Below, piece after piece: positions 1-64,000 of a stretch of DNA of 64,000 nt. The position numbers and the translations under genes are program-made. Source of the DNA: Christiangramia echinicola DSM 19838 (GTDB lineage: Bacteria > Bacteroidota > Bacteroidia > Flavobacteriales > Flavobacteriaceae); the NCBI RefSeq assembly GCF_000423065.1, contig NZ_AUHG01000012.1, positions 434,001-498,000 of the forward strand. Direction: 5' to 3'. The notes below the pieces were generated by a model. The model had not been told where the DNA came from and made no database searches. It saw nothing but the letters and a program-made list of their open reading frames with translations. How positions within the stretch are numbered: the first letter of the stretch is position 1; each line of letters starts with the position of its first letter.

Positions 1-1288
1 CCTGCTTAAGGCCTACCTCTATGGCCGCTCTATAGTGGATACCTCCAAAAAGCCTACTGTTTGCTGCTTCCCTTGAAGCTTCGTTAAACGAATTAAAAGT
101 TCTTACCGGTAATCCATAGCTTACCTCTGTATCATCCTCAAAACTAAAATTATCGCCGAAGATATTGGTTAAAACTACAGCTGCTGCCCCGGAAACAACT
201 GAATGTCCGCTGGTATATTCTGGAAATGGTGGAGTTTGTAAAACCGGAGTCCAGTTTTCATCTATATATTTATTGATCAGAGTTTCAGGCCTAACCAGGC
301 TGCTTCGATATTTCTCGTCCCAACAGCTTATAAAAGCATCTGCCATTGCAATAGAAGTCCTGGTATAGGCATAAACAGTCTTATTGAAATCTGCATTGGT
401 CTTTCTGCAAGCGATCTTAGTAATTCCTATCCAGTGACCACCAGGAGTGATCTTTTTAGTTGCAAACATAAGATGCCCTTTTTGAGTAGAAACGTAAGGA
501 TTACAATCCCAGAATTTAGCGATCTGGAGTTTTTCATTCTTCTCACTATCCCCTATAGAATCCATTTCCTTTTTCACTTTATAGACTTCCATTAATTCTG
601 AGTAAAATTCAGAATCGGACTCCATAGAAAATTCCGGCGGAGGAGTAGGTTTAAACTGGCCTGCTGAATCAATAACAAAAGGCCTTATCTTCATCCAATG
701 TGGTTCAATTCCATCCATGTAAGAAGGCGGAGTGGGTTGCCACCTACTCTCATCATCTGTATACAATGAAAACTTAGGCATAGTACGGGTTGCAGCATAG
801 TTATCATGTTTCATCCAGGCTTTAATATGATCTGCAACCTGCAGGCCATATACTTTAGATCTCATGAAACTCTCTGGATTTGTATTTTCCCAATCCTGGT
901 AAATGCTATCCCGGAATTTTTCTATTCGTTCTTCCGAAAAGATCAAACTTTTTCCTATTTCATAAAAAGCCACAATAGATGACACACGAAGATTTAATCC
1001 TGTAGTATCATTAGGGGCTGGAACTGGAGTTAGTTCATTGACCTGTCCTACCAGGCTCTTATATTCTGAATTTCCAGCCTGTAAGGCCTCATATGCAGCA
1101 ATGTTTGAATAGGCATAGATCCTACTAGCTACCGGTGGTGAGAAAATATCGTGCACCTGAACTTCAGTAAGTTTATCAACTGCTGTATGATAATCATCAG
1201 CAGATACCACAATTGGCTCATGCTTTTCACAGGAACTAAAAAGTAGAACCAGTATAATTACTGCAACTATTTTATTTAAAATCTTCAT
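1..1288 (-). CDS. Vanadium-dependent haloperoxidase-like (PAP2 superfamily) lipoprotein, C-terminus cut by window edge
   Basis: The reading frame starts at ATG 1288 and runs off the left edge after about 429 codons. The N-terminus is a lipoprotein signal with lipobox LFSSC near residue 20. The three PAP2/vanadium haloperoxidase signatures are visible: K-x6-RP near residue 326 (KYRSSLVRP), PEYTSGH near 356-362, and SR-x5-H near 409-416 (SRLFGGIH). The usual Asp three residues after that His is Ala here. Haloperoxidases oxidise halides with H2O2; relatives in this superfamily are phosphatases, so the reaction is not settled. Its ATG overlaps the TGA of the upstream VCBS gene by 4 bp (ATGA), which suggests translational coupling to the two ASPIC lipoproteins. 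Family call is firm; substrate is unknown. Confidence 0.85.
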   Translation of the reverse strand, partial: MKILNKIVAVIILVLLFSSCEKHEPIVVSADDYHTAVDKLTEVQVHDIFSPPVASRIYAYSNIAAYEALQAGNSEYKSLVGQVNELTPVPAPNDTTGLNLRVSSIVAFYEIGKSLIFSEERIEKFRDSIYQDWENTNPESFMRSKVYGLQVADHIKAWMKHDNYAATRTMPKFSLYTDDESRWQPTPPSYMDGIEPHWMKIRPFVIDSAGQFKPTPPPEFSMESDSEFYSELMEVYKVKKEMDSIGDSEKNEKLQIAKFWDCNPYVSTQKGHLMFATKKITPGGHWIGITKIACRKTNADFNKTVYAYTRTSIAMADAFISCWDEKYRSSLVRPETLINKYIDENWTPVLQTPPFPEYTSGHSVVSGAAAVVLTNIFGDNFSFEDDTEVSYGLPVRTFNSFNEASREAANSRLFGGIHYRAAIEVGLKQ

Positions 1289-4200
1289 ATAGAATCCTGA
1301 AATTTATAAATGACCGGTTCGGTATCATTCACTAAACCGATGAAATATCTAATTTTATTAATTTTTATTTCAATAAGCTTATTTAAAGCCTTACCAGTGA
1401 AATCTATTCCGGTTCTTAACTCTTCCTTCATTTCTTTGCCAGAAAGAATCATTGCTCCTGGAAATGCTCCAAAAGCACCATGGTAAGGAGTAACACCAAA
1501 ATAATTTCCTCCCAGAATGGCAGCCTCGCCTTTATTCTGTAAATCACTCACTACTAATATAGTATTTATAGGAGCAAATTGTAAATTATTGTTAAATGGA
1601 ATGAAAATAAGTTTACCATTATCATTTTTCAGGTAACCCGATTCTGTAGTTTTAATTTCTCTAATAGCTAATTTATTAAGTGCTTCACCAAATATTTCAT
1701 CAACATTTTTGCCCGCGAATTTTTTATAATTCGGGAATTTTTTCTTTAAAAAATTCATTTGCCCAACAAGGTCATCCAGACCTGCAAATGTGTAATATTT
1801 ACCATTTACATTTCGTGCTAGAATTGTTTCGGTATCACCATTCTGGTCTATATCTCCATAATACATTCTTAAGGGAGCTTTTTCTGAAGCCTTAAATTTT
1901 GAATTTACACCCCAGTTACCGAGTAAATAATCCTTATCACCATCATTATCAATATCGAAAGGCTCAATGGTTTGCCACAAACCGGTCAACTGGTATAATG
2001 CTTCATCTTTAGAAAGGCTAAGAGTTTTTCCATTATTTCTGAAAACCTTTGGATACATCCATTCTCCAATCACAATCAATTCTGGAAAGCCATCATTATC
2101 AAGATCATCCCAAATGGCATCGGTTATCATTCCTGCCTGTCTAATTTCATCGTTTTGAACCAACCGGAATTTCCCATCAATATTTTCCAATAAGTATGAT
2201 TCCGGTATTTTACCAAAATCGCCGGCTACCGCACGTCCTCCTATGAAAATATCAAGATCCCCATCTTTATCCATATCGCTAGAAGCTATCACCCCGGCAT
2301 CAGAATAATATTCAGGTAAGTCTACCTTTTCCCAGGAACCACTAATTTTTGTCCAGTAGCTATCTTTTAATACATCCAGGGTTCCGGTGAATTCTCCACC
2401 TCCTGTTACGTAGAAAAGATCATCCTGACCATCTCCATTAAAATCGGCAATTTCTACTCCGCGGACCTCAGCATTTTTAGTTTCTGCTAGAAATGGGTAA
2501 TCTGCCTGTTTAAGGCCATCTTCTCTTTGCAAATAGACTTCGGAAACTACTCCCCGAGAATTTCCTATAAAAATATCTTCAAGTCCGTCGTTATTCAAGT
2601 CTCCAGTGGCCGCTACCGGCATTTCATCTGAAATGCGATATGGAATCAGCTTCTGTCGATCAAAATCATTATAAGAGTTCTCCTTGTGCGCATATGAAAA
2701 TCCAGCAATGCTATCTACAAGTTCAAAAGTTTTATTTCCTGGAGAATATTTAGAAACCAAAGGATTTTCACTTGAAGTACCGGTAGGACTCAAAATTAAT
2801 TTCTGATTTGTTTTTACATTTTTAAGTTTCTTGAAACGTCCATCTGGCCAGAACACAAGAATTGAATCTATTTCCTTCTTATTTCCATAGCCAAAATGAA
2901 TCAGTGGTTCAGATGATGACTGGAAACCTTTGCTAGTAAACAATTGATCGTATTGCAATTCCCCATCTACATAGGAATAAACCTTTGCTCCTATCCCAAA
3001 AGTGTTCTTGCCGGATTCTTTGAATTGAATAGTTAGGTAGTTATTATTCTTAGAGGCCGAATTCGAATAAATATAGGCTTCAGCATTAATATTATTAGTA
3101 ACCAGATCCAAATCACCGTCGTTATCAAGATCGCCGTACGCACTACCATTTGAGAAAGACGCTTCAGGAATTACCCATTTAGAGGACTTGTCTTTGAATT
3201 TCAGATTTTTTGAACCTTTGTAAAAATAATTATTCACCTTTCCTTCAGGCATCATATTTAAAGCTTCTTTATCAATAAACCCGGCATCACTATTTTTTTT
3301 ATTGATCTGGGAGTTAGATATAAATCTTATATAATCCAGGTCATTCGGCCTTCTTACAATTCCATTAGATACAAAAAGGTCATTTTCACCGTCCTGGTCA
3401 TAATCTGCAAATAAAGGAGACCAGCTCCAATCTGTCGCTTCAATATCACTTAGCAGTGCAATTTCATGAAAGTTCTTACCGGAATTATTAAGTTGTAGCA
3501 TATTCCGGCTAAATTGCCTGTGATAACCATATTTCATCCGCAGGTTTAATATATTAATATCTTCATCACCTACTGAAGCTTTTAAAACAGTTTCATCTTC
3601 AGGCAACATATCTACCGACAGGATATCCGGATAGCCATCATGATTGATATCTGCAATATCACTTCCCATAGAAAACCTGCTAACCTGGGTCATTTTACTT
3701 TTCATTTCCTCGGTAAAGCTCCCATCTCCATCGTTCATATAGAGATAGTCATCTTCATGAAAATCGTTACTTACGTAGATATCTGTGAAACCATCATTAT
3801 TTAGATCGGCGGTCGCTAAACCCAGTCCGTAAGCGTTTGGACCACCATAAATACCAGCCTTTTCATTAACATCAATAAATTTTCCATCTTTAAATTCAAA
3901 TAGTTTATCTCCGCTGGATTCAGTCCTTATATCCCTTATATTTGAAGGACTGAAAGATTCATCTGTATGTACGGCATGATTAAGAACATACAGGTCCAGG
4001 TCTCCGTCATTATCATAATCAAAGAAAGATGCTGCAGTTCCATAATTTTCCAGCGCAATTCCGTATTCCGTAGCAGCCTCGGTGAAGGTATTGTCCTGGT
4101 TATTAATGAATAATTCGTTTTTACCTTTCAATCCCTTGATTCCACTTACAGCGAGAACATATATGTCAAGATATCCGTCTGAATTTACATCGGCCATGGT

Positions 4201-4569
4201 TACGCCGGTGTTCCAATCTGAATTGCCCTTAATTCCTGAAGATTTGGAAATATCCTGAAACTTCATTTCGCCATGATTCAGGAACAACCTGTTCTCTTCT
4301 TGATTGGAGGTAAAGAAAATATCTGGTAATCCGTCATTATTAATGTCTCCAATTGCAACACCTCCGCCATTGTAATAATAGAGGTATTCCAGGATGTTTA
4401 AAGAATCTGTTTCGGTAAGGTCGTTACGGAAATTCATATCTGTTTCCTCTGATCTTAACCTCTGAAAAAGAAAATCTGTTTCCTTCGCAAACTTTTCGTT
4501 TTCTTCTTTTGCACAAGAATTAAGAAAGATCAAAATCAATAAAAAAAAGCCCCATGAAATTTTACTCAT
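1285..4569 (-). CDS. VCBS/FG-GAP repeat lipoprotein with central ASPIC/UnbV domain (copy 1)
   Basis: About 1094 residues. I chose ATG 4569 over an in-frame ATG 18 codons upstream because it gives a clean lipoprotein signal ending LNSC. Many DxNxDGxxD-type calcium-binding loops mark FG-GAP/VCBS beta-propeller blades before residue ~490 and again after ~640. Between them lies an ASPIC/UnbV domain at ~510-595 (GFQSSSEP, then a WPDG motif). This is the CRTAC1-like architecture common in Bacteroidetes, usually cell-surface. It is a tandem paralog of the next gene upstream and overlaps it by 8 bp; the haloperoxidase-like gene overlaps its other end by 4 bp. Function is unknown: surface binding or glycan/ligand recognition is inference from the SusCD context. 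Confidence 0.85.
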   Translation of the reverse strand: MSKISWGFFLLILIFLNSCAKEENEKFAKETDFLFQRLRSEETDMNFRNDLTETDSLNILEYLYYYNGGGVAIGDINNDGLPDIFFTSNQEENRLFLNHGEMKFQDISKSSGIKGNSDWNTGVTMADVNSDGYLDIYVLAVSGIKGLKGKNELFINNQDNTFTEAATEYGIALENYGTAASFFDYDNDGDLDLYVLNHAVHTDESFSPSNIRDIRTESSGDKLFEFKDGKFIDVNEKAGIYGGPNAYGLGLATADLNNDGFTDIYVSNDFHEDDYLYMNDGDGSFTEEMKSKMTQVSRFSMGSDIADINHDGYPDILSVDMLPEDETVLKASVGDEDINILNLRMKYGYHRQFSRNMLQLNNSGKNFHEIALLSDIEATDWSWSPLFADYDQDGENDLFVSNGIVRRPNDLDYIRFISNSQINKKNSDAGFIDKEALNMMPEGKVNNYFYKGSKNLKFKDKSSKWVIPEASFSNGSAYGDLDNDGDLDLVTNNINAEAYIYSNSASKNNNYLTIQFKESGKNTFGIGAKVYSYVDGELQYDQLFTSKGFQSSSEPLIHFGYGNKKEIDSILVFWPDGRFKKLKNVKTNQKLILSPTGTSSENPLVSKYSPGNKTFELVDSIAGFSYAHKENSYNDFDRQKLIPYRISDEMPVAATGDLNNDGLEDIFIGNSRGVVSEVYLQREDGLKQADYPFLAETKNAEVRGVEIADFNGDGQDDLFYVTGGGEFTGTLDVLKDSYWTKISGSWEKVDLPEYYSDAGVIASSDMDKDGDLDIFIGGRAVAGDFGKIPESYLLENIDGKFRLVQNDEIRQAGMITDAIWDDLDNDGFPELIVIGEWMYPKVFRNNGKTLSLSKDEALYQLTGLWQTIEPFDIDNDGDKDYLLGNWGVNSKFKASEKAPLRMYYGDIDQNGDTETILARNVNGKYYTFAGLDDLVGQMNFLKKKFPNYKKFAGKNVDEIFGEALNKLAIREIKTTESGYLKNDNGKLIFIPFNNNLQFAPINTILVVSDLQNKGEAAILGGNYFGVTPYHGAFGAFPGAMILSGKEMKEELRTGIDFTGKALNKLIEIKINKIRYFIGLVNDTEPVIYKFQDSI

Positions 4570-7500
4570 TTCGCTTAAAAAGTTTGGGTTTTTCGTTGGT
4601 AATCCCGGCCAGCAGGTATTCATTTCCGTTCTTGTCTTTCAACCATTTCAGGGATTTAACTTCTCCCTTTAATGTTAATCCTGAAGTTTTAGAATCTGCG
4701 ACCTCGAATCCTTCATCAGCATTTAATAAAATAGTTCCAAAACTTGCATCCATTCGACCAAACTGAGGTTTTAAAGAATAATTATTACCGGCAAGGATAA
4801 TATCCTGTTTTCCATCCTGGTTAAAGTCACCGGCAGTAATACTACAAACACAGGAATATTGGGCCTCCGGCGGTAAAGAATGAACTTTAAAATTAGCCTT
4901 TCCATCATTATAGGCTATAATACTTTCAAAATTAGTTATTATACTTACCTCAGCATTCTCCAAAACCTCGGGTTCAAAAAGATCCTGAACAGATTTACTA
5001 GAATATTCACTGAATTTCATATTCTGCTTTTTAATAGATACAACCTGCCCGGCCAATTCCCGTTTGGTATGCAAAGGAATGTCACGGCCTTCAATTGTTC
5101 TTGTGAAGATCTGTTCCGTTGTTCCATTAAGATCAAAATCTGCCACGAACATTTTAGCAGGTTCACTTTCAGAAGCCTGGAAACTGGCATTTCTACCCCG
5201 GTTTCCAAAGATCAGATCGGCAAACCCATCGTTATTAAGATCCCGGGCAAAAACACTATTGTATAAACCAGTGTATTCAGAAAGTTGATCTTCTTTGAGA
5301 TCAAAATTGCCATTTTTATTGATAAAAATCCTGGGACTCATCCATTCTCCTACAACACTTAGATCAGGCTGACCATCTGAATTAAGATCTTCAAAAATTG
5401 CTGCCTTAACCATTCCGATATGCTTTAATCCTGGAGCTGCAGTCTCTGTAATATTTTTAAAAACACCTTTGCCGTTATTTTCAAGAAGCTGGCTCGAAAC
5501 CTTCAGTCCATAGATACCGGGAACCGTGTAAATTCCCAGAAAAAGGTCTACATCTCCATCATTATCTATATCTGCCACTTCTACATTGGAAATATTATTT
5601 GGGGAATATGCCACTACTTTATAGTCACTAAATTGTAAGTTCCCATTATTTATATAGGCCCTGAGACCCGTCCTGGCATTTTTAAAATTCCCTCCTGAAG
5701 TTACTAATAGATCCAGATCACTATCTCCATCGATATCTGCAAATTCAGCATCAGTATCTTCGAAATTATCTCCTGCATTAAAATCGATCTGTTTTAATTC
5801 ACCTGGTTTTTTTTGGAGGTAGATCTTACCAGAACTCCCAAAGGCACCTCCAATATAAATATCATCATTACCATCACCATCCAGGTCGCCTACTGCTATA
5901 GCAGGACCTTCTCGAGACTGCATTTTTGGAATAAGCCCTTCATAATCAAAATCTACATGCCTGTCCTCTTTATTAATTTCAAATTCCGTGGCTATTTCTT
6001 CGAACCAGGCTTCTTTATTATCAGATGCTTTTTTCCAGCTACTTTTAGCATTAGCCTGGTCTAGAACTAAGGTTGAGTTTAATTCAGGTGCCTTTACAAT
6101 TAATTGTTTTTTGTTTGGGAAAACGATTCTTACTGAATCTATCTTCTGCTTTTTTCCTAAACCTATGGTTTGCACATAGTCTACTGAAGACTGAAATCCA
6201 CGAGTAGGAATAAGCTCCTGCCGGATTACTTCGCCATCGCCATAAAGATCCAGTACACTCCCAATAGCCATCGTATTTTTTCCTTCACCTTTTATTTTAA
6301 GCTTAATAAAGCTATTCCCGGTTTTTTCACTATTATTTCTATATACAAAAGCTGGCATATTGAAGTTGTTCACAATCAGGTCAAGATCACCATCATTATC
6401 TAGATCTGCATAGGCTGAACCATTTGAAAACCCCGGATGATCCAGGCCCCATTCTTCTGCCATATTTTCAAAAACTAAATCCTTACCATTTTTCAAGGCA
6501 TAATTAGGAATTGGTGTAGACGGCATTTTGTTAATCACTTTATCTATATCCTCTTTCTTGCCGGTAATACTCATCTTCTGAATAATATCATTGGCAAAAA
6601 AGTCCATGAAATCATTATTGGTGAGATCATGGAAAATACCATTGCTCACAAAAATATCGCGGTAGCCATCATTGTCCATGTCAAACATTAAAGCTCCCCA
6701 GCTCCAGTCGGTTTTCGCAACGCCACTAAAATGGGCAATTTCAGAAAAGGTTCCGTCCCCATTATTCAGCTGCAGCGTATTCTGCATATATTGATTATAA
6801 AAATCACGGCTTTTCTTAAGCTGGAATAGATCATACCTTTCATAATCTCCAGTTTCCTTAAGGCGTTTATCATCCTCGGGCAGCATATCTGTAACAAAGA
6901 TCTCGGGCAAGCCGTCATTATTAAGATCGGCCATATCTGCTCCCATAGAAGACAGGCTTAAATGCTGCATATAATCCTTGATTTCTTCAGAAAAAGTACC
7001 GTCCCCTTTATTTATATATAGATAATCACGCTCATAGAAGTCATTAGAAACATAAATATCAGGTAGAAAATCACCGTTAATATCTCCTATGGTTACACCT
7101 AAGCCAAAACCAATTAAACTGCCATAAATACCAGCCTCCTCACTAACATCAGTAAATTTCCCATTATCATTCCTTAATAATTTGTCTCCTCCACCTTTTA
7201 AGACCTCAGGAATATTCCAGTCTTCGCTGCGTAATTCTCTTTTATTCACATACCCGAGACTACTTACGGGTATAAAACTGTTATTCAATAAATAAACATC
7301 CAGGTCACCATCACCATCATAATCAAAAAAAGCAGCGTGGGTTCCAAAACCACTGTCGTCTAAATTGTACTCTTCTGCTTTCTCTGTAAAAGTGAGGTCT
7401 CCATTATTTATAAAAAGTTCATTTTTTTTATCGTCGCCTTCCAGGTTACCCGCATTACATACATAAATATCCAGGAAGCCATCAGCATTGATATCTACCA

Positions 7501-7876
7501 GTGTTACCCCAGTCGACCAGGATCTGCTTCCTTCCACACCTGCCGAGACACTAATATCTTCGAATTTAAAATTTCCCTTATTTAGATAGAGATTATTCTT
7601 TTGCCGATTAGCAGTTAGATAAACATCCGGGAAACCATCATTATTTAGGTCTCCTATTCCTACACCTCCCCCATTATAAAAGTTCCTGTAATTAAAAATA
7701 TTAAAGTCTTTTTCGTTTTCAACCCTATTTACAAAATCTATTCCTGTTGAATCTGAAGGCATTTCTGTAAATAGTTTTTGCTCTTGAGACTCATTATAAG
7801 TGTGTTCACTTTTTTTATCCTTTTCGCAGGAGAACGCAATTAATATATTGAGTAGTAATACAATTTTCTTGATCAT
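4562..7876 (-). CDS. VCBS/FG-GAP repeat lipoprotein with central ASPIC/UnbV domain (copy 2)
   Basis: About 1104 residues from ATG 7876; an alternative ATG lies seven codons upstream. The signal peptide ends in lipobox AFSC. The layout matches its neighbour: a first set of FG-GAP blades with DxDGDGDxD and DxNNDGxxD loops, a central ASPIC/UnbV domain near residues 518-605 (TRGFQSSV), and a second blade set. Corresponding stretches such as YNGGGV-GD-NNDG align between the two copies, so they arose by tandem duplication but have diverged widely. It is the first gene of a likely three-gene unit, separated from susD by 234 bp containing a weak hairpin. Expected location is outer membrane or cell surface. 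The biochemical role is unknown. Confidence 0.85.
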   Translation of the reverse strand: MIKKIVLLLNILIAFSCEKDKKSEHTYNESQEQKLFTEMPSDSTGIDFVNRVENEKDFNIFNYRNFYNGGGVGIGDLNNDGFPDVYLTANRQKNNLYLNKGNFKFEDISVSAGVEGSRSWSTGVTLVDINADGFLDIYVCNAGNLEGDDKKNELFINNGDLTFTEKAEEYNLDDSGFGTHAAFFDYDGDGDLDVYLLNNSFIPVSSLGYVNKRELRSEDWNIPEVLKGGGDKLLRNDNGKFTDVSEEAGIYGSLIGFGLGVTIGDINGDFLPDIYVSNDFYERDYLYINKGDGTFSEEIKDYMQHLSLSSMGADMADLNNDGLPEIFVTDMLPEDDKRLKETGDYERYDLFQLKKSRDFYNQYMQNTLQLNNGDGTFSEIAHFSGVAKTDWSWGALMFDMDNDGYRDIFVSNGIFHDLTNNDFMDFFANDIIQKMSITGKKEDIDKVINKMPSTPIPNYALKNGKDLVFENMAEEWGLDHPGFSNGSAYADLDNDGDLDLIVNNFNMPAFVYRNNSEKTGNSFIKLKIKGEGKNTMAIGSVLDLYGDGEVIRQELIPTRGFQSSVDYVQTIGLGKKQKIDSVRIVFPNKKQLIVKAPELNSTLVLDQANAKSSWKKASDNKEAWFEEIATEFEINKEDRHVDFDYEGLIPKMQSREGPAIAVGDLDGDGNDDIYIGGAFGSSGKIYLQKKPGELKQIDFNAGDNFEDTDAEFADIDGDSDLDLLVTSGGNFKNARTGLRAYINNGNLQFSDYKVVAYSPNNISNVEVADIDNDGDVDLFLGIYTVPGIYGLKVSSQLLENNGKGVFKNITETAAPGLKHIGMVKAAIFEDLNSDGQPDLSVVGEWMSPRIFINKNGNFDLKEDQLSEYTGLYNSVFARDLNNDGFADLIFGNRGRNASFQASESEPAKMFVADFDLNGTTEQIFTRTIEGRDIPLHTKRELAGQVVSIKKQNMKFSEYSSKSVQDLFEPEVLENAEVSIITNFESIIAYNDGKANFKVHSLPPEAQYSCVCSITAGDFNQDGKQDIILAGNNYSLKPQFGRMDASFGTILLNADEGFEVADSKTSGLTLKGEVKSLKWLKDKNGNEYLLAGITNEKPKLFKRNE

Positions 7877-8057
7877 TGATATTTGGATATTAAACAATGC
7901 TGCAAAATTCTGAACTTAAGATAAGCACTTCCATAAAATTAGGTTCTAAAATCAGATCGATTTTTCACTATTATTTTTTAAGTTACGGTTTAGTTTGCTC
8001 TATTTAGTTTTAAATAAACTTCTAATGAAATTGGTAGGCTTTGAGACTTTTTAAATC

Positions 8058-8086
8058 AAAAGCCTCCCCTGATTAAGGAAAGGCTT
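8058..8086 (-). terminator. Weak hairpin after susD
   Basis: AAGCCT at 8060-8065 pairs with AGGCTT at 8081-8086, with a possible inner CCT/AGG pairing. On the minus strand it is followed by a short T-rich stretch, just past the susD stop. It could end or attenuate the susCD transcript before the ASPIC genes. The stem is short, so this is tentative. Confidence 0.4.
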
Positions 8087-8110
8087 CTAATTTTGAAATA
8101 TAAATACTAT

Positions 8111-9643
8111 CTAATATCCAGGATTCTGATTTAAATTAGGATTGGTAGATAATGCTGCCGGCGGAATTGGAAATAATAAATACGTCTCAGAAGTTGCTGG
8201 TTTTTCGTAATGCGCATCAAGGAATGTCGAAAAACGAATTTGATCATTTCTTCTCCATCCTTCCCAATATAATTCTCTAGCTCTTTCGTCAAGAATTTCA
8301 TCTAAGGTAACTGCACCAAGATCTGAAGCTCCTCTCACTGATCGTATAGAATTAACTAAGGATTCAGGAGTATCTCCATTAGTAGTAGATCCACCTCTAA
8401 GGATAGCTTCCGCTTTCATCAATAATGCATCAGCATATCTAAAATGCACATAATCATTTCCCGGTGATGCTGTATTTGTAAAATCTACAGGATATTTAAT
8501 TACCCTTATCCCTGCTACCTCACTGGAGGCAGTAAGAGAAAAATCTCTGGTAAATGCTAAAGGATCACCATTTCTATCCTCTAATGGACTTCCATCTGCA
8601 GCAAATTGCTGACCGAGTAAAAATCCAGCATTCATACCAGTATTACCTTCGAAATAATCTGGAGTGAATTCTCGTCTCATATCGCCATCTTCATAGAGAT
8701 CATAAATTTCTGCCAGGGTTACAAAACCGTTCCAGCCATCGGGCTGGTTATTATAATGCAAGGTCATATGCCATCTGGAATGCGTATTCGCAGGGTTATT
8801 TCCTCGGTCATTCTCACTTACAAATATATTTTCAGAACTATCATCTGTATTGGTCGGAGAGAAATTATCGAAATACATTGTTTCCAATTGATAATCACCT
8901 GAATTAATAATTGCATCCACATGGGTTATTACATTATTCATATCTCCAGAATCGAAGTTAAAAGGGCCCGGCGATGCAGCATTTGAACCTTCATCTGTAG
9001 CCAAATAGACTGCCCTGTTGAGATATGCTTTAGCTAATAAAAAATGAGCGGCATTCTGGCTAGCTAAAGTTTGATCCCCAGTATCCGGTAGATCATTAAT
9101 TACTTCTTCCAGTTCTGCAATTATAAACTCAATCCCTTCTGGTCTAGATAAGGTAATAGAAGGAGGCTCAGTGAGATTTTCTCCCGGCTCTCTACCTAAA
9201 ACTATCCCAAAATTATCCAGTAAGTGGAAAGCGAAAAAGGCTCTAAGAAATCTAGCTTGTGCGGCTTGCTCAGGGGTAGGATCGAATTCCAAAACCTGTG
9301 TTGACCGAAAAATACCAGATAACATACTAGTATATGCATTTTGAATAAAGCCATTAGAACTAGACCAGGTATGAGTATGAAAGTTTCTCCAAACTCCACC
9401 ATCATCCCAGTCGGCCCCTCTGGTAGGGCCCGCCATTTCATCTGAACTATGTTCCTGAAGTGCAAAGATATTATCCTGGGTATCAAAAGCCCTCATTGCC
9501 TGATACGCTGAAATGAGCAAGGATTCTGTATCTGCAGTCGCAGCTGCCACATCACTACCAACTGAATCGTTTAACTCTTCATCCAGGCTTGTACACCCAA
9601 ATGCAAGAATACTAACGAATAAAATTAATACTATTTTTTTCAT
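8111..9643 (-). CDS. SusD/RagB family nutrient-binding outer membrane lipoprotein
   Basis: 510 residues with lipoprotein signal ending AFGC. The SusD-type C-terminal region carries RARELYWEGWRRNDQIRF near residue 460 and ends with FPIPPAALSTNPNLNQNPGY, a typical SusD tail. The N-terminal TPR-like part contains QARFLRAFFAFHLLDNFG. SusD proteins sit on the outer face over the SusC barrel and bind the substrate. It follows susC by 12 bp, so the pair is cotranscribed. No glycoside hydrolase is adjacent, so the substrate cannot be read from a PUL enzyme; the divergent keto-sugar genes suggest a small glycoside or sugar. Confidence 0.96.
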   Translation of the reverse strand: MKKIVLILFVSILAFGCTSLDEELNDSVGSDVAAATADTESLLISAYQAMRAFDTQDNIFALQEHSSDEMAGPTRGADWDDGGVWRNFHTHTWSSSNGFIQNAYTSMLSGIFRSTQVLEFDPTPEQAAQARFLRAFFAFHLLDNFGIVLGREPGENLTEPPSITLSRPEGIEFIIAELEEVINDLPDTGDQTLASQNAAHFLLAKAYLNRAVYLATDEGSNAASPGPFNFDSGDMNNVITHVDAIINSGDYQLETMYFDNFSPTNTDDSSENIFVSENDRGNNPANTHSRWHMTLHYNNQPDGWNGFVTLAEIYDLYEDGDMRREFTPDYFEGNTGMNAGFLLGQQFAADGSPLEDRNGDPLAFTRDFSLTASSEVAGIRVIKYPVDFTNTASPGNDYVHFRYADALLMKAEAILRGGSTTNGDTPESLVNSIRSVRGASDLGAVTLDEILDERARELYWEGWRRNDQIRFSTFLDAHYEKPATSETYLLFPIPPAALSTNPNLNQNPGY

Positions 9644-9655
9644 AAGAATTTTTTA

Positions 9656-12600
9656 TTAAAAGTTTGCATTTATTCCTATCGTAAAACTTCTGCTTCTTGG
9701 ATAGGAAGTATAATCAATACCAAATGAAGGAACTTCATCAATAGCCTTGTTTACATTCACCTCAGGGTCAAACCCATCATATGGTGTAATTACAAAAAGG
9801 TTTTGACCAGCTACATAGACACGAAGTGAATTCATCCATTCTATTGAAAAATCCTCTTCACCTTTAAAAGTATAGCCGATAGAGGCACTATTAAGCCTTA
9901 AAAAGTCACCACTTTGAAGATCTTTTGTAGATAAGAATGGACCTCCATTTGCTGGATCGGCCCCAGAATTAACTTCTACATACGTCGCATTATCCCCATT
10001 CGCAACTGCTGCTTTATAAAATAATGCCGCGTTCGTATTATCATATATCTGATGACCATAAGCTCCATTTAAGTTTGCGCTAAAGTCAAAATTTCTGAAT
10101 GTAGCATTTAATCCTATACCCAAAGTTATATCTGGGTTAGGATCTCCAACGAAATCTCTATCAGATGTTCTTCCCGGACCATCAAAGTTGGGATTTACCG
10201 TACCATCTCCATTTACATCTACGTAAGTCGGTGCTCCATTTGCATCATATCCGTTAAATAGCGGTAAATAAAAAGCGTACAGAGGTTGGTTATCATATAA
10301 TAACTGTGACTGTTGTCCTGTTAAACTTCTACCATCAACCTGACCGGTTGGAATACCAATAGGAAATTGATTACTTACATTGCTAATAACATTATCCAGG
10401 AATGCCATATTATAGGAAACATCAAATGTCCAGTCATCATTTTGAATAACATTTGCGTTAAAAGAAATTTCAAAACCTTCGTTCTCAATCTCGATATCGT
10501 CAAAATTTGTCCAGTAATTCACATCCGGAGCAGGTTGAATGGCCGGTAATCTAAATAACAAATCATTCGTAGTTCTGTTAAAATAATCCAGTGTACCAGT
10601 AAGACGGTCATTAAAAAATCCAAAATCAATACCAATACCATACTGTTCTGTAGTTTCCCATTGTAAATCTGGATTCGCAACATTAACCTGTTGAATAGCT
10701 GAACCATCATCTGTAGGACCAAATTGAGTTTGAGCAGATCCGGCAGGAAATTCCTGATTACCCGTTATACCCCAACTACCTCTAAGTTTAAGATTGGAAA
10801 ATATTGTAGGTATAAATTCTTCTTCTGAAATTCTCCACGCAGCTCCAACGGAAGGGAAATATCCATATCTGTTATTTTTACCGAATTTACTGGAACCATC
10901 AGCTCTCAAGGTTGCAGTAAAAAGATATTTACTCAACCAGTTAAAATTTGCCCTACCAAAGAAGGATTGTAATTCTGAAGATGGATTATAATATGCAAGG
11001 GATTCAGTAGGCTGGAAAGTAGCCGCATACCCTATATCCTTAATATACTTATCCTGATCTGCGATACTAAAATCTCGCGCTATTAAACTATTACCTTTGG
11101 ATTCAAAACTTTGATAGGAATATCCTACCACCGCATCAAGTTTCAGGTCTGTAGCAATAACTGAGTTATAACTTAAAGTATGTTCAAAAAGTTTATTGAA
11201 GTTATAGTTGTCTTCATATGAAGCAACCCCACGTCCAAAAATATTATTAGCATTAAATGCCGTAGAAATTGCGGTTCGTCTAGTAGATTCACTTCTGTCC
11301 AAACCTACATTAAATTTATAATCAAGGCCTTCAATAATATTTACTGTGGCAGACATATTTGCCAGAATTCTTGAAGTCTCAGTTTTATCCTCGAAATAAT
11401 CTAGAAAAGCCTGGGGGTTTCTCTGGTTATCACTTGGTTGATTAAATGATCCATCATCATTATAAAAAGGACGGGTTGGATTCCATCTTAAAGCTGATGA
11501 CATTAGATCCCCCTCTGCCGATGCATCTTCAAAAATTGCTTCTCCATCATCTTTTATGTAAGAATAAATAATATTAGATTTAAAGGTTACTACGTCTTTA
11601 AATACACGCTGAGTAATATTTATATTACCGGTATATTTTTCCTGCCCAGTACCTTTAACAATTCCTTCCTGATCCAGCAACCCTAAGGAAATTCTGAAAT
11701 TCCCTGTATCTCCTCCAGAACCATAAGAAAAATCATGCTGCTGGGTAAATGCGGTGCGTAAAATAGATCCTAGAGGATCCACTCTAGCGCCAAAATCTGA
11801 GTTAGAATTTCCAACGCTAGAGGCGATACCTGGATAGTCTTCCGCAGATATCAGGTCGTATTCATTGGATATATTACTGGTTTGAAATGATGAATTGAAA
11901 CTTATCTGAGGTTTTCCACTTCTACCTCCACGAGTAGTGATCAAAACAACTCCATTTGCTCCACGTGAACCATAAATAGCAGTTGCCGAAGCATCTTTCA
12001 AAATATCAATACTTGCAATATCACTTGAATTAATAAATGCAAGAGGGTTGGTAGAACCTCTTCTTCCCAGCCCGGTATCATTTCCCGGACTTACATTACC
12101 ACCACTTAGCGGCACACCATCTACAACTATTAAAGGATCATTTCCAGCTCGAATGGAGGATGTACCTCTAACTCTAATATTAGCCCCTGCACCTGGTTCA
12201 CCACTTGCTTGTGTAATTTGAACACCGGCGACTCTACCTTGAAGTAATTGGTCTGGGGAGGTGTTAATACCTTTATTAAATTCATCAGATTTAACAGATG
12301 ATACTGCACCTGTCGCATCTCGAACGGTCGTTTGACCATATCCAATAAGCACTACTTCTTCAAGTTCAGAAGCATCAGCTGCTAAATTAATATCAATAAT
12401 TGATCTACCCTCTAATAACACTTCCTGGGTTTCATACCCAACAAAGCTATATACTAGAGTAGCATCTGCTGGAACATTGTTGAGGGTGTAATTACCATCA
12501 AAATCTGTAGTAGTACCCGTAGAAGTTCCTTTAATTGCAACGGTAGCTCCCGGTAGCGGACCAGTTTCATCAGTAACCGTTCCTGTGACCGTTTGTTGTG

Positions 12601-12667
12601 CATTTGCCATCCCATATAAAAGGAAGATTGATGCAAACAAAAAGCCCCTGAAGATAATTTGTTTCAT
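9656..12667 (-). CDS. SusC/RagA family TonB-linked outer membrane transporter
   Basis: 1003 residues. In order: signal peptide (~1-23), a carboxypeptidase-regulatory-like domain (VTGTVTDETGPLPGATV, ~25-110), the plug with the SusC signature DPLIVVDGVPL and ASATAIYGSRGANGVVLITT near 180-245, then a long beta-barrel ending in ...TIGINANF with a terminal Phe. There is no N-terminal STN domain, so direct anti-sigma signalling is not expected. It imports substrate captured by SusD using TonB energy. The 265 bp upstream contain a striking nested palindrome, so a repressor or activator probably controls it. I found no sigma/anti-sigma pair next to it. Confidence 0.97.
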   Translation of the reverse strand: MKQIIFRGFLFASIFLLYGMANAQQTVTGTVTDETGPLPGATVAIKGTSTGTTTDFDGNYTLNNVPADATLVYSFVGYETQEVLLEGRSIIDINLAADASELEEVVLIGYGQTTVRDATGAVSSVKSDEFNKGINTSPDQLLQGRVAGVQITQASGEPGAGANIRVRGTSSIRAGNDPLIVVDGVPLSGGNVSPGNDTGLGRRGSTNPLAFINSSDIASIDILKDASATAIYGSRGANGVVLITTRGGRSGKPQISFNSSFQTSNISNEYDLISAEDYPGIASSVGNSNSDFGARVDPLGSILRTAFTQQHDFSYGSGGDTGNFRISLGLLDQEGIVKGTGQEKYTGNINITQRVFKDVVTFKSNIIYSYIKDDGEAIFEDASAEGDLMSSALRWNPTRPFYNDDGSFNQPSDNQRNPQAFLDYFEDKTETSRILANMSATVNIIEGLDYKFNVGLDRSESTRRTAISTAFNANNIFGRGVASYEDNYNFNKLFEHTLSYNSVIATDLKLDAVVGYSYQSFESKGNSLIARDFSIADQDKYIKDIGYAATFQPTESLAYYNPSSELQSFFGRANFNWLSKYLFTATLRADGSSKFGKNNRYGYFPSVGAAWRISEEEFIPTIFSNLKLRGSWGITGNQEFPAGSAQTQFGPTDDGSAIQQVNVANPDLQWETTEQYGIGIDFGFFNDRLTGTLDYFNRTTNDLLFRLPAIQPAPDVNYWTNFDDIEIENEGFEISFNANVIQNDDWTFDVSYNMAFLDNVISNVSNQFPIGIPTGQVDGRSLTGQQSQLLYDNQPLYAFYLPLFNGYDANGAPTYVDVNGDGTVNPNFDGPGRTSDRDFVGDPNPDITLGIGLNATFRNFDFSANLNGAYGHQIYDNTNAALFYKAAVANGDNATYVEVNSGADPANGGPFLSTKDLQSGDFLRLNSASIGYTFKGEEDFSIEWMNSLRVYVAGQNLFVITPYDGFDPEVNVNKAIDEVPSFGIDYTSYPRSRSFTIGINANF

Positions 12668-12780
12668 ATGTAAAAGTTTTAGTTGGAGTAATCCAGAATT
12701 ATTTCTGAACGCACTTAAATTTATATAAATTATTACTACTTAATAAGTTAAATGTGAAAAAAATTAAAATTTACACGTTG

Positions 12781-12818
12781 TTTTACATGCTAATTTGCTA
12801 AATGTTTAGCATGTAAAA
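12781..12818 (-). promoter_or_regulatory. Nested palindromic operator candidate upstream of susC
   Basis: TTTTACATGCTAA (12781-12793) and its exact reverse complement TTAGCATGTAAAA (12806-12818) flank a 12 bp spacer. A second palindrome, GCTAAA-TG-TTTAGC (12797-12810), shares the right arm, so three GCTAA half-sites are present. No T-tract follows in either direction as needed for a terminator. It lies 114 bp upstream of the susC start in an otherwise featureless 265 bp gap. Dimeric regulator binding is inferred; no regulator gene of this type is nearby. Confidence 0.55.
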
Positions 12819-12932
12819 TGAATAATTATTAATTATGCAATATATCCAGTATTCAAATTATCAACTACTCAATTCAACTATGCATTAGATAATGCTTGAA
12901 ATAATCACACGCCTTTTTATTTTAACCTTCAA

Positions 12933-13577
12933 CTATAAAGACATAGCCTTTCCCCCTCCAAACTCATCTATAGAACCACATGGAATATATTCACCAGGAA
13001 TTGGGTCGTACCACATTACATTTTCTCCTATTTCTTCGCTATTCTTCCAGGCCCAGATTCCTACACCTCTAATACTGGTTAAATAGGCAAAAGCACCGGC
13101 ATCATCATCAATTTCAACTTCAGGATCCTGATTTTGAGCATCCTGAGTTTCTGTATTTCTTTTAGCGTAAGCTTCTTTTTCAGCTGGAGTTGCCTTCAGG
13201 TATTTTTTTATAAGTTGCTCAAAGTCTTCTTCACTTCCTTCCCCCTGCTCTTTATCAAATTCTTTTTTAAATGATCTTGAAAACGCATTTGCAGAACGAA
13301 GAAACCTATCTCTTCTTTCCTCATCGGCAACCTTATCCATATAAGAATCTATAAATTGAGGAATATTTAAGTCAGTTGCTCCAGGTGTATCTGAAGTAGG
13401 AAGAATTATATTCAGAATTTTTTTTAAAGCGTATCCATGAGACGCTGTTAGAAATGCTGGTTCCCAATCATATTCAGGTTCATTCTTACAACTTTGTAAT
13501 AAACTAAGAGCAGAGGGCCCTATTACAAATATCCCGGCTCCTAATCCTATATTCTTTAATGCCTGTCTCCTTTTCAT
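12933..13577 (-). CDS. Gluconate 2-dehydrogenase subunit 3 family protein (Tat-exported partner of GMC oxidoreductase)
   Basis: 214 residues. The N-terminus has a twin-arginine signal (KRRQALKNIGLGAG), followed by a Cys in a lipobox-like LLQSC at about residue 29, so it may also be lipidated. The region YALKKILNIILPTSDTPGA fits the PF13618 family. In known dehydrogenases this small subunit pairs with the flavoprotein and carries it through the Tat pathway. The GMC gene lies 10 bp upstream and has no signal of its own, which fits a hitchhiker export model. No cytochrome c gene that could take the electrons is visible in the locus. Confidence 0.85.
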   Translation of the reverse strand: MKRRQALKNIGLGAGIFVIGPSALSLLQSCKNEPEYDWEPAFLTASHGYALKKILNIILPTSDTPGATDLNIPQFIDSYMDKVADEERRDRFLRSANAFSRSFKKEFDKEQGEGSEEDFEQLIKKYLKATPAEKEAYAKRNTETQDAQNQDPEVEIDDDAGAFAYLTSIRGVGIWAWKNSEEIGENVMWYDPIPGEYIPCGSIDEFGGGKAMSL

Positions 13578-13587
13578 AATCTATATT

Positions 13588-15291
13588 TTATGCATTAGAC
13601 TTTTTGAAGTTCTTTGAAGCATGATCTGCCGCCCTTGCTGTCATCGCCATATAGGTTAATGATGGATTCTGACAACCAGCAGAAGTCATAAAGGCGCCAT
13701 CTGTTACATATACATTAGAAACTCCATGCACCTGGTTATTTCCGTTTAAAACGGAAGTTTTTGGATCTCGTCCCATTCTGGCCATTCCCATTTCATGAAT
13801 ACCAAGACCGGGGGCTCCAATATCGTCGTATCCTTCTACGTCCTTAAAACCTGCTTTTTCCAACATTTCTACGGCCTGGGAAACCATGTCTTCACGCATT
13901 TTAAGTTCATTTTCTTTGAATTCGGCATCGAAAGTAACCGTTGGAAGATCCCATTCATCAAGTTTATTATAATCCAGGGTCATTTTATTTTCATGGTATG
14001 GTAAAGTTTCACCAAATCCCATAAGTCCCATATTCCATCCTCCCGGTTCTACAATAGCTTTTTTAAGTTCTTCTCCGTAGGCAGCTTCTGCAATGTTATC
14101 AGACCAGTTTGTTCTACTTGCACCACCCTGGTATCCATACCCTCTAATAAAACCTAGGTTCTCATCGTTACCATTTAGATTTCGAAATCTGGGTAAGTAA
14201 ATACCATTCGGTTTTCGTCCTTTATAATATTTATCGTCAAAACCATCATAATTTCCAGATGCACCAGCTTTAAAATGATGATCCATTACGTTATGGCCAA
14301 GCTCACCAGAATCGTTCCCCATTCCGTCAGGGAATCTATCAGATTTTGATTGCATCAAAATACTTGCAGAAGCTACGGCAGAAGCACAAAGAAAAATAAC
14401 TTTAGCCTTGAACTCCATCGTCTCTTTCGTATTGGCATCTATCACTTTAACTCCTGTAGCTTTTTTAGTTTCAGGATCATACATCACCTGGCTAACTACA
14501 GAGTTAGGTCTCAAGGTCATATTACCCGTTCTTTCTGCAGCTGGTAAAGTAGAGGAATTACTACTAAAATACCCTCCATAAGGACAACCCCTTATACATC
14601 TGTTTCTATACTGGCATTTAGACCTGCCTTCAAATTTTTTATCACCGGTGATGTGAGCCACCCTTCCTGAGGTCATAACTCTACCATCAAAGTTTTCAGC
14701 TATACTCTCTCTGAAATAATCCTCCACACAGTTAAGGTCCATTGGTGGTAAAAACTGACCATCTGGCAACTGACTTAACCCAAGTTTTTCTCCACAAACA
14801 CCTATATAAGATTCAACATGATCATACCATGGAGCAATATCTTTATATCTAATAGGCCAGTCTATACCAAAACCATCTTTCTTATTGGCCTCGAAATCCA
14901 TATCACTTAACCGATAACTATGGCGACCCCACATGATAGACCTACCACCTACGTGATAACCACGCATCCAGTCAAAACGTTTTACCTCATTATAAGGATG
15001 CTTAATATCATCTACAAACCAGTGCTTACTAGGTTCTGCAACAGTATACCCGGTTCTGGCCTGTTTCAACTGTCTTTTTTTTTCTTCTCTGGGAACCTGT
15101 CCTTTGAACTTATAATCCCATGGATCATCGTTCATCGTAGGATAATCCTTAACATGTTCAACCATTCGTCCTCTTTCCAAAACAAGCGTTTTGAAGCCTT
15201 TTTCACAAAGTTCCTTGGCAGCCCAGCCACCACTGATACCTGTGCCTACAACTATAGCGTCATAATTGTCATTTTCATAATATTTACTCAC
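13588..15291 (-). CDS. GMC family FAD-dependent oxidoreductase, probable sugar/glycoside dehydrogenase
   Basis: I place the start at GTG 15291 (V-SKYYENDNYDAIVVG), giving 567 residues, the usual family length; the open frame continues upstream only as non-homologous sequence. FAD-binding GTGISGGWAAKEL lies at ~15-30, HVGGRSIMWGR near 115, a cysteine-rich CQYRNRCIRGCPYGG near 228-242, and the catalytic end has HEMGMARMG near 500 and CQNPSLT near 541. The subgroup is that of gluconate/sorbitol/glucoside-3-dehydrogenases. With the subunit-3 gene beside it, the enzyme probably acts in the periplasm. A 3-dehydrogenase role is inferred from the divergent keto-sugar genes, not proven by sequence. 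Confidence 0.87.
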   Translation of the reverse strand: MSKYYENDNYDAIVVGTGISGGWAAKELCEKGFKTLVLERGRMVEHVKDYPTMNDDPWDYKFKGQVPREEKKRQLKQARTGYTVAEPSKHWFVDDIKHPYNEVKRFDWMRGYHVGGRSIMWGRHSYRLSDMDFEANKKDGFGIDWPIRYKDIAPWYDHVESYIGVCGEKLGLSQLPDGQFLPPMDLNCVEDYFRESIAENFDGRVMTSGRVAHITGDKKFEGRSKCQYRNRCIRGCPYGGYFSSNSSTLPAAERTGNMTLRPNSVVSQVMYDPETKKATGVKVIDANTKETMEFKAKVIFLCASAVASASILMQSKSDRFPDGMGNDSGELGHNVMDHHFKAGASGNYDGFDDKYYKGRKPNGIYLPRFRNLNGNDENLGFIRGYGYQGGASRTNWSDNIAEAAYGEELKKAIVEPGGWNMGLMGFGETLPYHENKMTLDYNKLDEWDLPTVTFDAEFKENELKMREDMVSQAVEMLEKAGFKDVEGYDDIGAPGLGIHEMGMARMGRDPKTSVLNGNNQVHGVSNVYVTDGAFMTSAGCQNPSLTYMAMTARAADHASKNFKKSNA

Positions 15292-15332
15292 AATTATTTG
15301 TTTTTTTGATGAAGAATCCGTTCGAAGTATAT

Positions 15333-15340
15333 CAAATATA
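15333..15340 (-). promoter_or_regulatory. Candidate -7 box for the GMC/subunit-3 genes
   Basis: On the minus strand the sequence reads TATATTTG, an exact TAnnTTTG match, 42 bp upstream of the GTG start at 15291. No clear TTTG -33 element is present, so support is moderate. Confidence 0.4.
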
Positions 15341-15354
15341 TAAATTAATAGGTA

Positions 15355-15362
15355 TAATTTTG
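15355..15362 (+). promoter_or_regulatory. Candidate -7 box for the divergent sugar operon
   Basis: TAATTTTG matches TAnnTTTG on the plus strand, 78 bp upstream of the ATG at 15440. It is separated by only 14 bp from the opposing box at 15333-15340, so the two divergent promoters would be close to back-to-back and could be coregulated. No obvious -33 TTTG. Confidence 0.4.
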
Positions 15363-15439
15363 CATCTTTAAAAAAAAGCCTACATTTATTTTTCATTTTG
15401 AAAATATAAGTAATGCCTTCAATAACACCCAGATAGACA

Positions 15440-16438
15440 ATGACTCTCAAGCCGCTCAAAAATCTTCTAATTATCATAATCAGTTCTTTAATCGTAAGTT
15501 TTGTTTCGTGTAAACAAAAAGCTGATAACAACCAATTAAATCCTGAAAAAGCGACTTCAGAAAATTCACAAGATTCTCTTTTTTTCAAACTATCTCTGGC
15601 AGAATGGTCTTTACATACACAAATTGAAGAAGGAGAATTGAATCCTATGGATTTTGCAGAAAAAGCAAGTGAACTGGGATTTGAAGGCATAGAGTATGTT
15701 ACCAGTTTTTATGCAGATAGCATTAAAAAAGCTGAAGATCCTGAAGCCAGAATGCAGGCGATGCTTAAAAAACTCAAATCAAGTAGTGAGAAATTTGGCG
15801 TTACAAACGTATTACTGATGATTGATGGAGAAGGTGATCTTGCGGTATCAGATTCTATAGAGCGAAATAAGGCGGTAGAAAATCACAAAAAATGGGTAGA
15901 TGCTGCTAATTATCTTGGATGTCATTCCATAAGAGTAAATCTTTTTGGCAGTAATGATCCTGAAGAATGGAAAGCTAATTCGGCAGATGCTCTTGCAAAA
16001 CTCTCGAAATATGCTGCCGGCAGGAATGTGAATGTTCTGGTAGAAAATCACGGATATTTATCTTCCAATGCCGACCTATTGGTAGAGGTGATGAAAATGG
16101 TAAATATGGAAAATTGCGGGACTTTACCAGATTTCGGGAATTTCTGCCTGCAAAGAAAAGGTGGAGAAAGATGGGATGCGTCTTGCATTGAAGAATATCC
16201 TCGATATGAAGGAGTTAAAAAAATGATGCCTTACGCCAAAGCGGTTAGCGCAAAATCCTATACGTTTAATGATAATGGCGAGGAAGAGACTATAAATTAT
16301 AAGAAAATGTTGAATATAATTAAGGATGGCGGATATAATGGTTTTATAGGAGTGGAATTCGAAGGAACAGATATATCTCCTGAAGAAGGAATTCTGAAAA
16401 CTAAAAATCTGCTTCTTGAAGCGGGGAAAACATTATAA
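15440..16438 (+). CDS. Exported sugar phosphate isomerase/epimerase-like (AP endonuclease 2 fold) lipoprotein
   Basis: 332 residues with lipoprotein signal ending FVSC near residue 24, so a periplasmic or outer membrane location rather than the cytosol. The body is a TIM barrel of the xylose isomerase-like family: FKLSLAEWSLH, LGFEGIEYV, VLVENHGYLSSN, LPDFGNFC, and GFIGVEFEG supply the usual Glu, Asp and Glu metal ligands. Family members isomerise, epimerise or hydrate sugars; some act as 3-keto-2-hydroxyglucal hydratases in DUF1080-linked clusters. It is the first gene of the plus-strand operon and is followed by the permease after 17 bp. Substrate is inferred from context only. Confidence 0.82.
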   Translation: MTLKPLKNLLIIIISSLIVSFVSCKQKADNNQLNPEKATSENSQDSLFFKLSLAEWSLHTQIEEGELNPMDFAEKASELGFEGIEYVTSFYADSIKKAEDPEARMQAMLKKLKSSSEKFGVTNVLLMIDGEGDLAVSDSIERNKAVENHKKWVDAANYLGCHSIRVNLFGSNDPEEWKANSADALAKLSKYAAGRNVNVLVENHGYLSSNADLLVEVMKMVNMENCGTLPDFGNFCLQRKGGERWDASCIEEYPRYEGVKKMMPYAKAVSAKSYTFNDNGEEETINYKKMLNIIKDGGYNGFIGVEFEGTDISPEEGILKTKNLLLEAGKTL

Positions 16439-16455
16439 AACCCAATTTCTCAGTT

Positions 16456-17694
16456 ATGAATAAACTAATAAGATTTCAACTTTCCCTGATGATGTTCCTC
16501 GAATTCTTTATATGGGGAGGCTGGTTCGTTACCCTGGGAACATTTCTTGGTTACAATCTTAATGCTACAGATGTACAAATTTCAACTGCATTCTCTACAC
16601 AGTCCTGGGGAGCAATTATCGCTCCTTTTATTATTGGGCTAATTGCCGACCGCTTTTTTAATGCGGAAAGGATTCTTGGTATCTTACATATAATAGGCGC
16701 TATTCTGCTTTATTTAATGTACATAAGCACAGATTTTGCTGAATTCTACCCACTCGTGCTGGGTTATATGATCGCTTATATGCCAACATTAGCTTTAGTG
16801 AATTCGGTTAGTTTTAACCAAATGAAAGACCCGGCCAAGGAATTTTCTTATATCAGGGTTTTTGGAACGATAGGATGGATCGTGGCGGGATTAGTAATTA
16901 GCTATTTATTCTACTGGGATGCTCCGGAAGCAAGACAGGACGGGATGTTGAAATATACCTTTCTAATGGTAAGTATTGCCTCTGCTTTTCTTGGGTTATT
17001 CAGTTTTACATTGCCTGAAACACCTCCTACAGCCGACAGGTCTAAAAAGGTTAGTATCGTTGAGACACTAGGTCTAGATGCGCTGAGCCTACTGAAGGAT
17101 CGAAATTTCTTAATTTTCTTCGTTGCATCTGTGCTCATATGTATTCCACTAGCTTTTTATTACCAGAATACAAATCCATTCTTATCTGAAATTGGAGTTG
17201 AAAATCCAACCGGCCTTATGACCTTAGGCCAGGTTTCTGAAGTATTATTCATGCTGCTTCTTCCCTTCTTCTTTAAAAAGTTTGGCTTTAAAATGACTAT
17301 TATCGCCGGGATGCTGGCTTGGACGCTTCGATATATATTATTTGCCTATGGAGATTCTGGAGAGCTGATTTTTATGCTCCTTACAGGTATAGCATTACAC
17401 GGAATCTGTTATGACTTTTTCTTTGTATCTGGACAGATCTATACTGATTTTAAAGCTGGTTCAAAATTTAAAAGTTCAGCCCAAGGACTTATCACTCTGG
17501 CAACCTATGGCGTGGGAATGCTCATTGGTTTTTACGTTGCTGGACTTATCACCAATGCATATTTAACCGGAGAAAAAATGCACGATTGGGAAACGATCTG
17601 GATCTATCCTGCAGGATTTGCATTTGGAGTAATGCTACTTTTTGCCTTATTTTTTAAAAATGAAAAGATCGATAAAAAGGATATTGAAATATAA
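16456..17694 (+). CDS. MFS permease, nucleoside:H+ symporter-like
   Basis: 412 residues with about twelve hydrophobic segments, starting FQLSLMMFLEFFIWGGWFVTLG, a hallmark of the Nuc_H_symport group. The central loop PETPPTADRSKKVSIVETLG separates the two halves. Characterised members move nucleosides, but Bacteroidetes copies commonly sit in sugar or polyol clusters. Here it lies between an exported isomerase-like lipoprotein and a cytosolic oxidoreductase, so it probably brings the processed sugar across the inner membrane. Gaps of 17 and 14 bp to its neighbours support one operon. Confidence 0.85.
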   Translation: MNKLIRFQLSLMMFLEFFIWGGWFVTLGTFLGYNLNATDVQISTAFSTQSWGAIIAPFIIGLIADRFFNAERILGILHIIGAILLYLMYISTDFAEFYPLVLGYMIAYMPTLALVNSVSFNQMKDPAKEFSYIRVFGTIGWIVAGLVISYLFYWDAPEARQDGMLKYTFLMVSIASAFLGLFSFTLPETPPTADRSKKVSIVETLGLDALSLLKDRNFLIFFVASVLICIPLAFYYQNTNPFLSEIGVENPTGLMTLGQVSEVLFMLLLPFFFKKFGFKMTIIAGMLAWTLRYILFAYGDSGELIFMLLTGIALHGICYDFFFVSGQIYTDFKAGSKFKSSAQGLITLATYGVGMLIGFYVAGLITNAYLTGEKMHDWETIWIYPAGFAFGVMLLFALFFKNEKIDKKDIEI

Positions 17695-17708
17695 ATGTGA
17701 ATTGAATT

Positions 17709-18845
17709 ATGGCTAAGATCAGACTAGGAATATTAGGCGGAGGAGAAGATTCCTTAATTGGAATATTACACAGGGTTGCGGCAAACATGTTTGACCAGTT
17801 CGAGATTACAGGAGGAGTTTTTGACGTTAAACATGAGAAAAGTCTGCAATTTGGTGAAAAACTTCAATTAGATAAATCAAGGGTTTATAAAGATCTGGAT
17901 CATTTAATTGAAACAGAGAAACAACTACCCGAGGATAAACGAATTCAAGCTGTTTCTATACTAACGCCCAATTTTCTACATTTTCCCATGGCAAAAAAGT
18001 TACTGGAAAATGGCTTCAACGTGATCTGCGAAAAACCTCTTACCACCACCTATGAAGAGGCCAAAATACTAAATGAACTTCAGCAAAGATCTAATGTAAT
18101 TTTCGCGGTTACCTATACTTATACGGGATATCCCATGATAAGGCAAATGAAGACAATGATCGCGAATGGAGATATTGGAAAGATTCAAAAAGTAGATGTT
18201 CAATATTACCAGGGATGGATCAATCCATTGATTCATGACAAGGAAAAAAGATCTGCGACCTGGCGATTAGATCCTGAAAAATCTGGAATTAGCTGTTGCA
18301 TTGGAGATATAGGAACCCACGCTTTCAATATGGCGGAATTTGTCACGGGTATGACAGTAGAAAACATCCTGGCAGATCTTAATTATCTATATGAAGACAA
18401 CCCTATGGATATTGACGGTACCGTTCTTCTAAGATTTCAGGATAACATTAAAGGAGTACTTAGAGCCAGCCAGATCGCTACCGGGGAAGAAAACAATTTC
18501 ACTGTTCAGATCTATGGAGATAAAGGCGGACTAAAATGGGAACAGGAAAATCCTAATCACCTTTATTTACTAAAAGAAGACCAGCCATTACAGGTTATTA
18601 AACCAGGTCATGGCTTTCTAAGCGAATTCTCTTTAGAAGGCACTAAACTACCGCCGGGCCACCCAGAAGGAATTTTTGATTCTATGGGTAACATATACTA
18701 CGGTGTGGCAATGGCTATTAGAGATAAATCAAAATTCGAAGGAGCTTATCCCAAGCTCAATGATGGTTTACGCGGAATGAATTTTATTGAAAAAACTGTT
18801 TCCTCACACAAAAAGGGGAATGTTTGGATAGAAATGAAAGACTAA
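17709..18845 (+). CDS. Gfo/Idh/MocA family NAD(P)-dependent oxidoreductase
   Basis: 378 residues. The N-terminal Rossmann motif is GILGGGEDSLIG, followed by VSILTPNFLHFPMA and the diagnostic EKP (NVICEKPLTT, near residue 105). The C-terminal GFO_IDH_MocA domain contains SGISCCIGDIGTHAFN with the probable catalytic Asp/His pair. These enzymes reduce or oxidise sugars and inositols; in keto-glycoside clusters a member of the family reduces 3-keto-glucose. It lacks a signal peptide, so it is cytosolic. It lies 14 bp after the permease and 16 bp before the second isomerase-like gene. Confidence 0.9.
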   Translation: MAKIRLGILGGGEDSLIGILHRVAANMFDQFEITGGVFDVKHEKSLQFGEKLQLDKSRVYKDLDHLIETEKQLPEDKRIQAVSILTPNFLHFPMAKKLLENGFNVICEKPLTTTYEEAKILNELQQRSNVIFAVTYTYTGYPMIRQMKTMIANGDIGKIQKVDVQYYQGWINPLIHDKEKRSATWRLDPEKSGISCCIGDIGTHAFNMAEFVTGMTVENILADLNYLYEDNPMDIDGTVLLRFQDNIKGVLRASQIATGEENNFTVQIYGDKGGLKWEQENPNHLYLLKEDQPLQVIKPGHGFLSEFSLEGTKLPPGHPEGIFDSMGNIYYGVAMAIRDKSKFEGAYPKLNDGLRGMNFIEKTVSSHKKGNVWIEMKD

Positions 18846-18861
18846 TATAAAATATTAGAAA

Positions 18862-19923
18862 ATGAAGACGATCAAAGGACCTGCTGTATTTTTAGCACAG
18901 TTCATGGACGATAAAGAACCTTTTAATTCACTGGATGGTTTATGTAAATGGGCATCAAAGTTAGGTTATAAAGGTATCCAGATCCCAACCTGGGAAACCA
19001 GGTTAATAGACATAGAAAAAGCAGCTAATAGTAAAACTTATTGTGACGAACTAAAAGGTAACATTGAATCTTATGGGCTGGAAATAACCGAGCTTAGTTC
19101 TCATTTACAGGGACAGCTTGTAGCAGTTCATCCTGCTTATGATATTATGTTCGATAATTTTGCGCCTGATGATTACAAGAACAATCCTGAAAAAAGGACA
19201 AAATGGGCTATAGATCAACTAAAATATTGTGCAAAAGCCAGCCGTAATTTAGGATTGGATGTGCATGGTACTTTTAGTGGTTCTTTTCTATGGCATACTA
19301 TGCATCCATGGCCTCAAAGACCAGAAGGCCTCGTAGAAATGGGTTTTAAGGAATTAGCGAAACGCTGGATGCCTATTCTAAATGAATTTGACGAACAGGG
19401 AGTAGACGTTTGTTACGAAATTCATCCCGGTGAAGACCTGCATGACGGAGTCACTTTTGAGCGTTTTCTGGATGCTACAAATAATCATAAAAGGGTGAAT
19501 ATTCTATATGATCCAAGCCATTTTGTTTTACAGCAACTTGACTATATTGAATATATAGACCATTATCACGATTATATAAAAATGTTCCATGTAAAAGATG
19601 CTGAATTTAATCCTACCGGAAAAAAAGGAATGTTTGGTGGTTTTGGTGACTGGAAAGATAGGGCCGGTAGATACAGACATCCTGGAGATGGTCAGGTAGA
19701 TTTTCAAACTGTTTTTTCAAAATTAACAGAATATGGCTGTGATGTTTGGGCAGTCCTGGAATGGGAATGTTGTATTAAATCACCAGATCAGGGAGCTAGA
19801 GAAGGAGCTCCGTTTATTAAAAAATATATTATTGAAGCAACAGAAAAAAGGTTCGATGACTTTGCAGGATCTGAAATTGATGAAAGTAAACTAAAACGAA
19901 TTTTAGGAATTAATAAAAATTGA
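18862..19923 (+). CDS. Cytosolic sugar phosphate isomerase/epimerase (xylose isomerase-like TIM barrel)
   Basis: 353 residues, no signal peptide. Metal-ligand motifs of the AP endonuclease 2/xylose isomerase-like fold are clear: CYEIHPGED, ILYDPSHFVLQQ, MFHVKDAEF, and AVLEWECC. HPGDGQVDFQTVF is the typical late-barrel motif. Two family members in one operon, one exported (15440) and one cytosolic, suggest different steps rather than redundancy. The stop (TGA 19921-19923) is 2 bp from the next ATG. The reaction is unproved; keto-sugar isomerisation or hydration fits the neighbours. Confidence 0.88.
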   Translation: MKTIKGPAVFLAQFMDDKEPFNSLDGLCKWASKLGYKGIQIPTWETRLIDIEKAANSKTYCDELKGNIESYGLEITELSSHLQGQLVAVHPAYDIMFDNFAPDDYKNNPEKRTKWAIDQLKYCAKASRNLGLDVHGTFSGSFLWHTMHPWPQRPEGLVEMGFKELAKRWMPILNEFDEQGVDVCYEIHPGEDLHDGVTFERFLDATNNHKRVNILYDPSHFVLQQLDYIEYIDHYHDYIKMFHVKDAEFNPTGKKGMFGGFGDWKDRAGRYRHPGDGQVDFQTVFSKLTEYGCDVWAVLEWECCIKSPDQGAREGAPFIKKYIIEATEKRFDDFAGSEIDESKLKRILGINKN

Positions 19924-19925
19924 TA

Positions 19926-20678
19926 ATGAAAAGAATAATTTTAATAGGATGTTCCATACTGGCTTTGACTTCATGCAAAAACGATAAGAAAGAATCTCAG
20001 GAAGTTGAAGTAGCCAAAACTGAAAAGATGGAAGCTAAGACCAATGAAAATAAGGAATGGAAAGTACTTTTTAGTGGAGAAGATCTGGAAGGCTGGCAGA
20101 CCTATAATAGGGATTCGATTTCTAGCCAGTGGAAAGTGGAGGATGGTGCGATCTCATTTGCTCCTGCAAAAGGTGATAAAAGGATCAAAGAGTATTTAAT
20201 GACTAAAGATAAATATGAAAATTTTGAGCTTCAGATCGAATGGAAAATTTCTGAAGGTGGAAATAGCGGAATATTATATGGGGTACAGGAAATGGATAAA
20301 TACGATGAGCCTTATTACACCGGCCCTGAAATACAGATCCTTGATAATCAAAAACATCCAGATGCAAAAAACGGTTTAAACCGTACTGCTGGTGCTTTAT
20401 ACGATATGGTACCTCCAAATAAAGATGTTACGAAATCTGCCGGGGAATGGAATAAGGAAGTTATTCATATAGATCATAAAGAAAATATAGGCTGGGTAAA
20501 ATTAAATGGAGTGAAGGTGACTGAATTTCCTGTAAATGGAGAAAAATGGAAAAATATGGTCCAGGACTCTAAATTTAGTCAATGGGAAGACTTTGGAACC
20601 AGTAGCAAAGGCTATATAGCATTGCAGGATCATGATGATAAAGTCTGGTTTAGAAATATTAAAATAAAAGAACTTTAA
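19926..20678 (+). CDS. DUF1080 (3-keto-glycoside lyase/hydratase family) lipoprotein
   Basis: 250 residues from ATG 19926; a TTG six bases earlier would overlap the previous stop and is less likely. Lipobox LTSC lies at about residue 17. The PF06439 domain begins at WKVLFSGEDLEGWQTYN and includes GGNSGILYGVQ, YTGPEIQILDN and the terminal GYIALQDHDDKVWFRNIKIKEL, all typical. Recent annotations of this family describe 3-keto-glucoside 1,2-lyase or 3-keto-2-hydroxyglucal hydratase activity. As a lipoprotein it should work in the periplasm, next to the GMC dehydrogenase. It is the last gene of the operon, followed by a strong terminator. Confidence 0.9.
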   Translation: MKRIILIGCSILALTSCKNDKKESQEVEVAKTEKMEAKTNENKEWKVLFSGEDLEGWQTYNRDSISSQWKVEDGAISFAPAKGDKRIKEYLMTKDKYENFELQIEWKISEGGNSGILYGVQEMDKYDEPYYTGPEIQILDNQKHPDAKNGLNRTAGALYDMVPPNKDVTKSAGEWNKEVIHIDHKENIGWVKLNGVKVTEFPVNGEKWKNMVQDSKFSQWEDFGTSSKGYIALQDHDDKVWFRNIKIKEL

Positions 20679-20695
20679 GAATAGTTTATCAAATT

Positions 20696-20724
20696 AAAAG
20701 CTGCCACCAAGGCAGCTTTTTTTT
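20696..20724 (+). terminator. Rho-independent terminator of the sugar operon
   Basis: AAAAGCTGCC (20696-20705) pairs perfectly with GGCAGCTTTT (20711-20720) around a 5-base loop, and the T-tract continues to 20724. It begins 18 bp after the DUF1080 stop. Confidence 0.9.
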
Positions 20725-20770
20725 ATTCTTGATATTTACCAGGAAATTCTGTTTCCTTAATTATATAATT

Positions 20771-21985
20771 ATGCAAAAGATCGACGTAAGCTTCAAGAAT
20801 TCAGATTCTAAAACCTTGAAAGGAGTTATAGAATTACCATTCAATAAAAACCCGGAAAACTTTGTTCTTTTTGCACATTGCTTTACCTGTAATAAGAATT
20901 TTCATGCTCCATCAAATATTAGTAAGAGCCTTGCCTCTAAAGGCTATGGAGTTTTAAGGTTCGATTTTACCGGACTGGGAGATAGTGAAGGAGAATTTGA
21001 AGATACAAGTTTCTCTGGAAACGTAGATGACCTGGTTGCGGCAGCAAAGTTCCTGGAAAAAGAATATAATGCACCTGCCTTGATAGTGGGTCATTCTTTA
21101 GGTGGTGCCGCTGCCCTATTCGCTTCAGCAAAGATCGAATCTGTTAAAGCTATAGTCACCATCAATGCCCCTTCCAATCTAACCCACGTTCAAAAACATT
21201 TTGAGTCTAGTTTGAATGAAATTGAAAACGAAGGTTCAGCAAATATTAAAATTGGTGGTCGCAGTTTCAAGATTAAAAAGCATTTTGTAGATGACCTTGA
21301 GAAAAATAAAGATGCCAGGGCCATGAATAAAATAAGAAAACCATTGCTTATTATGCATTCACCACAGGATGAAATCGTATCTATAGACCATGCTGAAGAA
21401 CTATACAAAGCTGCATGGCATCCAAAAAGTTTTATTTCTCTGGATGGTGCAGATCATATGTTAAGCAACAAGCCTGATTCTCAATATGCCGGTACCGTGA
21501 TTGCGGCATGGGCCAGCAACTACATCAAAGAAACTGAAGTGCCAGAATTGGAAACAGACCACGAAGTTATGGCAAATCTTGGCCATGAGGGTTATACCAC
21601 TCAAATGGTAGCTGGCAGGCATCATTTTATTGCAGATGAACCGGTAAAAGCTGGTGGTAGTGATCTTGGACCAAATCCATATGAATTAGTGTCGAGCGGA
21701 CTGGCAGCATGTACTTCCATGACTATACAAATGTACGCTCGTAGAAAAAAATGGAATGTTGATAATGTTGAAACCCACGTAAATTATTCCAAAAAGCATG
21801 CTGATGATTGTGCAGATTGCGAAAATGATATGGCCAAAATAGACAGTTTTGACCGTGAGATCTCTTTAAAAGGTGACCTGGATGATAAACAGGTCAAAAG
21901 ATTAATGGAAATAGCAGATAAGTGCCCGGTACATAAAACCTTATCTGCAAAAGCACAGATTAAAACGAAGTTGAGAAATTCTTAG
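20771..21985 (+). CDS. Alpha/beta hydrolase fused to OsmC-family peroxidase domain
   Basis: 404 residues from ATG 20771; a TTG 42 bp upstream would only add sequence inside the terminator-leader region. Residues ~1-260 form an alpha/beta hydrolase with nucleophile elbow GHSLGG (Ser109), HSPQDEIV for the acid and DGADHML for the His. Residues ~275-404 form an OsmC/Ohr-like domain with the two redox cysteines in LAACTSMT and CPVHKTLS. OsmC enzymes reduce organic hydroperoxides with thiols. The fusion occurs in several bacterial groups; the hydrolase may release a peroxidised acyl group for the second domain, which is inference. It stands alone between a terminator and the SOD gene. Confidence 0.92.
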   Translation: MQKIDVSFKNSDSKTLKGVIELPFNKNPENFVLFAHCFTCNKNFHAPSNISKSLASKGYGVLRFDFTGLGDSEGEFEDTSFSGNVDDLVAAAKFLEKEYNAPALIVGHSLGGAAALFASAKIESVKAIVTINAPSNLTHVQKHFESSLNEIENEGSANIKIGGRSFKIKKHFVDDLEKNKDARAMNKIRKPLLIMHSPQDEIVSIDHAEELYKAAWHPKSFISLDGADHMLSNKPDSQYAGTVIAAWASNYIKETEVPELETDHEVMANLGHEGYTTQMVAGRHHFIADEPVKAGGSDLGPNPYELVSSGLAACTSMTIQMYARRKKWNVDNVETHVNYSKKHADDCADCENDMAKIDSFDREISLKGDLDDKQVKRLMEIADKCPVHKTLSAKAQIKTKLRNS

Positions 21986-22096
21986 ATCTGTCCCCTAATA
22001 TTTTCCCATTGTTAAGCTATACTTAAATCTTTGGTGATCCCTTTGAATAGGATTAATTTAGAGTCATTAAATGATTTTTAAACCAATCGAAACACT

Positions 22097-22690
22097 ATGA
22101 AACGTATTAGCTTATCTCTTGTTCTTTGTGCAGGATTAATCTTCACAAGTTGCAAGAATGACAAAAAAGAAAAAGAAATGGAAGACCAGTCAGAAACTGA
22201 AATGACTTCTGATATGGAGACCGAAGAGGAAAAAGAAGTAAAAAAAGTAAAGGTTACTCTTAATTCGGTTAGTGATTCTGATTTATCAGGAAACGTAGTA
22301 TTCACTGAAGAAGATGGTGAAGTATCTATGACCGCGATCATTTCTGGTTTAGCCGAAGGTACACATGCTATACATATCCATGAAAAAGGAGACTGTTCTG
22401 CTGCTGATGGTAAATCTGCTGGAGGTCACTGGAACCCAACCGATGCTCAACATGGTGAATGGGGAGACTCTGAAGGATATCATAAAGGAGATATCGGGAA
22501 TTTCGAAGTTGATGCCAATGGTAATGGTACTGTTAATATGAGTACAGATGAGTGGTGTATAGGATGTGGCGATGCTAAAAAGGATATTTTAGGAAAAGCT
22601 GTAATCGTACACGATGGTATTGATGACTATACTTCTCAACCTTCTGGTGCAGCCGGAACCCGCGTAGGATGTGGAGAAATTAATATGTAA
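22097..22690 (+). CDS. sodC: Exported Cu/Zn superoxide dismutase lipoprotein
   Basis: 197 residues with lipobox FTSC (Cys19) followed by a charged, Glu-rich linker to residue ~50. The SodC core has HIHEKGDC (Cu ligands His93 and His95), GGHWNP (bridging His111), further Zn-site His residues, and VIVHDGIDDY with the last Cu ligand; the disulfide Cys are Cys100 and the Cys in RVGCGE. An extra WCIGCG pair precedes VIVHDG. It dismutates superoxide in the periplasm. It has its own terminator and stands just upstream of an ECF sigma factor gene. Confidence 0.93.
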   Translation: MKRISLSLVLCAGLIFTSCKNDKKEKEMEDQSETEMTSDMETEEEKEVKKVKVTLNSVSDSDLSGNVVFTEEDGEVSMTAIISGLAEGTHAIHIHEKGDCSAADGKSAGGHWNPTDAQHGEWGDSEGYHKGDIGNFEVDANGNGTVNMSTDEWCIGCGDAKKDILGKAVIVHDGIDDYTSQPSGAAGTRVGCGEINM

Positions 22691-22711
22691 AGAATTTTCA
22701 AATACTATTTT

Positions 22712-22737
22712 AAAGCGGCCGAAAAGCCGCTTTTTTT
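22712..22737 (+). terminator. Rho-independent terminator after sodC
   Basis: AAAGCGGC (22712-22719) pairs with GCCGCTTT (22726-22733) across a 6-base loop, followed by a run of T to 22737. Confidence 0.9.
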
Positions 22738-22779
22738 ATATACTTATAAAACTTATATTTATTTCCTCAAACAAAATTT

Positions 22780-23310
22780 ATGCAGCAGGACGGACTTATC
22801 CTTGAACTCCAAAATGGTAATGAAAGGGCTTTTCAACGTATTTATGAATTATATTCTGAAAGCGTTTACGGTATCATATATAGTATATTAAATGATGAGG
22901 CTATAGCACAGGAAATACTTCAGGATGTATTTCTTAAGATCTGGAATAACTCTTCTTCTTATAATTCTGATAAAGGAAGGTTTTTTACCTGGATCCTGAA
23001 TATAGCCCGAAATGCTTCTATAGACCACATAAGATCTAAAAGCCATAAGAACAGTAAGAAAAACCTTGCTGCAGATAATTTCGTAGATATTCTGGAGAGC
23101 AGATCAAACTTTTCAGCTAAAGCTGATGCGATCGGGATCAAAAAGTATATCGATATTCTTAAGCCGGTTTGTAAAAAGTTGATAGACCTTTTATTTTTTA
23201 AAGGTTATACCCAAAAAGAAACCGCTGAAGAACTTGAAATGCCCCTGGGAACTGTCAAAACGAGAAACAGAGCCTGTATAAATAAGTTAAGGGAAATGTT
23301 AGCAGAATAA
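22780..23310 (+). CDS. ECF-type RNA polymerase sigma factor
   Basis: 176 residues. Region 2 reads AFQRIYELYSESVYGIIYSIL...EILQDVFLKIW, followed by FFTWILNIARNASIDHIRS; region 4 has GYTQKETAEELEMPLGTVKTRNRACINKLR. This pattern fits SigK/EcfG-like ECF factors paired with an RskA-type anti-sigma. The downstream gene, 3 bp away, is exactly such a partner. The nearby exported SOD suggests an oxidative or envelope stress trigger, but a terminator separates the two units and the regulon is unknown. Confidence 0.93.
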   Translation: MQQDGLILELQNGNERAFQRIYELYSESVYGIIYSILNDEAIAQEILQDVFLKIWNNSSSYNSDKGRFFTWILNIARNASIDHIRSKSHKNSKKNLAADNFVDILESRSNFSAKADAIGIKKYIDILKPVCKKLIDLLFFKGYTQKETAEELEMPLGTVKTRNRACINKLREMLAE

Positions 23311-23313
23311 GAA

Positions 23314-24123
23314 ATGGATATAAAAGAATACATATCATCTGGAATACTGGAATTATACGTTTACGGTGCGCTTACTGAAGCAGAAAGCCGTGAAGTTAGC
23401 CAGGCATTAAGGGAACATCCTGAAATAAGAAAAGAGGTTGAGGAGATCGAAGTTGCCCTGCAGAAATTATCTGCTGCAGCCGCTCCGTCATATAATGCAG
23501 AGGCGATACTTGCCAGTATAAAGAAAAAATTAGGAAACAAATCTGAAGGTACTGTTATTGGTATCGAAAGGAAAAAGGAAACAGACTGGGTCGCTTACAT
23601 GGGATGGGCCGCAACTGTGGTACTTCTTGTTGGACTATTCTTCGTATTTGAAGATAAGAATAACCTGAGAGAACAGCTTAGCTCAGAACAGGCTGAAAAT
23701 GCTAAAATGGAGCAGCAGATCGCTGATGCAAGAGAAGATGCAGAAAAGTCTGAAGAACTACTTGCCGTATTAAGGGACAAGAACGTTTCAAAAGTATCTT
23801 TACAGGGACAGAATGTAGCACCAGAGGCATATGCCGCCGTTTACTGGAATAAGGAAGAAAACAAAGCGTATATAGACGCTAAAGATCTTCCGGAACCTCC
23901 TAGAGGTAAGGTTTACCAGGTATGGTCTTTAAAACTGGAGCCACTTACTCCTACCAGTATTGGATTACTTGATGAATTTGATATGGATGACAATAAGATC
24001 TTCGCCTTAGAAAATGCCAATGAATCACAGGCATTTGGTATTACACTTGAGCCAGAAGGTGGTAGTGATTCACCTACAATGGATCAATTATACGTACTGG
24101 GTGCGGTAGCTGCGGCTCCTTAA
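23314..24123 (+). CDS. RskA-like membrane anti-sigma factor
   Basis: 269 residues. The N-terminal ~75 residues form the cytosolic sigma-binding part (SGILELYVYGALTEAESREV), without the zinc-finger HxxxCxxC. One transmembrane segment lies near 95-111 (MGWAATVVLLVGLFFVF), followed by a coiled coil (~112-155, EQLSSEQAENAKMEQQI). The extracytoplasmic RskA C-terminal domain includes VYWNKEENKAYIDAKDLPEP, GKVYQVWSL and FGITLEPEGGSDSPT. It should hold the preceding sigma factor inactive until its signal. Tight coupling (3 bp gap) supports the pairing. Confidence 0.92.
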   Translation: MDIKEYISSGILELYVYGALTEAESREVSQALREHPEIRKEVEEIEVALQKLSAAAAPSYNAEAILASIKKKLGNKSEGTVIGIERKKETDWVAYMGWAATVVLLVGLFFVFEDKNNLREQLSSEQAENAKMEQQIADAREDAEKSEELLAVLRDKNVSKVSLQGQNVAPEAYAAVYWNKEENKAYIDAKDLPEPPRGKVYQVWSLKLEPLTPTSIGLLDEFDMDDNKIFALENANESQAFGITLEPEGGSDSPTMDQLYVLGAVAAAP

Positions 24124-24150
24124 TGATCTATTCAAAATAATTATAAACAA

Positions 24151-24178
24151 TAAGCCCCGCGTGAAAACGCGGGGCTTA
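24151..24178 (+). terminator. Strong GC-rich hairpin after the sigma/anti-sigma genes
   Basis: TAAGCCCCGCGT (24151-24162) and ACGCGGGGCTTA (24167-24178) form a perfect 12 bp stem with a GAAA tetraloop. The T-tract is poor in both directions. Confidence 0.8.
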
Positions 24179-24197
24179 TCTTTGTAAATACTTAGAA

Positions 24198-24215
24198 AAA
24201 TTCCGGGAGGAATTT
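24198..24215. repeat. Short perfect inverted repeat between convergent units
   Basis: AAATTCC (24198-24204) and GGAATTT (24209-24215) flank GGGA. It lies in the 251 bp gap between the anti-sigma gene and the convergent LytTR gene. It may be an mRNA 3'-end hairpin for the minus-strand operon. I see no gene in this gap. Confidence 0.4.
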
Positions 24216-24374
24216 GTTAACCTCTAAGCATCTAACCAACCAAAAAAATCAAAAACTCAAAATCGATAATTTGACAAAAGGCAAATTATTCAATAACAAA
24301 CCTTAGAGTTATATCAAGATATACGGAAGGAGATGCACGTTGGTTTTTAAATTTTCAATTTTAACATTTATAAA

Positions 24375-25133
24375 TCAGTTATTTAACCAGGTCTTGAAAT
24401 CCCTTACCCTTTCCCTGCTTACTATTAGCTGGAATTCATTAAAGTTTTCAAGCTTTACCTCTAATCTGGAATTAGTGTATGAGACGATATCTTTAATTGC
24501 ATTGATGTTCAAAATACACTTTCTATTGATACGGTAGAATTTATCAGGATCAAGATCTTCTTCAAGTTGCTCTAACGGAATGTCTATTGGATAATTTCTA
24601 CCTGAATTGCAATGAATATAGGTAGCTTTATTTTCAGAAAAAAAACAGGCTACATCTGCAATCTCAACAAGTTTAAGATGTTGCCCGATTTGAGCCGTGA
24701 ATCTCGTTTTATAATTCTTGCTATTAGTAGATTGAGTTAGTAAAGATCTTAATTCACTTACATCAAAGTTACTGGACTGCTTTTGGGTATTATTAAATTT
24801 AGTGATCGCAGCCTCCAGTTCCTCTTCATCTATTGGCTTTAAAAGATAATCTATGCTATTTAGCTTAAAAGCCTTTAGTGCGTATTCATCGTACGCGGTC
24901 GTAAAAATAATCGCACTATCTGTTTTTATATGCTCAAATATCTCAAAAGAAAGGCCATCGCTTAATTGAATGTCCAGGAATATAAGATCTGGATGTTGGT
25001 TATTATTAAACCAGTCTACAGCTTCTGCAACCGAATGAAGCATGATCTGGGTTTCTATTCCCAGTTTTGCAAGCATTCTTTGTAAGCGCCTGGCAGCCGG
25101 CTTTTCGTCTTCAATAATTATAACTCTTATCAC
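24375..25133 (-). CDS. LytTR-family response regulator
   Basis: 252 residues. An N-terminal receiver domain has the acidic pair EDE at 8-10, phosphoacceptor Asp54 in LIFLDIQLSDG, TTAYDEYALKAF and the conserved Lys in YLLKPID. A LytTR DNA-binding domain follows (~145-250) with EIADVACFFSENKATYIH and FYRINRKCILNINAI. It is the last gene of a three-gene minus-strand operon after the LytS-type kinase and a small 2TM protein, so it should be the kinase's partner. Targets are unknown. Confidence 0.95.
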   Translation of the reverse strand: MIRVIIIEDEKPAARRLQRMLAKLGIETQIMLHSVAEAVDWFNNNQHPDLIFLDIQLSDGLSFEIFEHIKTDSAIIFTTAYDEYALKAFKLNSIDYLLKPIDEEELEAAITKFNNTQKQSSNFDVSELRSLLTQSTNSKNYKTRFTAQIGQHLKLVEIADVACFFSENKATYIHCNSGRNYPIDIPLEQLEEDLDPDKFYRINRKCILNINAIKDIVSYTNSRLEVKLENFNEFQLIVSRERVRDFKTWLNN

Positions 25134-25157
25134 TCTTTAATTATATATGTAAATACT

Positions 25158-25481
25158 TTATTTCCAGATCTGCTTTTTATCCTGCTCCATCAGCTCTTTA
25201 ATCTTTTTCTCTTCCCACCTTTTACTGAAGAGAAAATTTGGACCAAAAACACTTGCCCAATGGGCGAATAGACCAATACCCCAGAAAAATATGGTAGAGT
25301 AGTTTGAAATATCTGAAAGGCCATTAACGAATCCTTCGTCCTGGGTGGTAACAATAAAAATAGCGATGTTAATGAACAAATAAACTACCAGGTGTACGTA
25401 AAAACCTTTGATATCTTTAACCCGTTTTTGAGCAGCTTTATAACTGATATTTTCTTTATAATTCGTTTCCATTATTTCCAT
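25158..25481 (-). CDS. Small 2TM domain protein
   Basis: 107 residues from ATG 25481; an ATG at 25472 would overlap the kinase stop by one base (TAATG) and is equally plausible. The 2TM domain (PF13239) has the amphipathic start AAQKRVKDIKGFYVHLVVYL, two transmembrane helices, and the tail WEEKKIKELMEQDKKQ. It closely resembles the C-terminal extension of the kinase encoded just upstream. 2TM proteins accompany LytS/LytTR systems in Flavobacteria, probably as membrane sensors or modulators; their action is unknown. Confidence 0.88.
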   Translation of the reverse strand: MEIMETNYKENISYKAAQKRVKDIKGFYVHLVVYLFINIAIFIVTTQDEGFVNGLSDISNYSTIFFWGIGLFAHWASVFGPNFLFSKRWEEKKIKELMEQDKKQIWK

Positions 25482-26797
25482 GATTTAGGTTGATTCTGAT
25501 CTTTCTCCATAAGCTCTTTTATCTTACGTTCTTCCCAGTCTGATCCATATCCAAATACTGAAAACCCGTGAATTGTTAGTCCAATTCCCCATCCGAATAA
25601 AGGGAACCAAAACCACTGAAAATCCCAATAGGTGTAGTAATTGATGAAAATAAGGAAAGGAATGACTACGCTGTATGATATCAGGTTTCCGTAGAATTCC
25701 TTGATCTCCTTTACTCTCTGTTTTGCTTTAAAATAAGCGTTCTCCTGGTTGATTTCATTTGTATCCATAACTGAAATTTGTTTGGTTAATACAGGTAATT
25801 TTACACTGAAAATTTCTTCGTTTTGTTCGATTAAAACTTTTCTTTGGGTGACTTCGTTATATCTATTCACAATATTTTGAAGCCCTACTCCTTTCCTACC
25901 GCTTAAAACTTCTTTCTTCTGAAAATTGTTCTCTACGATAAGATATCCGTCAGCTTCATAGATCCTGATCCTTAATGGTTTATTCTCGCTTACAATATTA
26001 TGTTTGATAGTATTTTCCAGTAATAACTGCAGGGAAAGCGGCACTACCTTAGCATCTTCGTTAGATAACTCTTCAGGTATTTCAAAATAAATACTATTCT
26101 CAAATCGCATTTTCAGCAATTTCATGTAGGTATTTGCAAAGTTTAATTCTTCCTTTACACTCACCAGCTCCTTGTCCTTTTGCTCCAACACATATCTATA
26201 TATCTTAGAAAGTGCAGTGGTAAACTTCTGTGCCTGGTCTGGGTTTTCATCAATAAGTGAAGCCAGCACGTTCAGGCTATTAAAAAGAAAGTGGGGATCT
26301 AATTGATTCTTAAGGGCATCAAATTTGGCAGATGCTGTACCTGCTATGATCTTCTGTTGCTTTACTTTTTTCTCCTGAACTGCCTTATAGAAATATACCA
26401 GGTGAAAAAAGAGAGAAATGATCGCCGTAAACATTAATGGGAAAAAGTAAAACCCAATGCTTTCATTTTCCAGAAAGCTTTCTAAAGCTATCCCCTGATA
26501 GAGCGTTTTATCGACTAATCTGCAGAAAAAGAATCCTATTAAGGTAATAACTATAGAGCCAGCGGTTGCGATGATCACCCTTTTTACACCAGCTTGTGCC
26601 CAGCCAATCTTTTTTCCGAAGAACCAGAAATAGAGTGAATTTAAAGCGGTAAGCACAAAGGAATAGAAAAAATACATTCCCCAGTAATCTGCATTTTTAA
26701 AATTCTCGTAGTCCATTCCGTTAAAAGTGGTATCCAGCAAAATAACCAGGAGCGTTACCACAAAACTGATCTTTAATATTTTAAACAGAAATTTCAT
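25472..26797 (-). CDS. LytS-type sensor histidine kinase with fused C-terminal 2TM domain
   Basis: 441 residues from ATG 26797 (a TTG two codons earlier is disfavoured). Four transmembrane helices fill ~1-140, then the His_kinase domain with phosphoacceptor His169 in DPHFLFNSLN, N-box LLENTIKHN near 259-267, and GVGLQNIVNRY. From Met344 (MDTNEINQENAYFKAKQ) the sequence is a complete 2TM domain with helices at ~370-385 and ~390-410 and the tail WEERKIKELMEKD. Kinases of this group normally end just before this point. The extra domain is paralogous to the next gene, so it looks like an in-frame fusion of a formerly separate 2TM gene. Confidence 0.9.
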   Translation of the reverse strand: MKFLFKILKISFVVTLLVILLDTTFNGMDYENFKNADYWGMYFFYSFVLTALNSLYFWFFGKKIGWAQAGVKRVIIATAGSIVITLIGFFFCRLVDKTLYQGIALESFLENESIGFYFFPLMFTAIISLFFHLVYFYKAVQEKKVKQQKIIAGTASAKFDALKNQLDPHFLFNSLNVLASLIDENPDQAQKFTTALSKIYRYVLEQKDKELVSVKEELNFANTYMKLLKMRFENSIYFEIPEELSNEDAKVVPLSLQLLLENTIKHNIVSENKPLRIRIYEADGYLIVENNFQKKEVLSGRKGVGLQNIVNRYNEVTQRKVLIEQNEEIFSVKLPVLTKQISVMDTNEINQENAYFKAKQRVKEIKEFYGNLISYSVVIPFLIFINYYTYWDFQWFWFPLFGWGIGLTIHGFSVFGYGSDWEERKIKELMEKDQNQPKSWK

Positions 26798-26981
26798 AGT
26801 CAATTTATATTCTGAAGCTAATTTGAGAAGATTGTACGCTAGATCGAAAACTAAACTTCTGAATTGTCAATTTTCCATTCCGAATTGTATTCTTATCTCG
26901 ATTTTGGCTTTTCAACCTGAAAATTAAATAATCTTTAACATTTAAATGAATAACTTGAGGTCAAATCCAAAAAATTAAATA

Positions 26982-27416
26982 ATGACCATTTTTGAAGCCT
27001 TAAGACAGGAGCACGAAATACAAAGAGATCTTATAGATAAATTGATCAAAACTGAAGGAAAGACCGAAGAGAGAAAGAAATTATTTGAAGATCTAAAACA
27101 CGAATTAAAAATTCATGAAGATGCAGAAGAACGCCACTTTTACATTCCGTTAATGGAAAAGGATATGACCCAGGAAAAGGCAAGGCATAGTGTTGCAGAA
27201 CATCATGAAATGGATGAACTGGTGGAGCAACTAGAAGATACAGAGATGGATGCTTCAAATTGGTTAAAATTAGCCAAAGATCTGGAACATCAACTAATTC
27301 ATCACCTCGATGAAGAAGAACATGAGGTTTTTCAAATGGCTGGTAAAGTGCTAACCGATAAACAAAAAACAGATCTGGCTTCAGATTATAACAAAGAGAT
27401 TCGCAAGAATAGATAA
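26982..27416 (+). CDS. Hemerythrin domain protein
   Basis: 144 residues forming one four-helix HHE cation-binding domain: RQEHEIQRDLID, LKIHEDAEERHFYIPLM, AEHHEMDELVEQL and LIHHLDEEEHEVF supply the His and Glu ligands for a di-iron site. Such proteins bind O2 or handle iron and reactive nitrogen or oxygen species. It stands alone and converges on the NDH-2 gene with a shared terminator. The partner is unknown. Confidence 0.92.
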   Translation: MTIFEALRQEHEIQRDLIDKLIKTEGKTEERKKLFEDLKHELKIHEDAEERHFYIPLMEKDMTQEKARHSVAEHHEMDELVEQLEDTEMDASNWLKLAKDLEHQLIHHLDEEEHEVFQMAGKVLTDKQKTDLASDYNKEIRKNR

Positions 27417-27421
27417 TTAAA

Positions 27422-27449
27422 AAGCCCCGCTAATTTGCGGGGCTTCTTT
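27422..27449. terminator. Bidirectional terminator between hemerythrin and NDH-2 genes
   Basis: AAGCCCCGC (27422-27430) pairs with GCGGGGCTT (27437-27445). A T-rich tract follows on the plus strand and an A-tract precedes it, so it can serve both convergent genes. Confidence 0.85.
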
Positions 27450-28756
27450 TATACTTTTTCTTTGTCCATGGTCATTTTCTCTTCGTGACCTTTAAATGGT
27501 CTTATAATTAACCTGGCTGCTTTATCAAAGTTAACATAATTGTATATCCAGTTAAAGAATGTAACTGTTCTATTTCTAAAACCTACCAGAAACCATAGAT
27601 GAACGAACATCCAAACGAACCAGGCAAAGAATCCTGAGAATTTCCATTTATGTAGGTCTACAACTGCCCTGTTTCTACCAACAGTAGCCATGGTTCCTTT
27701 ATCAAAATATTCAAAAGGTTCCAGTTTTTCACCTCTTATTAGATGCTTTATATTCTTAGCCAGATGCTTCCCTTGCTGAATAGCCGGCTGAGCTACCATA
27801 GGATGACCTTTAGGGAAATCTTCAGTTTGCATTAGAGCGATATCCCCTATTGCGAAAATATTTTCATAACCATTAACCTGGTTAAAGGCATTTACTTCAT
27901 AACGATTGGCTTTTTCTACCATGGCTGAAGCATTCAAACCTGCGACAGGAGCCCCGGTAACACCAGCAGACCAGATAAATGTTTCGGTTTTAATGGCCAG
28001 CTCAGTATTTGTGTCTACAAGATGCCCATCATAATTCTCCACCATAGTATTTAAATGGATCTTAACCCCAAGCTCTTCCAGCATCTCATGAGCTTTCTTA
28101 GAAGCGTGTTCACTCATTGGAGGTAAAACACGATCTAATCCCTCTAAGAGGTGAATATTCATTTCATTAGGATCCAGATCTGGATAATCCTTAGGTACAA
28201 TATGATTACGTAATTCAGCAATTGCACCACTAAGTTCAACACCAGTAGGTCCTGCACCAGCAAGTACAAAATTTAATAATGCTTTACGTTTCTCAGGATC
28301 ATCTGTAATGGTCGCCTGTTCTAAATTCTCCAGGATCAAACTTCTAATATTTAAAGCCTGAGGGACTGTTTTCATCCACATTCCATGCTCTTCTATACTG
28401 TCATTTCCAAAAAAATTGGTTTTAGAACCTGTAGCGATCACAAGATAATCATAGATTAGATCACCAATATTGGTGTGAACTGTATTTTTTTCGGCAGAAA
28501 TTGAAGTAACTTCAGCTAACCTGAAAAAACATTTTTCACTTGATCTGGTTATTTTACGTAGCGGGTAGGCTATAGAATCTGGTTCAAGACCAGAAGTTGA
28601 AACCTGATATAATAGAGGTTGAAAAGTATGATAGTTATGCCTGTCTAAAAGCACCATTTGCATATCTTCTTTTAGCACCTTTCTAGCTAGAGCCATTCCG
28701 GCAAAACCCCCTCCTATAATTACTACTCTGGGTAAGTCGGTTTTTGGGATATTCAT
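27449..28756 (-). CDS. ndh: Type II NADH:quinone oxidoreductase (NDH-2)
   Basis: 435 residues. FAD-binding VVIIGGGFAGMALARKV lies at ~10-27, with HNYHTFQPLLYQVSTSGLEP, the NAD-binding FVLAGAGPTGVELSG near 160-175 and the FAD-contact motif YENIFAIGDIA near 300. The C-terminus has a hydrophobic stretch (FFAWFVWMFVHLWFLVGF) that anchors it to the membrane. It oxidises NADH and reduces menaquinone without pumping protons. A TAAATTTG box on the minus strand at 28776-28783 is a possible -7 element close to the start. Confidence 0.94.
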   Translation of the reverse strand: MNIPKTDLPRVVIIGGGFAGMALARKVLKEDMQMVLLDRHNYHTFQPLLYQVSTSGLEPDSIAYPLRKITRSSEKCFFRLAEVTSISAEKNTVHTNIGDLIYDYLVIATGSKTNFFGNDSIEEHGMWMKTVPQALNIRSLILENLEQATITDDPEKRKALLNFVLAGAGPTGVELSGAIAELRNHIVPKDYPDLDPNEMNIHLLEGLDRVLPPMSEHASKKAHEMLEELGVKIHLNTMVENYDGHLVDTNTELAIKTETFIWSAGVTGAPVAGLNASAMVEKANRYEVNAFNQVNGYENIFAIGDIALMQTEDFPKGHPMVAQPAIQQGKHLAKNIKHLIRGEKLEPFEYFDKGTMATVGRNRAVVDLHKWKFSGFFAWFVWMFVHLWFLVGFRNRTVTFFNWIYNYVNFDKAARLIIRPFKGHEEKMTMDKEKV

Positions 28757-28882
28757 AAATTCGGCTGGTTTTACTCAAATTTACTATTTATACAAGGAAT
28801 GAAGGATGGATTAACTTTAAATTAAAGTTTTTTGTAACATAGCAATTCATTTAACTACCTATTACTTGCTAACCAAACATTC

Positions 28883-29377
28883 GTGAACAAAGAATTAGAA
28901 CATCAGTTTGTAACAAATCTGGAGAAACACCAGAATATTGCACATAAAATCTGCCGTATCTATACTAATGATCAGGATTCGCATAACGATCTTTTTCAGG
29001 AAATCACAATACAGTTATGGAAAGCATATCCTAAGTTTCGAGGCGATTCAAAGTTTAGTACCTGGATGTACAGGGTTGCCCTGAATACTGCAATTACATT
29101 ATATCGTAAGAAAAAGAGGAGTATAAAGACTCAGGATTATGACAATTTCCATTTTAAAATTAAGGCCGAAGAATATGATGATGCCGCGGAAAGGCATTTA
29201 AAGTTGATGTATGACGCAGTAAAACAATTGAATGATATTGATAAGGCCTTGGTCTTTCTATATCTGGAAGATAAAAATTATGCTGAGATCTCTGATACCC
29301 TTGGGATCACAGAAGTTAATGCAAGAGTGAAAATGAACAGGGTAAAAACAAAATTAAAGAACATTATTAATCCTTGA
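28883..29377 (+). CDS. ECF-type RNA polymerase sigma factor
   Basis: 164 residues beginning at GTG 28883; no ATG is available nearby in frame. Region 2: KICRIYTNDQDSHNDLFQEITIQLWKAYPKFRG and FSTWMYRVALNTAI; region 4: LEDKNYAEISDTLGITEVNARVKMNRVKTKLK. The next gene, 6 bp downstream, encodes a membrane protein that starts with a soluble segment and may be the cognate anti-sigma, although it shows no known anti-sigma domain. It is not closely similar to the other ECF factor at 22780. Confidence 0.92.
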   Translation: MNKELEHQFVTNLEKHQNIAHKICRIYTNDQDSHNDLFQEITIQLWKAYPKFRGDSKFSTWMYRVALNTAITLYRKKKRSIKTQDYDNFHFKIKAEEYDDAAERHLKLMYDAVKQLNDIDKALVFLYLEDKNYAEISDTLGITEVNARVKMNRVKTKLKNIINP

Positions 29378-29383
29378 TAAATT

Positions 29384-30022
29384 ATGGATGACTTAGATCT
29401 ATTAAAAGAGGATTGGAAAAAGCAGGAAAAAAGCCTGCCCCATCTTTCTTACAATGAAATTTATAAGATGATCTGGAAGAAATCTTCCTCGATAGTAAAA
29501 TGGATTTTTGTGATTAGTATCCTCGAATTTTTCCTGGGAGCTATATTGAATATTGTCCTTGCCGATAAAGAGTATTGGCAACAAATGGAAAAATATAATC
29601 TTACTGAATTTACCATAATAGTATATATTGTAAGTTACCTGATCACCTTTTACTTTATCTATAGATTTTACCGCAATTATAAAAGGATTTCTACTACCGA
29701 TAATGCATCCCTGTTGATGAAGAACATTCTTAGAACAAGGAAAACGGTTAAGTACTATATCGGATTTATATTGATATCAAGCGGTATAGTTTTTCTTATA
29801 ACGATGACCTTAATGCTTCGCAACCATGCTATAGATGCTGAATCTACCACCAGAGATATGTCTTTTGACACTACACAATGGTTAATTTTTATTGGAGGAA
29901 CCCTTTTAGCCCTTGCTATATTATTAGGAGTGATCTGGCTTATCTATAGAGTTGTATATGGAATTTTACTTCGTAGACTATATAAAAACTATAAAGAGCT
30001 TAAGAAGCTGGAAATGGAATAG
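29384..30022 (+). CDS. Four-helix membrane protein, possible partner of the ECF sigma factor
   Basis: 212 residues. A soluble N-terminus of ~38 residues (DLDLLKEDWKKQEKSLPHLSY) is followed by four transmembrane helices near 40-60, 76-96, 122-145 and 165-195, and a basic tail. I do not recognise a named enzyme domain. The gene follows the sigma gene by 6 bp, and in Flavobacteriaceae such proteins commonly sit in this slot, so sigma regulation is a fair inference but not shown by the sequence. Confidence 0.75.
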   Translation: MDDLDLLKEDWKKQEKSLPHLSYNEIYKMIWKKSSSIVKWIFVISILEFFLGAILNIVLADKEYWQQMEKYNLTEFTIIVYIVSYLITFYFIYRFYRNYKRISTTDNASLLMKNILRTRKTVKYYIGFILISSGIVFLITMTLMLRNHAIDAESTTRDMSFDTTQWLIFIGGTLLALAILLGVIWLIYRVVYGILLRRLYKNYKELKKLEME

Positions 30023-30114
30023 GTTGAAGTGAGAAGTATTTAAAATTATCGTAATTGAGCTGCAACTTTCAGAATCTAATCTTTTAAGGAAAGTATCTCA
30101 TTTAGCAACTCAAT

Positions 30115-30137
30115 GCCAGACTGAGCTTGTCGAAGGC
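30115..30137. repeat. Short interspersed repeat of the GAGC-n-GTCGA type
   Basis: The core CTGAGCTTGTCGAAGG lies in the 210 bp gap between convergent genes. A related sequence (minus strand CTCGAGCCTGGTCGAGAG) occurs at 59556-59578. Short repeats with this core recur in intergenic DNA of many Bacteroidetes genomes. The rest of this gap shows no gene. Confidence 0.5.
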
Positions 30138-30232
30138 TGATTTAGACTTTATAATTTATAAAATATCAAATTTACTTTTGAAAACCATATAAACTGAGTC
30201 TACAGCTTAAAACTTATCGCTTAAAATCACCC

Positions 30233-31036
30233 TTAATACCCCCAGCGGCGCTGTTCATTGAGATCTTCCATCGCCTGGATCTCTTCTGAAGGGATTACCT
30301 TGAGGAAAGAAGGATGTTGCTCTATAGCATATTCCAGCTTATTTACAATCTCCTCGATACTTTCATTTTCATAATCTATATCCAGAGGCTCTTTGATCTG
30401 AAAAGTTTGAAGTATCCCTCTTTTCTTTATTCGAAGCCCTTTTTTATCAAAAGATCTTCTAAATCCATCTATCACAATTGGGATAACAATTGGCTTATGG
30501 TTTTTGATGATATGAGCAGTTCCTTTACGAATAGGTTTGAATGGTTTCGTTGTTCCCTGCGGAAATGTGATCACCCAGCCATCATCTAAGGCCGTACCAA
30601 TATTTTCAGTATCGTTAGGATTAACCTCTCTCTTAATTTCCTGTCCTTTGGCTCTCCAGGTACGTTCTACAGTGATCGCTCCGGCGTACGCCATAATTCT
30701 GGCTAACAAACCGGCTTTCATAGTTTCTTTAGCAGCCACGTAGTAAATGTTCATTTTTGGTTGCCAGATGTATCCAACATTTTTAATACTATCTACCCTT
30801 CCGCTTAAACTAGCATTAAAAACATGGAACATTGCTGTAACGTCAGCGAAATAAGTTTGATGATTAGAAACGAAAAGCACATTGGTACCAGGTAGATTTT
30901 TGATGATCTCTGAGCCTTCTATCTGCAATTCATTATAACCTCTATACCTTCTATGCGTTAAAACTCCGAAAATGCGGATCAACCACTTTTTCAAAATTAA
31001 ATAATGTCCAAATGGATTCTTTTTGAATAATCCCAT
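30233..31036 (-). CDS. PlsC-family 1-acyl-sn-glycerol-3-phosphate acyltransferase with variant motifs
   Basis: 267 residues from ATG 31036 (MGLFKKNPFGHY); an upstream TTG-started frame adds 19 unlikely residues. A PlsC domain is present, but the catalytic motif reads NHQTYFAD, His to Asp separated by five rather than four residues, and the second motif is FPQGTTKPF rather than FPEGT. Later motifs KGTAHIIKNHKPIVIPIVI fit the family. It probably acylates lysophospholipid or a related acceptor at the inner membrane. Substrate may differ from canonical PlsC because of those changes. It follows the Nudix gene on the same strand after 166 bp. Confidence 0.82.
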   Translation of the reverse strand: MGLFKKNPFGHYLILKKWLIRIFGVLTHRRYRGYNELQIEGSEIIKNLPGTNVLFVSNHQTYFADVTAMFHVFNASLSGRVDSIKNVGYIWQPKMNIYYVAAKETMKAGLLARIMAYAGAITVERTWRAKGQEIKREVNPNDTENIGTALDDGWVITFPQGTTKPFKPIRKGTAHIIKNHKPIVIPIVIDGFRRSFDKKGLRIKKRGILQTFQIKEPLDIDYENESIEEIVNKLEYAIEQHPSFLKVIPSEEIQAMEDLNEQRRWGY

Positions 31037-31202
31037 TGCTGATCTTATTTTTATACCGCGTTCTTTCTTCAGCTTTCTTAGAACCAGCGGCAAATATAAT
31101 AATTAGATTAACATTCCTATAACACTTTACGAATCCAAAGTATTCCAAAATTCATTTTTTAACCACATAATTGAGAAGATGTTCAGAACCTTACTTGAAG
31201 AT

Positions 31203-31841
31203 TTATATCTTTAAGAGCAGTTCTCTTATTTCACTTAACATCATCCCGGTGGCACCCCAAACAACATAGCCATTAAGCCTATAAGCGGGAACTTCAATTT
31301 CTTTAGCGTAAGAAGTACTTAAATTCTCTGTGATCATATTGTCATCATTTAAAAAATCACTGAGTTTTACTTCGAGTATTTCCTCCACTTCGGTTTCCTG
31401 TGCGACCATTTGAGGGGTAGTTTTTAATAATCCTATATAAGGCTGAACCCAGAAATTTGAAGGCGGAATATAAAGTCTGGAAAGTTTTTTAACCACTTCT
31501 ATTTCGTTTTGAGGTATTCCCACCTCTTCTTCAGTCTCTCTTAGCGCAGTCTCCTCCAGATCTTTATCTATTTCCTCTACCCTTCCTCCAGGAAAGCCTA
31601 CCTGGTTGGAATGTACACCTTTATAGGTTTTCCTTAATATTAACACCAGCCTGGTTACATTTTCATTATCAGGATAAAATACGGCCATTACACCGGCCTC
31701 CTGAGGATTCCTTGCAGACATATCTATTTCATCAAGTTCATTGATCCTGATCAAAGGAGCCAGTTTTCTATGCGCAGATTCTCCGGGAAGCTGCATTTTT
31801 TTTAACTTTGAAATCCGGTTTCTAAAAATTTCAAATTCCAT
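31203..31841 (-). CDS. Nudix hydrolase, CoA pyrophosphatase type
   Basis: 212 residues from ATG 31841. The CoA-pyrophosphatase signature is present in LILRKTYKGVHSNQVGFPGG, directly followed by the Nudix box G-RVEEIDKDLEETALRETEEEVGI with its Glu metal ligands. These enzymes cut CoA and oxidised CoA to phosphopantetheine and 3',5'-ADP. The start codon overlaps that of the divergent cyclophilin gene by two bases within CATG. Homologs begin with the same E-F-x-x-F-x-N-R-I-S-K-L pattern, which supports this start. Confidence 0.9.
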   Translation of the reverse strand: MEFEIFRNRISKLKKMQLPGESAHRKLAPLIRINELDEIDMSARNPQEAGVMAVFYPDNENVTRLVLILRKTYKGVHSNQVGFPGGRVEEIDKDLEETALRETEEEVGIPQNEIEVVKKLSRLYIPPSNFWVQPYIGLLKTTPQMVAQETEVEEILEVKLSDFLNDDNMITENLSTSYAKEIEVPAYRLNGYVVWGATGMMLSEIRELLLKI

Positions 31842-32613
31842 GTTCAAACAGCTTTCTTTTGTAGCAATTCTTTTAGTTCTCTTTTTCGCAAGTTGTGAAG
31901 ATAAGGAAACTTCCTCGAAAAAAGGGGTATCCCAATCTCCGGAAGCGTTAAAAGCTCAACAGAAAGAGGACTCTATTCAAAGAGCACGAGATAGTATTTT
32001 TGAATTGCGCAAACAAGAATTAGCGCGTAAGGATAAGCAAACCATGATAGAGAAGAATGATATGTTTCCAATCGTTCAGGAGGAACTTATCCCTACCCTT
32101 ACCCAATACGGTAAAAACAACCAGGAAACAAGGGTTAGGATAAAAACCAAATTTGGGAATATAGAGGTGCAACTTTATCGTGATACTCCGTTGCATAGAG
32201 CAAATTTTATTATGCTTGTTAAAAACCAGTATTTCAATAATACCTTTTTTCATAGGGTAGCACCAGGTTTTGTGATCCAGGGAGGAAATGCCGATAATCA
32301 GATTACTGCCAGTAGTCGTGGAGATGTTGGAAATTATCTAATTCCTAGCGAATTTGAAGCCGGACATAAACATACTTATGGCTCATTTTCTGCCGCAAAA
32401 TATTCTGAACAAAACGTAAGTAAAGCTTCCTCTCCTTTCGAATTCTTTATCGTAATGGATAAAAATGGTACACCACACTTAAATAACGATCATACGGTTT
32501 ACGGAAAAGTTATTCGAGGAATGGATGTAGCCGAGAAGATCGCCCAGGTTAAAACTGGAGATTCAGAATGGCCCATAGATAATGTGGAAATGGATATTGA
32601 GATTTTGAATTAA
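31840..32613 (+). CDS. Cyclophilin-type peptidyl-prolyl isomerase lipoprotein
   Basis: 257 residues from ATG 31840 with lipobox FFASC near residue 19. A charged, probably helical linker (~40-95) precedes the cyclophilin domain with VRIKTKFGNIEVQLY, FHRVAPGFVIQGG, the SFSAAK loop and FFIVMDKNGTPHLNNDHTVYGKV. It should catalyse prolyl isomerisation of periplasmic or outer membrane proteins. The start overlaps the opposite-strand Nudix start, and the stop abuts the convergent RDD stop without a spacer, so it is packed with no intergenic DNA on either side. Confidence 0.93.
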   Translation: MFKQLSFVAILLVLFFASCEDKETSSKKGVSQSPEALKAQQKEDSIQRARDSIFELRKQELARKDKQTMIEKNDMFPIVQEELIPTLTQYGKNNQETRVRIKTKFGNIEVQLYRDTPLHRANFIMLVKNQYFNNTFFHRVAPGFVIQGGNADNQITASSRGDVGNYLIPSEFEAGHKHTYGSFSAAKYSEQNVSKASSPFEFFIVMDKNGTPHLNNDHTVYGKVIRGMDVAEKIAQVKTGDSEWPIDNVEMDIEILN

Positions 32614-33327
32614 TTATTGCTGAGTGTAATAATTATAATCATTGATCACTCTTTGCACGAAATCCATAGGTCTTTCATCAACTTGAATATCCATTAGATC
32701 TGCGAGCTTTCCGCTTAAAGAAAGAATAATATGATGTTGGCCTTCTCTCCTGGCTTGTTGATATATATTCTTCACTTCCTGAATGTCCTGGTCATTTAAA
32801 ACTGTAACCTGAGGATATTTTGGCTGATAGTTCTCAGGCAGGTCTACCCCTAACGTATTTTCGATGTTTACTTTCTTTTTTTCAGAAATAACTGTGGTAC
32901 CACCAGCAATATCTCCTAATCTTTGTCCCTTACCGTTAAGCAATATAGTAACCACTGCAATACCTCCCATGGTAATGCTAATATCAATAAATCTAAGCAA
33001 CCATCTAACGAGGTAATTTGAAAATTGTGGTCTTGAACCATCCTTTTTTACAACCTTGATCTGAAGCAGGGCTTTCCCTGGTGTTCTCCCGTTCCAGAAG
33101 GTTTCCCAAAGTAAGAAGTACAGGAATGGAGGTAAACCCAAAACAAAATAGTACATGATCTCACTGCTACCATCACCTTTAAGACCCGCCATCACAAGAG
33201 AGGCCATGATGATGTAGATCACCATTATGGAGATATCTACCAGAAAAGCAAGGATACGCTCACCTATTCCCGCCACATTCTGTTCAATACTTATATTTTG
33301 GGCAGTTTCAATTTGAAAGTTATCCAT
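32614..33327 (-). CDS. RDD family membrane protein
   Basis: 237 residues. The RDD domain spans ~15-150: GIGERILAFLVDISIMVIYI (first Arg-Asp), WNGRTPGKALLQIKVV, LVRWLLRFIDI (second Arg-Asp) and GKGQRLGDIAGGTTVI. A soluble C-terminal part of ~80 residues follows and has no family I know. Function of RDD proteins is mostly unknown; some affect ion homeostasis. It faces away from the SpoIIM-DUF58 operon across 34 bp, a pairing often seen in this cluster type. Confidence 0.9.
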   Translation of the reverse strand: MDNFQIETAQNISIEQNVAGIGERILAFLVDISIMVIYIIMASLVMAGLKGDGSSEIMYYFVLGLPPFLYFLLWETFWNGRTPGKALLQIKVVKKDGSRPQFSNYLVRWLLRFIDISITMGGIAVVTILLNGKGQRLGDIAGGTTVISEKKKVNIENTLGVDLPENYQPKYPQVTVLNDQDIQEVKNIYQQARREGQHHIILSLSGKLADLMDIQVDERPMDFVQRVINDYNYYTQQ

Positions 33328-33361
33328 TAAATATGTTACTTTGGGTTTTATTCAATTAACG

Positions 33362-34354
33362 ATGCGCGAGGCTGCTTTTGTCAGGCAAAATAAAGATAAA
33401 TGGGTTAAGTATGAAAGTCTCCTGCAAAATAATAGAACCCTTTCCCCAGAAAGACTATCAGATCTTTATGTAGATCTTAGTGATGATCTTAGTTACTCTA
33501 AAACCTTTTATCCAAAAAGCAATACCATGAGATATTTAAATACTCTGGCATCTGCTGCTCATCAAAAGATATATAGTTCTAAAAAAGAATCAGGAAACAG
33601 GATTATTACATTTTTCACCAAAGAATTCCCTTCTGAATTTCATAAGTACCAGAAACAATTACTCTTAAGCTTTTTAATATTCGCTTTATTCAGTGTGATA
33701 GGCGCTTTTAGTTCAGCTTCAGACGCAGCTTTTGTTAGGTCTATTCTTGGAGATGCTTATATGAATATGACCCTGGAGAATATCGCAAATAATGATCCTA
33801 TGGCGGTTTATAAGAAAATGTCTGAAACAGATATGTTTTTGGGAATCACCATCAATAATATCAAAGTTTCTTTACTGGCTTTTTCTATGGGTGTTCTGGC
33901 TGGAATTGGCACGGTTTATTTGTTGATGCAAAATGCTATCATGCTGGGTAGTTTTCAATATTTCTTTTACGAAAAAGGCTTATTATGGGAGTCTGCACGC
34001 ACCATCTGGATCCATGGAACTATTGAGATCTCTGTAATAATAGTAGCAGGATGTGCAGGTTTGGTTGTGGGGAAAAGTATACTTTTCCCTGGCACTTATT
34101 CCAGGCTGAAATCCTTTACCATGGGAGTGAAAAGCGGGTTGAAAATTGTGGTTAGCACCATACCCTTTTTCATCATTGCTGGATTCCTGGAAGGTTTTGT
34201 TACCAGGCTAACTTCAATGCCAGATTTTGCAGCCATATTGATCATTTCAACCTCTTTATTACTCATCTTATTTTACTACGTTTACTATCCTTTATACCTA
34301 TTTAAAAAATCTAAAAATGAGCCCCGAATTAATTCAGTTCAAGAAACAGCATGA
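33362..34354 (+). CDS. SpoIIM-like (stage II sporulation protein M family) integral membrane protein
   Basis: 330 residues from ATG 33362 (MREAAFVRQNKDKW); a TTG seven codons upstream is less likely. A soluble helical head (~1-95) precedes about six membrane helices. Motifs NTLASAAHQKIYSSK and the glycine-rich ISVIIVAGCAGLVVGKSILFPG fit PF01944. The organism group does not sporulate, so the name is only a family label. It opens a six-gene overlapping operon with DUF4129, DUF4350, MoxR and DUF58. Confidence 0.88.
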   Translation: MREAAFVRQNKDKWVKYESLLQNNRTLSPERLSDLYVDLSDDLSYSKTFYPKSNTMRYLNTLASAAHQKIYSSKKESGNRIITFFTKEFPSEFHKYQKQLLLSFLIFALFSVIGAFSSASDAAFVRSILGDAYMNMTLENIANNDPMAVYKKMSETDMFLGITINNIKVSLLAFSMGVLAGIGTVYLLMQNAIMLGSFQYFFYEKGLLWESARTIWIHGTIEISVIIVAGCAGLVVGKSILFPGTYSRLKSFTMGVKSGLKIVVSTIPFFIIAGFLEGFVTRLTSMPDFAAILIISTSLLLILFYYVYYPLYLFKKSKNEPRINSVQETA

Positions 34355-35177
34355 GTTGGGAGAGATCCTAAGTTTAACATTCATATTCTTAAGGCAAAAT
34401 TATAAAGCTGCCGGTAAGATCTTCATCAAGATCGTAGGACCTGCATTTTTGCTATTAATCGCTGCGGCTACTTACTATGCGTGGTCTTCTATTGGCACTT
34501 CATTCTTTTCAACCTCAGGAATAGAAGGCTCTGATTTTCTATTATCCTTCGGCTTAATGATGTTAGCATATATGCTTTACGTTTCAACCATGACAGGAAC
34601 CGTTTATCACATTATCCTATCCTATATTAATAATCAAGGTGAAATTATCTCTTCAGAAGTTACCGCAGGTATGAAAGCAGATTTCGGAAAACTACTTTTG
34701 CTAACTCTTATCTCATGGATACTGATCTTTGCCGGAATGATATTATTCATCATTCCCGGTATTTACCTTTTTGTCCCTTTAAGTTTAACTACCGCAATTC
34801 TAGTTTTTAGACGTGAGGGAGTTATGGAAAGCATTTCCCAGGCCTTCAGGTTAATAAAGGAAAACTGGTGGATGACTTTCGCCACCTTACTTTGTATAGG
34901 GATCATTGTCTATCTAATAAGCCTCGTATTTCAACTACCTTTTATTATTTATATCTTCTTTCGTGCTTTTACAGTTGCCAGTGAAGGATCTGCGGCAGAT
35001 CCTGCCGAAATGTTAGGCACGGGATATGTGATCCTCAATATATTCACTTCTACCATACAGTATCTTATTTACAGTATTACCCCTATTGGAGTTGCTTTCG
35101 TCTATTTTAATTTGAATGAAAAGCAGAACTTTACCGGTACTTACGAATCTATTCAGAACCTGGGAAATAATAATTAG
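34317..35177 (+). CDS. Multi-pass membrane protein of the MoxR/DUF58 cluster
   Basis: 286 residues with about six hydrophobic helices. The N-terminus FKKQHELGEILSLTFIFLRQNYK resembles the glycerophosphoryl diester phosphodiesterase membrane-domain/DUF975-like group, and IIPGIYLFVPLSL is the repeated core motif of that fold. It overlaps the SpoIIM gene by 38 bp in another frame, an unusually long overlap. Function is not known; co-membership in this operon suggests a membrane complex with the MoxR chaperone. Confidence 0.82.
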   Translation: MSPELIQFKKQHELGEILSLTFIFLRQNYKAAGKIFIKIVGPAFLLLIAAATYYAWSSIGTSFFSTSGIEGSDFLLSFGLMMLAYMLYVSTMTGTVYHIILSYINNQGEIISSEVTAGMKADFGKLLLLTLISWILIFAGMILFIIPGIYLFVPLSLTTAILVFRREGVMESISQAFRLIKENWWMTFATLLCIGIIVYLISLVFQLPFIIYIFFRAFTVASEGSAADPAEMLGTGYVILNIFTSTIQYLIYSITPIGVAFVYFNLNEKQNFTGTYESIQNLGNNN

Positions 35178-35179
35178 TC

Positions 35180-35941
35180 TTGAAAAACGGTATTCTTATC
35201 ATTATTCTATGTCTTTTCTTCGGAAGTATTTATCCGCAGAAAAATGACACAATGAATGTTGATAGGAAGATACAGTATGATAAGACTGAAGATCTTACGC
35301 CTCTGAAGTTTGACCAGCAGAAGATCGAAGCTTATAAAACCCAGAAGGAATTTGATTATATCAATGCTGAAGAAAAAGACAATTGGTGGACACGTTTTAA
35401 GAAATGGATCAATGCAAAGTATAATCAATTAAAGAACTGGTTGTTTGGAAGTTATGAGCCAAATAGTTTACTGGCATTTATAATAGCTATCATCCCATTT
35501 GTCCTCCTACTCATTTTTCTAGTTTTAGTGGCGTGGCTATTCTCCAGGTTAAATCCCGGAGGACGTATTCTCCAAACACCAAAAACGAGTGAAGTTTTTC
35601 TAACCGAAGAAGAAGAACTGGTTAAAAGTCAGGATTTACCGGCTTTGATAAAAGAGGCTGTATTAAATGGAGAGTTCAGGCTGGCAGTGCGCTATTATTA
35701 TCTTAATGAGCTAAGAAAACTTGATGAACTGCATCTAATAAAATACGAATATCAAAAGACCAATAAAGATTATTCTGAAGAGATAAAAGATGAAGCTATA
35801 AGAAAGCACTTTTATGAAATCACCAAACTTTACGAATTTATCTGGTATGGAAGTTTTCAGGTTTCAGAAACCGATTACAGACTTGTAGAAAGAGGGTTTC
35901 TACGAATGGAAAAGGTATTAAATTCTGTTGGCTATGAATAG
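35180..35941 (+). CDS. DUF4129 domain membrane protein
   Basis: 253 residues starting at TTG 35180; there is no ATG near the signal-like segment KNGILIIILCLFFGSIYPQ, so TTG is the best start. One transmembrane helix lies at ~95-120 (LLAFIIAIIPFVLLLIFLVLV). The C-terminal DUF4129 region follows: LPALIKEAVLNGEFRLAVRYYYLNELRKL and ITKLYEFIWYGSFQVSETDY. DUF4129 also occurs at the end of transglutaminase-like proteins linked to MoxR/DUF58 genes. It overlaps the next gene by 8 bp. Confidence 0.85.
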   Translation: MKNGILIIILCLFFGSIYPQKNDTMNVDRKIQYDKTEDLTPLKFDQQKIEAYKTQKEFDYINAEEKDNWWTRFKKWINAKYNQLKNWLFGSYEPNSLLAFIIAIIPFVLLLIFLVLVAWLFSRLNPGGRILQTPKTSEVFLTEEEELVKSQDLPALIKEAVLNGEFRLAVRYYYLNELRKLDELHLIKYEYQKTNKDYSEEIKDEAIRKHFYEITKLYEFIWYGSFQVSETDYRLVERGFLRMEKVLNSVGYE

Positions 35942-37127
35942 AACCTATAAGATCGCTTTGGGGCTTTTCTTACTCCTCATCGTATCCCTGGCCTGGCTGG
36001 AAAGTACTGAACCAGATCCTATAAACTGGACCCCTAGCTTCACTGCTAAAGACAGGATACCACTGGGTGCATTCGTATTTTACGATAGCTGGAAAAACGG
36101 GCAGGATAGCATTACTGATATTAAGCTGCCTCCTTATGAGTATATAAATAATTCACCTGCTTCCGGGACCTATTTTTTTCTGAATAACTATATCAACTTT
36201 GATGATAAGGAGCTGGACGATTTACTTGATTGGATTTCAAAAGGTAATAAACTGTTTATTTCAGCCTACGATTTTGGTCATAATCTCACCGATACTTTAA
36301 ATCTGGAAACCGCTTCTTTTATTAGCTCAGAAGGATTTAAATCCAGACCACAGCTCAACTTGGTAAATTCTAATTTACAATTTGAAAAACCCCTGGAATT
36401 TGATCAGGATCTGCCGGCAGTATTCTTCCAGGAAATTGATACTACAAAAAATGTAGTTCTGGGAACAGCAACTTTTGGAAATAAAGATCCCGAAGAAAAG
36501 ATCAATTTTATAAAGACGACTTTTGGTGAAGGTGAGATCTATTTGCACTCCACCCCACAGGCATTCAGTAATTATTTTTTACTTAAAGACCGCAATTACC
36601 AGTACTCTGAGGCAGTGTTATCATACTTAACCGGGCAACATATTCTTTGGGATGCTTATTACAAATCTGGCAAAGGCTTTTTTACTTCGCCCTTATATAT
36701 ATTATTAAACAATCGCCCTTTAAAATGGGCTTACTATTTTGTTCTTATTTCTTCAATTCTCTTTGTCCTGTTTGAAGGAAAAAGGAAGCAAAGATCTATT
36801 CCAGTGGTAGATCCCCCTGTGAACAAGTCTTATGAGTTTACTGAAACTATTTCAAACTTATATTTAGAACAAAAGAAATTTCACGAACTTGGGCTTAAGA
36901 AGATCGCTTTATTCAAAGAATATATACGAACACATTACAGGCTGGACCCATCGCATATCAATGCGCAATTTTATAAAGATCTTGCTTTGAAAAGCGAAAA
37001 TAGCATTGAGGATACCAAAGAGCTTTTTGAACATATCTTTAATTTCCAGGAGCAAAAGAAAAATAACAAAGATGAGTTCTTTGAGCTATCAAAAAACATA
37101 AATACATTTAAAACTAAGCATGGATAA
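35934..37127 (+). CDS. DUF4350 domain membrane protein
   Basis: 397 residues from ATG 35934, overlapping the DUF4129 stop by 8 bp. An N-terminal transmembrane helix (~6-20) leads to an extracytoplasmic DUF4350 domain: [35 protein letters not shown] and [18 protein letters not shown] second helix lies near 265-280 ([18 protein letters not shown]), followed by a cytosolic helical tail of ~110 residues. The next gene, MoxR, overlaps by 8 bp. The tail is placed where it could contact the MoxR AAA+ protein; this is inference. Confidence 0.88.
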
Positions 37128-38124
37128 TCAGGAAATGAACCATAAAGAAGACGAGATCAAATTCGAAAACCGAATTCCTCTGGAAGGCCTAAAGGAATCT
37201 GTAACCAACCTGAAAACTCAACTTTCTAAAGTGATCGTTGGCCAGGAAAACTTCGTGGAATTGCTTATCGTAGGACTTTTATCTAATGGGCACGTTTTAA
37301 TTGAAGGCGTACCTGGAGTAGCTAAAACCATTACTGCTAAGTTATTTGCTAAATGTCTGCAGACTGATTTCAGCAGAATCCAGTTCACACCAGACCTAAT
37401 GCCTAGTGATGTCCTGGGAACATCAGTTTTCAACATGAAGACTTCTGACTTTGAATTTAAAAAGGGTCCTATTTTTTCAAATATCATCCTTATAGATGAA
37501 ATAAACCGTGCTCCCGCCAAAACTCAGGCGGCACTTTTTGAGGTTATGGAAGAACGCCAGATCACCATTGATGGAAAAAGGTACAAGATGGAAGCTCCTT
37601 TTATGGTATTGGCCACTCAAAACCCTATAGAACAGGAAGGAACATATGCGTTACCCGAGGCTCAACTGGACAGATTTCTATTTAAAATTGAAGTAGGTTA
37701 TCCAGATTTTGAAGACGAAGTACAGATCCTAAAAACTCACCATGAGAGAAAAGGTAAACTACCTGAAACAGAGATCGAAGCGGTGCTAAGTCCTGAGAAG
37801 ATTTCTGAATTAAGAGACCAGATCCATGAGATCATTATTGAAGAAAAGCTATTGAATTATATCGCTGAGCTGATCAATAAAACACGGAATCATCCTCATT
37901 TATATCTTGGGGCCAGCCCACGTGCGTCTATTGCAGTTATGAATGCCGCTAAGGCTTTTGCCGCTATCAACGGTCGAGATTTTGTGATCCCGGAAGACAT
38001 AAAGAACTCATTAAAACCAGTAATTGGTCACCGCCTGATCTTATCTCCAGATAGGGAGATGGAAGGAATGACCACAGGTAATGTTATAGATATGATCGCT
38101 CAATCTGTAGAAATTCCTCGCTAG
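37120..38124 (+). CDS. MoxR-family AAA+ ATPase
   Basis: 334 residues. Walker A is GVPGVAKT (63-70), Walker [10 protein letters not shown] (122-130), with the MoxR-typical LEGVP-like entry, VLGTSVFN, sensor 1 [21 protein letters not shown] and sensor 2 [10 protein letters not shown]. MoxR proteins act as chaperones that insert metals or assemble complexes, commonly with VWA or DUF58 partners. Here DUF58 starts one base before the MoxR stop ends (TAGTG). Confidence 0.95.
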
Positions 38125-39455
38125 TGCTTAGATTCCTTAGATCTTTATATTTTGGCAGAAGGCTGTTTTACGCCCTTTTCGGTATTTCTATACTTTTTCT
38201 GATCTCATTCTGGATAGAATTTCTTTACAGTATAACCTGGATCCTTACAGCAATTTTAGGAGTATTACTTTTTTCAGATATAGTAGCCTTATTCAAGGGT
38301 TTTCCTATTTCTGCTGAAAGATATTTACCGGAAAAGTTTTCCAATTCAGATGAAAATGGGGTGAAAATTAAAATTCAGAATAAATATGGCTTTAAAGTAT
38401 ATTCTGAAGTGATCGATGAGATTCCTGTTCAGTTTCAAAAAAGGGACTTTTTAAGGTCTATTGAACTGCCAGCACATCATACTGTAAATTTTGAATATCA
38501 ATTAAAACCACTAAAGCGCGGGGAATATATTTTTGGAAATCTGAATATTTATATTACAACTTTTCTAAAACTGGCAAAGAGGAAATTTGTTTTTAATAAA
38601 GACCAGATGGTCAAGGTTTATCCATCCTTTATTCAAATGAAAAAACTTGATTTCCTGGCAATGGATCAAAAGATAAGCCTGCATGGTATTAAACGTATTC
38701 GCCGGATTGGCCATACCATGGAATTCGAACAGATAAAAGAATATGTACGTGGAGATGATGTAAGAACGATCAACTGGAAAGCTACCGCAAAACAGGGTAA
38801 CCTTATGGTGAACCAATTTCAGGATGAGCGATCGCAACCGGTATATTCTATTATAGACTGCGGAAGAATGATGAAAATGCCATTTGAAGGGCTAAGTTTA
38901 CTTGATTATGCTATTAATAGCTCTCTCGCCTTCTCTAATGTAGCTTTAAAGAAAAAGGATAAGGTAGGTATGTTATCCTTTTCAAATAAAATAGATAACC
39001 TTCAAAAAGCCAGTTCGAAACTGCGTCAGTTAAACCGAATCATGCAAGCCTTATATAATGTAAATACCGGGTTTTATGATAGTGATTTCAGCTTATTATA
39101 CTCCAGGGTTAAAAAACATTTGAGCCATCGGAGCCTTTTAATGATCTATACCAATTTTGAACATATGTCTGGCTTACAGAGACAACTTCCGTTTTTAAAA
39201 GCCCTGGCCAAACAACATCTTGTGGTGGTGATCTTCTTTGAAAATACCGAGATCACTAAATTAACAAATATCACTCCCGCTAATATTAGTGAAAGCGCTC
39301 ACCAAACTGTGGCTGAACAATTTTCACATAATAAATTATTAATGGTCAAGGAACTGCAAAGGCATGGCGTGCAAACACTTCTTACCAAACCTGCCGACCT
39401 AAGTATCAATGCTATAAATAAATACCTGGAGATCAAATCCAGGGGAATGCTCTAA
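38124..39455 (+). CDS. DUF58 domain protein
   Basis: 443 residues starting at GTG 38124, which overlaps the TAG of moxR by one base. Two N-terminal membrane helices (~14-50) precede a beta-rich part and the DUF58 signature GDDVRTINWKATAKQGNLMVNQF at ~210-232. A VWA-like segment follows (PVYSIIDCGRMM, MIYTNFEHMSG), lacking a complete MIDAS DxSxS. It ends the six-gene operon. In other bacteria such clusters affect envelope stress resistance. Confidence 0.92.
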   Translation: MLRFLRSLYFGRRLFYALFGISILFLISFWIEFLYSITWILTAILGVLLFSDIVALFKGFPISAERYLPEKFSNSDENGVKIKIQNKYGFKVYSEVIDEIPVQFQKRDFLRSIELPAHHTVNFEYQLKPLKRGEYIFGNLNIYITTFLKLAKRKFVFNKDQMVKVYPSFIQMKKLDFLAMDQKISLHGIKRIRRIGHTMEFEQIKEYVRGDDVRTINWKATAKQGNLMVNQFQDERSQPVYSIIDCGRMMKMPFEGLSLLDYAINSSLAFSNVALKKKDKVGMLSFSNKIDNLQKASSKLRQLNRIMQALYNVNTGFYDSDFSLLYSRVKKHLSHRSLLMIYTNFEHMSGLQRQLPFLKALAKQHLVVVIFFENTEITKLTNITPANISESAHQTVAEQFSHNKLLMVKELQRHGVQTLLTKPADLSINAINKYLEIKSRGML

Positions 39456-39523
39456 TAATTACGATTCAGTTTTAAAATATTACAGTTCAGTAAAAAGAAT
39501 TTCTAGACATAAGTCTTTGAACC

Positions 39524-39531
39524 TAAGTTTG
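39524..39531 (+). promoter_or_regulatory. Candidate -7 box for the DUF2141 gene
   Basis: TAAGTTTG matches TAnnTTTG, 26 bp upstream of ATG 39558. No convincing -33 TTTG is seen at the expected distance. Confidence 0.45.
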
Positions 39532-39557
39532 TTTCATAATCAAAAAACAATAGAATT

Positions 39558-39974
39558 ATGAAAACATTAGCCGTATTATTCGCATTAATAGTAGGATCTA
39601 TAGTTCACGGGCAAACCGAAGGAACTGGAAACATCACTGCAACCGTAACGAATGTAAATGGAACTGAAGGAAAGGTTAGGTTTGGCCTTTATAGCGCAGA
39701 CAGCTTTATGAAAACTGCTCCCGAATTTTCTGTAGACGCCAATGTAATAGATGGAAAGGCCATTGCTAAATTTGAAGGTGTACCTGCGGGAACTTATGCA
39801 GTCCTGGTGATGCACGACAAGAATGATAACGGTAAAATGGATTTTGATACAAACGGAATGCCGTTGGAAAGTTATGGATCTAGCGGAAATACGATGCCTT
39901 ACGGCCCTCCAGTATGGGAAGAATCGAAATTTGAATATAGTGGTGAAAAGAAAGAAATAGAGATAAGGTTCTAA
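39558..39974 (+). CDS. DUF2141 secreted protein
   Basis: 138 residues with a signal peptide ending at VHGQ near residue 19. The DUF2141 fold is shown by GKVRFGLYSADSFMK, VPAGTYAVLVMHDKNDNGKMDFD and MPYGPPVWEE. The DxNxDGxxD-like stretch DKNDNGKMD may bind calcium. Small secreted proteins of this family are common in Bacteroidetes and have no established role. It is monocistronic, between a candidate promoter and a terminator. Confidence 0.9.
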   Translation: MKTLAVLFALIVGSIVHGQTEGTGNITATVTNVNGTEGKVRFGLYSADSFMKTAPEFSVDANVIDGKAIAKFEGVPAGTYAVLVMHDKNDNGKMDFDTNGMPLESYGSSGNTMPYGPPVWEESKFEYSGEKKEIEIRF

Positions 39975-40021
39975 ATGATAAAATTATTCAATAACAATTC
40001 ATCAATTATTTAATCATCATT

Positions 40022-40048
40022 AAACCCTTCTTCATCAGGAAGGGTTTT
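40022..40048 (+). terminator. Rho-independent terminator after the DUF2141 gene
   Basis: AAACCCTTC (40022-40030) pairs with GAAGGGTTT (40039-40047) over an 8-base loop, followed by TTCT. Confidence 0.8.
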
Positions 40049-40096
40049 CTAATAGATAAAACTAAGTTAAACGTCATTTAAAATAAGAAAAACTTA

Positions 40097-40104
40097 TACC
40101 TTTG
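40097..40104 (+). promoter_or_regulatory. Candidate -7 box of oxyR
   Basis: TACCTTTG matches TAnnTTTG exactly, 19 bp upstream of the ATG at 40124. A TTTA at 40077-40080 could act as a weak -33 element. Predicted leader is about 15 nt. Confidence 0.55.
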
Positions 40105-40123
40105 TAATAGAAAATTTCTAAAG

Positions 40124-41083
40124 ATGACAATTACCCAACTCCATTATGTTCTTGCTGTTGCAGAACATAAAAACTTTACCAAAGCCGCTCAAAAGGTTTT
40201 TGTAACCCAGCCTACTTTAAGTATGCAGATCCAGAAACTGGAAGAAGAACTTGAAGTCACCATCTTTGACCGGACTAAAAAACCAATTCAGCTTACTGAA
40301 GTTGGTGAAAAAATAGTGCAACAGGCACGTAATATTGTAAATGAGAGCGATAGAATTCAGGATATCGTAGATCAGCAAAAAGGATTTATTGGAGGAGTTT
40401 TTAGATTAGGGGTTATTCCTACTATTATGCCTACCCTACTACCTATGTTCATTGGTAGTTTCATAAAAAAATATCCAAAAGTAAAGTTGAAAATAGAAGA
40501 ACTTCATACTGAAGCTATACTGGAGAAATTAAAGGAAGGACACCTGGATGCGGCCATTGCCGCTACACCTCTGGAAATTGAAGGAATCAAGGAAAATGTT
40601 CTTTATTATGAGCCATTTGTTCCATATATCCCACAAGAGTTTAACAATGTAAGTTCTGATAAGATAAATGTAGAAGATCTGGACATTAATAAGATCCTTT
40701 TACTGGAGGATGGGCATTGTTTTAAAGACGGTATCATTAACCTTTGTAAAGCGTCCAGAGATTACGGCGATGACCAGTTGCAACTAGAAAGTGGTAGTTT
40801 CGAAACGCTTATTAAACTGGCAAATGAAGGTTTAGGCATGACTTTACTTCCATATTTGCATACCCTGGATCTTAAGGATTCAGAGAAAAAGAACTTGAAA
40901 ATGTTTCAGGATCCGGTACCAGCACGTGAAGTGAGTCTTATCTATCATAGAAGTGAACTAAAAATGCAGATCATCGAGGCTATTAGAAGTACAATAGCTG
41001 GCGTAGTGAAGGGTGCAATTACCTTTCAGAATGTGAAGATCATTAGTCCGCTCAATAAAAAGAAAGAATACAACACAAATTAA
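40124..41083 (+). CDS. oxyR: Hydrogen peroxide-sensing LysR-type regulator OxyR
   Basis: 319 residues. An N-terminal LysR helix-turn-helix (NFTKAAQKVFVTQPTLSMQI) is followed by the effector domain. The redox pair sits at Cys199 and Cys208 in EDGHCFKDGIINLC, the same positions and spacing as in E. coli OxyR, so peroxide sensing through a disulfide is likely. Later motifs SGSFETLIKLANEGLGMTLLPYL are typical. It stands alone with its own promoter candidate and terminator; likely targets such as catalase or Dps genes are not in this window. Confidence 0.95.
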   Translation: MTITQLHYVLAVAEHKNFTKAAQKVFVTQPTLSMQIQKLEEELEVTIFDRTKKPIQLTEVGEKIVQQARNIVNESDRIQDIVDQQKGFIGGVFRLGVIPTIMPTLLPMFIGSFIKKYPKVKLKIEELHTEAILEKLKEGHLDAAIAATPLEIEGIKENVLYYEPFVPYIPQEFNNVSSDKINVEDLDINKILLLEDGHCFKDGIINLCKASRDYGDDQLQLESGSFETLIKLANEGLGMTLLPYLHTLDLKDSEKKNLKMFQDPVPAREVSLIYHRSELKMQIIEAIRSTIAGVVKGAITFQNVKIISPLNKKKEYNTN

Positions 41084-41106
41084 AAAAGCGACTTTAAGCC
41101 GCTTTT
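41084..41106. terminator. Hairpin after oxyR
   Basis: AAAAGCG (41084-41090) pairs with CGCTTTT (41100-41106), with inner CTT/AAG pairing. It lies directly after the oxyR stop and 4 bp before the convergent small gene's stop, so it may serve both. Confidence 0.7.
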
Positions 41107-41110
41107 CTCT

Positions 41111-41308
41111 TTAAGTATTTAAATAAATTAAACATTGATTTAATTCTGGATTCTGCCTGGTTAACGCAACTATCCACAATCTTAATTCCTCGATTTCATG
41201 AGGAAGTAAGCGTTGAATAGCTTTTTTAACCTCCTTACAGAACAAGCTCGCATCAAAACTTACTTTTGCAAGTATCGTCTTGGTGTATTCAAACATCGCT
41301 CTCGCCAT
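41111..41308 (-). CDS. Small conserved hypothetical protein
   Basis: 65 residues from ATG 41308, or 61 from the second ATG (MFEYTKTILAKVSFD). It is helical and slightly basic, with SLFCKEVKKAIQRLLPHEIEELRLWI and no signal or membrane segment. The MFEYTKT-L-KVSFD start resembles a small family found across Flavobacteriaceae; I know no function. It is isolated and converges on oxyR. Confidence 0.7.
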   Translation of the reverse strand: MARAMFEYTKTILAKVSFDASLFCKEVKKAIQRLLPHEIEELRLWIVALTRQNPELNQCLIYLNT

Positions 41309-41443
41309 AATTTGAAATTGATTTAAGTTAGAGTTAGGTTGATAAAAATGAGTAGAATTATACTATAGGCAGTTAAATATTTTAATTAGCTAAATATAGT
41401 AAACCTTTACCATTTTAACAATTGTTTTAGTGTTTTAATACTA

Positions 41444-42244
41444 TTAAAAGCGATTATCACCACTAATAACATCTCCTATACCACCAAGGATACTACCTTC
41501 ACCCTTATCCTTACCTCCACCCTGTGGCGCAGCCTGGTGAATTCTACTAGCAAGCCTGCTAAATGGTAAAGACTGTATATAAACAGTTCCTGGACCGGTT
41601 AAGGTTGCAAAAAATAATCCCTCTCCGCCAAACAATGTATTTCGAATTCCACCAATGAATTCAATATCGTAATCTACAGTCTGATCAAAACCTATAATAC
41701 AGCCTGTATCCACCTTCAATTTTTCACCTGGTTTTAATTCCTTTTCAGCCATGGTCCCACCTGCGTGAACAAAAGCCATCCCATCCCCTTCTACTTTCTG
41801 CATGATAAAACCTTCCCCACCAAAGAATCCTCTACCCAGTTTTTTACTGAATTCAATTCCAATGGAAACACCTTTTGCTGCACATAAGAAAGCATCCTTC
41901 TGGCAAATGAATTTCCCATTAAAACGCGTTAGGTCTATGGGAATTACCTTGCCCGGGTATGGTGATGCAAAGCTTATTTTCTTCTTACCCTGAACTTCAT
42001 TTGAAAATATGGTCATAAAAAGACTCTCCCCGGTAAGCAAGCGCTTACCTGCTCCAAGAACTTTCCCTAAGAAACCTTCGTTTTGTTTAGAACCGTCTCC
42101 AAATATGGTATCCATTTTAATACCATTATCCATCATCATAAAGTTACCAGCTTCAGCAATGACAGCTTCCTGAGGATCTAATTCCAGTTCTACATATTGC
42201 ATTTCCTCTCCAAAGATCTGGTAGTCTATTTCGTGTGCATTCAT
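41444..42244 (-). CDS. AIM24 / TIGR00266 family protein
   Basis: 266 residues forming the beta-rich AIM24 fold. Glycine-rich motifs are typical: EAGNFMMMDNGIKMDT, GEGFIMQKVEGDGMAFVHAGG, DTGCIIGFDQTVDYDIEF and FGGEGLFFATLTGPGTVYIQSLPF. The C-terminal 30 residues are Gly-rich and low in complexity. No signal peptide. Bacterial members lack an assigned role. The DUF4442 gene lies 65 bp upstream on the same strand, so the two may be cotranscribed. Confidence 0.9.
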   Translation of the reverse strand: MNAHEIDYQIFGEEMQYVELELDPQEAVIAEAGNFMMMDNGIKMDTIFGDGSKQNEGFLGKVLGAGKRLLTGESLFMTIFSNEVQGKKKISFASPYPGKVIPIDLTRFNGKFICQKDAFLCAAKGVSIGIEFSKKLGRGFFGGEGFIMQKVEGDGMAFVHAGGTMAEKELKPGEKLKVDTGCIIGFDQTVDYDIEFIGGIRNTLFGGEGLFFATLTGPGTVYIQSLPFSRLASRIHQAAPQGGGKDKGEGSILGGIGDVISGDNRF

Positions 42245-42309
42245 ACTTATTGTTTTTTTTGATTGATGATTAATTCTTCAATATATAAGTAGCAAACGAG
42301 AATGTTATG

Positions 42310-42771
42310 TTACTTCTTTGACTTTAGTTTAACAGTCCACTCAAATTCAAATACTGCCACATCTACTCCATCTTCATTAACTCCCACAGATTTCATCCAG
42401 AAAGTTTGTCCTTCTCCTGTTACTATAGTTTTCTGCAAAGCTTCGTTTACTTTATTTCCATCAAAACAGGTAAATCTAATTTTACCGGTTGCTTTTTTGG
42501 TGAATTCTGCTTTGTTCTGAGCTACCAGCATAGATATCTTTTTATTAGAAGCCTGTATTTTATTCATAACTAAAGCACCTGTACTTAATTCTGCCGCCAT
42601 TGCCTGAACAGCGAAATACATGGAGTTAAAAGGATTTTGATTGATCCATTTATGCTTTACTCCCACGGCACATTCAGTTGCATCTATATGTTTTACCCGT
42701 ACCCCACATAACCAGGCACTTGGTAATTTCAACATAAGAAAAGAGTTTAATTTGGAGGGAGATAGCTTCAT
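42310..42771 (-). CDS. DUF4442 hotdog-fold thioesterase-like protein
   Basis: 153 residues. NPFNSMYFAVQAMAAELSTG is the hotdog central-helix motif of the PaaI/DUF4442 group, preceded by KHKWINQ. Family relatives hydrolyse acyl-CoA, but no clear catalytic Asp or Glu can be picked from sequence alone. Cytosolic. Confidence 0.82.
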   Translation of the reverse strand: MKLSPSKLNSFLMLKLPSAWLCGVRVKHIDATECAVGVKHKWINQNPFNSMYFAVQAMAAELSTGALVMNKIQASNKKISMLVAQNKAEFTKKATGKIRFTCFDGNKVNEALQKTIVTGEGQTFWMKSVGVNEDGVDVAVFEFEWTVKLKSKK

Positions 42772-42862
42772 TTAAAAAGGTTTTCGTTTGAATTTTCCAT
42801 AAAAGTAACAAATAACTACCAGTATTCAATTCTTAATCTTTTGTTAATTTTTAGTACTATGT

Positions 42863-42895
42863 GTTGCATAATACCTTCTTTTAGATATATATTTG
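42863..42895 (+). promoter_or_regulatory. Candidate promoter of the PadR-PspC operon
   Basis: TATATTTG (42888-42895) matches the TAnnTTTG -7 box, with GTTG at 42863-42866 as a -33-like element 21 bp upstream. The first start codon downstream is the small ORF at 42939. Confidence 0.5.
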
Positions 42896-42938
42896 TATAA
42901 GATTCTAATAGGTTATAAACTTATCAATCAAAATCATC

Positions 42939-43067
42939 ATGAAAAAATCATCTCACAATCAGTCAAATGGATCAGCTTTAACGGCTAATCCCAGTTTTAC
43001 GAAAACACAGGTTTATTTAGCTGTAGCATTTATCTATATCTACATTATCACCACAATATTCTTTTAA
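42939..43067 (+). CDS. Small single-pass membrane protein, 42 aa
   Basis: ATG 42939 to TAA 43067. The first 20 residues are polar (MKKSSHNQSNGSALTANPSF), the rest is one hydrophobic helix rich in Ile and Tyr (VYLAVAFIYIYIITTIFF) reaching the C-terminus. It follows the promoter candidate and precedes the DUF4870 gene by 27 bp. Too short for homology by eye; its position at the head of the operon and clean helix argue that it is real. Confidence 0.6.
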   Translation: MKKSSHNQSNGSALTANPSFTKTQVYLAVAFIYIYIITTIFF

Positions 43068-43094
43068 TATCAATCAAAATAAAATCAACCAATA

Positions 43095-43634
43095 ATGACC
43101 TCAGCAACCATCAAGGACAATAAAACACTGACTACCGTAATTCATCTATCGGTATTCACAAAATACTTCATACCACTTGGGAATTTCATATTCCCGATGT
43201 TGTTATGGCTCGCACGCAGACAGGATCCCTTTGTAGATCATCACGGAAGAAATGCGCTGAATTTCCAGATAAGCATGTTCCTTTACACAGTTTTCATTGT
43301 CGCAGTAGGAGCTGCTACATTCATCTATTTTGGAATGAGGTTTACTATTGGAGAACCACTATTTTTTGAACGGGATTCATTTGTAATAGAAAAGTTCTCT
43401 GATGCCCTGCCCTTTTTCATCATTGCAGGGATACTTGGGATAATTTTACTGGGGCTTTTCATCCTTGAATTATTTGCAGTCATCAATGCAAGTATCAAGG
43501 CTAACGAGGGCAAGTTGTATAGTTATCCACTAACCATCAATTTTTTAGGTTCGGAAAATCCGGACGGCAACAATCATCAATCTAATCAATCAAGAAATGA
43601 ACAGTTTAATGACACCCAAAAACAAACACTATGA
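43095..43634 (+). CDS. DUF4870 (Tic20-like) membrane protein
   Basis: 179 residues with three or four transmembrane helices. The DUF4870 signature is HLSVFTKYFIPLGNFIFPMLLWLARRQDPFVDHHGRNALNFQ; a later pair of helices ends at LELFAVINASIKANEGKLYSYPL. The C-terminal 25 residues are Asn/Gln-rich. It overlaps the padR start by 4 bp (ATGA). Small Tic20-like proteins of this type have no known role in Bacteroidetes. Confidence 0.9.
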   Translation: MTSATIKDNKTLTTVIHLSVFTKYFIPLGNFIFPMLLWLARRQDPFVDHHGRNALNFQISMFLYTVFIVAVGAATFIYFGMRFTIGEPLFFERDSFVIEKFSDALPFFIIAGILGIILLGLFILELFAVINASIKANEGKLYSYPLTINFLGSENPDGNNHQSNQSRNEQFNDTQKQTL

Positions 43635-43975
43635 AGATTGAAAATACCAAAGCCCAAATGCGTAAGGGTGTACTGGAATACTGTATTCTCTCGGTTCTCC
43701 GGGATGAAGATGCCTACGTGGCCGAGATTCTGGATACGTTAAAAGACGCAAAGCTACTGGTAGTAGAAGGAACTATTTATCCATTACTCACCAGGCTTAA
43801 AAATGCAGGACTTCTCAATTACAGATGGGAAGAATCCACCAGTGGGCCGCCAAGGAAATATTACGGTCTCACAGAAACCGGAAAAATATTTCTCAGGGAA
43901 CTTACAGTTACCTGGGAAGAACTGCAAACTGCAGTTAATATCGTAACCACTCAAAAAAAGAAGAACCATGAATAA
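43631..43975 (+). CDS. PadR-family transcriptional regulator
   Basis: 114 residues: a winged helix with MRKGVLEYCILSVLRDEDAYVAEIL, VVEGTIYPLLTRLKNAGLL and SGPPRKYYGLTETG. PadR dimers repress operons, very often the one they are in. It is coupled by overlaps of 4 bp to DUF4870 upstream and 8 bp to the PspC gene downstream, so autoregulation of this envelope operon is likely. Confidence 0.95.
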   Translation: MKIENTKAQMRKGVLEYCILSVLRDEDAYVAEILDTLKDAKLLVVEGTIYPLLTRLKNAGLLNYRWEESTSGPPRKYYGLTETGKIFLRELTVTWEELQTAVNIVTTQKKKNHE

Positions 43976-45731
43976 GACAGTAAATATAAATCTTGCCGGC
44001 ACATTCTTTCATATAGATGAGGATGCTTATGCCAGACTACAACGATATCTGGAGGCCATAAGGCATTCATTTTCTAATACGCAGGGTCGTGATGAGATCA
44101 TCTCAGATATCGAAGCTCGTATTGCTGAATTATTTAATGAGAAAGTCAAGAATGACCGTCAGGTTATCAGCATTAAAGAAGTAGAAGAGGTAATTACTAT
44201 CATGGGGCAACCCGAAGATTATATGGTAGATGAGGAGATCTTTGAAGATGAACCTAAAAGAACAAAATCTACTAAGACCGTAGGGAAGCAACTATTTCGT
44301 GATACCGAAAATGGTCATGTAGGTGGAGTATCTTCGGGACTTGGACATTACCTGGGAATTGAAGCTATCTGGGTGAGATTATTATGGGTCTTGCTTACGA
44401 TATTTTCTAGTGGAGCCTTTGTACTTATATACATCGCCTTCTGGATTTTTGTTCCAGAAGCTAAAACCACGGCAGATAAACTGGCCATGCGCGGAGAGGA
44501 GGTAACCGTCAGCAATATCGAGAAGAAGATACGTGAGGGTTTTCACGAGGTTTCAGATAGTATAAAAAATGTAGACTATGAGAAATATGGCAAGCAGGCA
44601 AGCGCCGGTGCCAATTCTGCAGCTACAACCCTTGGTGGGATCATCAAGTTCTGTCTGAAACTATTTGTAAAGTTCATTGGTATCTTATTATTATTGATCG
44701 CAGGATCTACACTTATAGCACTATTCGTAGGATTATTTGCAGTGGGAACCTTTGGAATTATCGAAGCACCATGGACAGATTATATAGACATGGTGAATAG
44801 TGGAGCTCCAATCTGGATAATTTCATTGTTAACATTCTTTGCAGTAGGAATTCCTTTCTTCTTCCTTTTCGTTCTTGGACTGAAGATATTAGTGAAAAAC
44901 CTAAAATCTATTGGTAGAATAGCATTGCTTACACTTTTGGGATTATGGTTAATATCAGTAATTGGTTTAGTGGTAGTTGGAGTAAGCCAGGCTACTAACC
45001 GCGCCTTTGATGGCGAGGTTGCCCAAACTGAAAAGTTAACTATAACCCCTACAGATACTGTTTTCCTTAGAATGAGGCATAATAATGAATATACCGGGAA
45101 AACCTGGAGGAGTTCAAATTTCCGACTTGCCTATGAGGATAATAATAAGATCATTGTGGGTAATGATATTAGATTGATCGTTAAATCTACTAAAGATTCC
45201 CTCGGGAAAATGGAGATCTTGAAATTTGCTGAAGGTAAAAATTATACTGATGCAAAAGATAGAGCTTCGAATATTGAGTATTCCACAAGTCTTATAGGTA
45301 ATGAACTGCTTTTAGATAGTTATTTTACTACAGACTCAAGTTATGGATATCGTGACCAGGAAGTTCAGATCACCTTATACCTGCCTGAAGGAACTACTTT
45401 GTATGCAGATGATAACACCTCCTCTTTCCATAAAAATTATGGCTCTTCTGGAGACATTCTGAATAGTGGTGAGGAAGGTCATTTTCTAAAGGTTATGAAT
45501 AACGAAACTCTTTGTGAAGATTGTCCTGTAGAAACATGGGATAGTGAAGATGACACCTGGGAGGAAGATGGGGAAGACTGGGATACCTCAGATGACTTTA
45601 ATGCAAGGATCAAGGTAGACGGAGATGAGGTAGATGTTAGAGTTAATGACGAAGGGATTGAGATGAGCGATCAGGACGGAGATCGGGTGAGAATTGACAG
45701 TAATAGAATTGAGATAAACAATGAATCATGA
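43968..45731 (+). CDS. PspC domain multi-pass membrane protein
   Basis: 587 residues. A cytosolic N-terminus (NINLAGTFFHIDEDAYARLQRYLEA) shared by Bacteroidetes PspC proteins is followed by the PspC domain at ~105-165 (GGVSSGLGHYLGIEAIWVRLLWVLL). Three more helical regions follow (~225-350). The large C-terminal part is a beta-rich domain like DUF2807/GIN and ends in a very acidic tail (DSEDDTWEEDGEDWD). PspC proteins sense membrane stress. PadR regulates and DUF4870 accompanies it. The last bases overlap the start of a small ORF. Confidence 0.92.
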   Translation: MNKTVNINLAGTFFHIDEDAYARLQRYLEAIRHSFSNTQGRDEIISDIEARIAELFNEKVKNDRQVISIKEVEEVITIMGQPEDYMVDEEIFEDEPKRTKSTKTVGKQLFRDTENGHVGGVSSGLGHYLGIEAIWVRLLWVLLTIFSSGAFVLIYIAFWIFVPEAKTTADKLAMRGEEVTVSNIEKKIREGFHEVSDSIKNVDYEKYGKQASAGANSAATTLGGIIKFCLKLFVKFIGILLLLIAGSTLIALFVGLFAVGTFGIIEAPWTDYIDMVNSGAPIWIISLLTFFAVGIPFFFLFVLGLKILVKNLKSIGRIALLTLLGLWLISVIGLVVVGVSQATNRAFDGEVAQTEKLTITPTDTVFLRMRHNNEYTGKTWRSSNFRLAYEDNNKIIVGNDIRLIVKSTKDSLGKMEILKFAEGKNYTDAKDRASNIEYSTSLIGNELLLDSYFTTDSSYGYRDQEVQITLYLPEGTTLYADDNTSSFHKNYGSSGDILNSGEEGHFLKVMNNETLCEDCPVETWDSEDDTWEEDGEDWDTSDDFNARIKVDGDEVDVRVNDEGIEMSDQDGDRVRIDSNRIEINNES

Positions 45732-45883
45732 GTACTCTTGTAAACCTTGTAATAAGTTTTTTCATGGGGATTCTATTTGGTCACCAGATAGAAGAACCCA
45801 GGACCGCTCACTTAGAGTTTCAAAAAGATTCTACAGAGATCTATAAGAAACTTGAAGCCAGACAAAAATTACTGAATTGCTAA
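45728..45883 (+). CDS. Small membrane-anchored protein, 51 aa
   Basis: ATG 45728 overlaps the PspC stop by 4 bp (ATGA); TAA at 45881-45883. One hydrophobic N-terminal helix (LVNLVISFFMGILFGHQIE) is followed by a charged cytosolic or periplasmic tail ending in KLLNC. It is followed by a strong terminator, so it closes the PadR-PspC operon. No family recognised; tight coupling supports it being a gene. Confidence 0.65.
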   Translation: MSTLVNLVISFFMGILFGHQIEEPRTAHLEFQKDSTEIYKKLEARQKLLNC

Positions 45884-45892
45884 TCAACTAAG

Positions 45893-45922
45893 AACAAAAG
45901 CCTCTAATTAGAGGCTTTTGTT
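45893..45922 (+). terminator. Long perfect palindrome terminating the PspC operon
   Basis: AACAAAAGCCTCTAA (45893-45907) is followed at once by its reverse complement TTAGAGGCTTTTGTT (45908-45922). The stem is 15 bp including the loop bases and ends in T-rich sequence. Confidence 0.88.
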
Positions 45923-45929
45923 ATATTTG
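45922..45929 (+). promoter_or_regulatory. Candidate -7 box abutting the terminator
   Basis: TATATTTG matches TAnnTTTG and shares its first base with the preceding terminator. The ATG at 45949 lies 19 bp downstream. The -33 region would fall inside the terminator stem and shows no TTTG at the right distance. Confidence 0.45.
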
Positions 45930-45948
45930 ATACATCTAAACCTAATAC

Positions 45949-46791
45949 ATGCTCAAAAAACTACCCTTTTTACTACTCATTATCTTCTGCTCCTGTAAGG
46001 CCCAGGAAAAGATCAAAGGCAGCAGAGATGTAAAAACAGAACAATACGATCTCACCCCCTTTCACTCAATTCAGGCTAAAGGTGAATTCAAAATAGGTAT
46101 TCTAAAAGGAAGCCGACCCATGATAGAGATCAAGGCAGATGATAATCTACATGATCTTATCCAGACCGACGTAATTGACGGGGTTCTATACATCAAACCT
46201 ATAAAGGAATTTAGCCGGGAGAAAGCACAGGAATTGAAGATCACTTTTTCAGATACTTTAAAAGATGTGCTGCTGGCAGGAAAAGTTGAATTAGAATCAC
46301 TACAGGATCTTTTTCTTGGAGATTTTAAATTAGTGACCAGAAAAGAAGCTAAGGCATTTATCACACTTACTGCCAAAGATTTTGACCTGACACAAAATGA
46401 TGATGCAAAATCTGAATTGAATGTAACGGCAAACAATGTCACCTTTCAGTTAAACCAGTCTTCAGAATTAAAAGCACTGGTAAACTCACCTGTTTTTAGC
46501 CTGGATATCTATGAAAAGGCCTCAGCAAGAATCGATGGGGAAATTGAGAGTTTTAAGGTAAGAGCAGACCAATCTTCTAAATTTGATGGTGAAAATCTTA
46601 CCAGTATTACGGCTGAATTGCTTGCCCAGGGAAATTCTGAGGTTAAAATCAATGTTACAGATACTCTTAATATAAGAGCTAATGGTACCAGCGAAATAGA
46701 TATTTACAATGAACCACAGATCAATCTAATAGAATTTAAAGGAGAAGCAGTGATTGCAAAAAAGGAATTCAGTAAAGGTTTATTTAAGTAA
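45949..46791 (+). CDS. GIN/DUF2807 domain lipoprotein
   Basis: 280 residues with lipobox FCSC near residue 16. The body is a right-handed beta-helix-like DUF2807 domain: YDLTPFHSIQAKGEFKIGI, AKAFITLTAKDFDLTQ, SSELKALVNSPVFSLDIYEKASARI. The repeated short strands with alternating Ser/Ala are typical. Such putative auto-transporter adhesin head domains have no known activity. It shares the fold with the C-terminal part of the PspC protein upstream. Confidence 0.88.
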   Translation: MLKKLPFLLLIIFCSCKAQEKIKGSRDVKTEQYDLTPFHSIQAKGEFKIGILKGSRPMIEIKADDNLHDLIQTDVIDGVLYIKPIKEFSREKAQELKITFSDTLKDVLLAGKVELESLQDLFLGDFKLVTRKEAKAFITLTAKDFDLTQNDDAKSELNVTANNVTFQLNQSSELKALVNSPVFSLDIYEKASARIDGEIESFKVRADQSSKFDGENLTSITAELLAQGNSEVKINVTDTLNIRANGTSEIDIYNEPQINLIEFKGEAVIAKKEFSKGLFK

Positions 46792-46871
46792 TTGAATTGC
46801 TAAAGTTTTCAAAATTTAAATTGTCAAATTGGTGATTTAGCTAGTTTTACCCGGAAATTAAATCAAATATT

Positions 46872-47171
46872 ATGAAGTATTTATTTAAAACCGGATTCTT
46901 ACTACTTAGCTTCTCTCTTATCCTTACTTCTTGTAGGAATGAGCAAGAGAATGAAGAAAAGTCTGAGGTTGAAAGGCTCATGGACGATCCGGATAATAAA
47001 GTTGAAGTTAAAGATGGTGGAGATAAGATCAAGATCGAAACTGCTGAAGGTGATGAGATCAAGATCAAAAAAGATGATGGAGAATACAAAAAAAAGATCG
47101 ACCGCGCAGACGGTAGCGAATCTAAAGTAAAGGTTGATGATGGTGAGGTTAAGGTGAAAACCGATAATTAA
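46872..47171 (+). CDS. Small highly charged lipoprotein
   Basis: 99 residues with lipobox LTSC near residue 21. The mature part is a run of alternating Asp, Glu and Lys with short repeats (KVEVKDGGDKIKIETAEGDEIKIK and so on) that recall the acidic repeats at the end of the PspC protein (KVDGDEVDVRV). Function unknown. It lies 80 bp after the GIN-domain gene and ends with a terminator. Confidence 0.8.
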   Translation: MKYLFKTGFLLLSFSLILTSCRNEQENEEKSEVERLMDDPDNKVEVKDGGDKIKIETAEGDEIKIKKDDGEYKKKIDRADGSESKVKVDDGEVKVKTDN

Positions 47172-47191
47172 TCCTGAAATCACAAGTATAA

Positions 47192-47217
47192 AAAAATCCC
47201 GCAATTGCGGGATTTTT
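47192..47217. terminator. Bidirectional terminator before trxB
   Basis: AAAAATCCCGCAA (47192-47204) is followed by its exact reverse complement TTGCGGGATTTTT (47205-47217), with further T. It lies between the small lipoprotein gene and the convergent trxB gene. Confidence 0.9.
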
Positions 47218-47236
47218 TTCTCTTAATATATTACAA

Positions 47237-48229
47237 CTAGACTGTTTCCGGTCTTGTTTGAGGTTTTTCTATGTCTTCTTCGGTCTCAATTTCAGCTAAA
47301 TATCTTTCAGCATCTAAAGCGGCCATACATCCTGTACCAGCAGCAGTTACTGCCTGGCGATATATTTTATCCTGAACATCTCCAGAGGCAAATACTCCAG
47401 GGATATTGGTTCTGGTAGATTTACTTTGAGTGATCACATAACCTGTATCATCCATATCCAGCCAGCCTTTGAAAATCTCTGTATTTGGTTTATGCCCAAT
47501 GGCAACAAAGAATCCGGTGATATCTATTTCTTCTTTCTCCCCAGTTTCATTATTAACCATTCTAAGACCTTCAACAACCTGCTCTCCAAGGATCTCATCA
47601 ACTTCGGTATTATATCTAAGGTCTATATTCTTAGTATTTTCAACCCTATGTTGCATTGCCTTGGAAGCCTTCATATAGTCCTTACGCACTAACATCGTGA
47701 CTTTATTACAGATATTTGCAAGGTAAGTAGCTTCTTCTGCAGCAGTATCTCCACCACCAACGATCGCTACATCCTGACCTTTATAAAAGAATCCGTCGCA
47801 TACTGCACATGCAGATACCCCACCGCCGCGTAATTTCTGTTCACTAGGTAAACCTAAATACTTTGCCGTAGCACCTGTAGAAATGATCACAGATTCAGCT
47901 TCGATCCATTTAGAGTTATCTACGCAAGCTCTATGAATTCCACCTACTTCTTTAGAGAAGTCTACTTCGGTGATCATACCAATTCTTACTTCGGTTCCAA
48001 AACGCTCTGCCTGCTCCTGTAAATCCATCATCATTTTTGGACCATCAATTCCCTGAGGATAACCCGGGAAATTATCTACTTCAGTAGTGGTAGTAAGCTG
48101 TCCTCCTGGTTCCATTCCCGTATACATCAAAGGTTTTAGATCTGCACGAGCAGCATAAATAGCTGCAGTATAACCTGCAGGCCCAGAACCTATAATCAAA
48201 CACTTAACTCTTTCTATAGTATCACTCAT
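47237..48229 (-). CDS. trxB: Thioredoxin-disulfide reductase
   Basis: 330 residues. FAD site GSGPAGYTAAIYAARA (15-30), redox pair Cys141/Cys144 in ACAVCDGF, NADPH site VGGGDTAAEEA (~157-167), and FASGDVQDKIYRQAVTAAGTGCMAA near the end. It passes electrons from NADPH to thioredoxin. A short Glu-rich extension after the normal end (EIETEEDIEKPQTRPETV) is the only oddity. Confidence 0.96.
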   Translation of the reverse strand: MSDTIERVKCLIIGSGPAGYTAAIYAARADLKPLMYTGMEPGGQLTTTTEVDNFPGYPQGIDGPKMMMDLQEQAERFGTEVRIGMITEVDFSKEVGGIHRACVDNSKWIEAESVIISTGATAKYLGLPSEQKLRGGGVSACAVCDGFFYKGQDVAIVGGGDTAAEEATYLANICNKVTMLVRKDYMKASKAMQHRVENTKNIDLRYNTEVDEILGEQVVEGLRMVNNETGEKEEIDITGFFVAIGHKPNTEIFKGWLDMDDTGYVITQSKSTRTNIPGVFASGDVQDKIYRQAVTAAGTGCMAALDAERYLAEIETEEDIEKPQTRPETV

Positions 48230-48329
48230 TTTTACTTGTTTTTCACTCTATAAAAGTAGGTAGTTTAGTAGAAAACTTACACCTATTGTTATTAAGATCT
48301 TCTATTTGTTGATAAACCTAAAAAATAAA

Positions 48330-48343
48330 GGCAGAATTCTGCC
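48330..48343. promoter_or_regulatory. 14 bp perfect palindrome between trxB and the TRIC gene
   Basis: GGCAGAATTCTGCC is its own reverse complement. There is no adjacent T-tract, so it reads better as an operator than a terminator. It sits in the divergent gap of 157 bp, 101 bp from the trxB start and 44 bp from the TRIC start. Confidence 0.4.
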
Positions 48344-48372
48344 ATGGTTAAAGCAAATTTAAAAGATAAAAT

Positions 48373-48380
48373 TACCTTTG
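48373..48380 (+). promoter_or_regulatory. Candidate -7 box almost touching the TRIC start codon
   Basis: TACCTTTG is an exact TAnnTTTG match and identical to the oxyR box. The ATG at 48387 is only 7 bases away, so transcription from it would start within 1-3 bases of the start codon. Confidence 0.45.
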
Positions 48381-48386
48381 CCAAGC

Positions 48387-49028
48387 ATGGAATTGAGTTT
48401 ATTTAACATACTGGATATATTGGGAACCATTGCATTCGCTATTTCTGGTGCGCTTTCAGCTATGAACAGAAGGCTGGATCTTTTCGGGATCTTTATTATC
48501 GCCTTTGTTACCGCAATTGGTGGTGGTACCGTTAGAGACGTGCTAATTGGAAATAACCCGGTTACCTGGATGGAAAATACCGTATATGTCTATTTAATAG
48601 GCGTTGTCACGATATTGGCTATTATCTTCAGAAATAAACTAAACTACCTTAAGAAATCGCTTTTCCTATTTGATACTATTGGTTTGGGTGTCTTCACCAT
48701 CACAGGTGTTGAAACCGGAATTCAGAATGGTCTTGAACCAATTATATGTGTGGCTTTGGGGGCCATGACCGGTACCTTTGGTGGAGTTATTCGAGATATC
48801 TTATGTAATGAAATTCCAGTGATCTTTAGAAAAGAGATCTATGCTACTGCCTGTCTTATTGGTGCTTTAGCCTATGTTATTCTTTTTAACCTGGGTGTAG
48901 ATGCAGATATCATATATCTGGTGACCACCCTTACAGTTATAAGCATCAGGCTGGTTGTGGTAAAGTATCATATCACCTTACCTTCCTTCTACCCCGTTCA
49001 TCCTAAAAGCAGTAAAAGAAGATTTTAA
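48387..49028 (+). CDS. TRIC-type cation channel family protein (UPF0126)
   Basis: 213 residues from ATG 48387; a TTG three codons upstream lies inside the promoter box. Two internal repeats each of three helices are visible: FAISGALSAMNRRLDLFGIFIIAFVTAIGGGTVRDVLIG and GVFTITGVETGI...GAMTGTFGGVIRDILCNEIP. The GGG-RD and GG-IRD motifs line the pore in prokaryotic TRIC channels. It should conduct monovalent cations, probably K+, through the inner membrane. Confidence 0.93.
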   Translation: MELSLFNILDILGTIAFAISGALSAMNRRLDLFGIFIIAFVTAIGGGTVRDVLIGNNPVTWMENTVYVYLIGVVTILAIIFRNKLNYLKKSLFLFDTIGLGVFTITGVETGIQNGLEPIICVALGAMTGTFGGVIRDILCNEIPVIFRKEIYATACLIGALAYVILFNLGVDADIIYLVTTLTVISIRLVVVKYHITLPSFYPVHPKSSKRRF

Positions 49029-49082
49029 TAATCTAAATTATTGATTTTCAATAGTTTCAGTATCTTTATGAAAATTTACTGG

Positions 49083-49796
49083 ATGGCCGATCAGGAAAAA
49101 ATAATTATTGTCGAAAATGATATCCCAATGGCCGCAAGGTTGTCCTTACAACTAAACAGGCTGGGATATAAGATCACGGGTATATTCTCCAGGGCTAAAG
49201 ATGCCTTACATTTTTTAGAACAGGAGGTTCCAGATCTCATTCTTTTAGACGACAGGTTAAAAGGCCAACTCAATGGGATCGAAACGAATAGTCTCAGGCA
49301 CAAAAATCCTTCTTCTCCTATTATTTACTTCAATAAGCACACCGCGGCAACTATAGATAGAATCCTTCCGAAAGCATTAAAAACTAAAAAAGACAACCTG
49401 AAAAAGGAGATAAAAAGGTCTTTTAAAAAGCTTCAGCAAAATACTCCTAATGAGATCTATGATAAAAATGAACATTGCATTCTAAATGATCGAATCTTTG
49501 TAAGACATCATGATAAAATGGTGAGGATCTCTCTGGACGATATACATTATATTGAAGCAGATAGAAATTACTGTAAGGTTTATTCCAAAAATCGCAAGTA
49601 TCTTTTGGTGACCACTCTCAAGGAAGTTGATGAAAAATTAAATGATAATCGGTTTTTAAGGATTCATCGTTCCTATATCGCGAATATTAGTCATATTGAT
49701 GAAATTGGAGGAAATCACGTCGTGATTTGCTCGCATTCTCTACCCTTAAGTAAAAACATTAGACCAGAGTTATTTAAACATTTACAGGTTATTTAA
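49083..49796 (+). CDS. LytTR-family regulator with partly degenerate receiver
   Basis: 237 residues from ATG 49083 (MADQEKIIIVENDIP); ATG 49068 would add five residues. The receiver has Asp56 in LILLDDRLKG, but the conserved Thr/Ser after strand 4 is Asn (IIYFNKHT) and the usual K-P motif after strand 5 is replaced by a Lys-rich stretch. The LytTR domain (~150-237) has DIHYIEADRNYCKVYSKN and FLRIHRSYIANISHIDEI. No kinase gene is adjacent. It may be an orphan or be controlled without ordinary phosphorylation. Direct repeats downstream could be its target. Confidence 0.88.
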   Translation: MADQEKIIIVENDIPMAARLSLQLNRLGYKITGIFSRAKDALHFLEQEVPDLILLDDRLKGQLNGIETNSLRHKNPSSPIIYFNKHTAATIDRILPKALKTKKDNLKKEIKRSFKKLQQNTPNEIYDKNEHCILNDRIFVRHHDKMVRISLDDIHYIEADRNYCKVYSKNRKYLLVTTLKEVDEKLNDNRFLRIHRSYIANISHIDEIGGNHVVICSHSLPLSKNIRPELFKHLQVI

Positions 49797-50119
49797 TTGT
49801 AATTAGATAATTCTGATTTCTCTGCAAATTCTTCCTTTTCTACCCGAATGAATTTCAGGATCATATAATGCTCATGATTCACGAAGAAATGAAGTTCTGA
49901 AACAAATTCAGAATAGCGTTTTAATGATTAAAGGTATTTTAAAGATGAAATTTTAAACAACTGAGTATTTAAATAACAGGCGTTTATATCCTAAAAGTAC
50001 CGCTTCGGTAAATATAATTACCCTTTCGGAAAATTTTAAAGCCCCTCCATCCTATTCCAGCTTTTTAAGAAAACATTAGTTCCTAAATTCCTTAGCTATA
50101 AACCAAAAAATTCAAACAA
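49797..50119. other. 323 bp intergenic region upstream of the secreted-protein run
   Basis: No convincing ORF of either strand. It contains the tandem direct repeat at 49998-50034 described separately. An imperfect ATCAT/ATGAT inverted repeat is seen near 49859-49882. I find no exact TAnnTTTG box. Confidence 0.6.
49998..50034 (+). promoter_or_regulatory. Tandem direct repeat, possible LytTR-binding site
   Basis: TACCGCTTCGGTAAAT (49998-50013) and TACCCTTTCGGAAAAT (50019-50034) agree at 13 of 16 positions and start 21 bp apart, two helical turns. Paired direct repeats with this period and an ACCG-T-like core are the usual form of LytTR-domain sites. It lies 85 bp before ATG 50120 and just downstream of a LytTR gene. 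The first copy is also a small inverted repeat (TACCG/CGGTA). Confidence 0.5.
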
Positions 50120-50884
50120 ATGAAATCTATTTACACTGTTTTATCAGCCGTAGTGCTCATATTACTCATGAGTTTTACGACCTGGGCACAAAATGACCGG
50201 TACCAATTGTATGTCGTGCATGAAGATCATGTAAAGGACGGAAAAATGGACCAGCACCATAAAGGTGATATGGATATTGTAAAAGCGGCAAAAGATAATA
50301 ATATGAAAGGGATGAACTGGATCACTTTTGTAGCTGATGATGGCCGGGTTATGTACCTCTCACCTATCAAGAATATGGGAGAGTTAGATAATAATCCTTT
50401 TGAGGATTTAGAGAAAAAAATGGGTAAGGAAGAATTCGATAAATTATTCGATTCCTACGATGGAACTTACTCCAAACATGGCGATTACATTTTAAGACTC
50501 GACAATGAATTATCTTATATGCCAGATGGAATGACTACTACTCCTGAAGGTGAAAATTACAGAAGACTGGTATTTTATCATATCCCTCCAGAACATGCTG
50601 AAAAGGCTGAAGAAATTGCCAGAGAAGCAAAAAAATTATATACCGATAAAAACGCTAAATCTCATTACCGTGTTTATAAAAGCGGATTCGGGAATATGGG
50701 AAGTTTCTTCATGGTAGCAGCTTCGGCTAAAAGTGAGCAGGAGATGAATAGTAAAAGGGAAGAAACTAAAAATTTACTAGGTAAAGAAGGTGAAACCTTA
50801 CGAAAAAAGATAGAAGATACTTTTACCGACATTGAAGTTGTCACCGGGCATATCAAGCCAGAATTATCCTATGTTCAAAATTAA
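50120..50884 (+). CDS. Secreted protein of unknown function (module copy A, gene 1)
   Basis: 254 residues with a signal peptide ending at TWAQ near residue 23. No named domain recognised. The mature protein has two comparable halves: YVVHEDHVKDGKM near the start and FYHIPPEHAEKAEEI near the middle, each followed by a strand-rich segment, which recalls a duplicated dimeric alpha-beta barrel. Motifs LSYMPDG, HYRVYKSGFGNMG and IKPELSYVQ are shared with the protein at 51431. An NTF2-like secreted protein follows 10 bp later. Confidence 0.75.
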   Translation: MKSIYTVLSAVVLILLMSFTTWAQNDRYQLYVVHEDHVKDGKMDQHHKGDMDIVKAAKDNNMKGMNWITFVADDGRVMYLSPIKNMGELDNNPFEDLEKKMGKEEFDKLFDSYDGTYSKHGDYILRLDNELSYMPDGMTTTPEGENYRRLVFYHIPPEHAEKAEEIAREAKKLYTDKNAKSHYRVYKSGFGNMGSFFMVAASAKSEQEMNSKREETKNLLGKEGETLRKKIEDTFTDIEVVTGHIKPELSYVQN

Positions 50885-50894
50885 ATTCTTCGTT

Positions 50895-51326
50895 ATGAAA
50901 AAACTTCTGTTTATGATATTCAGTTTGATAATTTTCACGAGTACCACCTATGGTCAAACCGTATATAAAAGTCTGCAAGATCTAAGAGATGCATATATAG
51001 AGGGCTTCAAGAATTCAGATACAGAAGCACTTTTAAAAGTATATTCAGATGATGCAAGCATTCATCACGTAGATGGCTCAATCCTTACTGGAGCAGATGA
51101 AATAATGAAACTATACGATGGTTTCTTTAAAGAATCAAAGGGTACTATTGAGTTTAAGAATATTTCTGAAGATCAGCTTTCAGAAGATATTTTCTTTTAT
51201 CATGACAAAGTCTTTTTAAATATTGAAGGCGAAGAAAACACCCGGGATATAGAAGTTGTAAATATCGCCGAAAGGAGAGATGGGCATTGGAGAGTCATTA
51301 AAAGTTATAGGTGGCCAAAGCCATAG
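50895..51326 (+). CDS. Secreted SnoaL/DUF4440 NTF2-like protein (module copy A, gene 2)
   Basis: 143 residues from ATG 50895, chosen because it opens a clean signal peptide ending at TYGQ; an ATG at 50871 would overlap the previous gene. The NTF2-like cone shows LRDAYIEGFKNSDTEALLKVYSDDASIHHVDGSILTGADEI, then a C-terminal sheet with VVNIAERRDGHWRVIKSYRWP. The family includes enzymes and binding proteins; none of the catalytic sets is obvious. Confidence 0.82.
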   Translation: MKKLLFMIFSLIIFTSTTYGQTVYKSLQDLRDAYIEGFKNSDTEALLKVYSDDASIHHVDGSILTGADEIMKLYDGFFKESKGTIEFKNISEDQLSEDIFFYHDKVFLNIEGEENTRDIEVVNIAERRDGHWRVIKSYRWPKP

Positions 51327-51430
51327 TTAATTATCTAATTTCAATTAATCATTAGTCCTGCATTTACTTATTTGAAACCTACAAACGCTGGTATTAATCA
51401 TAATCACAAATCAATTCTAATTCTTTAATT

Positions 51431-52219
51431 ATGAAATTAATTATTAAAATCACCAGTTTTATTTTTTGTGCATTCCTTTCGGTAAGCCTATGGGCCCAGG
51501 AAGGTAAAGCTCAGGCCTTTTGGATACATGAGGACCAGGTTAATCCGTCCATGAGAATGGAGTACGAAAAGGCATCAAAAGATCTTGTTGCAGCCTGTAA
51601 GGAAAACAATATTCAAACTATTAACTGGGCAGTAGCTTCCATGGATGATGGAACTTATTTATCCATCACACCAATAGAAAATCTGGCAGATATACAGAAC
51701 AAGAACTTTGGAGATCTTCAGGAAAAAGTAGGTGAAGAAAAGTTCACTAAAATGTTCGAGAACTTTAATAAATGTTATGATAATCATGGAGATTATGTTG
51801 CCTTACTCCTACCGTCTTTATCTTATATGCCAGATGGACTTTCTACAGATACTCCTGGCAAGAATTACAGAGTTTGGCATAGAATGGATGTCTCAGCTGG
51901 AAATCTTCAAAAGATAGAAGGGAAAATGAAAGAGCTAAAAGACCTGTTCGCTTCCAAAAAATCAAAAATGCATTATAGAATTTACAGAAGTGGATTTGGT
52001 ACTATGGGAGATTATTACACGGCAGTCATCTCAGCTAAAGATGCGCTGGAATATGATACTATGTCTAAAGAGAATGATAATCTTTTAGGTGAAGATGGTC
52101 AGAAATTATTTGGCGAAGTATTCAAGTATGTGGAAGCATATGATGTTAAACGTGGCGGAATGCGTCCCGAACTTGCCTATCAACCAACAGCTTTATCTAA
52201 CAACACTGTAAAAGATTAA
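51431..52219 (+). CDS. Secreted protein of unknown function (module copy B, gene 1)
   Basis: 262 residues with a signal peptide ending at LWAQ near residue 23. It is a paralog of the protein at 50120: FWIHEDQVNPSMRMEYEK, INWAVASMDDGTYLSITPIENL, LSYMPDGL, MHYRIYRSGFGTMGDYYTAV and MRPELAYQP align in the same order and spacing. Same two-halves layout. A second NTF2-like gene starts 5 bp after its stop. No function recognised. Confidence 0.75.
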   Translation: MKLIIKITSFIFCAFLSVSLWAQEGKAQAFWIHEDQVNPSMRMEYEKASKDLVAACKENNIQTINWAVASMDDGTYLSITPIENLADIQNKNFGDLQEKVGEEKFTKMFENFNKCYDNHGDYVALLLPSLSYMPDGLSTDTPGKNYRVWHRMDVSAGNLQKIEGKMKELKDLFASKKSKMHYRIYRSGFGTMGDYYTAVISAKDALEYDTMSKENDNLLGEDGQKLFGEVFKYVEAYDVKRGGMRPELAYQPTALSNNTVKD

Positions 52220-52224
52220 ATATC

Positions 52225-52761
52225 ATGAAAAAGTTAATAATAGTATTCCTTATTTCAGTGATCGCAGTATCCTGTAATGATGGGAAGAAAGAAGATGAGA
52301 AAATGAGATATTCTCAGGATTCTGAAGAAATAAATACTTTAAAGGCCGCTATTAGCGATTACGAAAATGGAAACTGGGATGCGATGAAAAAACATTATGC
52401 AGATACCGCCCAGATCTTTCATAATAGTAATTCGGGTAAAAATATAAATGAAATTATCCAGGGTCACGAACAGGATTTAACTGATCTTCAAACTTATGGT
52501 TTTGTAGATGAAGAAGATGAATATGAAATGGTCCTTACAGACGATGGAAATACCTGGGTAAACTTCTGGGGTGACTGGAAAGCAACCATTTCCGGTGTAG
52601 ACAAGGAAGTTACCATTCCAATACATTTAACTGCTCAATTTGAGAATGGTAAGATCGTTAGAGAACACGGTTACTGGGATAATGCCATTATGATGGCCGT
52701 TATGCAGGAAATGGACTCCAGCATGACCAGCCAGGATTCCATCCAATCACCGGGAAATTAA
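52225..52761 (+). CDS. NTF2-like lipoprotein (module copy B, gene 2)
   Basis: 178 residues with lipobox AVSC near residue 17. The NTF2-like region has INTLKAAISDYENGNWDAMKKHYADTAQIFHN, TWVNFWGDWKATISG and the C-terminal FENGKIVREHGYWDNAIMMAVMQ. It is anchored while the copy-A equivalent is secreted, and their identity is low beyond the fold. It is followed by a dehydratase-like gene 3 bp later. Confidence 0.82.
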   Translation: MKKLIIVFLISVIAVSCNDGKKEDEKMRYSQDSEEINTLKAAISDYENGNWDAMKKHYADTAQIFHNSNSGKNINEIIQGHEQDLTDLQTYGFVDEEDEYEMVLTDDGNTWVNFWGDWKATISGVDKEVTIPIHLTAQFENGKIVREHGYWDNAIMMAVMQEMDSSMTSQDSIQSPGN

Positions 52762-52764
52762 TCC

Positions 52765-53712
52765 ATGAATATGAAAAGTGTAGGGATTACAGGAGGTGCC
52801 GGATTTATTGGAAGCTATATCACGAAAAAATTTCTTGATGAAGGGTATAAGGTTAGAGTTTCAGTAACCAATCTTTCTAAAAGTCATAAATACGAACACC
52901 TCTTTAATCTGGGCAATGAAGATAATTTATCTATAAAGGAATTAAATGTCCAGGACTTAGATTCCTTGAAAAGTTTTACTAAAGACTGTGACATCATTGT
53001 TCATTCTGGGACTCCGTTTAAATTAGGAGTAGAAAACCCTAAACGCGATATTTTTGACCCTACAATAAGGGGAACCGAGAATTTATTGAATATTGCTACA
53101 GGTAACAGGAATCTGGAGAAGCTAGTCTTTGTTGCATCTGTAGCGGCATATAATACTGCCTTTCCTTATCCTGTTAGCGGCAGAGATCCAGATCATTTAT
53201 ATACTGAAGAGGATAAGCCGCATCTGGATGAGGCTCATATCCCCTATGCCCAGGCTAAGTATTATGCAGATCAAACCGTGAGAAAATTTATAAACGAAAA
53301 TCCAGAAATTAGCACTGAGATCGTTACGGTTTCTCCAGTAGCAGTAATGGGAAGTCCTCTTTCTAACAGGGAAGATTCAACTTCTGTTGGATTACAAATA
53401 CTTTTCAAGGCGAAGAAAGCCAGTGATCCTTTTATGCAGACCTTATTTAATGAAGATATTGAATTCGCTCTGGTAGATGTAGAAGACGTTGCCGAAGGAG
53501 TTTTTAGAGCGGTTACTATTAAAGGTAACCATGGGAAGAACTATCTCTTTACCAGTGAAAGCTGGAAAATATCAGATATTTCAAGGATGCTAAACGGGGA
53601 ACAACCTAAAGGAGATTGCCGAATTGTTTACAGTAATAACCTGGCACAGGAAGACCTGGGCATGAACTTCAAACCTATTAAAGAGCCGCTAAACCATTTT
53701 CATGTGAGCTAA
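52765..53712 (+). CDS. NAD-dependent epimerase/dehydratase, dihydroflavonol-reductase-like
   Basis: 315 residues. An extended-SDR Rossmann motif GITGGAGFIGSYITKK begins at residue ~8, followed by NVQDLDSL, VHSGTPF, the TENLL motif, VFVASVAAY (catalytic Ser) and YAQAKYYAD (Tyr-x3-Lys). The rest binds the substrate. It is cytosolic, unlike its secreted neighbours, but is linked to them by 3 bp. The substrate is unknown; reduction of an aldehyde or ketone is possible. Confidence 0.88.
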   Translation: MNMKSVGITGGAGFIGSYITKKFLDEGYKVRVSVTNLSKSHKYEHLFNLGNEDNLSIKELNVQDLDSLKSFTKDCDIIVHSGTPFKLGVENPKRDIFDPTIRGTENLLNIATGNRNLEKLVFVASVAAYNTAFPYPVSGRDPDHLYTEEDKPHLDEAHIPYAQAKYYADQTVRKFINENPEISTEIVTVSPVAVMGSPLSNREDSTSVGLQILFKAKKASDPFMQTLFNEDIEFALVDVEDVAEGVFRAVTIKGNHGKNYLFTSESWKISDISRMLNGEQPKGDCRIVYSNNLAQEDLGMNFKPIKEPLNHFHVS

Positions 53713-53749
53713 AATATCAACTAATTCAACTAACTAATTATTTTACATT

Positions 53750-54439
53750 ATGAAGACATTTAACCAAATAATAAAAAGATCACTCATCCTCTTTCTTCTG
53801 CTTCCTTTTATAAATCTAAATGCACAGGATGCGGCGAAAATAGATCCTGCTCATTACAATGTAGAAGTAGATAATGATAAAGTTAGGGTATTACGTATAA
53901 AATACGGACCCGGAGAGGAGTCAAAAATGCACACTCATCCTGAGGGAGTAGCCGTTTTCCTTACAGATCATATAGCTGAAATGAAAACGGGAGATGGTAA
54001 GAATATGGAAATGACCGGTAACGCCGGTGATGTATTATGGGTAGATCAATCTAAACATCAACCTAAGAATACGGGAAATAAACCTTTTGAAGTAATTCAG
54101 ATCGAACTAAAGAATAGCACAACGGCCGCCGGCAAAAAGAGTCTTCATCTTTTTGAACTCCCTGAAGGAGTAAGTGAAAAGCAGCTAAATGATTTTCTTA
54201 AAGAGATGAATAAAGCGATAAGCGATGAAGGTTATCCAGAGGCAGGATATCATTTATATAAGATAACTGATAACAATGATGAGTACAAATACTTTATGGA
54301 AGGAGTTTGGCCAGATTCAGCTACTTATGATATAATCCATAATTCTGCCAAATGGAAAGCAGCAGCAGAAAAAGGTAAAGACATAGTAGATAAGATCCGG
54401 GCTCAGGAATTATACCTGAAGGCAGAAAGAGTAAAATAA
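53750..54439 (+). CDS. Secreted cupin with C-terminal dimeric alpha-beta barrel-like part
   Basis: 229 residues with signal peptide ending at LNAQ near residue 26. The cupin (~45-125) has YGPGEESKMHTHPEGVAVFL with His ligands, and GDVLWVDQSKHQPKN. The C-terminal half (KSLHLFELPEGVSEKQLNDFLKEMNKAI) and YMEGVWPDSATYDIIHN-like text resemble the halves of the unknown secreted proteins upstream. It ends the gene run and has a terminator. Role unknown. Confidence 0.82.
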   Translation: MKTFNQIIKRSLILFLLLPFINLNAQDAAKIDPAHYNVEVDNDKVRVLRIKYGPGEESKMHTHPEGVAVFLTDHIAEMKTGDGKNMEMTGNAGDVLWVDQSKHQPKNTGNKPFEVIQIELKNSTTAAGKKSLHLFELPEGVSEKQLNDFLKEMNKAISDEGYPEAGYHLYKITDNNDEYKYFMEGVWPDSATYDIIHNSAKWKAAAEKGKDIVDKIRAQELYLKAERVK

Positions 54440-54461
54440 GCTTTATACCGGAAAAAATAAT

Positions 54462-54500
54462 AAACGGTTATTGAATTCACACGCAATAACCGTTTTTATA
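54462..54500. terminator. Terminator between the cupin and sulfur transporter genes
   Basis: AAACGGTTATTG (54462-54473) pairs with CAATAACCGTTT (54484-54495) around a 10-base loop and is followed by a T-run. It can serve both convergent genes. Confidence 0.88.
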
Positions 54501-54503
54501 TTT

Positions 54504-54917
54504 TTAATGCGGCAACTTATTACGGAAGATTCCATAGACAAACGTTCCTAACACTGCTGCCAGAAAAACCACGATCACAGAAACATATCCTGCACCAATT
54601 AAGGTGTAAATTGGTCCCGGGCAGGCACCGGCTAAAGCCCATCCAAGTCCGAATATAATTCCGCCAAACATATACCGGCTAAAACTTTTATCCTTTGGTA
54701 CAAACTGGATCTCCTCGCCGTTGAGATCTTTCATTTTTTTCCGCTTTATCAGCTGAATTCCAAGAACACCAATGACCAAAGCCGAACCGATAATTCCGTA
54801 CATATGAAAGGCCTGGAACTGGAACATCTCGTAGATCCTGAACCAGGAAGCTGCTTCAGACTTAAACATTACGATTCCGAAAAATATACCTATAACTAAA
54901 TATCCTATAAATCTCAT
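54504..54917 (-). CDS. YeeE/YedE-type (DUF6691) transporter subunit, half B
   Basis: 137 residues with four transmembrane helices. GWALAGACPGPIYTLIGAG holds the conserved Cys and Gly-Pro of the sulfur-compound transporters. A cytosolic loop (KRKKMKDLNGEEIQF) separates the helices. It follows the other half by 3 bp. In bacteria such paired DUF395 proteins move thiosulfate or related sulfur and often sit near sulfur dioxygenases. Confidence 0.9.
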   Translation of the reverse strand: MRFIGYLVIGIFFGIVMFKSEAASWFRIYEMFQFQAFHMYGIIGSALVIGVLGIQLIKRKKMKDLNGEEIQFVPKDKSFSRYMFGGIIFGLGWALAGACPGPIYTLIGAGYVSVIVVFLAAVLGTFVYGIFRNKLPH

Positions 54918-54920
54918 TTT

Positions 54921-55478
54921 CTAAAAAATTAGGGGAAATAATAAATGAACCATTACAAGGCCACCAATGAAAAATCCTACTACGGCAATAAGCGATGGTA
55001 ATTGTAAATTACTCAAGCCTGAGATCGCATGACCAGAAGTACATCCTCCAGCCCATCTCGCTCCAAAACCTATTAAAAAACCACCAATTATAAGGATGCT
55101 TAAAGCCTTCCAATCGGTAAGTGCTTCCAGGCTATATAGTTCGTCTGGAAGATAGGCTTCTCCTGAACTTTCAAATCCCAGACCCTGTAAAGTTGATACT
55201 GTTTCTGGATTTATCGCTACTGCAGGATCTGCCGTCAATAAATTCATGGCGATAAAACCACCTATAGCTGCACCAATAACAACTGTAAGATTCCATTTCT
55301 GGGCGCGCCAGTTAAAATCAAAAAAGCTTGCCTTACTATCTGCTCCACACATGGTGCAAAGCGTTCTTAGATTCGAGGACATCCCAAATTGTTTTCCCAT
55401 GAAAATGAGGAGAAACATTATTAAGGCTATTAAAGGCCCGGCAACATACCAGGGCCATGGTTGTAATATATATTCCAT
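54921..55478 (-). CDS. YeeE/YedE-type sulfur compound transporter, half A
   Basis: 185 residues with about five helices. The signature GARWAGGCTSGHAISGLSNL carries the functional Cys; a Cys pair TLCTMCGADSKASF lies in the first loop near residue 41-44. It imports thiosulfate or persulfidic sulfur by analogy with characterised YeeE proteins. It is the first gene of a two-gene operon and has a palindromic operator and a -7-like box upstream, shared with the persulfide dioxygenase operon at 62645. Confidence 0.92.
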   Translation of the reverse strand: MEYILQPWPWYVAGPLIALIMFLLIFMGKQFGMSSNLRTLCTMCGADSKASFFDFNWRAQKWNLTVVIGAAIGGFIAMNLLTADPAVAINPETVSTLQGLGFESSGEAYLPDELYSLEALTDWKALSILIIGGFLIGFGARWAGGCTSGHAISGLSNLQLPSLIAVVGFFIGGLVMVHLLFPLIF

Positions 55479-55497
55479 ATTATTTTTTATTCAGGTG

Positions 55498-55505
55498 CAA
55501 AGGAA
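55498..55505 (-). promoter_or_regulatory. -7-like box of the YeeE operon
   Basis: On the minus strand TTCCTTTG, one mismatch from TAnnTTTG. Its G is 20 bp upstream of ATG 55478. Its distance to the centre of the GTAAC palindrome is 36.5 bp, the same as at 62665-62672. Confidence 0.5.
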
Positions 55506-55527
55506 CAATAAGGAGAGTGGGAATTCA

Positions 55528-55541
55528 GTAACAATAGTTAC
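55528..55541 (-). promoter_or_regulatory. GTAAC-N4-GTTAC operator of the YeeE operon
   Basis: GTAAC-AATA-GTTAC within CAGTAACAATAGTTACA. The centre is about 41.5 bp upstream of the predicted transcription start, the class II position for Crp/Fnr-type activators. A second copy with matching flanks and spacing is at 62695-62708. Confidence 0.7.
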
Positions 55542-55542
55542 A

Positions 55543-56448
55543 TTAATTCTCTTTACAGTAAGTTTGAATATTATCAAGCACCTTTTTTGAAAGCCTTTTT
55601 AAAGTTTGAGCTGACCATCCGGCGCTGGCATCCAATGCTATAACATTGCTAATTTCCAGGGTTTCCTTAGATAATTCTTTTTTCCCATCACCGTCAAAGA
55701 TCGCGAAATTACCTTCATTTCGTATCCATTTACTAAAGGCTTTTTCATCAAAAGGAAGACCTAGTGAAGTATTGATAAGTATCTTGCCATTTCCAAATTG
55801 AGAAATCTCCTTCTCTCCTATTGGTTGTGCATTCTTTGGAAGGTGAAAAGAAACTGCCTCACAGGTTTTTAGTAGATCCTTTAAATTGAGATATTTTACT
55901 CCTTTATCTTCCCAATCAGGTTTACGGGTATTGCTATAATAATAAAGGTCTGCACCAAATGGAAGCAAACACCTGGCAAGTAGCTTCCCCGTAACACCTA
56001 ACCCAATTATTCCAATTTTAAGGTCGGTTAGTTCCTGAGGCATTTCTTTCCATTGCATTCCTTTATAACCATTCAGCAATTGAATGAGTTCTGAAATAAT
56101 GAATTCTGCCACTCCAGGGTCACCGTAATCTTTAATTCCTTTTACGGTAATGCCATTTTCTCGAGCATATTTTACAGCTACATTCGCCGATTCATCATCG
56201 TAAAGACTACAGGCCATTCCGATATATTTTATCCTGGGACAAGCCTCGATGATCTCCTCATCTAATTCAGTATGCCATGATACTATCACGGCTTCAGCGT
56301 CACCGATGCGTTCAATGACCTCATCTTTAGATTCAGGATAATCTGTATATACCTTTACCTCAGCTTCACTTAGATCCTGTAATTCTGATATCGCAGTATC
56401 ATTCAGTTTGGTATTATCTACACAGACAATTTTATTGAATTGAATCAT
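55543..56448 (-). CDS. D-isomer 2-hydroxyacid dehydrogenase-like protein
   Basis: 301 residues from ATG 56448; ATG 56463 would add five. The NAD-binding motif GIIGLGVTGKLLARCL is clear near 150-165, with SFHLPKNAQPIGEKE and ILINTSLGLPFDE. The expected Arg-Glu-His set is not complete: the catalytic Arg region reads INTSLGLPF and the terminal His region is DASAGWSA. So the fold is certain, activity is doubtful. It sits next to the YeeE operon but has its own upstream region. Confidence 0.82.
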   Translation of the reverse strand: MIQFNKIVCVDNTKLNDTAISELQDLSEAEVKVYTDYPESKDEVIERIGDAEAVIVSWHTELDEEIIEACPRIKYIGMACSLYDDESANVAVKYARENGITVKGIKDYGDPGVAEFIISELIQLLNGYKGMQWKEMPQELTDLKIGIIGLGVTGKLLARCLLPFGADLYYYSNTRKPDWEDKGVKYLNLKDLLKTCEAVSFHLPKNAQPIGEKEISQFGNGKILINTSLGLPFDEKAFSKWIRNEGNFAIFDGDGKKELSKETLEISNVIALDASAGWSAQTLKRLSKKVLDNIQTYCKEN

Positions 56449-56505
56449 ATTTAAAGATTTCATATGCTGAAAATCAATTCAGCAAGACGAATTTAATTTA
56501 ATTGA

Positions 56506-56533
56506 AAAAGGCCGGAATAAATTCCGGCCTTTT
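56506..56533 (-). terminator. Terminator of the carboxylase operon
   Basis: AAAAGGCCGGAAT (56506-56518) pairs with ATTCCGGCCTTTT (56521-56533). On the minus strand the stem ends in a T-tract just after the carboxyltransferase stop. Confidence 0.9.
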
Positions 56534-56537
56534 AATT

Positions 56538-58079
56538 TTATAACGGAATATTTCCGTGTTTCCTGTTAGGTCGCAGAACATGTTTGTTCTCCAGCGCACT
56601 AAAAGCTTTTATTAATTTTCTTCGCGTATCCTTCGGCATGATAACCTCATCAATGAAACCACGTTGAGCAGCTTCAAACGGAGTGGCAAATTTTTCAGCA
56701 TATTCTGCTTCTTTTTCTGCCAGTTTCTTTTCAGGATCTGCTGCTTCAGCGATCTCTTTTCTGAAGATTATTTCTGAAGCTCCCTTAGCTCCCATCACTG
56801 CAATTTCAGCAGTTGGCCATGCATAATTAAGATCGGCGCCAATATGCTTGGAGTTCATTACGTCATAAGCTCCTCCATAGGCTTTTCTGGTGATCACCGT
56901 AACTTTCGGAACCGTTGCCTCACTTAATGCGTAAAGCAGCTTAGCACCGTGTAAAATGATCCCATTCCACTCCTGATCTGTCCCAGGAAGAAATCCAGGC
57001 ACATCTACAAGTACAAGAAGCGGAATATTAAAGCAGTCACAGAATCTGGTAAATCTTGCCGCTTTTTTAGAGGAATCCACATCAAGAACTCCGGCAAGAC
57101 TCATTGGTTGATTGGCGATCACTCCAACACTTCTTCCCCCAATTCTTGAAAAACCAACTATAATATTATCGGCGTAGTTCTTATGTACTTCAAAAAAAGA
57201 GTCCTCATCGATAATTCCTTTTATCACCTCATGCATGTCATAAGGCTTGTTAGAACTATCAGGTACTATATTCTCGAGAACTTCGCGGTGTTCGTCACCT
57301 AATTCAAAATCCAGTTTTTCCGGCGGAGTTTGATTATTCTGAGGCATATAGCTTATTAACTGCTTAATATTCTCTAAACAGATAATATCGTTGGCTGCAG
57401 TGAAATGCGTAACCCCAGACTTTGTTGAATGCGTACTTGCTCCCCCAAGCTCTTCTGAAGTTACATTTTCATTAGTCACCGTTTTAACCACATTTGGTCC
57501 GGTAACGAACATATAAGAAGTATCCTCTACCATCAGCGTAAAATCTGTCATGGCCGGAGAATACACTGCACCACCGGCACAAGGTCCCATAATTGCTGAA
57601 ATTTGAGGAATTACCCCCGAAGCTTTTACATTGCGATGAAAAATATCAGCGTAGCCACCAAGAGATTTTACACCCTCCTGGATACGGGCACCTCCTGAAT
57701 CATTCAGTCCTATCATTGGTGCTCCAACCTTAACGGCCATGTCCATGACTTTACAGATCTTTTCGGCATGGGTTTCTGAAAGTGATCCACCAAAAACGGT
57801 GAAATCCTGGGCGAAAACATAAACCAGTCTGCCATTAATAGTTCCATAACCGGTTATTACACCGTCTCCATAGAACTTTTGTTTTTCCATCCCGAAATCG
57901 GTCGTTCGGTGCGTTACCAGAATTCCTATTTCTTCAAATGAATTTTCATCCAACAGGTATTCTACACGCTCACGAGCAGTAAGTTTCTTCTTTTCATGCT
58001 GTTTGGCAATTCGTTTTTCGCCTCCACCTTTATGGGCTTCAGCGATCTTATCTTTTAATTTATCGAGGTTCTGACTCAT
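56538..58079 (-). CDS. Propionyl-CoA-carboxylase-type carboxyltransferase (beta) subunit
   Basis: 513 residues. N-terminal [19 protein letters not shown], then the carboxyltransferase N-half with [42 protein letters not shown], and [17 protein letters not shown]. The stretch [14 protein letters not shown] is typical for PccB rather than AccD. The C-half has [16 protein letters not shown]. It transfers CO2 from biotin to propionyl-CoA or a short acyl-CoA. It overlaps no gene; the biotin carboxylase is 16 bp upstream. Confidence 0.93.
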
Positions 58080-58095
58080 CTCTAAATTCTGAATT

Positions 58096-59538
58096 TTAGT
58101 TGTGTGGTAATCTTAGTTGCTCCTTATCTTTCATATACTGCTTCAATGCCATAAGGGCCGCCAGCTTTGCTTCTTCTTCGGTCTCTTCTTTCAATGCTTC
58201 CGGAGAATAATATTTCTTTACAAAGTGAGTGTCGAAATTTCCGCTTTTGAAAGCTTCATGCTGAAATACAAATTTTCCGAAAGGTAAAGTCGTACTTACG
58301 CCTTCTACGATATAATGATCTATAGCCTTGATCATCATCTGTATCGATTCTTCCCTGGTTTTTCCGTAAGTGATTAGTTTCGCTAACATAGGATCATAAT
58401 AGATAGGCACTTCCATACCTTCTTCAAATCCGTTATCCAGTCTGATTCCTTCACCAACCGGAATTGCATATTTTTCCAGGGTTCCGGTACTCGGCATAAA
58501 ATCTTCCAGTGGATCTTCAGCGTATACACGAAGTTCCATTGCGTGACCTTTGATCTTTAGATCTTCCTGAGAAAATTGAAGTTTCTCTCCTCTGGCTACC
58601 AAAATTTGTTGTTCCACAAGGTCAACTCCGGTGATATATTCGGTTACTGGATGCTCTACCTGAAGTCTGGTATTCATTTCCAGGAAATAGAAATTCCTGT
58701 TTTCATCAAATAAAAACTCAACCGTTCCTGCACCAACATAATCACATGCTTTAGCAACTTTAACTGCTGCTTCTCCCATTTCCTTTCTCAAGGCATCATC
58801 CAGAACAACAGATGGAGCCTCCTCCACTACTTTCTGGTGTCTACGTTGAATGCTACATTCTCTTTCGAATAAATGCACATAATTTCCATGAGTATCGGCC
58901 AGTACCTGGATCTCGATATGTCGCGGAGATGACACATATTTTTCAATGAACACAGATCCATCCCCAAAAGCAGATTCAGCTTCGCTAATTGCCCGCTTCA
59001 TCTGGTCTTCCAGTTCCTTTTCCTGCTCCACGACACGCATTCCTTTTCCCCCACCACCGGCAGAAGCTTTAATCAATATTGGGAACCCTATCTCCTTAGC
59101 TATTTTCTTTGCTTTTTCAGTATCGGTGATCGCTTCATCAATTCCGGGAACCATCGGGATATCATAAGCCTTCACCGCATCTTTGGCCGCAAGCTTACTT
59201 CCCATTACTTTTATAGCTTTAGACCCTGGACCAATCCAGGTAATTCCATTCTTTTCAACAGATTCAGCGAAACCGGCGTTTTCACTAAGGAAACCATAAC
59301 CGGGATGAATTCCGTCTACATTTAATTCTTTCGCTACCTCTATGATCTTATCGCCTTTAAGGTAAGATTCGCTGGACGGTGCCTCTCCTATACAAACAGC
59401 TTCATCTGCAAATTTCACGTGAGGGGCATTTCTATCGGCAGTAGAATAAACTGCTACCGTATCTATTCCCATACGTTTTACAGTTTTCATCACCCTTAAT
59501 GCGATCTCTCCTCTATTGGCTACTAATATTTTTTTCAT
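58096..59538 (-). CDS. Biotin carboxylase subunit of acyl-CoA carboxylase
   Basis: 480 residues. [19 protein letters not shown] start, [23 protein letters not shown]-grasp glycine loop [51 protein letters not shown] and [20 protein letters not shown] are all typical. It carboxylates biotin on the carrier protein using ATP and bicarbonate. A short interspersed repeat sits between this gene and the carrier-protein gene upstream. Confidence 0.95.
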
Positions 59539-59552
59539 ATTTCTTTTTTAAC

Positions 59553-59580
59553 AAGACCTCTCGACCAGGCTCGAGGTGAC
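59553..59580. repeat. Short interspersed repeat inside the carboxylase operon
   Basis: Minus strand CACCTCGAGCCTGGTCGAG (within this interval) followed by AGGTC. CTCGA/TCGAG can form a small hairpin. It shares the core GAGC-n-GTCGA with the repeat at 30115-30137. It lies in the 94 bp gap between the carrier and biotin carboxylase genes. Confidence 0.5.
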
Positions 59581-59632
59581 TTCTCATTAATTTGTTAATT
59601 CTAAATTCGTAATTCCAGATTCTGAACCCGAA

Positions 59633-60118
59633 TTATTCCATTTCTATTAATAGCTGATTCTTTTCTACCGTATCGCTTTTTGCAACAGTTACAGACTTTA
59701 CCACTCCATCGCGAGGAGCCGTTAAAGTATTTTCCATCTTCATCGCTTCCAGAACCAGTAAATAATCACCTTCTTTCACCTCATCACCTTCCTTAACATT
59801 CACTTCCAGAATAAGACCCGGCATTGGTGCTTTAATATCATTGACCTGCTGAGAAGTTCCTAAGGAAAGTCCCATATCCTCGATTAATTGATCCAGGTCA
59901 TTATTGATCTTAACTGAATAAATGTTAGAATTGATCTTAATCTCATAAGTTCTGTTTAGAAAATCAGATTTAAAGACCTCAGCCTTGTAAGACCTATTTT
60001 CCCTGAGTAAATGATAGTTTCTATCTGAAGTTTTCTGAGTATCCAGTGCCTTAATCTCCTCTTCTGAAAATTCATATTTCAGGGAGTTGTTCACTTTAAC
60101 CTTGTAGTTCTTATCCAT
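59633..60118 (-). CDS. Biotin carboxyl carrier protein of acyl-CoA carboxylase
   Basis: 161 residues. An N-terminal domain of about 90 residues precedes the biotinyl domain (~95-161), where the biotinylated lysine is Lys127 in EAMKMEN. Supporting motifs are APMPGLILEVNVKEGDEV and DGVVKSVTVAKSDTVEKNQLLIE. It is the first gene of the three-gene operon. A minus-strand TATATTTA about 41 bp upstream (60159-60166) might be a weak -7 box. Confidence 0.93.
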   Translation of the reverse strand: MDKNYKVKVNNSLKYEFSEEEIKALDTQKTSDRNYHLLRENRSYKAEVFKSDFLNRTYEIKINSNIYSVKINNDLDQLIEDMGLSLGTSQQVNDIKAPMPGLILEVNVKEGDEVKEGDYLLVLEAMKMENTLTAPRDGVVKSVTVAKSDTVEKNQLLIEME

Positions 60119-60339
60119 AAAAAGGTTTATGTATAGTTATTTTTTTGACGTCGGAGCGTAAATATAGAAAAATTAAGGTGTATCAACTGTTGAAGAAATC
60201 TCAAAATCCTCATAAATATCACTGTGATTTAGTGAAATGATTGGAGCAGTCACAATATACATATAGCTCTTGAAGTTGAGATCTTTTGCTTAACACGCGA
60301 TGACTTCAAAATGTTATATTCCTTCTTTCTAATACGACA

Positions 60340-60367
60340 TAAAAAAACCCGGAATAATATTCCGGGT
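60340..60367 (-). terminator. Terminator of the persulfide dioxygenase-rhodanese operon
   Basis: ACCCGGAATA (60347-60356) pairs with TATTCCGGGT (60358-60367). On the minus strand the stem is followed by seven T at 60341-60347, thirty bases past the gene's stop. The remainder of the gap 60119-60397 shows no gene. Confidence 0.9.
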
Positions 60368-60397
60368 CATTTGTAGGTAAACTTAAGTCGGGGAACT

Positions 60398-61735
60398 TTA
60401 CTTAAATTCCTTAATAGCTTCACTTAGATCATAAACCTTGGTATTCTCAAACTTATTATCCAGAATACTACTTCCGGCCGCAGATCTATATCCACCGGCA
60501 CAATGAACTACTACCGGTTTGTGAGAAGGAATCTCGGTAGCATTTTCCCTTAGTTCATTTAAAGGAACAGCGATGGCATCTTCAAAGATCTTTCCATCTG
60601 CTACTTCGCTATTATTCCTAATATCTACAATAGTATAATTCTCTTTATTATTTTTGAAATCTTCCAGGTCAAAGTCATCAGATTTTTTAGAAACTTCAGA
60701 TCCTAATGTAACCACAGCCTTAACCTGTTTCTCATACCCAATCTTCGCAGTTCTTTCTAATAGTTCTTCCAGATCATCAACACTGTTCAAAACCAGGTAA
60801 AACTGTTCCTCAGGCTTAATTATTGCTCCTAACCAGGTTTCGTATTTATCACCTTCAGAACGGGCCATGATATTAATACTGTTTGGAAGGTGTCCGGCTT
60901 TAAAAGCGTCTCCATCTCTAGTATCCACCACGGTAATTTCTTTTTCAACCTTGCCAACATTCAGCATAAGCTTGTTAGCCCATTTTGTACGCTGTACATT
61001 TTCAGGTCCGGTTTTATTAATATCTACATTAAACCCGAAGTAATGAGGAATAAAAGGCTGATCTTTTAAGATCTCTTCTACGAACTCATCCTCTGTTTGC
61101 TCTTTAAAGGCCCAGTTTCCCTGGCGTTCGTTTCCAAGTGTGCTTGAAGAAGCGTCACTCATATTCTTACCACACAATGATCCAGCACCATGTGCAGGAT
61201 ATACTAATGCATCATCTGGCAGATCTGTGAACTTATTTTTTATGGTATCATACATTTGTTTGGCAAGATCTATTCTCTTCGCCTTCATGTTTCCAGCTTT
61301 TTCACGAAGATCTGGTCTTCCAACATTTCCAATAAAAAGGGTGTCTCCTGTAAACAAGGCCGTTTCTTCTCCGTCTTTGGCCACAATCGTAATACTATCT
61401 GGAGAATGCCCAGGAGTATTTATAGCTTTAAATTCTACCGCTCCCATCTTCAAAGAATCTCCATCATCAAAAGACTTATGCGGATAATCTGCTCCTACCA
61501 TTTCACTAGCATAGATAGTTGCTCCGGCTTCTTCATGAATCTGCAAATGACTACTTACAAAATCTGCATGAGGATGCGTTTCAAATACCGCAACGATCTT
61601 AGCATTCTGTTCTTCAGCATATCTATAATAGTCCATAGGATTTCTCGAAGGATCTACTAAGGCCATTTTTCCGTCGCTAACAATAGCATATGAATAATGT
61701 GCAAGCGGACTATCTTTGAATTGTTTTATAGTCAT
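60398..61735 (-). CDS. MBL-fold persulfide dioxygenase-like protein with two rhodanese domains
   Basis: 445 residues. The metallo-beta-lactamase domain (~1-235) has FETHPHADFVSSH, NTPGHSPDSI, FTGDTLFIGNVGRPDL and VYPAHGAGSLCGKNM, the ETHE1-like iron site. Two rhodanese domains follow: the first (~265-350) has VVDTRDGDAFKAGHLPNSINI but no active-site Cys (FYLVLNSVDD in its place); the second (~365-445) has VVHCAGGYRSAAG with the active Cys. Such proteins oxidise glutathione or coenzyme persulfide to sulfite and move sulfane sulfur. It is cotranscribed with the sterol desaturase gene 13 bp upstream. Confidence 0.93.
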   Translation of the reverse strand: MTIKQFKDSPLAHYSYAIVSDGKMALVDPSRNPMDYYRYAEEQNAKIVAVFETHPHADFVSSHLQIHEEAGATIYASEMVGADYPHKSFDDGDSLKMGAVEFKAINTPGHSPDSITIVAKDGEETALFTGDTLFIGNVGRPDLREKAGNMKAKRIDLAKQMYDTIKNKFTDLPDDALVYPAHGAGSLCGKNMSDASSSTLGNERQGNWAFKEQTEDEFVEEILKDQPFIPHYFGFNVDINKTGPENVQRTKWANKLMLNVGKVEKEITVVDTRDGDAFKAGHLPNSINIMARSEGDKYETWLGAIIKPEEQFYLVLNSVDDLEELLERTAKIGYEKQVKAVVTLGSEVSKKSDDFDLEDFKNNKENYTIVDIRNNSEVADGKIFEDAIAVPLNELRENATEIPSHKPVVVHCAGGYRSAAGSSILDNKFENTKVYDLSEAIKEFK

Positions 61736-61748
61736 ATTATTATGATTT

Positions 61749-62645
61749 TTAAATGTTATTCGATTTTACTTTCTCTTTTCTTCGGAAAGGAAACAGGGTT
61801 TGATTTCCAAAATCTTCAGGGAAATCTTCATCTCCACTGAAACCTAATTCTATTTTCTTACCGTTTTCAGGCACATAGGCAGTTCCAAAAATATAATCCC
61901 AGAGACTTAGACTCAGTCCGAAATTCATTCCGTAAGGCCGGTCTTCCGGTAACTCTTTTGAGTGATGCCAGATGTGCATTTTAGGGTTATTAAAAATATA
62001 TCCCAGGAGACCGTAGTTCCAACCAACATTTGCATGATTTAAATGTCCTACGAACACAGCAAACATATGAACTAAAAAAAACTCTTTTATCCCGAACCCG
62101 ATCATTGCTAAGGGAATATACTGCACCGTTTTATAAATAATAGTTTCCATAAAATGAAACCTGAATTGAGCAGCAAACCCCATTTCTTTCACGCTATGAT
62201 GTATCTTATGAAACTCCCATAGACTTGCTCTCTTATGTAATTGTCTATGTACATTCCATTGTATGAAATCTGCCAGCACAAACATGATCAATAACTGGCT
62301 CCATGCAGGAAGATTCCCTAACTCTATGGCAACTATATTCTCTATCCCGAAAAGCCGTAAAAAGTCATATAATAACTCTACAGCCACGTTACTCAAAGCA
62401 TTATAGACAATTAATGAAAACAGGAAAAAATTGAAAACTATATAAAAGCTATCCAGCCAGAAACCTTTACGAAAAACTTTCTGATCTTTTCTCCATGGAA
62501 TAACGATCTCCAGGATCCATACCAACAGCGACAATCCAATAAGCCAATAGAAATAACTCGTCCATGTTGGATGGGTTATTTCGTTTACGAGATAATTAAA
62601 ATATCCCGTAAATGAATTCTGGATTATATCAATATACTTTTCCAA
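61749..62645 (-). CDS. Sterol desaturase/fatty acid hydroxylase family membrane protein
   Basis: 298 residues starting at TTG 62645: the upstream frame is closed by a TAA two codons before, and no ATG follows in the N-terminal region. Histidine clusters of the di-iron membrane enzymes are present: HRQLHKR, WEFHKIHHSVKEM, HLNHANVGWNYG and MHIWHHSKELP. It has four to five membrane helices. Substrate is unknown; hydroxylation of a membrane lipid or hopanoid is possible. Placement in an operon with the persulfide enzyme under a shared operator is notable. Confidence 0.9.
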   Translation of the reverse strand: MEKYIDIIQNSFTGYFNYLVNEITHPTWTSYFYWLIGLSLLVWILEIVIPWRKDQKVFRKGFWLDSFYIVFNFFLFSLIVYNALSNVAVELLYDFLRLFGIENIVAIELGNLPAWSQLLIMFVLADFIQWNVHRQLHKRASLWEFHKIHHSVKEMGFAAQFRFHFMETIIYKTVQYIPLAMIGFGIKEFFLVHMFAVFVGHLNHANVGWNYGLLGYIFNNPKMHIWHHSKELPEDRPYGMNFGLSLSLWDYIFGTAYVPENGKKIELGFSGDEDFPEDFGNQTLFPFRRKEKVKSNNI

Positions 62646-62664
62646 GCGTTTTTAAATTCTGGAA

Positions 62665-62672
62665 CAAAAATA
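62665..62672 (-). promoter_or_regulatory. -7 box of the sterol desaturase/rhodanese operon
   Basis: On the minus strand TATTTTTG, an exact TAnnTTTG match, 20 bp upstream of TTG 62645. The predicted transcription start is near 62660 with a leader of about 15 nt. Confidence 0.55.
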
Positions 62673-62694
62673 TAAATATCGAGGCGCTAAGGCA

Positions 62695-62708
62695 GTAACT
62701 TTTGTTAC
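62695..62708 (-). promoter_or_regulatory. GTAAC-N4-GTTAC operator of the sterol desaturase/rhodanese operon
   Basis: GTAAC-TTTT-GTTAC within CAGTAACTTTTGTTACA; flanks and distance to the -7 box match those of the copy at 55528-55541. The centre is about -41.5. The divergent aldo/keto reductase starts 110 bp away and may or may not be influenced. Confidence 0.7.
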
Positions 62709-62817
62709 AGAAATACTTAAAATGTATTAACACCCGAAAACCTTTTCTGTTAGAGTTGGTTAAATGCATTTCTAAAACAAGTTGTTCTCTTTAAATTTAG
62801 GTATTAAAATTTAAGTT

Positions 62818-63816
62818 ATGGGTAGAGAAGTTATAAAAGAAAAATTAGGACTCGGCGGTGTTGCCATTGGAAATGGCTTTAAAGTATTAAGTGATATAGA
62901 AGCCGAGAAAACATTAAAAGCAGCATGGGATGCAGGAATAAGATATTATGATACCTCTCCCTGGTATGGCCTGGGATTAAGCGAGAGAAGGTTTGGTCAT
63001 TTTCTTCATAATAAAAAGAAGGATGATTATATTCTGACTACCAAAGTTGGGAGAGTGTTATCTGCTACTAAAAATATTCCTGAAACTATGTGGAATGAGC
63101 CGGCTCCATTTGATTATAAATATGATTATTCAGCTAAAGCCGTTAGAAGGTCTATTGAAGATAGTCTACAAAGACTGGGAATTGAAAGTATAGATTATGT
63201 ATTTATTCATGATCTTTCTCCAGACCACAATGATGAATATAAAGACGGTACCACATGGTTAGATCATTTTGAAGTTGCCAGGAAAGGCGCTATGCCTGAA
63301 CTTACAAAAATGAGAGAAGAAGGTCTTATCAAAGGATGGGGACTTGGTGTGAATACTATAGAACCAATAGTAAAAACCCTGGAAGAAACAGATGCTGATC
63401 CTGACATATTTCTATCGGCAATTCAATATTCCCTGGTAGATCACAAGAAATCCCTGGATGAATTATTTCCTTCTATAGAAAAGCACAATGTAGGATTAAT
63501 CGCTGCAGCTCCTTTTAATGCAGGACTACTTTCAGGCCAGGGCCGTTATAACTATTCCGGAGATATGCCTGAAGAGAAGGTGAAAAGGTTAAATGGAATT
63601 AAAGAGATCGCTAAAAAGCATAACGTAGATCTTAGTACGGCCTCGCTTCAGTTCTCTTATGCCCCTAAGATCGTTAATACTGTTCTTGCCGGTGCCAGTA
63701 AACCGGAGCAGGTACAGGAAAATGCGAAAGCCTTTGATATTAAGATCCCATCTCAATTCTGGGAAGATCTAAAAAAGGAAAAACTTATCGATGAACGCGC
63801 TGAAGTCCCGGAATAG
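62818..63816 (+). CDS. Aldo/keto reductase
   Basis: 332 residues forming the AKR TIM barrel. The catalytic tetrad is Asp45, Tyr50 (YYDTSPWYG), Lys76 (TTKVGR) and His131 (FIHDL). It resembles the D-threo-aldose 1-dehydrogenase/L-fucose dehydrogenase group by LGLGGVAIGN and SERRFGHFL, so sugar or small aldehyde oxidation-reduction with NAD(P) is likely. It is divergent from the sterol desaturase operon and stands alone. Confidence 0.92.
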   Translation: MGREVIKEKLGLGGVAIGNGFKVLSDIEAEKTLKAAWDAGIRYYDTSPWYGLGLSERRFGHFLHNKKKDDYILTTKVGRVLSATKNIPETMWNEPAPFDYKYDYSAKAVRRSIEDSLQRLGIESIDYVFIHDLSPDHNDEYKDGTTWLDHFEVARKGAMPELTKMREEGLIKGWGLGVNTIEPIVKTLEETDADPDIFLSAIQYSLVDHKKSLDELFPSIEKHNVGLIAAAPFNAGLLSGQGRYNYSGDMPEEKVKRLNGIKEIAKKHNVDLSTASLQFSYAPKIVNTVLAGASKPEQVQENAKAFDIKIPSQFWEDLKKEKLIDERAEVPE

Positions 63817-63827
63817 TGGTTCGTGAA

Positions 63828-64000
63828 TTACCTTTCAAATAATCTTAGATACTGGTTGCGGCCAAAACTGAGGAAATAAAATAGATATCCAAAGAGTATC
63901 ATTAATGCCGTAGCCAGGATAAGGTTATTATTATGAAATTTAAAATATATACCGAAGTATAACAATGCGATAAAAATTGCAAGTGGCAGAAGATATTTTG
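63828..64000 (-). CDS. C-terminal end of a membrane protein, cut by window edge
   Basis: The minus-strand frame enters at the right edge and ends at TAA 63828-63830, giving about 56 residues. It has two hydrophobic helices (KYLLPLAIFIALLYFGIYFK and LILATALMILFGYLFYFL) and ends QYLRLFER. No family can be named from this fragment. Confidence 0.65.
   Translation of the reverse strand, partial: KYLLPLAIFIALLYFGIYFKFHNNNLILATALMILFGYLFYFLSFGRNQYLRLFER

Follow-up and report, generated by a model that had tools for sequence, protein, structure and literature searches.

The window, i.e., the whole stretch of 64,000 nucleotides that was analysed, contains two palindromes of the form GTAAC-N4-GTTAC in front of genes with sulfur-related domains, and the question that they raise is whether a single protein reads both and, if so, which protein, from what kind of promoter and in response to which signal. 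Our answer is that both are probably operators of a sulfide/persulfide-detoxification regulon under one Crp/Fnr-family dimer, and we infer that this protein activates transcription and senses persulfide. A sequence-only reading had proposed two 14-bp palindromes with the same flanks, centred 36.5 bp from the G of a -7-like box and about 56 bp from the start codons. Its palindromes are correct to the base, and its distances agree with those measured: the last G of TTCCTTTG and that of TATTTTTG are each 36.5 bp from the centre of their own palindrome, while the distance from the centre to the start codon is 56.5 bp in both operons (ATG at 55478; TTG at 62645). The downstream genes are on the minus strand in both cases (Table 1), and the YeeE/YedE box TTCCTTTG has a T where 92% of sites have an A. 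When the whole window is searched, the exact motif with flanks, CAGTAAC-N4-GTTACA, occurs only at 55526-55542 and 62693-62709, and with up to two mismatches there are four matches, one of which is the second site read in reverse, against 0.78 expected from shuffling.

Table 1. Operators, -7 boxes and downstream genes in the window
Feature	Position	Strand	Remark
YeeE/YedE-type sulfur transporter, second half	54504..54917	-	DUF6691 / Sulf_transp
YeeE/YedE-type sulfur transporter, first half	54921..55478	-	Sulf_transp PF04143
-7-like box TTCCTTTG	55498..55505	-	one mismatch to TAnnTTTG
Operator 1 GTAACTATTGTTAC (minus-strand reading)	55528..55541	-	centre 36.5 bp upstream of -7 box G
MBL-rhodanese fusion	60398..61735	-	Lactamase_B and two rhodanese stretches
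Membrane FA_hydroxylase / sterol-desaturase-type protein	61749..62645	-	PF04116, TTG start
-7 box TATTTTTG	62665..62672	-	TAnnTTTG without mismatch
Operator 2 GTAACAAAAGTTAC (minus-strand reading)	62695..62708	-	centre 36.5 bp upstream of -7 box G

That sulfur-gene operons stand at both sites, as had also been proposed, is borne out by domain matches, which give the YeeE/YedE pair at the first site and the FA-hydroxylase/sterol-desaturase-type protein with the MBL-rhodanese fusion at the second. Judged by its domain make-up the fusion is putatively of the persulfide-dioxygenase type, and it scores 46.8 bits with the NCBIfam Blh model, far under the cut-off of 625 bits.

Genome-wide there are eight exact copies of GTAAC-N4-GTTAC, and four of these lie inside 16.6 kb, for which the upper bound of p is ~3e-5 when calculated, as here, once two of the sites had already been seen. 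If one mismatch is allowed, a whole-genome scan for the 45-bp promoter returns only five matches, which precede the YeeE/YedE pair, the FA-hydroxylase/MBL-rhodanese operon, TauE, a second MBL-rhodanese gene and an SQR-like gene, whose product is weak as an SQR, with 110 bits where the cut-off is 525. The exact sites in a topoisomerase-type coding sequence (L001) and in dnaJ (L006), both labelled from their translations, were set aside as chance occurrences, because each falls within a coding region and lacks a box 36.5 bp away. A small membrane protein beside the site at C3:498261 was also rejected as a target, since no box points toward the gene in four of four genomes. The motif is rare and the genes flanking its promoter-like copies are mainly sulfur genes; of the proposed two-operon regulon the shared control is supported, but the number must be raised to at least five or six operons in this genome.

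The sequence-only reading had further predicted one Crp/Fnr-family activator, bound near -41 upstream of the sulfur genes and encoded elsewhere, and this prediction is supported by the rarity of the sites, by their sulfur-gene flanks, by a Crp/Fnr gene that itself has the site and by a spacing that is kept family-wide. The gene in question (C3:506105-506737; L015:9106-9738) is on the minus strand outside the window, about 8.1 kb past its end and 9.4 kb past the second palindrome, and an exact site lies 8 bp behind its stop codon, in front of TauE, with 36.5 bp between that site and the box TACTTTTG. The protein belongs to the Crp/Fnr superfamily, with scores above the cut-offs for PF00027 (39.2 bits) and PF13545 (32.6 bits), and its structural model matches CAP, NtcA and FNR structures in Foldseek. 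It falls far below the equivalog cut-offs for cAMP-CRP (PRK11753, 48.9 bits against 266) and for NtcA (44.8 bits against 244.95). In FNR, four cysteines hold a 4Fe-4S cluster and three of them are N-terminal; the whole protein considered here has three cysteines only, at positions 77, 83 and 84. The dimer would bind the sites through its recognition helix, SRVVVSR. As a separate observation, the site is present in 6 of 12 loci whose helix reads SRVV and in 0 of 7 with SRE (p 0.04), but this co-variation of helix and site is only suggestive, because the loci are just 3.6 kb long.

In 60 neighbourhoods of Crp orthologues there are 164 copies of GTAAC-N4-GTTAC, which makes it the commonest palindrome of a pentamer around N4 (masked N runs left aside), the next being that of TTTTT with 64 copies, and the remaining 59 pentamers made up of the same bases as GTAAC have on average 1.1 copies in these neighbourhoods. 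When the spacer is varied from 0 to 11, there are 164 sites at spacer 4 and at most four at every other. At 36.5 bp from the site the box TAnnTTTG is exact in 73 of the 164 cases and within one mismatch in 145, the background per position being 0.04% and about 1%, respectively. A second set of 80 loci, which has several genomes in common with the first and is not independent of it, contains 207 sites with 95 exact boxes and 183 at up to one mismatch. Sites surround the orthologues in 57 of the 60 loci; the exact site was not found in the other three (L047, L095, L098), of which L047 keeps the gene order crp-tauE-cydAB, nor in five of the 80 loci.

A Crp match is present in 275 of 299 sampled family genomes, and of these 275 genomes 216 have the exact promoter, as against none of the 24 without a match; the promoter read backward, as a control, occurs in 3 of the 299. 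The 59 Crp-match genomes from which the exact full promoter is absent include 14 of the 17 with a weak best match (E 1e-30 to 4e-50). In six genera represented by one genome with and one without Crp, the promoter is present in five of six and in none of six, respectively, and in a sample of the phylum relatives at E 1e-30 or better are found in 113 of 296 genomes. A chance origin of the motif is rejected on the pentamer ranking, the spacer scan and the Crp-less genomes. The same counts bear on the assignment of the regulator, since two more proteins of the genome (L009, L010) exceed the HTH_Crp_2 cut-off, the helix of L010 being STRAVVNRHL, and one of these paralogues might bind the sites instead. 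Against such an assignment, which is highly improbable, none of the eight exact sites adjoins L009 or L010 when positions are compared, and in relatives, where the loci scanned are those of L015 orthologues, sites surround 57 of 60 such loci and the promoter is absent from all 24 genomes without an L015 match.

The probable targets of the L015 protein can be read from the genes downstream of the sites. Among 137 first genes, which were drawn from Crp neighbourhoods and are hence biased toward genes found there, MBL-rhodanese (41) and TauE (33) dominate, followed by SQR-like genes (11), YeeE (10) and Crp itself (10); the SQR-like genes of relatives are matched by the SQR-like protein of this genome at only 22-30% identity. 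The same promoter also stands upstream of peroxiredoxin, thioredoxin, OsmC and outer-membrane efflux genes in relatives. At 39 of 40 promoters away from the Crp gene there is an ORF of at least 70 residues, in a sample that was picked by eye among the matches listed, that skipped a few eligible promoters (G254, G138 and one of G251), that had three from G230 added out of order, that includes three (L221, L232, L246) which turn out to be no more than 20 kb from the Crp gene, and in which the place of the Crp gene is not listed for seven genomes.

Consider next the geometry of the promoter. A site centred at -41.5 has the position of a class II activator. In F. psychrophilum the box TAnnTTTG spans -12 to -5 (PMC9723704), and therefore the constant 36.5 bp to the -7 G puts the centre of the site at -41.5 relative to the start sites of that organism. 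With TGTAAC-N4-GTTAC fixed in this way at sigma-A-type promoters, the bound Crp/Fnr dimer would act as a class II activator and replace a strong -33 element. The opposite action, in which the protein represses and persulfidation releases it from DNA, has a model in SqrR and in BigR, a repressor that leaves its DNA on sulfide treatment (PMC5823870), but repression would not need the single fixed distance to the -7 box that most of the 164 sites keep, and we regard it as unlikely.

For activation by the Crp/Fnr protein, what remains is the signal. Among 61 orthologues C77 and C83 never vary, and C84 is 98% conserved; all three are invariant in a set of 33 orthologues, and in 19 more distant homologues, counted by eye, C77 is present in 19, C83 in 18 and C84 in 17. 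A homologue that adjoins yeeE (L199) has lost C83 and C84. Persulfide sensors, taken as a functional class, change their DNA binding on persulfidation, have a conserved cysteine pair, here C77/C83, and control sulfide-oxidation genes, as the promoter pattern indicates here. The cysteines sit in the loop that in CRP holds the cyclic nucleotide. Persulfide derived from sulfide may modify C77 and C83, possibly also C84, and the modified protein may then switch to its DNA-binding form, so that sulfide oxidation, persulfide dioxygenation, sulfite export and sulfur transport would go up until the persulfide is gone. These last two steps, modification and switching, are less certain than the binding and the activation. 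The same regulon and activator could also answer to thiol/disulfide stress, to sulfite or thiosulfate, or to a small ligand in the cyclic-nucleotide pocket, an account that overlaps the persulfide account in all but the signal and that we hold as a serious, if tentative, possibility. A broader thiol signal is possible because relatives also have the promoter in front of peroxiredoxin, thioredoxin and efflux genes, and the model is least confident in the stretch C77-C84 (pLDDT 69 for residues 71-80 and 60 for 81-90), which might suit a flexible ligand loop. Persulfide is favoured by the genes that most often follow a site near the Crp gene, namely MBL-rhodanese, TauE, SQR-like and YeeE, which are the kinds of genes that persulfide controls in Acinetobacter (PMC7315123).

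A sulfide-detoxification regulon is of a known kind, and a Crp/Fnr regulator in charge of it would be a new variant. In the open-access literature, searched by strict word matching, no account of sulfide/persulfide control in Flavobacteriaceae was found, nor, among the listings and abstract beginnings of the same literature, a paper on a Crp/Fnr persulfide regulator; in the retrieved text of the review PMC9774590 "Fnr" is absent and "Crp" occurs in two reference titles only. We rate as evenly balanced the wider reading that a widespread Crp/Fnr subfamily, with C-x5-CC in the ligand loop and an SRVV helix, consists of previously undescribed persulfide-sensing activators, which in Flavobacteriaceae would drive from -41.5 sites a dispersed regulon of SQR-like protein, persulfide dioxygenase, TauE, YeeE/YedE, sulfite and thiosulfate dehydrogenase, bd oxidase and outer-membrane efflux. 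With one regulator, one constant promoter layout and a match in 275 of 299 sampled family genomes, the regulon can be predicted from sequence alone. The Crp/Fnr family would also offer a testable new sensing chemistry, and the sites would supply many natural examples of class II promoters that serve the phylum's sigma-A type.

Among known systems, HcpR2, a Crp/Fnr protein of the hybrid-cluster regulon, has the published consensus GTAACnnnnGTTAC (PMC1274295), the same as here, and the sites might accordingly be read as HcpR-type operators of a nitrosative-stress regulon, HcpR being a regulator whose response to NO depends on heme. HcpR2 regulates hcp, however, and no hybrid-cluster protein gene was found in this genome with the TIGR01703 profile, which matched in 5 of 14 control genomes; the targets here are mainly sulfur genes, and position 181, a Pro in HcpR2 (PMC1274295), falls in the helix SRVVVSR, with the residue placed by eye. 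HcpR identity was rejected on the missing hcp in spite of the shared consensus, and a nitrosative-stress regulon is very unlikely.

The BigR operons of Xylella and Agrobacterium, the yeeE-yedE-pdo2 operon of Acinetobacter and the related SqrR do the same job with the same kinds of genes: a sulfur dioxygenase joined to a sulfurtransferase, a TauE-related exporter, a YeeE/YedE pair and two regulatory cysteines in the regulator (PMC5823870, PMC7315123). BigR is, however, an ArsR-family repressor, whereas here a Crp/Fnr protein would stand at an activator position. The FisR regulon of Acinetobacter baumannii likewise has an activated PDO-SQR-TauE operon, and CydAB is raised under sulfide (PMC7315123), but FisR is a sigma-54 activator, in contrast to the sigma-A-type -7 boxes and the putative Crp/Fnr dimer here. 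Of the precedents seen for a Crp that reacts with persulfide, the nearest is the Crp-like protein A1S_1182 of the same organism, which is reported to be highly persulfidated in sulfide-treated cells; it shares about 50% identity with E. coli Crp, and in the available text of that paper the effect of its persulfidation is stated to be unknown and is not tied to detoxification operons (PMC7315123). NtcA, the cyanobacterial nitrogen regulator, is by sequence one of the nearest relatives of known structure and has a similar recognition helix (STRVTVTR against SRVVVSR) but different targets. The best solved match, both by sequence (1.8e-15) and by fold, is a Crp/Fnr protein of Eubacterium rectale (PDB 3dv8), with 23% identity in Foldseek and a C-x5-C that aligns with the one here.

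Just two copies of CAGTAAC-N4-GTTACA, a palindrome with its flanks, occur in the window, and both face minus-strand genes. The sequence-only reading had taken them for operators of a two-operon sulfur regulon under one Crp/Fnr activator encoded elsewhere, and the arrangement it described is borne out: in both operons a -7-like box ends in a G that is 36.5 bp from the centre of the palindrome, and the start codon lies 56.5 bp from that centre (about 56 bp had been given), the box before YeeE being imperfect. Domain assignments match the gene content claimed, with a YeeE/YedE-type sulfur transporter encoded as two halves in operon 1, and an FA_hydroxylase/sterol-desaturase-type membrane protein and a metallo-beta-lactamase-rhodanese fusion (MBL-rhodanese) in operon 2. 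The FA_hydroxylase-type gene stands first in its operon and has the same promoter, i.e., site GTAAC-N4-GTTAC plus box, in other genera too (L051, L215). Between the operons lie genes that, by their sequence, encode the carboxyltransferase, the biotin carboxylase and the biotin carrier of an acyl-CoA carboxylase, with no exact regulon site upstream.

Locations of sites, boxes and genes (bare numbers, window; C, contigs; L015, locus of the same genome; other L numbers, loci of relatives)
Feature	Location	Remark
Palindrome 1	55526-55542	operon 1
Box TTCCTTTG	55498-55505	palindrome 1
Palindrome 2	62693-62709	operon 2
Box TATTTTTG	62665-62672	palindrome 2
FA_hydroxylase-type gene	61749-62645	operon 2
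Acyl-CoA carboxylase genes	56538-60118
Site past window end	C3:498261 onward (L015:1262-1400)	261 bp past the end
Its counterparts	L046:543, L106:19368, L107:18607
Site before TauE/SafE	C3:506083	box TACTTTTG
Crp/Fnr gene	L015:9106-9738	minus strand
Promoter, FA-hydroxylase/MBL-rhodanese		0-1 mismatch
Promoter, TauE		0-1 mismatch
Promoter, YeeE		0-1 mismatch
Promoter, SQR-like flavoprotein	C5:214020	0-1 mismatch
Promoter, second MBL-rhodanese gene	C2:885125	0-1 mismatch; first brought up by the scan
Promoter, small ORF-DoxX-DsrE-like operon	C5:186017	2 mismatches
Promoter match past window end	C3:498260	2 mismatches

In the 3.51-Mb genome (99.85% complete), of which the window is C3:434001-498000, the site occurs eight times and its backward control seven times, so that the bare count is unremarkable, and it is the position of the sites that is remarkable. 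Two of them (topoisomerase-type, dnaJ) lie inside coding sequence with no box at 36.5 bp and were rejected, while the remaining six occupy promoter-like positions. A stretch of 16.6 kb holds four of the eight: both copies of the window, one just past the window end, and one, with an exact box at 36.5 bp, between a TauE/SafE gene and the end of a Crp/Fnr-family gene. A candidate regulator gene with the same site, which the sequence-only reading had suggested looking for, is at hand, with no exact site upstream of the gene itself in this genome; some 520 bp after TauE comes what reads as cydAB, genes for a bd-type quinol oxidase. When the whole 45-bp promoter is sought with up to 3 mismatches, 25 matches are obtained against 15 for the backward control, all mismatch classes together. 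The five with 0-1 mismatch each stand upstream of a gene named in the table, and 18 have 3 mismatches each. DsrE is here a reading from sequence, no family having matched.

Sixty neighbourhoods of the Crp gene from across the family (about 19.5 kb each, 1.17 Mb in total) contain 164 copies of the site. GTAAC forms their commonest pentamer-N4-reverse-complement palindrome (runner-up TTTTT, 64; masked N runs excluded), the 59 other pentamers of equal base composition have a mean of 1.1 copies, and spacers of 0-11 other than 4 give at most 4 sites each. For 73 sites the G of an exact TAnnTTTG falls 36.5 bp from the palindrome centre (random position, 0.04%), and for 145 the G of a box with at most one mismatch does (random position, ~1%). 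The profile of these 145 promoters runs from TnTGTAACnnnnGTTACTG over about 20 unconserved bases to TAnnTTTG; a strong -33 element is absent from it, the sole off-palindrome preferences downstream being T (57%) and G (54%) at about -34 and -33. Mapped starts in F. psychrophilum place TAnnTTTG at -12 to -5 (PMC9723704), and by analogy the site centre is therefore put at -41.5. Eighty named loci, several from the same genomes, repeat the pattern with 207 sites, 95 exact boxes and 183 with at most one mismatch. Crp loci without any exact site number 3/60 and 5/80.

In the family, 275 of 299 genomes have a Crp match at E <=1e-20, and 216 have the exact 44-bp promoter, which reversed is found in three. 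The promoter is lacking in 59 of the 275 and occurs in none of the 24 genomes without Crp (20 listed, four inferred by subtraction; p ~3e-15, kinship uncorrected), a contrast made weaker because 16 of these are small (<=2.2 Mb; the other eight, >=2.6 Mb). Where a genus was sampled with one genome of each kind (g21, g44, g47, g79, g98, g113), the promoter is in 5/6 genomes with Crp and 0/6 without. Weak best matches (E 1e-30 to 4e-50) are probably paralogues, since only 3 of 17 such genomes have the promoter (read by eye). Motif, spacing and co-occurrence support the idea of one Crp/Fnr activator, with activation itself presumed, but the regulon exceeds two operons, with more promoters genome-wide.

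Near the Crp gene, the 137 first genes downstream of promoters (unscanned clusters named from sequence) comprise MBL-rhodanese (41), TauE (33), SQR-like (sulfide:quinone oxidoreductase; 11), YeeE (10), the Crp gene itself (10), outer-membrane efflux (8), cytochrome c-like (5), peroxiredoxin (5), cydA (3), FA-hydroxylase, SulP and DUF983-like (2 each) and five singletons, among them a SoxA/TsdA-type cytochrome and a SorA/SorT-like sulfite dehydrogenase (235.9 bits, below the cut-off of 600). The SQR-like representative of relatives reaches 225.5 bits where the cut-off is 525, and the C. echinicola gene has only distant likeness to theirs. Behind 39 exact promoters mostly distant from the Crp gene are 17 outer-membrane efflux proteins and three proteins with rhodanese domains; among the others are MBL, TauE, YeeE, SulP, FA-hydroxylase, peroxiredoxin, thioredoxin and OsmC. 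Efflux is the commonest target away from Crp in relatives (L220-L251), and a HlyD-type adaptor-like gene is next in 5/5 efflux loci examined (reading of sequence).

The Crp protein (210 residues) has Pfam cNMP-binding and Crp HTH domains above cut-off, scores far below cut-off as an equivalog of CRP or NtcA, and has a recognition helix, SRVVVSR, similar to that of NtcA. Its three cysteines lie within GDTCAMTLNCCMG: in 61 orthologues C77 and C83 are invariant and C84 is 98% conserved, and 19 more distant homologues keep them in 19, 18 and 17 cases, respectively (counted by eye). L199, a homologue adjoining yeeE, has lost C83 and C84. For the C. gaetbulicola orthologue, AlphaFold gives a model (mean pLDDT 85.7, pTM 0.63) whose least confident part is residues 71-90; the best fold match, 3dv8, has TM-scores of only ~0.5 over both domains. 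Seven distant homologues (L204, L206, L209, L210, L211, L213, L214) keep C77 and C83 with SREx replacing SRVV; their 3.6-kb loci contain no GTAAC-N4-GTTAC, and a different operator is likely. A more distant copy (64-66% identity) belongs to the cassette MBL-rhodanese, yeeE1, yeeE2, crp in L147, L162 and L176, followed in L176 by a site and small ORF-DoxX-DsrE-like genes; this looks like a transferable sulfide-defence cassette. Two Crp copies in one genome were seen only for C. oceanisediminis (L106, L147).

The site just past the window end is kept in 4/4 Christiangramia-group genomes, with no ORF ahead of it in any. In the direction away from a small membrane protein, two of these genomes have the exact box at 36.5 bp; in C. 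echinicola and L107 it has two mismatches. The ~100 bases beyond the box end in a hairpin, with a T-rich stretch behind it in 3/4. The element may be a small RNA that belongs to the regulon, or it may just terminate transcription of the convergent nitroreductase gene.

Site, spacing, gene content and co-occurrence with Crp are established at the level of sequence. The Crp protein would bind these sites and, from -41.5, act as a class II activator; less certainly, persulfide may modify its ligand-loop cysteines and so turn it on. Against this reading stand the genomes with a Crp match but no exact promoter, the Crp loci that lack an exact site, the imperfect YeeE box, the merely distant likeness of the SQR-like gene to those of relatives, and L199, which adjoins yeeE despite its lost cysteines. 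The published HcpR2 motif is identical to the site (PMC1274295), yet the genome has no hcp gene, and an HcpR-type regulon was rejected. The literature listings searched contain no Crp/Fnr regulator of such a sulfide-detoxification regulon. The pathway logic is that of known sulfide systems. According to PMC7315123, FisR controls PDO-SQR-TauE and BigR controls yeeE-yedE-pdo2 in A. baumannii, sulfide raises CydAB, and persulfidation, with an effect not established there, also occurs on a Crp-like protein; in Xylella and Agrobacterium, Blh and a TauE-related transporter are under BigR (PMC5823870). Those regulators are of sigma-54 and ArsR types, whereas the candidate here is Crp/Fnr, and the regulon is, by its gene content, a variant of an already known kind, sulfide detoxification, under a putative Crp/Fnr regulator.
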